Origin: a virus
Length of the DNA: 20,884 bases
Direction: 5' to 3' (one strand)
Virus record (IMG/VR): IMGVR_UViG_3300020472_003009
Span: 1 to 20,884 of that record
Position numbers and translations under genes: made by a program. Positions 1 through 20,884 of the stretch are shown piece after piece (within the stretch, counting starts at the first letter, position 1; every line of letters begins with the position of its first letter). Under the pieces are notes generated by a model. It was given only the letters and a program-made list of their open reading frames with translations, did no database searches and was not told the DNA's origin.

Positions 1-1397
1 GAAGTCGTAAGGGTGTTCAGTATTCGTATGAGTGGTATGCTCCTTCTGCTGGCAGGGATTCGAGTAGCTATAGGGGTCCATTTCGTTTTGTAACTGACGA
101 TCAGATTTGGGATATCTACAGACGTTGCTCCGATGTTAGAGCGTCCGTAGACAGTATTGTGCGTCGAGTTGCTACTTTCGATTGGGAGATAGTTCCTACG
201 ATAGAACCATCTGACGAGCGTTATACTGAAGCTTTACAGATTGCCGAGAATGCCCGTGGGTTCTTAATGCGTCCTAATAAAAACGGTGATACTTGGCAAG
301 AGATAATGACTTCGTTTTTAACTGATACTCTCTGCTTTGATTCGGGGGTATTAGAGTTGGTTACTGATGATGATGGCAACTTACAGGAATTAGTTCCTTT
401 GCGTGGTAGTACGATAACTCCGATTATTGATATTCATGGTCGTTTGTTAGAGTATGAGCAGAACATTTACTCCACGAATAACTTGTTTGGTATTGTTGAA
501 GAGGGTGATGAGCAAAACCCTGTGTTCCGACCAAGTCAGATCATATATTTTAGTTTATTCAAAAACACATCTAACCCTTCTGGTAATCCCTTAATAGAGG
601 CATTGGTTAACGAGGTTATTGCTTTGCTTAGGGCAACTGAGCATGCAATGTTGAACTTAGATGCTGACGAGGTTCCTCCGGGTATTCTTGTACTGGCAGG
701 TATTGCTGGTCGTGCCGCTGAGGAGGCCAAGGCAGACTTACAAAAGCTTAAGGGACAAGACCATAAAATAAGGGTAATGACAACCCCTGATCCTTCTGGC
801 GTAGGTGCAACTTGGTTGGAGCTTAGACGGACCCCCAAAGACATTGAGATGCGTGATATTATTTTAGATATGAGACGTGCTGTATACCGTGTTTTTGGTG
901 TTATGCCTGTAGAGATGGGTATGACTGAACGAATGCCTCTTGCTACTGCTCATGCTCAATTGGATGTGTCTTCTTCTCACTTGGTAACTCCTACTTTAGA
1001 GTTGTTGCAGGCCAAGGTTAATGCCCAAATTATTCCTGCTCTTTTAAATGACTCTTCAAAGTCTGCATTGATTAAATTTGAGTTTGATAGGGAAGCTCGG
1101 TATACCGCACAGGAACAACAACATCTTGCAAGCACGTATCAGACTTATGTTAGAAACGGAATAATGACAAGAAATGAAGCGAGAGAGAAGCTTGGTTTAA
1201 TGCCTGTTACTGGTGGAGACATTCCAACTATGGATTATGCAGGTATGCCCCATGCACTCCATACACTTGGTGAACCACCTCCGGAAGAAATGGACTACAC
1301 TGTTGAGCCTTTTACACCTGAAGAGATTGATGATTTTAAAGAAGAGGAAGAGATAAAAACAGACGATGGAGATGGTGTTGGGTACATAGTAGAATAA
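1..1397 (+). CDS. Portal protein, HK97-like family (5' end cut by window edge)
   Basis: Forms the dodecameric ring at the capsid vertex through which DNA enters and leaves and to which the connectors dock. The frame is open from base 3, so the GTG at 159 is only the first in-window start-like codon and the true start lies upstream. The residues before it (for example DDQIWDIYRRCSDVRASVDS) read as normal portal N-terminal helix. Supporting features of the HK97-like portal family are an N-terminal 'FDWEIVP' segment, a central wing and stem region with 'RRTPKDIEMRDIILDMRRAV', and the C-terminal signature 'NGIMTRNEAREKLGLMPV' followed by GGD. The tail after that is acidic. The next gene, a prohead protease, is where one expects it. 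What is seen is the reading frame and these motifs; the family assignment is recognition from memory, not a search. Confidence 0.92.
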   Translation, partial: SRKGVQYSYEWYAPSAGRDSSSYRGPFRFVTDDQIWDIYRRCSDVRASVDSIVRRVATFDWEIVPTIEPSDERYTEALQIAENARGFLMRPNKNGDTWQEIMTSFLTDTLCFDSGVLELVTDDDGNLQELVPLRGSTITPIIDIHGRLLEYEQNIYSTNNLFGIVEEGDEQNPVFRPSQIIYFSLFKNTSNPSGNPLIEALVNEVIALLRATEHAMLNLDADEVPPGILVLAGIAGRAAEEAKADLQKLKGQDHKIRVMTTPDPSGVGATWLELRRTPKDIEMRDIILDMRRAVYRVFGVMPVEMGMTERMPLATAHAQLDVSSSHLVTPTLELLQAKVNAQIIPALLNDSSKSALIKFEFDREARYTAQEQQHLASTYQTYVRNGIMTRNEAREKLGLMPVTGGDIPTMDYAGMPHALHTLGEPPPEEMDYTVEPFTPEEIDDFKEEEEIKTDDGDGVGYIVE

Positions 1398-1506
1398 TTT
1401 ATAAATAAATTATAGTAATATGTTAAAACAAAATATAGATTTAATTAAATTAAATTAAATTATATTATATTAATTTATATATATATATATGTATATGAGG
1501 ATATAA
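1398..1506 (+). promoter_or_regulatory. AT-rich intergenic region with a TATAAATA box
   Basis: The 109 bases between the portal and protease genes are almost entirely A and T. They hold an exact TATAAATA octamer (1400-1407), a run of TAAAT-type pentamers around 1440-1460 and an alternating AT tract around 1476-1490, then GAGG (1497-1500) six bases before the ATG at 1507. TATAAATA is the core of T4-type late promoters, but in DNA this AT-rich it could occur by chance. The GAGG is a credible ribosome binding site. The gap stands out because most other junctions here are short or overlapping, so a promoter or an mRNA processing site is possible. Confidence 0.4.
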
Positions 1507-4194
1507 ATGGACCTTAAATTTTCAAATACAGAACTATTAAAAGACGCTCGCTCTTCTTTTGGCGAATACATGTCTTTAGAAGATTTAAGTGATGCTGACC
1601 GGAGTGTTCTATCCCAAGCAACTCCGGAAAAGTACGATATAGACTACACTTACGTTCCTTTTCCTTCTAAATTTGAGACAAAGAAAGAGCTTGAGTCTAT
1701 GAAAGGGATAATGGCAGACGCTTACTTATCGATGGATTTTATTCGTCGTGCTGATGAGGATATTCTTTCTTTATTCATTATGTGTTGTGAAGAGTTGGGA
1801 ATTGATATATTTTATGACCTTAAGCGGGATTTAGAGCAGACGATGAAGGATTCTTCTGTAGCAATAATGAAGCTTAAGTACTTTTACAATCGTCCTCGAC
1901 CGTATCAGGTTGCAAAGAAAATGGGCGTAGATTTTAATCCTATGGATTCGGTTTCTGCTGAAACACCATCTTATCCATCGGGACATGCTGTTCAGTCGCT
2001 TTTAATTGCTTCGAAATTGGCGAAGGTATTCCCTCATTGCATGAAAAGATTTTTTAAGCTTGCTAATGATATCGCTTGGAGTCGTGTTCAGGCTGGGTAT
2101 CATTTCCCTTCCGATGTCCATTATGGCGAAACGGTCTTTTATAACATGAACGGTGATATGCCAAATGGCATAAAACTATTATCTCATTTGAACTTTCCTA
2201 ATTCTCGGACTATAATAGCAAACGGTAATGATAACGAGGAACCTAAGATGAAAAAAAAGAAAGCAACTGATATCTCTTCTCCGGAGAAGCTAATGCCGGA
2301 ATACCGCTGTTCTCATGTTGAAACAGTTGGAGACAGAAGTACTTATCGACTTCAGGGTAGGTTTCCCGTAAGCTTACCGATCCAGACACTCTCCTCTTTT
2401 AGTGAGGATGGAGAATCATCTGGGGGTTCTAAGTTTTTCTCAATTGAGGGTGTTGCCTCTTCTACATCTGTAGACACTTATGGTACGGAGATGTCTTTAG
2501 ATGCGCTTAAAGGGATGGAAGCCCAAATTAAGACTGGTATTCCTATACTTCCACGACATAATTCTCAGTTTGCTTCTGGGATTGGAGAATGGGACGAAGT
2601 TATCGGCAGAACGATTGGCTCTAGTATAATTTCCGCTTCTAATCCAGCAAATCCAGCCAATAGATCTGAAAAGCAATATGTTCTAAGTGTAAGATCTGTT
2701 TTGTATAACTCTGAACCAAAGACAAGACAATTGATGGAAAGGCTTAGAAGAGCGGAACCAATTGGCCAAAGTGTTGGTGGTTGGTTTGAAGATGTAGATG
2801 TTATTGAGAATAGAGGCGAAGTCGAACGTGTGATTATTAAAGAAGTAATACTTGATCACATTGCAATTACTCGTGCTCCTGCCAATCCTGATAGTAATTC
2901 TTTGCATCAACTTTCAATATTTCGTGATGCGATAAGCGAATTTAAGTCTACTAATTCTAAAAAATCAGTTTTAGATACTATTCTTGAGCGTCGAGCGCTT
3001 CCATTTAAGCCTTTGCCAAAAGCTCCGGACGATACTCCTTGGGCATGGAACACCAAAGCACAAGATGATGTTTTAGATGGAGACAATTGGGATCGTTATA
3101 GACGTGCTCATTTGTATCAAGATATGGATACTAATCCAGATACTAAAGCAGCCTATAAATTGCCCATAGCTAAAATGATTGATGGCGAATTGAAGGTTGT
3201 TCTTCGGGGTGTTCAGGCAGCAATGGCAGCCTTAAACGGCGCTCGTGGCGGTGTTGACGTTCCCGAATCCGATAAAAAAAGAATTTATAGTGTTATATCT
3301 AAATACTATAAGTTATTTGATAAAGACGTACCCCCACTTCGGTCAGGAGATAGAAGCATGGAAACAGAAGAAAACTTAGAGCGTATTTCTATGGAAGAGA
3401 AAGAACGTATGTTAGAAGAAAAAGAACGTATGTTAGAAGAAAAAGAACGTATGCTTGAGGAAAAAGAACGTATGTTAGAGGAATCCAACAGGTCGGATGA
3501 TGTTGCGGAAGAAGAGCGTGCAGAAGAAACCGAAACTGTAGAAGAACGTACAGAAGAAATCAGTGCAGAAGAACCGGACGAAGAACGCAGTGCAGAGTGT
3601 ACTGTAAGTTCTGACGATAGTTCAGATGTATCAAAAGAATCTGATAACGAAGTTGACAAAACTGAACTATCGGTGCAAAATACTGTTATAAATTCTGATA
3701 ACAGTGCAAACCTATCCAATGGAGACAACATGACCGAAAATGATATCGGCAAAATTGCGGCTCTGATAACAGACGCAGTTAAGCCTATAGCTGAACGAAT
3801 GGACGCACTGGAGAATAAATCTACAGTACAGCCCACCGAAGAAGCTACAATTGAAAGAACCGACTCAAAAGAAGTTGCTGAATTAAAAGCACGACTTTTG
3901 GAAAGCGAAAACAAGCTTACACGAATGATCCAACGACCATTGCGTAGTGGAATTCACACCATGCAAACTCGTCGAGGACTTGGTGGGCAGAGCTATTTAG
4001 AGCGAAGCATTATGGATGCTAAGGCCAATGGTTCCACTAACCTTGCAAGCGTTGCAGAACGTGCCAAAGACATTTTAAACAGCGAAAAATTCCCCAAAGA
4101 TGTTAATGTTGTTGAGATGTTAGCACAGGGTCTTCGTGCTGCTGAGATGGATGGTCTTTTAAACAGTTCAATCCCTTCTAACGACTGGAAATAG
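1507..4194 (+). CDS. PAP2-type phosphatase / prohead protease (S78-like) / scaffold fusion
   Basis: This 895-residue protein has four parts. (1) Residues about 60-215 carry all three PAP2 phosphatase motifs: K122-x6-R129-P130, P157-S-G-H160, and S192-R193-x5-H199-x3-D203. (2) Residues about 280-475 look like an S78 prohead protease: a 'LPRHN' catalytic His (H351), 'GQSVGG' with a probable catalytic Ser (S422), and 'AITRAPANP' at 453-461, the usual end of the core. (3) Residues about 510-605 match a domain often found after such proteases ('AYKLP', 'AALNGARGG'). (4) Residues 618-895 are acidic and coiled-coil, with four EEKERML heptads, and look like scaffold. The capsid protein that follows has no long N-terminal delta domain, which fits a scaffold fused to the protease. 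PAP2 enzymes dephosphorylate lipids or small phosphoesters; its substrate here is unknown. No signal peptide or membrane helix is evident. The start at 1507 has GAGG six bases upstream. Confidence 0.88.
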   Translation: MDLKFSNTELLKDARSSFGEYMSLEDLSDADRSVLSQATPEKYDIDYTYVPFPSKFETKKELESMKGIMADAYLSMDFIRRADEDILSLFIMCCEELGIDIFYDLKRDLEQTMKDSSVAIMKLKYFYNRPRPYQVAKKMGVDFNPMDSVSAETPSYPSGHAVQSLLIASKLAKVFPHCMKRFFKLANDIAWSRVQAGYHFPSDVHYGETVFYNMNGDMPNGIKLLSHLNFPNSRTIIANGNDNEEPKMKKKKATDISSPEKLMPEYRCSHVETVGDRSTYRLQGRFPVSLPIQTLSSFSEDGESSGGSKFFSIEGVASSTSVDTYGTEMSLDALKGMEAQIKTGIPILPRHNSQFASGIGEWDEVIGRTIGSSIISASNPANPANRSEKQYVLSVRSVLYNSEPKTRQLMERLRRAEPIGQSVGGWFEDVDVIENRGEVERVIIKEVILDHIAITRAPANPDSNSLHQLSIFRDAISEFKSTNSKKSVLDTILERRALPFKPLPKAPDDTPWAWNTKAQDDVLDGDNWDRYRRAHLYQDMDTNPDTKAAYKLPIAKMIDGELKVVLRGVQAAMAALNGARGGVDVPESDKKRIYSVISKYYKLFDKDVPPLRSGDRSMETEENLERISMEEKERMLEEKERMLEEKERMLEEKERMLEESNRSDDVAEEERAEETETVEERTEEISAEEPDEERSAECTVSSDDSSDVSKESDNEVDKTELSVQNTVINSDNSANLSNGDNMTENDIGKIAALITDAVKPIAERMDALENKSTVQPTEEATIERTDSKEVAELKARLLESENKLTRMIQRPLRSGIHTMQTRRGLGGQSYLERSIMDAKANGSTNLASVAERAKDILNSEKFPKDVNVVEMLAQGLRAAEMDGLLNSSIPSNDWK
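2236..2250 (+). promoter_or_regulatory. Possible internal ribosome binding site and start (M248)
   Basis: GAGGA (2236-2240) lies seven bases before an in-frame ATG (2248-2250). The ATG falls in the Lys-rich linker between the PAP2 and protease domains. Starting here would give a 648-residue protease-scaffold without the phosphatase. Purine-rich codons make such matches fairly common, so this is a candidate only. Confidence 0.35.
3345..3360 (+). promoter_or_regulatory. Possible internal ribosome binding site and start for scaffold (M618)
   Basis: AGGAG (3345-3349) lies eight bases before an in-frame ATG (3358-3360), just after the ARGG domain and before the coiled coil. The product would be a 278-residue acidic scaffold, as lambda makes Nu3 from inside gene C. 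The position at a domain border and the strong motif make this the best of the three internal starts. Confidence 0.5.
3394..3477 (+). repeat. Four tandem 21-base repeats encoding EEKERML heptads
   Basis: Units start at 3394, 3415, 3436 and 3457. They differ only by a few synonymous changes (GAG/GAA, TTA/CTT). Each encodes one heptad with hydrophobic Met and Leu three positions apart from the next turn, typical of a coiled coil. The near-identity at DNA level suggests recent duplication by slippage. Confidence 0.9.
3721..3732 (+). promoter_or_regulatory. Possible second internal start in the scaffold (M742)
   Basis: GGAG (3721-3724) is five bases before an in-frame ATG (3730-3732). The product would be 154 residues, comprising the C-terminal part of the scaffold. 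The spacing is good, but there is no independent evidence of use. Confidence 0.35.
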
Positions 4195-4203
4195 GAGAAA
4201 ATT

Positions 4204-5283
4204 ATGTATAATCAAACTTCATGGGGCAACGCATCTAGTCGTGAACGACTTGAACGTGCCATTAATACTAAAGATGATCAATTGTTTCAAGTCTATATTG
4301 ATAGAGTTGTTCAATTTCTTACTCTTCGTGAGCTTGGATTACAAGCTATTCTTCCCAAAGTACAGGGAAGCGGAGATAAAGTTTATGTTAAGCAACGTTC
4401 TCCAAACACCAATGGTGGTATATGGCAACAGTACTCTGCTGCCGCTGATGAAGGTGTTGCGCCCGTAGTTGATGATGGATCTTATGGCGAAGATAGCTTC
4501 CGCTATCAAACTCTTTCAACTGCTGGTCAGGTAAACCGAAAGGCTATTGCTGTAGGTCGTAGTTACGCAGATGTATTGGCATTGGAAATGGCTGGTGCTG
4601 CCGAAGATTTCTCTAATGCACTTGAGGCTGGATTTATTGGTGGTTGTTTTTCGGTTGATCAAGATGGTGCCAGCGCTGCCAAGTCTGCTCCGCTTGGATT
4701 GCTTACTCTTATCGAAAATGCAGGTGTAAATCAGTGTTTTAGTGCTGGTGGAGAGGGTGCGTTTGCTTCAACTGGTATTACTTCTACTTGGATGGCACCT
4801 TTAACTACTGATGTGTTGGACGCTGCCATTGATGCTGTAAAAGGCTCTTCTGTGCGTTCTGATTTGGCTATTATTGGTTCTTATGCTGGTATTCGTCAGA
4901 TTAATGCAATGCTTCAGGCGCAACAACAGTTTGTAAATGAAGTGGAGATCGCTGCTGGTTTCCGTGTTCGTTCTTACGATGGAATTCCTCTCATCACAAG
5001 TACCGCTGTTTCTGATACTTGTACAACTAACGTAGATGGTGCTGCTCGTGGTCTAGTAAAAGCCCGAACGGGTGGTGCGGCTACCAACTTGTATATCATT
5101 AACAAGCGGCATGTTTACCAAGGCATTCTAACTCCAATGACTGTTATGCCATTGGCAAGAACTACCTCTGCGTATGACAAGTTTGATATGTTTACTGATA
5201 CTACATTGGTTATGGCCAACACCTTTGGTGCTGCTAGAATCAATAACATTTCAACAACTGGTGTTGCTGCGGTTAACGCATAA
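4204..5283 (+). CDS. Major capsid protein (HK97 fold expected)
   Basis: A 359-residue protein placed directly after the protease-scaffold gene, with AGGAG (4193-4197, overlapping the upstream stop) six bases before the ATG. It begins with a short helix rather than a long delta domain. A segment near 'ILPKVQGSGDKVYVKQ' is followed by a Gly-rich loop (E-loop-like) and 'TLSTAGQVNRKAIAVGRSYAD', then a long helix 'VLALEMAGAAEDFSNALEAGF' (spine-helix-like). The C-terminal half is rich in Ala, Gly and Thr and ends in P- and A-domain-like strands. The identity rests on position, size, composition and this layout; the HK97 fold is inference. A strong terminator just downstream fits a highly expressed gene. 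Confidence 0.88.
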   Translation: MYNQTSWGNASSRERLERAINTKDDQLFQVYIDRVVQFLTLRELGLQAILPKVQGSGDKVYVKQRSPNTNGGIWQQYSAAADEGVAPVVDDGSYGEDSFRYQTLSTAGQVNRKAIAVGRSYADVLALEMAGAAEDFSNALEAGFIGGCFSVDQDGASAAKSAPLGLLTLIENAGVNQCFSAGGEGAFASTGITSTWMAPLTTDVLDAAIDAVKGSSVRSDLAIIGSYAGIRQINAMLQAQQQFVNEVEIAAGFRVRSYDGIPLITSTAVSDTCTTNVDGAARGLVKARTGGAATNLYIINKRHVYQGILTPMTVMPLARTTSAYDKFDMFTDTTLVMANTFGAARINNISTTGVAAVNA

Positions 5284-5307
5284 GCATTTAGCATTGAATC
5301 TGGTGAT

Positions 5308-5347
5308 AAAAGGGGATATGGTAAAACATACCCCCTTTTTTTATTTT
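5308..5347 (+). terminator. Rho-independent terminator after the capsid gene
   Basis: The left arm AAAAGGGGATATG (5308-5320) pairs with CATACCCCCTTTT (from 5327) with one A-C mismatch, around a GTAAAA loop. A run of about eight T follows. It lies about 25 bases past the capsid stop. Downstream genes may be read by partial readthrough, which would lower their level relative to the capsid protein. Confidence 0.88.
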
Positions 5348-5364
5348 TATATGGAGTAGGTTTC

Positions 5365-5700
5365 ATGGAAAAAAAATATCCTTTTAATTACGTTCTTAGA
5401 CGATATGATAAAATTGCTACGCTTCCTTTTGTTTTGGTTACATACAATGAATCTGTTAGGTCTATACCTTATGATATGAACGGCGTTTCGGCGTGTACGG
5501 CTTTTGTAAAACATAAAACTACAGTTGATAGATATACTAAACTTGGTTGGATCGACGAGACAGCGGCAATGAAGAAGTGTTTTGATAAAAAAACCAAGCC
5601 CAATGTATCAGTTGAAAATAAAAGTGTGGAAAAAGAAAAAAAAGATGGTACAATTGAGTTTAGTTCACCAGCAAAACCAAAGAGACGGACTAAGAAATAA
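5365..5700 (+). CDS. Small head-region protein with Lys-rich tail, function unknown
   Basis: A 111-residue protein I do not recognise. The first 75 or so residues look folded, with 'YPFNYVLRRYDKIATLPFVLVTYNE' strand-like segments, two cysteines (one in 'SACTAF', one in 'KKCFDKK') and a 'YTKLGWIDETAAM' helix. The last 35 residues are highly basic and low in complexity, ending PKRRTKK, which suggests contact with DNA or an acidic partner. GGAG (5353-5356) lies eight bases before the ATG. Its stop overlaps the next start (TAATG), so it is translationally coupled to the gp6-like connector. The position between capsid and connector genes suggests an accessory head or head-completion role (inference). 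Confidence 0.8.
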   Translation: MEKKYPFNYVLRRYDKIATLPFVLVTYNESVRSIPYDMNGVSACTAFVKHKTTVDRYTKLGWIDETAAMKKCFDKKTKPNVSVENKSVEKEKKDGTIEFSSPAKPKRRTKK

Positions 5701-6278
5701 TGGCAACTTTTGCATCTTCAACAGCAATGAAGCGTATGTTAGGAATTCCATCCAGTGTAACCACTCACGACGATGCGATTTCTGATATACTTGATGTTGT
5801 GGATCAAATGGTTCTGGATGAGATCGGCTTAACTGCTGCGACATCGACTTCGTATACAGAAAACATGGACATTACCGACTCTGGTCAAAATGAAATATCG
5901 CTTTCGTATACTCCTGTTCTTACTGTTACGTCTTTTAAGGTTAGCGGTCAGGATCAGACTGTGGACGAAGATTACAAGATAGATAAGAGCATAGGTTTTA
6001 TTAAAAAAATTCCTCTTGCCTCTTTTTTTCCGAGCGGAAGGAATGTTATAGCCATAACCTATACTGCTGGATTTTCATCTGTTCCAGCAGATTTGGTTTA
6101 TGCAGGAAACTTAATCGGTGTTTCTCTTTTTAATCAACAGTCGCACGTTGGATTTGTATCTGAACGTGCAGGGAATTACGCATACAATATGGGAGATGGT
6201 ACAGGGAGTACAATTCCCCGGATTGCAATGCGTATTTTGTCCAAACACAGGCGTTTATTTGCCAGAGGTGCAGTATGA
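5700..6278 (+). CDS. Head-tail connector (gp6-like head completion protein)
   Basis: A 192-residue protein that would form the ring docked under the portal. Features of the HK97 gp6/SPP1 gp15 connector family are an N-terminal helix pair containing 'DDAISDILDVVDQMVLDEIG', a central beta region with 'LSYTPVLTVTSFKV' and 'DEDYKIDKSIGFI', the hallmark 'ITYTAGFSSVPADLVYA', and a C-terminal 'ERAGNYAYNMGDG' and 'LSKHRRLF' region. The start is coupled to the upstream stop, and its own stop overlaps the next ATG (ATGA). It is followed by accessory genes instead of the usual neck protein, which lies 6 kb downstream. Confidence 0.85.
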   Translation: MATFASSTAMKRMLGIPSSVTTHDDAISDILDVVDQMVLDEIGLTAATSTSYTENMDITDSGQNEISLSYTPVLTVTSFKVSGQDQTVDEDYKIDKSIGFIKKIPLASFFPSGRNVIAITYTAGFSSVPADLVYAGNLIGVSLFNQQSHVGFVSERAGNYAYNMGDGTGSTIPRIAMRILSKHRRLFARGAV

Positions 6279-6508
6279 GATTAGCAAAACCCTTTAAAGG
6301 TAAAAGTACATTTAGAACAGCAGCAGGAACAGTTTCGGGTTCCGTTGTAGACGGAATGATTGTAATAGAGGCTGATCCCAGAATTGCAAGGCACCTTATT
6401 CGCACCCATGGATTTAAGCATAGTGCTATTAAGATGGACAATAAACCTAAGAAAGTTGCTAAGAAAGCTGCTCCGAAGAAAAAAACAGCGCCAAAGAAGT
6501 CAACTTAG
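6275..6508 (+). CDS. Small basic protein, probable head or connector accessory
   Basis: A 77-residue protein, coupled to the connector gene by an ATGA overlap and with AGAGG (6264-6268) upstream. Residues 1-52 hold 'VVDGMIVIEADPRIARHLIR' and 'THGF', resembling the short 'value, helix, GF' domain of many small phage head-tail proteins. Residues 53-77 are almost all Lys, Ala and Pro ('KKVAKKAAPKKKTAPKK'), like the tails of histone H1 and Lys-rich bacterial proteins. The tail suggests binding to packaged DNA or to the acidic scaffold (inference). No specific family is assigned. Confidence 0.75.
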   Translation: MRLAKPFKGKSTFRTAAGTVSGSVVDGMIVIEADPRIARHLIRTHGFKHSAIKMDNKPKKVAKKAAPKKKTAPKKST

Positions 6509-6552
6509 TTCTTTTCCGGAGATGCTATTCCGGTAGATAATAGAGCAATAAA

Positions 6553-7191
6553 ATGAAGAATTTTCATGGATTGCTTTGTGTTACAGATCAAGTCTGTAGC
6601 ATGAGCAGAGACAAGGTTAATTTTGAAGATCGTATTTTAAATCAGATTAGATCTTTTGGATTAGACAATATATTAGTTAGAGGTTTGACGTGTGATGATG
6701 CAGCAGATGCTGTTCGTTGCATTCGTGATAATAGTTTCTTTATTGAAGAATTCCGTAAAAAGTGCATTGACGGTATTGTTTACCTTTTTATTGGGAACAC
6801 AGAAAAAAGTAAGGGTGGAAATCGTTTTTGGTTTTCACAATATCTTTTAAGTATATATGAAGAATTCACGGAACTTGGGTTTGAGATTTGTTTTGTTTTT
6901 ACTTGTATCGATGAGCGTCGAACCAATTCATATAGTGTCGAAAAAAAGAGTTCAAAAGGTTCTCCTATTGAGTACTATGAAGTAAAGAATAGTACTACTT
7001 GGCAGCAAGTAGCCTTAAAAGAACTTCGTTTGTTTTGTGCTGATAGACCTATTGAATTAATGGAATGTAAAGTACATTGCACTAAGTGGGATATGTTATC
7101 AAAAGATAGCATAAAATCATTAGCGTTAAAAGTAGCTCATAATTTTATTGAGTTGAATACAGAAAAACATGATACCATAGCAGTAAAGTAG
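6553..7191 (+). CDS. Unknown protein, first gene of accessory block
   Basis: A 212-residue soluble protein of unknown function. It looks alpha/beta: a hydrophobic strand 'GIVYLFIGNTE', a helix 'FSQYLLSIYEEFTELG', then a strand 'FEICFVFTCIDERR'. This is compatible with a Rossmann-like core but carries no nucleotide-binding or catalytic motif that I can name. It has an unusual number of cysteines (about nine), without a clear CxxC zinc pair. The ribosome binding site is weak (TAGAG). It is separated from the gene upstream by 44 bases that hold only a five-base CCGGA/TCCGG stem with no T run. The next gene starts nine bases after its stop. Its location inside a structural operon suggests a late role, possibly linked to the sugar genes downstream. 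Confidence 0.75.
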   Translation: MKNFHGLLCVTDQVCSMSRDKVNFEDRILNQIRSFGLDNILVRGLTCDDAADAVRCIRDNSFFIEEFRKKCIDGIVYLFIGNTEKSKGGNRFWFSQYLLSIYEEFTELGFEICFVFTCIDERRTNSYSVEKKSSKGSPIEYYEVKNSTTWQQVALKELRLFCADRPIELMECKVHCTKWDMLSKDSIKSLALKVAHNFIELNTEKHDTIAVK

Positions 7192-7199
7192 GAGATAAT

Positions 7200-7763
7200 A
7201 TGTCAGATGTTGATAGCCAATGGGGCATTTGTTACCATCGATCTCAGGGTCAATTTAAAGAGGCAGAACCACGACTTAAGAATGGTTTTATATATATTGA
7301 AGGCTCTACATCTGACAGTTGGCGATTTGTTCAAATGCCGAAGTCTCAATTTTCAGAAAAATTTGTTGATTGTGTTTATGTTCTATCTGGTGTTGATTCT
7401 TCTTTAATAAAAGATCGTATATTAGAACTTATTTCAGACAAGGAAAGAGAAAAAAAGTATTCAATTTTATGTCTGGTTTTTTATTCTCCTGAGTTAAAAA
7501 AGATCAATAAGTTTATTAAGGAAAATAAAGAAGAAATTGGTAATATTAATGTTGAGGTCATTAGAGTTTTTGACCAGTGTCGATATTTATTATCTGTTAA
7601 AAGATGGGACTCTGGTTCTTCTTACTTGGTTCAGAAGTTAGAAGATTCGGCTATTCCTTCTCCATCAAAAATTAAACCAAAAAACCAACCCGTAGAACCA
7701 GAGGAAGCTATCGATGCTGATGTCAATTTGCAAGAGCAGGGTGACGATCAAGAGGCAGACTAG
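7200..7763 (+). CDS. Unknown protein, second gene of accessory block
   Basis: A 187-residue protein of unknown function, with AGGAGA (7190-7195) five bases before the ATG. The N-terminal part has beta-like 'NGFIYIEGSTSDSWRFVQM'. The middle is alpha/beta, with strands 'CVYVLSGVDSS' and 'YSILCLVFYSPE' flanking Lys/Glu-rich helices. The last 40 residues are Pro- and acid-rich and probably disordered. The strand-helix-strand middle is loosely similar in layout to the preceding gene product, so a distant relation between the two is possible but unproven. Its 3' end overlaps the next gene by 50 bases. Confidence 0.75.
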   Translation: MSDVDSQWGICYHRSQGQFKEAEPRLKNGFIYIEGSTSDSWRFVQMPKSQFSEKFVDCVYVLSGVDSSLIKDRILELISDKEREKKYSILCLVFYSPELKKINKFIKENKEEIGNINVEVIRVFDQCRYLLSVKRWDSGSSYLVQKLEDSAIPSPSKIKPKNQPVEPEEAIDADVNLQEQGDDQEAD

Positions 7764-8358
7764 CGAGTTGTTTTCCGCTCAGTCGGCAGCGGCCTCTATT
7801 TCTGTTTCCCGAAATCCTCAAACCAAAGCGAATGTTCAGGTTAAGATCACCCGTCCTGCTTTTGGGACCACGGGAACTGTTACAATTACAGGAACGGTTT
7901 TGGTTTATAGTGCTTCTAACGAAGCAAGTTATTCCGCTGTTTCTGAGGTGATATCTTTTGCTGAAGGTCAGAACATAGGGCTGACGGTAAAAGAGTTTTC
8001 AACTGTTTCGACAGTAGAGTGTTCTACGGACTTTGTTTCTGTTCCTGTAACTATTGCTTGTTCTTATGTAGGTATGGATGGAGGAACAATAGATCATCAA
8101 TACACAGTGGTTTCTTCTTATCCTGCTTTATTCTCACGCAGTACAGGTGCATTCCCTATTCCTCGATCTGGTTCTTACGAAAAAGAAAAAACTTATTTAT
8201 TACTTCCTTACACAACTTCTTTTTCGCCACAGACCGCAGATGTGGTTACAAATGATGCAACATCTGAGGTTTATTTAGTGGTTTCTAACCCCTTAATAGA
8301 ACAAGTGGGAATATCTCAACATTGGAAATTAATAGTTTCAAGGGATGAAAATTTATAA
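7714..8358 (+). CDS. Beta-rich protein, possible virion component, function unknown
   Basis: A 214-residue protein. The ATG at 7714 lies inside the previous gene and has AGAGGAAG (7700-7707) before it. A GTG at 7741 is an alternative start but has poor spacing to any ribosome binding site. From about residue 28 the protein is nearly all beta strand: 'GTTGTVTITGTVLVYS', 'SEVISFAEGQNIGLTVKEF', 'STVECSTDFVSVPVTIACSY'. The pattern 'VTITGT ... E.ISF ... V.EF.TVSTVE' resembles beta-sandwich proteins of phage necks and tails, so a neck, decoration or fibre-like part is plausible. No family is assigned. No signal peptide is evident. Confidence 0.72.
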   Translation: MLMSICKSRVTIKRQTSELFSAQSAAASISVSRNPQTKANVQVKITRPAFGTTGTVTITGTVLVYSASNEASYSAVSEVISFAEGQNIGLTVKEFSTVSTVECSTDFVSVPVTIACSYVGMDGGTIDHQYTVVSSYPALFSRSTGAFPIPRSGSYEKEKTYLLLPYTTSFSPQTADVVTNDATSEVYLVVSNPLIEQVGISQHWKLIVSRDENL

Positions 8359-8382
8359 TCAATAATTATAGGAGATAATACA

Positions 8383-9393
8383 ATGGCGAAGGTGCTTATT
8401 ACGGGTGGTGCAGGATTTATTGGTCATCATTTAGTAGAGTTTTTATTACAGAATACTGATCACGATATTGTTATATTAGATCGTTTGGATTTAAGTGGAA
8501 GTCTTTCTCGTGTTAAACACGTTGTAGATCAAGATCCATCTTATATCGGTCGAGTGGATTTTGTTTGGCATGATTTAAAAGCGGCAATAAGTGAGTTTGT
8601 TGCGAACCAATTGGGTGAAGTAGAATATATTTTGCATCTCGCTGCTGGTTCTCATGTAGATAGGAGCATTACTCATCCAATGGAGTTTGTTTTAGACAAT
8701 GTAGTTGGTACTGCTAATCTACTGGACTATTGTCGAACGAAGCTCAAAAGTTCTCTTAAGTTTTTCCTTTACTTTTCTACTGATGAGGTTTTTGGTACGG
8801 CTCCGGAAGGAGTATTATACAAAGAATGGGATCGTTATGATAGCGGAAACCCTTACAGTGCATCTAAGGCTGGCGCTGAAGAATTATGTATAGCTTATGC
8901 TAATACTTATAGTTTACCAATACATGTAACTCACACCATGAATGTTATAGGAGCTAGGCAGCACCCTGAAAAATTCCTTCCTTTGGCTATCAGTAAGGTT
9001 ATGAAAGGTGAGAAGATATATATCCATTCTTCACCCGATTTGACCGTTTCTGGAAGTCGTTTTTATATTGACGTAAAAGATGTATGTAGTGCTGTTTCTT
9101 TTCTTATGAAACACTGTGTGGATAATGATATTCGCACTGATAAATTTAATATCGTAGGATCTCGTGAGATATCTAATTTAGAATTAGCTCAAATGATAGC
9201 AAAAGAGATGGGTAAAGACCTTATTTACGAGATGGTAGATTTCCATTCTTCTCGTCCCGGTCATGATTTGCGATATTCTCTTTGCGGAGAAAAAATGAAA
9301 AATTTAGGGTGGGAACCACATAGTATAGAGCAAAGAATAAAAGACTTTGTTAAGTGGTATACAGAACCTGCAAATAGCGGTTGGTTATTTTAA
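8383..9393 (+). CDS. NAD-dependent nucleotide-sugar 4,6-dehydratase (dTDP-glucose dehydratase-like)
   Basis: A 336-residue extended short-chain dehydrogenase. The NAD-binding GGAGFIG is at residues 8-14, 'LAAGSHVDRSITHP' at 86-99, and the dehydratase signature 'STDEVFG' at 132-138 supplies the Thr, Asp and Glu used in 4,6-dehydration. The Tyr-x3-Lys pair is Y158 and K162, and the substrate-site 'RPGHDLRY' is at 291-298. The length is close to RmlB (about 350-360). The expected product is a 4-keto-6-deoxy nucleotide sugar; whether the base is dTDP, GDP or UDP cannot be fixed here. AGGAG (8370-8374) precedes the start. No partner sugar genes (RmlA, C, D types) are in the window, so host enzymes or genes elsewhere must supply and finish the sugar. 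The glycosyltransferase next door is the likely user of the product. Confidence 0.9.
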   Translation: MAKVLITGGAGFIGHHLVEFLLQNTDHDIVILDRLDLSGSLSRVKHVVDQDPSYIGRVDFVWHDLKAAISEFVANQLGEVEYILHLAAGSHVDRSITHPMEFVLDNVVGTANLLDYCRTKLKSSLKFFLYFSTDEVFGTAPEGVLYKEWDRYDSGNPYSASKAGAEELCIAYANTYSLPIHVTHTMNVIGARQHPEKFLPLAISKVMKGEKIYIHSSPDLTVSGSRFYIDVKDVCSAVSFLMKHCVDNDIRTDKFNIVGSREISNLELAQMIAKEMGKDLIYEMVDFHSSRPGHDLRYSLCGEKMKNLGWEPHSIEQRIKDFVKWYTEPANSGWLF

Positions 9394-9414
9394 AGCTTTA
9401 ATAGAGGTAAAAAA

Positions 9415-12273
9415 ATGAAATCTTATACTTATTGTGTAATTGTACCTACATGTATGTTGCCCCATGTAGAGGATTCTTTTGTTCGTTGGATTGAGCACGC
9501 TGAAGAAAACACTCTTTTTCTTCTAAGCATAAACCCCTTAGATATGGAGCAAGCCAAAGACACTTTTGAAAAATGTAAGTTGTTAGAGGACTATTGCAAA
9601 AAACGGTACAATGTAAAAAACGTTGACTTTGAATATTTATGGTCTGATGGTCCTATTGGATTTGGACCAGCGGTAAACAAAGGGTGCGACCACATTAGGG
9701 AAAATTATGAAGTTACTGGCTCCATTATTATCCTTAATGACGATGTTTCAGTAATGTCTGATTGGCAGCCGAATTTAGTAGGTGGATTATATTCTGATGA
9801 ATATATGACCTCTCGTACACATCAAGACAATAAAACCATAAGTAAAGACCTAATTCCATTTAAAATAGGAATGGCCGGACCAATGTCGGATAAGGTTGGT
9901 GGGGCGCAATTAATTGAAAGACCAAGTCAGTACTCACCAGAGCAATTTGCTGAAATGGTCAAAAAAGAAGAAGTTAACTCGGTAATCTTAGAGTCGTTTA
10001 TTTCGGGGTTTTGCATGGCGCTAACACCTGAATTCTTCTCGGAGATGCTTGAAAAAGACGGTTTTCTTTTTGACCCCATCTACAAGGTTGGTGGATTTGA
10101 AGATAACGACCTTTGTGTAAGAGCGCTTATGAATGGATATATTTCTGTTAAAGTTGGTCGGTGTTGGCTTCCTCATAAATGCAGCCAAACAATAAAAGAT
10201 ATGGAAAACATTTATGGAGGTCTTCAGAACCATTCTATCTTCTTAGACAGGTGGAAATCCTTCACTCAGAGAGATCAAAAAGTCATTGGAGCATACCGTG
10301 TATCCATAAAGAATATTAACAATCTTCTTCAGTTTCAATCTTCTCTAATTCGGGCCATACCCTTTGTTGATGGGTTGTCTATTATTTTGACGAATAACCC
10401 TGCGGAAAGTTTAGAGTCTTATGATAGAAATATGTTTTCTTCTTTAGCTGACCGTGACAAGAAGTTCCTAAAGTCCTGTTTAGACCTTAAAAGCCTTAAA
10501 GACCTTCAAAGAACTATGAAAAAGTGGATAAAACAGTTGTTTTTGCATCCACAGGTTAACAAAAAGATACCCATTAAAGTTGAATGTTGGGATAAAGAGT
10601 TTAATGAGAGAAATGAAAGAAATAGAAATTATGAAATGGCTGTTGAAATGGGTGCTGATTGGGTCATTTCTATTGATGCTGATGAAATAATAGAAGATCG
10701 AATTACTCCTGAGTTTTTTCAGTCTTTGATTAAACATCCTAATCCTCTTATATCTGCATTTGTTTTTGGATGGCTAAATCATTACGAATCTGGTTCTTTG
10801 GTTCGCCAAGATCGTCCTTTTTCAGACGGTTATTACTCTGGAATGGTTGGTCCACGGTTGTTTAGGATTTGGAATAAAAAACACCTTCCCATATTTGCTG
10901 GTACAAGCATTGGTTTACATTGTGGAAACAGTCCTGACTATGGTGCAACTTCGTTAAAGATTGCATCCTTTAGGTTTCGTCACTTGTCCATGCTTCGTCA
11001 TATAGATCGGGTTGCCAAGTCACACATGTATAATGCTTTAGACCAAGAGAAGAACAAACAGCTTCTTGGTAGCAACAATTATCATCATATTAAAAGATGT
11101 GAAAACGTAAATGTTGACATATACATGCCCAACAATGGAATAGGTGGATTTACTTTAGGTTACGAAGAGGAGAAACCATTTTTACTATCTCTTAGGTTTG
11201 AAAGTTATCATGGAATTTGTGATGTAAAGGTTTTCAACTGGACAGGTGAATGGGAAGATAGTGATAAAGAATGGTTGAGCATTCCTTGGTCTGAATTTCC
11301 TACCCAAGAAGAGTTTTCATCAAAGTACAAAACTGGACCGAATTGGGACGTTGCAGTAGCAGGAAAGGCATTTAGTGTTGATTTTATCCATTATAAATTC
11401 AATGAAGAAGAGGGTCTTGCTGGTTGTAGAAATGCTGCGTTAGATCGTATTAGAGAACTCAATACAGGTGGGATACATTGGGCATTTTATCTTGATCCGG
11501 ACGAAGGGCACCATGCTGTTCCAGAACTTATGTCTGACTCTTGCATTAGAAGGATGGCAGAGTCTCCGGGTGTTTGGTCGTTCTTGTTTAATTTTGTTAA
11601 TCCTGTGCGGTTAAATACTGGTGAGATGTATGATAGTATGTCTCAGTCAATGCGCCTTTTTACTATTGATCCAAATGTAAATCTTAGATTTTATGGTGTT
11701 GTTCATGAAACACTTGAACTATCGATGCACGATGCAATAAAAAGAGGTCATGCTGGAAATGTTAGGGTTTGTCCAAACAAATGGATTAATGGTGGATTAA
11801 GAGGAAGTCCGGAGCAAATAGTTGCAAAATTAACAAAATATCAAAAAGGATTAGTTCAATTGTTAACGGATAATCCTTTATCAGGTGCAGCATGGACTAG
11901 CTTAGGACTTACATACTTAAATGATGCAGACCAAAGAAATGCAGAACTTTGTTTTGAAAGGGCATGTTTATCGGGAAAGGGCGCCTACCTTCCACATCAA
12001 GAACTTGCATTTTTGTACATGCGTAGAGCAAAAGGGCTTTTAGCTAAAGCATATAATTGCGCTAACAATGTTGAAGCTTTGACCGAAAGATACAAAAAAA
12101 TAGGTCGGTTCATAAAAGATGAAATAGGAGAATTTCCTCGTGTATTTACCAAGGGAGTTTGTGTCTCGGAACAATTTGAGCTTCCTTCTTTTCCTTATGA
12201 TATAGTATTAAATGGAAATGGAGATTTAGATGTTGAAGGTGAAGAAGAGGATACTGGGGAAAAAGAGAGTTGA
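9415..12273 (+). CDS. Large multi-domain glycosyltransferase with TPR-like C-terminus
   Basis: A 952-residue protein with three glycosyltransferase family 2 (GT-A) like segments. Segment 1 (about 1-280): 'YCVIVPT' start, a DxD-like 'ILNDDVSV' at 106-113 and 'GGFEDNDLCVRA' at 226-237, a classic acid-base region. Segment 2 (about 315-540): 'LSIILTNNPAESL', then 'NRNYEMAVEMGADWVISID' followed by ADE (DxD near 419-424). Segment 3 (about 650-800): 'GCRNAALDRI', 'FYLDPDEGH' at 691-699 and 'FYGVVHETLE' at 759-768. Residues about 820-885 look like TPR repeats ('AAWTSLGLTYLNDADQRNAE'). A single gene with several GT domains could build a short oligosaccharide by itself. Its target may be a virion protein or a host surface polymer; the setting inside the structural operon favours the virion (inference). 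AGAGG (9402-9406) is its ribosome binding site, and its 3' end overlaps the neck gene by 44 bases. Confidence 0.88.
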   Translation: MKSYTYCVIVPTCMLPHVEDSFVRWIEHAEENTLFLLSINPLDMEQAKDTFEKCKLLEDYCKKRYNVKNVDFEYLWSDGPIGFGPAVNKGCDHIRENYEVTGSIIILNDDVSVMSDWQPNLVGGLYSDEYMTSRTHQDNKTISKDLIPFKIGMAGPMSDKVGGAQLIERPSQYSPEQFAEMVKKEEVNSVILESFISGFCMALTPEFFSEMLEKDGFLFDPIYKVGGFEDNDLCVRALMNGYISVKVGRCWLPHKCSQTIKDMENIYGGLQNHSIFLDRWKSFTQRDQKVIGAYRVSIKNINNLLQFQSSLIRAIPFVDGLSIILTNNPAESLESYDRNMFSSLADRDKKFLKSCLDLKSLKDLQRTMKKWIKQLFLHPQVNKKIPIKVECWDKEFNERNERNRNYEMAVEMGADWVISIDADEIIEDRITPEFFQSLIKHPNPLISAFVFGWLNHYESGSLVRQDRPFSDGYYSGMVGPRLFRIWNKKHLPIFAGTSIGLHCGNSPDYGATSLKIASFRFRHLSMLRHIDRVAKSHMYNALDQEKNKQLLGSNNYHHIKRCENVNVDIYMPNNGIGGFTLGYEEEKPFLLSLRFESYHGICDVKVFNWTGEWEDSDKEWLSIPWSEFPTQEEFSSKYKTGPNWDVAVAGKAFSVDFIHYKFNEEEGLAGCRNAALDRIRELNTGGIHWAFYLDPDEGHHAVPELMSDSCIRRMAESPGVWSFLFNFVNPVRLNTGEMYDSMSQSMRLFTIDPNVNLRFYGVVHETLELSMHDAIKRGHAGNVRVCPNKWINGGLRGSPEQIVAKLTKYQKGLVQLLTDNPLSGAAWTSLGLTYLNDADQRNAELCFERACLSGKGAYLPHQELAFLYMRRAKGLLAKAYNCANNVEALTERYKKIGRFIKDEIGEFPRVFTKGVCVSEQFELPSFPYDIVLNGNGDLDVEGEEEDTGEKES

Positions 12274-12952
12274 GTTTTACCTTAATGAAGTTCCTAAAGA
12301 AATTAGAAAAGAAACATGGCATGCTGTGAATCAAGCAGGGTGGGCCATGTTTGCTGCTATACGTGCAAACGCAAGCCGAACCGACTATTCTCTGAAGGAA
12401 TTAGATACTACTGGTCCTTATGGAATGAATAATCCATTTGCTAAAAAGCATGGTTCTATTCAGTCTCAAAAATTAGCCATGAGGAGTAGTGATTGGCTTA
12501 AAAAGCCTTGGATGGTTCACAAGAGAAGCGGTGATTTTCTTGATAGTATTGTTGTTGTAAGAAATAATGTAGGAAGCCGTGGTAAAAGTATTCAAATGAT
12601 GTCTGGTAAAAGGATTTTTACTAAATCTAAACGTATGGCATTCCGTATTAAATACGCATATAAAAGCCCACATGTAAGAAAGGTGGTTACAGGTACAAAA
12701 ACTGCAATGTTGCCAAGAAACGTTATTGGAGAAACATACGCTTATTTAAAAAAGCCTTTGAAAAAGGCTTTAACAAGTGAGGTTGTAAATCGAATTAAAA
12801 GGAATAAAACCTTTTCAAAAGTTAGCAAGGGAAGTGGAGTGGCTGGTTCATTTCAATCATCTGGTGCTTCTGGTCCTTCTGGTGCTTCTGGTTCTTCAGG
12901 GGCATTGGATCGATTTACTCAGTTTGCCGTTATGGGTGGAGTAGGATTATAA
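12230..12952 (+). CDS. Neck / head-tail joining protein (HK97 gp10-like) with collagen-like segment
   Basis: A 240-residue protein whose start lies inside the glycosyltransferase gene, with GGAG (12219-12222) seven bases upstream. The gp10-like family features are an N-terminal helix 'VPKEIRKETWHAVNQAGWAM', 'SRTDYSLKELDTTGPYG' (matching a 'TDHSLxDL...GHPY' motif of this family), and 'HKRSGDFLDSI' before a central beta region. These proteins sit between the connector ring and the tail tube. Residues about 210-226 are a Ser-Gly-Ala/Pro repeat that can be read as five collagen-like Gly-x-x triplets. That segment is not usual for the family and may be a flexible linker. The gene is coupled to the tail terminator downstream. 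Confidence 0.8.
   Translation: MLKVKKRILGKKRVEFYLNEVPKEIRKETWHAVNQAGWAMFAAIRANASRTDYSLKELDTTGPYGMNNPFAKKHGSIQSQKLAMRSSDWLKKPWMVHKRSGDFLDSIVVVRNNVGSRGKSIQMMSGKRIFTKSKRMAFRIKYAYKSPHVRKVVTGTKTAMLPRNVIGETYAYLKKPLKKALTSEVVNRIKRNKTFSKVSKGSGVAGSFQSSGASGPSGASGSSGALDRFTQFAVMGGVGL
12857..12904 (+). repeat. Short tandem repeat (TCTGGTGCT-like) encoding Ser-Gly-x triplets
   Basis: Nine-base units of the form TCT GGT N-C-T recur five times in frame near the 3' end of the neck gene, giving SGA SGP SGA SGS SGA. Most copies use identical TCT and GGT codons, which points to slippage duplication. Confidence 0.8.
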
Positions 12953-12953
12953 T

Positions 12954-13367
12954 ATGAACAGCAGTCTTAATGAATCTTTACAATTAGCAAGGCGTGTTTT
13001 AATAGATACGCTTTCGGTTCAAAATTACGTTGAAGGTCGTGTTTATACGAGTCACTTTATAGACTACGACAAAAAGACCACTCCTATGCCTTTAATTATT
13101 TTAGAATATGAAGGAGGAAGAGCTAATTACAGTATGAAATCTCAACGTGCAATTATGCGTGTTTATGCCTATAGTTCACAATCTTCTTCTGAGGCTGGTG
13201 CGATATATGATGCAGCCTATAGTAATTTAAATGCAAAGGTTTTAAAGCATTCCAGTATTGATATTGCTGGATATTGCTATGAGCTTACTCGTCCGGTCAG
13301 CGGTTTTAACGAGGCGGTGAAGGGTTGGTTTTATAGGGGAACGTTTATTCTAAATACGGCTGGATAG
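12954..13367 (+). CDS. Tail terminator protein (gp17-like / DUF3168-like)
   Basis: A 137-residue protein that would cap the tail tube and join it to the neck. The layout fits the gp17/DUF3168 group: an N-terminal helix 'SLNESLQLARRVLIDTLS', strands 'PMPLIILEYEGGRANYSM', 'RAIMRVYAYSSQSSSEAGAI' leading into a helix, and a final 'GYCYELTRPVSGFNEAVKGW' followed by 'FYRGTFIL'. It starts one base after the neck gene stop, with AGGA (12943-12946) seven bases upstream. Its place between neck and tube genes is the canonical one, which supports the call more than any single motif. Confidence 0.78.
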   Translation: MNSSLNESLQLARRVLIDTLSVQNYVEGRVYTSHFIDYDKKTTPMPLIILEYEGGRANYSMKSQRAIMRVYAYSSQSSSEAGAIYDAAYSNLNAKVLKHSSIDIAGYCYELTRPVSGFNEAVKGWFYRGTFILNTAG

Positions 13368-13368
13368 T

Positions 13369-13716
13369 ATGTCTTTAAATGTAATGTACAAAAAAGTGAT
13401 AGACCTTGAGCACCGCACACTAGAATTAGAACAGCAGGTTAAGATTTTGCTTTCTATGAATAAATCTAATTTAAATCAACATATTGATACGTGTAATGAG
13501 GCCAACAAAGACCAGCCATGGGATTGCGAAAAGTGCGCCTTGAACCTTGGTTTTATGGATGCAGAAGAGTCGGTTGTTAGGATTTCTTGTGCCGGAATTA
13601 GTGCTTTTTGGGAACCTTCGCCAGAAAGTTCACTTGCAATAATATGTCCTAAATGTTCTTTTATAAATAAAGTTCAATATAATTTACCTACTGTTGAAAT
13701 TTGTGATAATATATGA
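13369..13716 (+). CDS. Small coiled-coil / zinc-ribbon protein, function unknown
   Basis: A 115-residue protein. Residues about 4-32 form a heptad-like helix ('VIDLEHRTLELEQQVKILL'), likely to oligomerise. Two CxxC pairs follow, C53-x2-C56 ('DCEKCA') and C93-x2-C96 ('ICPKCSF'), spaced as in a treble-clef or ribbon zinc site. Other cysteines are C42, C74 and C112. The second knuckle followed by 'INKV' strongly suggests zinc binding. It has only a weak ribosome binding site and begins one base after the tail terminator stop, so it is probably coupled. A zinc-ribbon gene between terminator and tube is not part of the standard siphovirus order. Possible roles are an assembly factor, a regulator or a minor tail part. 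Confidence 0.78.
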   Translation: MSLNVMYKKVIDLEHRTLELEQQVKILLSMNKSNLNQHIDTCNEANKDQPWDCEKCALNLGFMDAEESVVRISCAGISAFWEPSPESSLAIICPKCSFINKVQYNLPTVEICDNI

Positions 13717-13737
13717 TTGATCTTACGGAGAAAGATA

Positions 13738-14349
13738 ATGGCTAACTTACCCAATGGAATAATTAACAATATTAGTTTTGGTCCGGCTCGTGTTTTTATG
13801 AAAGAATGGACTAGCAACACAGTTAGCGGTGGTTCTCCTACTGTTGATGTTGGATTCATCGGAGAAGACGGTGTATCTTTGGAAATTAGTTCTGAGAAAA
13901 AGGCCATTCGTCAGGGAAATCCTGCACTGATTAACTACCAGTTTACTCAGCAGCAATCTTGTACGATTAGCTTTAGTAGTATTGAATGGGAATTCCAGAA
14001 CATTCAAAAAGCACTGGGAAGTGGTAAATATGAGGCTGCTGGCGCTGTTGTATGTTATCTATCTTTCTCTTTTGGTGGTGATCCTCTTAATAAAAGCATA
14101 GGAGTAATGGTTAAGCATGAAATGGCTGTATCTTCTAATACTCTTTGGATCTACGGATGGAAAATGCAGTCGGACGCTGGGTTTACTGCTGCTTTCGGTC
14201 AAGACGAAATGAATATGGAATACACTTTTCAAGCATTGCGGGCAGATAAAGACTGGGGCGATAGCGCAGCCTTAAGCTACGAAGAGAAACTATTTGCAAT
14301 CAGACGCATGCTTACGACTAATCAGAAAAATGACGGAACGGCTCTGTAG
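13738..14349 (+). CDS. Major tail tube protein
   Basis: A 203-residue protein. The ATG at 13738 is chosen because GGAG (13727-13730) lies seven bases upstream; the frame extends back to a TTG at 13717 that has no ribosome binding site. Tube-like features are 'GPARVFMKEW', 'VDVGFIGEDGVSLEISSEKK', 'IRQGNPALINYQFTQQQSC' and 'TISFSSIEWEFQNIQKALGSG', followed by a beta-rich body and a helical C-terminus. This reads as a single-domain tube fold of the lambda gpV / phage tail tube type. No sheath gene precedes it, so the tail is probably non-contractile. It is followed by an intrinsic terminator, as for the capsid gene, consistent with high-level expression. Confidence 0.87.
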   Translation: MANLPNGIINNISFGPARVFMKEWTSNTVSGGSPTVDVGFIGEDGVSLEISSEKKAIRQGNPALINYQFTQQQSCTISFSSIEWEFQNIQKALGSGKYEAAGAVVCYLSFSFGGDPLNKSIGVMVKHEMAVSSNTLWIYGWKMQSDAGFTAAFGQDEMNMEYTFQALRADKDWGDSAALSYEEKLFAIRRMLTTNQKNDGTAL

Positions 14350-14369
14350 TATTTTTAATTGCTGTATAC

Positions 14370-14400
14370 AAAAAGCCTCCATTGTGGGGCTTTTTTATTT
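14370..14400 (+). terminator. Rho-independent terminator after the tail tube gene
   Basis: AAAAAGCC-T-CCA (from 14370) pairs with TGG-GGCTTTTTT (14384-14396) around a TTG loop, with one bulged T, and the T run continues. It lies about 20 bases past the tube stop. Confidence 0.88.
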
Positions 14401-14405
14401 GCCTA

Positions 14406-14446
14406 TTTACTCATAGTTAGGTTATTGTAGTATAAACATAAAGGAG
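14406..14446 (+). promoter_or_regulatory. Possible promoter and ribosome binding site for the tail chaperone gene
   Basis: TATAAACA (14431-14438) lies 15 bases before the start of the chaperone gene and just after a terminator. It is one base from TATAAATA. TTTACT (14406-14411) sits 19 bases upstream of it, a weak -35 at long spacing. AAGGAG (14441-14446) is a good ribosome binding site for the ATG at 14454. The position after a terminator is the main support. Confidence 0.35.
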
Positions 14447-14453
14447 ATTAATA

Positions 14454-14936
14454 ATGTCCGACGAAAAAAAAGAAGAAGAAATTCCAACTGTTGCGTCCGA
14501 GATAAATACTGAGCTATTATCTTTTTTCTTGGAGAAGCTCGTGCCTCCAGATACATTAGATATTTCTGATATCTATGGAAATTCTTATACATTGCCGACA
14601 GCTATTTCTGCGAGATCACAAATAAAGGTGATTAGAGTATTTGAAGACTTAATGGAAAAGATAGACAAGACTAAATTTGTTGTTCCTGATCCTGTTACGA
14701 TGCCTGCTCTTTTAAAAGCATTGTTGATTGTATCTTCTGATGAGCTTGTAATTGAAAGCATTGAAAAGTGTTTTGGATTAGCTCATCCAAAGGTTCTTAA
14801 GTCTGCACTTAAGGGGTACGGTAAAGGCGGATCGGCTGCTGATGTATTTTCAATAGAGGAACTATTGTCGGGTGTTGTCCCTTTATTTATTCGGCTTCTT
14901 CGAAGGGGAACGAGCCTGATAACAAAGATGGCTTAG
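14454..14936 (+). CDS. Tail assembly chaperone, short form (gpG-like)
   Basis: A 160-residue product of normal translation. It starts with an acidic, Lys/Glu-rich tail (MSDEKKEEEIP), then a helical body ('INTELLSFFLEKLVPPDTLD', 'ISARSQIKVIRVFEDLMEK', 'MPALLKALLIVSSDELVIES'). Size, position between tube and tape measure genes, and an overlapping -1 frame match the lambda gpG pattern. These chaperones coat the tape measure protein during tail assembly and are absent from the finished virion. The last 16 codons lie past the frameshift site and are unlike the -1 product. Confidence 0.8.
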   Translation: MSDEKKEEEIPTVASEINTELLSFFLEKLVPPDTLDISDIYGNSYTLPTAISARSQIKVIRVFEDLMEKIDKTKFVVPDPVTMPALLKALLIVSSDELVIESIEKCFGLAHPKVLKSALKGYGKGGSAADVFSIEELLSGVVPLFIRLLRRGTSLITKMA

Positions 14937-15250
14937 TACGACCTGAAGAAGTTATAGAGTCTTATGAAGAAGTTATAGGCATATTAATGTCTACAGGTAT
15001 GTCATTAAATCAAATTTTAGGCATGACATTCCAACAAATTGAACTTTCAGCTAAGTGTGTTTTTAAGCATAAGCTTAAAATGATCACTATGGTTCTTGAG
15101 CCTATTGGCGCAGCGTTTGGCGCAAAACCAAACAAAAATAAAAGCAATAAGTACAAAGCAAAGGCAAAACCTAAGACGCACGATGAAAAGGTGGCAGCGG
15201 ATCAGGAGAAGCTAAACCAGATCAGATCTTTAGGAATTCCTATATTATAA
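14454..15250 (+). CDS. Tail assembly chaperone, -1 frameshift form (gpGT-like)
   Basis: The -1 frame is open from 14843 to the stop at 15248-15250 and has no good ribosome binding site of its own before the ATG at 14987. A -1 slip at C CCT TTA (14879-14885) would give 144 residues of the short form plus 121 new ones, 265 in total. The new part begins 'IYSASSKGNEPDNKDG', then 'PEEVIESYEEVIGILM', 'LNQILGMTFQQIELSAK', and ends in a Lys-rich stretch and 'LNQIRSLGIPIL'. The T-like domain is thought to bind tail tube subunits while the G part binds the tape measure (family knowledge). The join is inferred from sequence alone. Confidence 0.78.
14879..14916 (+). other. Programmed -1 ribosomal frameshift signal
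   Basis: The heptamer CCCTTTA (14879-14885) is read C CCT TTA in the zero frame and fits X XXY YYZ exactly. After slipping, CCC and TTT replace CCT and TTA. Seven bases downstream a hairpin can form: GGCTTC...GAAG with a TTC loop (14893-14905), or the wider GGCT/AGCC pairing (14893-14896 with 14913-14916). This is the expected layout of a frameshift stimulator. Confidence 0.72.
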
Positions 15251-15280
15251 TAAATCCTTATATCTAAAATGATGTTAAAC

Positions 15281-15293
15281 ATGTATAATACAT
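15281..15293 (+). promoter_or_regulatory. 13-base palindrome containing a TATAAT box
   Basis: ATGTAT-A-ATACAT is a perfect inverted repeat with a one-base centre, in the 74-base gap before the tape measure gene. It contains TATAAT (15284-15289), a perfect sigma-70 -10 hexamer, but no good -35 is visible. It could be an operator-promoter or chance in AT-rich DNA. Confidence 0.3.
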
Positions 15294-15324
15294 TTGAATG
15301 AATGCGTGTATATAGGGGTTTATT

Positions 15325-18300
15325 ATGGCTGGTGTTGGTGGTAGTGCTGCACAGATGGTTATTCAAATCGTCACTGAGTTTGAAGAGAAAGGATGGAAAC
15401 AAGCACGTAAAACATTTAGGCAGATTGAAGACAACTTTCAGAGTCTGGCAAGTTTTACTCAAAACCAATTGGTTAATTCTTTTGCTAATGCCACAAGAGC
15501 AATTACCACTTTAAGTAAGGCTGTTCATAGTACTGGTGTTGAATTTGAACAAAGTGTTCAAAATGTAATTGCTTTGAGGAATGCAAACGAGTCTACAGGT
15601 CGGGTTATAGAGGCAACTGCCCGTAGGCTTGGTTCAACGACTGCCTATACAGCCACACAAGTTTCTGAAGGTATGTTAGAGCTTGCACGAGCAGGTCTAA
15701 GTACGAATAAAATAATTGGTGCGATCGGACCTACTCTGTTTCTTGCTGGGGCTCAGGGTGCTAGTTTAGCTTCTGCTGGTAAGCTAATGTCAAGGACGTT
15801 TGCACAGTTTAGTTTAGATGCAAGCGAAGCTGGAAAGGTAGCCGATACTTTTACTGTAGCAATGCAGAATTCTCTTTTGAGTATGGAAAGTTTAGATACA
15901 GCAATGCGATATGCTGGTGGTTCTGCTGGTGCGTATGAACATGATGTGCAGGAAACGACCGCTGCTGTTGCTCAGTTTATGAATATAACAGGCTTGGGTT
16001 CGACTGCTGGTACACAGTTCCGCCAAGTTCTGCTTTCATTAGGTGCTCCCACAAAAAGAGCACGAGACGCAATGGAAGACTACAAAATTTCCATGGATGC
16101 GCTAGACCCGAAAAAGAATAACTTTGCACAAATAATGGAAAATCTGAAGCCAATGATGAACGATACAGGTGCGATCGTTAAGTTGGTTTCAAAACGTGCG
16201 GCTGGTTCACTTCAAAAACTTCTACTCGCATGGCATAGCACTACAAAAGGTGGAGAAGAGTACCATGCTTTATTAAAACGGATGAAGCTTTCTGCTGGAA
16301 TTGCTGAAGCAACTTACCAGAAAATGATTGATACGGTTGGTGGTCAAACTACTATCTTAACTTCTAAGATGGAAGAACTATTTCTTACGATCTTTGATTC
16401 AATAAAATACGATCTAAAAGCATTTATAAAGCAATTACAATTATCTGTAGACCATGCAACTACTCTTTTCTATCAATTTGGTCCTGTAATTGAACAAAGT
16501 TTTGGAGGGCTTCTTCGTCAATTGGGTTCGGATACAAAAAATTTGGACCAGATATTTGCAAATTGGTTAACGAAAACAATTATCAGAGTTAATCGAGTCA
16601 TTGTTTTTATAGTTGCTCTGATCGGCAAGTTTAAAAATATGATTCCGGTTTTACAACTGCTTGCTAAATTAATGGTTTCTATTTGGGCCGCTACTAAGGT
16701 AGTGGCTTTCATAAAGATTATGGGTGGGTTAGCTGCTGCTATTAGTGCAGCTTTTTTGGCATTTATGAGATTAAATGCAGGTATTGCGGTTGCGAGTACC
16801 AATATGACGATGTTTCGTGGAATTGCTGCTGCTACTAGTGTGGCATTACTAGGTATAGTTTCGGTCATTGGTTTGCTTGTTATGGCGTTTATGAATTTTG
16901 GTTCTATTACCGAAAACACAATGGCCACTGTAACAAAGTCTATGAATAATGTGAAAGCGGCTAGAGACAACATGCTCAGTACTGAAAGGCAAAGGGCAAA
17001 AGATTCATCTTTAGAAGAGATTAAAAAACAATACGATGATATTCGAGATGCGGCTAAAGAAGCTGTTATGGCAGAAGAAGGCTGGAAACACGCATCAAAA
17101 GAACGTCTATCTCAACCTTTGACTTACGGAGTACGTCACGATCCCACACAGGGTCCGGGTCATCGCAGCGAGGGTGTGCTTGCAGAGGGTTTAGATATGG
17201 ATGCAGAGGTTATGGGAAGACCTAAGACAGAAGAAGAATTAAAATTAGATAAAAAGTTATTAGCGACCATCAATTCCAGAATAGCAGCTATTAAAAAATT
17301 AAATAAAGCACAAGTAGACCAACGAATTCTAACGGGTGAATTGATTCAATTTCAAGTGAAATACACCCACGTAAAGGATATAGATAATCGGTTTCTAGTG
17401 GATCGCCTAAAAACTAAAAAAGAAGCAATTCTGTTAGATCAGCAAACCGCAATGCTCTTAGAGGAAGTTGGAGTAAATTTTGATGCGGGTGGTGTAAATG
17501 CTCAGATAGCGGAGAGAACAGAAAAGTTTAAGAGAATGTCTGAAGCTTTACAACCAGCAATTGATTTTATGGATAAATTGACGGAGGCGGGGGCTAATTT
17601 TGGTGCAGAAGCAACTCCGGAACAATGGCTTGGTGTAGGAGAAGATTTAGCAAAAGCTTTTGAAGTTTCACAGGAGGAATTAAAGAAAGCAACAAACGAT
17701 GCTTCTATGTTGTCAGAAGCTTTAGGCAATGTTGGTTTTGCTTTGGATATTGTTAATCCAGTAAGCAGCCTTCAAAGTCTTACTCAATGGTTATCGAGTA
17801 GTATAGGATTAACAGAAGAATTAAAAACAGCATTCGAAGGGCAGACGGGTGTGGATACCGGAACTCCACTTATGGATTTTTTGGGTATGCCATACATAGG
17901 TAACGTTATGGGAATGCTGGGGGAAAAGATTGCTCCACAAACAAAAGATAAAGCAGCAACAGAACTGGCATTGGTAGAGATATCAAAACATATAGATAAT
18001 ATGGTGGAGGGAGCACAAAAGTATACAGCAGAACTCACCAGCGGAACTGCGGAGTGGAACAATTCAGTAGCATTTATTAAAGAAGCAGTAAAGGTACAAT
18101 CTAAGCTAACTTTATTAGTTGATAAAGATTTAGCAGCAACACAAGAGAACATTAAAGATACCATAGGTGGTGTTCAGCAATTAATGGCAACTTATGGTGG
18201 TCAGCTTAATAAACTACAACAGCAAAGTTTAGTATATGCTGGCACATTATTTGACAGTTCAGATATGGCAAAGCAAACTGTTGCGTTGGTTAAAACGAGT

Positions 18301-20884
18301 TTAAAAATTGCAGCAGCCCAACAAAAAGCAGAGGCATCCGCTGCACGAAGAAGTAACCAGCAAAGTGTGCTTAATGCACGTATTAAATTAGAAGAGAAGT
18401 TGTTGGCTTCTCTAAACAAAAGCCGAGCAAAAGAAGAAGATTTACAAAAGGTTCGATTACAAAACCAACTTAAGCAGATTAAAAAGGTTTTTGATAAAGA
18501 GAGAGAAGTAAATGAATATCGAAATAGAGAATTAACAAAGCATGGAAGACGCTATCTTCGTGCGGTTACAATGGCAGAAGAAACTGCGTTAAACAATCGT
18601 CAAAAAGCAATTAAGAAGTCTTTTGAGCAGCTTGAAAAAACCTACGATGATCAAATGGGAAACCGAATTGCTAATTTAAAGAAAGAAGAGGCAGCAGAAA
18701 ATAAGAAGATAGAAACACAAGCCAAAGCGGCATTGGCAATAATTACATTGGGGAAAAATGGTCAGAGTATTGCTAGAGAAACATTAGGGTATTTGGAAGA
18801 AGATCTAAAGAAAGCAGATGCCACCATTGCCAGAATTAATAAAAGAGGTGGTAGGAAAAGAGGGTTAAGGTCCGAAATTAAATGGCGAAATGAAATTAAT
18901 AAAAAAATTGAAGAAACCAAAAAGGCTATCAATAAAGAGGAAGAAGCAGTAAAATTTATTAATGAGAAAAAGGCAAAATCTATTAAGATGAACAAAGAGC
19001 TTTATGGAGAAAAACAAAGGCAACTTGAAAAAGAATTTACAGATAGCCTTAGAACTCTACGAGAAAAGTTTTACGAGCAAGAAAGTACTAGTAGACGAAA
19101 AGAATTGCAAGAATTTATTGAAGACGAAAAAGAACGTCTTCGATTTTCCAAAATGACAACACAAGAGCAACAAAAATTTAATGCATCCGTTTGGACTGCC
19201 CGAAGCAATTTAGAGAATAGCCTTTTGCGTGATTTCATTCAGGAACAAGGAAAGTACACCGACGAAGTAATTGGTCTACGTCGAAAGTTGTTGAAGGTTG
19301 AAGGGGATTTGTATGACACATTCCTTAGAGGTATCAATCTTGACACGTTTGCCGATGAAAGAATAGACCGCATCAAAGATGAGATAGAGGCTAAAAAGGA
19401 ACTTGCGGAGATAGAAAAGAGGCAAAAAGAAGAACTAAAAGAGTTTGTAAAAAACAGTGATGATTATAATAAAAAAGTTGCGCAGCAAACTCTTGAAATA
19501 GAGGAATACAATAAGTCGATAAAAAGGGCAGCAACATTAACAGAGGTTTGGGGAAAGGCTACTGCTTTGGCAGCAGAGAAAAATACAGAAAGCTTCAAAG
19601 ATTTTATGAAAACATTCTTAAAATTTGCAGCGATACAGTCCAAATCAATGGGAATGCTTATAGCCCGATCGTATTTTGATTTAACCAAGAAGTCTATTGA
19701 TACAGTTAAAAATGGACTACAGGACTTGGTTTCATTTATGACAGGTGGGCTTAATTTTAACCCATTTGAGGCGATCACAGAAGGAGTTAATCAACTCATT
19801 GCCGCAGAGGAAGAGCTTCAACAAAAAGAAGATGACTTAGAGTCTCAGTTCCGTGCAGGAAGGATTTCAGAAGAAGAATATAGGAAAGGAAAGGGTGCAA
19901 TAGCTGCGGAAAAGAAGAGTGCAAAGGATGTAGGCCAGCAAGCAGTAGACGATATGGTCGATCGTGCGGTAAATTTTGTTAATAAAATTGTTGAGATGGC
20001 CCCTATTGTATTAAAGCGTTTGGGTGAAAAGCTTCCAATGCTGTTAAATGCTATTTCTCGCAATCTCCCAAGACTTCTAACTATTTTATCGAGATATATT
20101 CCACCTTTAATAACAATGGTGGTCAATGCTTTAGCGGAAACAATCCCTGTAGTCTTAAATGCTATAGTGAAGTTGCTTCCAGATTTAATTCCAATATTTG
20201 TTGATGCTTTTAAACAAATTGCTTTTCTTTTAATAAATAATATCGATTTGTTTATTCAACTGGGAACTCAAGTAATTGTTGGTATTATTGAAGCATTACC
20301 TGACTTAATTACAGCGTTTGTGGATGCTATACCGGACATCTTAAAGGCGGTTGCGGATTCGATGGATATTATTCTAATTGCAATATTGGACATCCTTCCC
20401 GAAGTTTTCATACAAATAGGAAAGGGGCTTTGGAAAGTCTTCACTTCTTTTGATTTTTATAGAGTCTTACTTAAGATTTTAACTGCAATGATACTAGCAC
20501 TTTTTGCTGTTCTATCTGGTGCCTCGTTAGGGCTTGCTGTTACTTTTGGATTGGCCGTTGTCGCCATATTTATAAAAGGAATTGGTAGATTTATTAAAGA
20601 CATGCTCGCTGAAATAAAGGGCCTTCTGCCGGGTGTAAAAAATCCCAAAACCAAAACATTTGGCGATACTCCGGGACCACAGTTTGTTCCTAAGAATAGC
20701 GCTGGACTTGCTGCTCGGTTTGCCCCGGGTGATTACGTTATTGCTGCAAAAGAACCATCTGAATTGGTTCGTCAATCTTTACAGGCAATGGGTTCTCAAC
20801 TCAACAAAGGTGCCAATAGACCCCCAGCAATGCCTCTTTCTCCGGAGAAGCAAGGTTCCGGAGGTGCTATATCAACAAATATTG
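15325..20884 (+). CDS. Tape measure protein (3' end beyond window)
   Basis: The frame is open from the ATG at 15325 to the window end, at least 1853 residues. AGGGG (15314-15318) lies six bases before the start. Residues about 70-275 match the phage tail tape measure N-terminal region, with 'GVEFEQSVQNVIALR', 'TAYTATQVSEGMLELARAG', 'LMSRTFAQFSLDASEAGKVA' and 'AQFMNITGLGSTAGTQFRQV'. Residues about 418-526 hold hydrophobic helices ('VNRVIVFIVALIG', 'VALLGIVSVIGLLVMAFM'). Residues about 990-1320 are long Lys/Glu coiled coil. Residues about 1550-1760 repeat a 'LP.L...I' hydrophobic pattern ending in 'LGLAVTFGLAVVAIFIKGI'. Near the end, 'FAPGDYVIAAKEP' is typical of tape measure C-terminal regions. 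The protein sets tail length and is ejected first; its hydrophobic segments may act at the host membrane. By the usual rule of about 1.5 angstrom per residue, the tail would be at least 280 nm (inference). Confidence 0.92.
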   Translation, partial: MAGVGGSAAQMVIQIVTEFEEKGWKQARKTFRQIEDNFQSLASFTQNQLVNSFANATRAITTLSKAVHSTGVEFEQSVQNVIALRNANESTGRVIEATARRLGSTTAYTATQVSEGMLELARAGLSTNKIIGAIGPTLFLAGAQGASLASAGKLMSRTFAQFSLDASEAGKVADTFTVAMQNSLLSMESLDTAMRYAGGSAGAYEHDVQETTAAVAQFMNITGLGSTAGTQFRQVLLSLGAPTKRARDAMEDYKISMDALDPKKNNFAQIMENLKPMMNDTGAIVKLVSKRAAGSLQKLLLAWHSTTKGGEEYHALLKRMKLSAGIAEATYQKMIDTVGGQTTILTSKMEELFLTIFDSIKYDLKAFIKQLQLSVDHATTLFYQFGPVIEQSFGGLLRQLGSDTKNLDQIFANWLTKTIIRVNRVIVFIVALIGKFKNMIPVLQLLAKLMVSIWAATKVVAFIKIMGGLAAAISAAFLAFMRLNAGIAVASTNMTMFRGIAAATSVALLGIVSVIGLLVMAFMNFGSITENTMATVTKSMNNVKAARDNMLSTERQRAKDSSLEEIKKQYDDIRDAAKEAVMAEEGWKHASKERLSQPLTYGVRHDPTQGPGHRSEGVLAEGLDMDAEVMGRPKTEEELKLDKKLLATINSRIAAIKKLNKAQVDQRILTGELIQFQVKYTHVKDIDNRFLVDRLKTKKEAILLDQQTAMLLEEVGVNFDAGGVNAQIAERTEKFKRMSEALQPAIDFMDKLTEAGANFGAEATPEQWLGVGEDLAKAFEVSQEELKKATNDASMLSEALGNVGFALDIVNPVSSLQSLTQWLSSSIGLTEELKTAFEGQTGVDTGTPLMDFLGMPYIGNVMGMLGEKIAPQTKDKAATELALVEISKHIDNMVEGAQKYTAELTSGTAEWNNSVAFIKEAVKVQSKLTLLVDKDLAATQENIKDTIGGVQQLMATYGGQLNKLQQQSLVYAGTLFDSSDMAKQTVALVKTSLKIAAAQQKAEASAARRSNQQSVLNARIKLEEKLLASLNKSRAKEEDLQKVRLQNQLKQIKKVFDKEREVNEYRNRELTKHGRRYLRAVTMAEETALNNRQKAIKKSFEQLEKTYDDQMGNRIANLKKEEAAENKKIETQAKAALAIITLGKNGQSIARETLGYLEEDLKKADATIARINKRGGRKRGLRSEIKWRNEINKKIEETKKAINKEEEAVKFINEKKAKSIKMNKELYGEKQRQLEKEFTDSLRTLREKFYEQESTSRRKELQEFIEDEKERLRFSKMTTQEQQKFNASVWTARSNLENSLLRDFIQEQGKYTDEVIGLRRKLLKVEGDLYDTFLRGINLDTFADERIDRIKDEIEAKKELAEIEKRQKEELKEFVKNSDDYNKKVAQQTLEIEEYNKSIKRAATLTEVWGKATALAAEKNTESFKDFMKTFLKFAAIQSKSMGMLIARSYFDLTKKSIDTVKNGLQDLVSFMTGGLNFNPFEAITEGVNQLIAAEEELQQKEDDLESQFRAGRISEEEYRKGKGAIAAEKKSAKDVGQQAVDDMVDRAVNFVNKIVEMAPIVLKRLGEKLPMLLNAISRNLPRLLTILSRYIPPLITMVVNALAETIPVVLNAIVKLLPDLIPIFVDAFKQIAFLLINNIDLFIQLGTQVIVGIIEALPDLITAFVDAIPDILKAVADSMDIILIAILDILPEVFIQIGKGLWKVFTSFDFYRVLLKILTAMILALFAVLSGASLGLAVTFGLAVVAIFIKGIGRFIKDMLAEIKGLLPGVKNPKTKTFGDTPGPQFVPKNSAGLAARFAPGDYVIAAKEPSELVRQSLQAMGSQLNKGANRPPAMPLSPEKQGSGGAISTNI

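Follow-up and report, generated by a model that had tools for sequence, protein, structure and literature searches.

Between its portal and major capsid genes, an uncultivated bacterial virus carries a single open reading frame (ORF) that begins as a PAP2-type phosphatase and appears to continue as a prohead protease with a scaffold-like tail (Table 1), which raises the question of what a phosphatase is doing on a protein of head assembly. We addressed it in the 20,884-base virus record that holds this ORF, analysed over its whole length and hereafter called the window. A preliminary description of the sequence had claimed a complete PAP2 active site fused to a capsid maturation protease-scaffold protein, and had guessed that the phosphatase might be packaged in the prohead, act in the host after ejection or trim a phosphorylated capsid partner. 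Sequence comparison shows that the PAP2 module of this ORF is real, recurs on phage head proteins and has an apparently intact active site; it is most likely a virion cargo.

Table 1. Features of the window and the evidence for each.
Feature	Position	Strand	Evidence
Portal protein	3..1397	+	PF04860, E 3.5e-27
Whole ORF, 895 aa: PAP2 - prohead protease - phage-head domain - scaffold-like tail	1507..4194	+	Uninterrupted frame; start ATG, AGGA upstream
PAP2 (class A acid phosphatase-like) domain	1624..2154 (~residues 40-216)	+	PF01569 E 3.3e-12; AlphaFold2 model; Foldseek
Motif 1, K124-x6-R131(-P132)	1876..1899	+	K124 and R131 invariant in 98/98 viral domains
Motif 2, P157-S158-G159-H160	1975..1986	+	Invariant in 98/98 viral domains
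Motif 3, S192-R193 ... H199 ... D203	2080..2115	+	R193, H199, D203 invariant in 98/98
In-frame ATG at PAP2/protease junction, candidate unfused-protease start	2248..2250	+	GAGGA upstream
Prohead protease core (S78/HK97-like)	2398..2907	+	Weak Pfam S78; HK97 gp4 alignment
Candidate catalytic His351	2557-2559	+	Invariant in 27 aligned sequences; HK97 gp4 alignment
Candidate catalytic Ser422	2770-2772	+	Invariant in 27 aligned sequences; HK97 gp4 alignment
Recurrent phage-head domain (W..RF.AHLY ... YKLP ... LNGARGGV)	3013..3351	+	tblastn
Candidate start, ATG 3358	3358	+	AGGAGA, dG -7.4; strongest internal Shine-Dalgarno-like site in the ORF
Scaffold-like acidic/coiled-coil tail	3358..4194	+	Composition; AGGAGA before ATG 3358
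Second candidate scaffold start (MTENDIG...)	3730..3732	+	Met equivalent in L040, L052, L157, L162, L169
Major capsid protein	4204..5283	+	phrog_25898, E 3.7e-5; relatives L041-L055
Head-tail adaptor gene	5700-6278		
Tape measure gene	from 15325 onward		

The N-terminal domain retains a complete PAP2 active site

Pfam searches with the whole protein returned PAP2 (PF01569) over residues 122-207 (E 2.6e-11, 43.8 bits), and the segment 1507-2250 alone scored 46.7 bits (E 3.3e-12), both well above the family cut-off of 27.2 bits. The active site is complete where the preliminary description had placed it, with PSGH at residues 157-160 and S192-R193, H199 and D203 in the third motif; by homology, H199 would be the nucleophile. 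One detail of that description had to be corrected. The window contains two overlapping K-x6-RP matches, K122-x6-R129-P130 and K124-x6-R131-P132, and the residue originally chosen, K122, is a lysine in just 40 of 98 aligned viral domains, whereas K124 and R131 are found in all of them; as the K-x6-RP motif of 7f18, a solved acid phosphatase, also aligns with K124/R131, we take this pair as the true motif. Counted from R131-P132, the distance to PSGH is 24 residues, and not 26. Every one of the eight active-site residues is retained in the 98 viral domains. For motifs 1 and 2 this conservation is partly circular, since both lie within the search patterns (which contained KxFYNRPRP and TP[SA][YF]PSGH), and R193, H199 and D203 were absent from every pattern. 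Such conservation of catalytic residues across diverse contexts argues that the domain is an enzyme.

Among solved structures, the nearest sequences to the window domain are acid phosphatases, with 7f18 as the best match (E 1e-12). An AlphaFold2 model computed from 20 family members (mean pLDDT 75.7, core mostly 80-96, unreliable over the first 29 and last 23 residues) predicts a helical bundle around the PAP2 motifs, and its top Foldseek matches were 7f17/7f18, PhoN and the E. blattae acid phosphatase; against 7f17, E was 1.1e-5 and the probability 1.00, with a TM of only ~0.5-0.6. The predicted fold is therefore closest to that of soluble class A acid phosphatases. None of the outcomes named beforehand as refuting the claim was observed, the profile match being strong, the fold as just described and the catalytic residues kept in relatives. 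Vanadium-dependent haloperoxidases belong to the same superfamily and have ligand residues in common with it, and Foldseek did list a bacterial iodoperoxidase (4cit, 4usz); it matched less well than the acid phosphatases, which also provide the best sequence matches, and the domain is as short as an acid phosphatase, so that we rejected a haloperoxidase as very improbable.

Consistent with the soluble type suggested at the outset, no transmembrane segment is evident (maximum 19-residue hydropathy 1.34), nor is a signal peptide, the N-terminus MDLKFSNTELLKDARSS being polar and without a hydrophobic segment. Class A acid phosphatases are secreted, stand-alone enzymes with an N-terminal signal peptide. 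The window domain has in common with these non-specific phosphatases (PhoN, PhoC, E. blattae, P. aeruginosa 7f17/7f18) the K-x6-RP / PSGH / SR-x5-H-x3-D motifs and the helical fold, and differs from them in having no evident signal peptide and in sitting on a phage head protein.

The partner resembles HK97-type prohead proteases

The claim of a fusion to a protease-scaffold protein held as far as the single 895-residue frame is concerned, whereas its protease half is more weakly supported. The window scores below the Pfam cut-off for S78 (E 0.031, 14.8 bits against 21), while 22 of 27 members of its protease family reach E 0.1 or lower, the strongest at 3.7e-5, and five match a PHROG head maturation protease. 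Alignment with HK97 gp4 by hhalign (E 0.022) superposed His351 and Ser422 on a His and a Ser of that protein, pairing ILPRHN with FFNHKT and GQSVGG with GMSVGF. A PDB fold search with the protease model gave no significant match, so the model lends no support. Downstream, tblastn linked the recurrent phage-head domain to Streptomyces phage proteins annotated as capsid maturation protease/MuF fusions and to the annotated head maturation protease of Thermus phage Riverbug; Pfam found no MuF domain in ORF 1507-4194. The scaffold-like tail contains a 21-nt tandem repeat at 3394-3483.

Taken with its position between portal and capsid genes, its candidate His/Ser pair, its scaffold-like tail and a candidate internal start, this part of the ORF is organised as in HK97-type (S78) prohead proteases, and differs from them by the extra N-terminal enzyme domain.

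The fusion recurs and the PAP2 module is optional

PAP2 and the same protease family are joined in one ORF in L157 (841 aa), L169/L056 (1104 aa) and L162 (902 aa), the last with PAP2 in second place; the L169/L056 ORF also contains a segment similar to the N-terminal domain of L040. In three other contigs (L017, L032, L132), PAP2 is carried at a comparable head position by an unrelated 540-aa protein, which in L017 lies between terminase/portal-like and capsid-like genes (the terminase identified by Pfam, the portal and capsid read from position alone). A common origin of this partner with the window protease was considered and dropped, as the comparison gave no support, and we regard the partner as a putative protease only. 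In a tree of 145 domains, a quick one with several long branches, the window clusters with L157, L162, L169 and the multidomain L057 (SH-aLRT 96), and L017/L032/L132 cluster apart from these (SH-aLRT 99), from which at least two fusion events are likely.

These relatives bear on whether the window fusion could have arisen by misassembly or by an accidental join, a suspicion fed by its being a single contig and by slight differences in composition among the parts of ORF 1507-4194. The presence of PAP2 with the same protease family in L157, L169 and L162, which are separate contigs, contradicts this reading, and a codon use of the PAP2 part similar to that of the remainder of the window also speaks against it, leaving it scarcely credible. 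The fusion is real and recurrent.

Conservation is nevertheless far from general on the protease side. PAP2 is present in just 3 among the 69 protease relatives listed; in 12 of the 69, the 3 with PAP2 included, the core is preceded by over 200 residues. In L040, whose protease part is 43% identical, a DUF5824-like domain replaces PAP2; this call was made by eye from similarity to L036, assigned to DUF5824 by Pfam. L158 has DUF5824 by Pfam. Since PAP2 is missing from most protease relatives and a DUF5824-like domain can take its N-terminal place, PAP2 is an optional module, dispensable for protease function. A part in head assembly, whether by dephosphorylating a capsid or scaffold protein or as an inert module for folding or spacing, would agree with its location in a protease-scaffold protein and is improbable on two counts, the scarcity of PAP2 among the 69 relatives listed and the existence of free-standing PAP2 versions in viral contigs. 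The retained catalytic residues speak against an inert spacer, and the trimming of a phosphorylated capsid partner, as first guessed, finds no support when most relatives of the same protease are without PAP2.

Candidate internal starts

In-frame ATGs at the domain junction are found in the window and also in L157, L162, L017, L032 and L132, with another at the N-domain/protease junction of L040. Ranked by Shine-Dalgarno pairing among all in-frame ATGs of each ORF, the junction ATG comes first in L162 (1/39), L132 (1/13) and L040 (1/21), second in L017 (2/13), fourth in L157 (4/27) and about seventh in the window (~7/34), and is weak in L032. Unfused protease relatives begin near the position of this ATG, and the sequence suggests that unfused protease is made from 2248 as well. 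At the second scaffold start, the equivalent methionines of the relatives rank third or fourth among in-frame starts or ATGs, and the Shine-Dalgarno at the corresponding site of L041 is weak. Together, the starts at 2248, 3358 and 3730 suggest nested products, so that the gene may yield more than the fusion. In phage lambda, C/Nu3 combines a prohead protease with a C-terminal scaffold and a nested scaffold product, and by analogy the internal starts are suggestive of a similar arrangement.

PAP2 relatives are numerous in viral contigs

Viral contigs were scanned in rounds that yielded L002-L008, then L009-L039 and then at least 600 matched stretches; 596 of the 600 matches listed encode a PAP2 relative, and the family totals over 600 stretches in viral contigs. 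A tblastn search of 50,697 phage records returned only distant or host-contaminant matches and no clear member, and PHROGs has no family matching the domain. BFVD gave two strong, unnamed viral fold matches, so the fold is not wholly new to public viral proteins. Among the candidates discarded, those of Acinetobacter phage MD-2021a (H1, H2) are host DNA lying among bacterial housekeeping genes, and the fecal match MT835844 (H3) is a hydrophobic PAP2 amid bacterial-looking genes. Nothing relevant was found in the literature on PAP2 with a prohead protease.

Many members lie distant from head genes (G026, G039, G047, G048). In L057 (2319-7445), a 1708-aa protein combines a polyA-polymerase head domain, PAP2 and the catalytic core of a eukaryotic-type topoisomerase I. 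As separate observations, a 2344-aa protein of L131 (3043-10077) carries HNH, PAP2 and NADPH-dependent FMN reductase domains, and nine contigs (L022-L028, L030, L031) have a near-identical 232-aa PAP2 ORF, probably from one widespread virus.

T4-like relatives and capsid-targeting leaders

A T4-like block of S77 protease, scaffold and gp23 genes lies directly upstream of PAP2 in L006/L011 and is separated from it by one ORF in L010. The S77 protease of L010 (1962-3815) itself has an intein-like insert (PF14890 E 5e-8, slightly below the cut-off) and a weak LAGLIDADG match. PAP2 lies within 5.5 kb of gp23 on the same strand in five of the nine records that have gp23, only a modest excess over random placement (p 0.03, or 0.07 in records over 20 kb).

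Phage T4 packages and ejects proteins by means of capsid-targeting leaders, N-terminal and ending in (L/I)xE, and the leader pattern was built from the rules in PMC9026906. In its strict form, a pattern set post hoc and counted over non-independent contigs, many of them related, it was found in 32 of the 2257 ORFs that accompany PAP2 in its loci; the corresponding counts were 5 of 5047 for bacterial ORFs and 0 of 2906 for ORFs from protease loci. Three leader-bearing genes stand directly 5' of PAP2 in L116, and such genes include HAD-type phosphatase-like and Zeta-toxin-like kinase genes. The kinases of L076 (2228-2932) and L084 (5012-5713; PF06414 E 4.7e-9) begin with the T4-type leader-like MIKLKDILNE. 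As a hallmark of PAP2 itself the strict leader failed, fitting only L016 among 97 PAP2 ORFs; a related leader occurs in 15 of the 97, mostly without the Glu10 required for T4-type processing, and the window PAP2 has no T4-type leader.

A candidate cargo of the prohead

We favour, with a probability of roughly one half (0.52), the reading in which the soluble class A-type PAP2 phosphatase is a cargo that the prohead protease-scaffold protein may or may not carry. The scaffold part would bring the fused protein into the prohead during head assembly, and the protease would cut the core proteins and itself, leaving free phosphatase within the head; the enzyme would then exit with the DNA into a new host and hydrolyse small phosphate esters there, most likely nucleotides. 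The junction start would add ordinary protease, so that the fused form could be a minority. Because further uncultivated viruses have the fusion as well, the phosphatase probably travels in the virion and is delivered to the host, and packaging followed by action after ejection appears the best supported of the roles first guessed. We counted for the cargo reading the PAP2 profile and fold, the retained active site, the two fusion lineages, the optional nature of the module, the PAP2 genes that follow gp23, the leader-bearing neighbours, the multidomain L057 protein and the junction ATGs, and against it the members away from head genes, the mostly incomplete leaders of PAP2 itself, the post hoc choice of leader and SNase patterns on related contigs, the modest excess near gp23, a window protease below the Pfam cut-off and the putative status of the L017-type protease.

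The natural substrates of class A acid phosphatases are small phosphomonoesters. Genes for SNase-type nucleases lie within about 3 kb of PAP2 in G015, G032, G035, G039 and G043, that is, in 5 of the 9 records having one (p 3.5e-4 against random placement, for a pattern seen post hoc), hinting at nucleotides as the substrate. The same proximity fits nucleic acid breakdown, and would also suit an enzyme at work in the producing cell at a late stage, where it would salvage phosphate or nucleotides as host DNA is degraded, or attack lipid phosphates; the fusion would then serve only co-expression, and any packaging would be incidental. Class A acid phosphatases do act on nucleotides, and many PAP2 relatives are free-standing and away from the head cluster; a late role leaves unexplained two independent fusions to head proteins and the placement beside leader genes, and we hold it possible, if doubtful.

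Enzyme packaging and ejection are well studied in few phages, such as T4 with its Alt and internal proteins. These T4 enzymes, packaged in the prohead and then ejected (PMC9026906), are the model for the cargo reading; the window differs from T4 in fusing the cargo to the protease and having no leader, and the T4 cargo, which comprises an ADP-ribosyltransferase and an inhibitor of restriction, includes no phosphatase. Polyvalent proteins and MuF fusions, in which enzyme domains joined to virion proteins are proposed to be delivered effectors (Iyer et al. 2017, PMC5512222), likewise have an enzyme domain and a virion protein in one polypeptide, with MuF and not a prohead protease as the carrier; the main text of that paper contains neither 'PAP2' nor 'phosphatase'.

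If the cargo reading is true, the prohead protease itself would ferry cargo, in an N-terminal slot whose contents can be exchanged, and phosphatases become one more kind of packaged cargo. More than 600 viral-contig stretches against no clear member in the phage records searched would suggest a large class of delivered enzymes overlooked by culture-based work. It is a speculative and rather unlikely extension that PAP2 phosphatases at large are widespread, hitherto unnamed virion-delivered effectors of uncultivated phages, loaded by protease fusion or capsid-targeting leaders and destroying phosphate esters of the host, such as its signalling nucleotides, within minutes of the onset of infection.

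Other features of the locus

Just 5' of ORF 1507-4194, an AT-rich ATTAA repeat occupies 1439-1480. Between the head-tail adaptor and tail genes, the window encodes a nucleotide-sugar epimerase (8383-9393; phrog_540, E 3.5e-91) and, at 9415-12273, a protein of 952 aa that weakly matches glycosyltransferases; an epimerase-like ORF is found at a comparable position in L157 (5991-6998).
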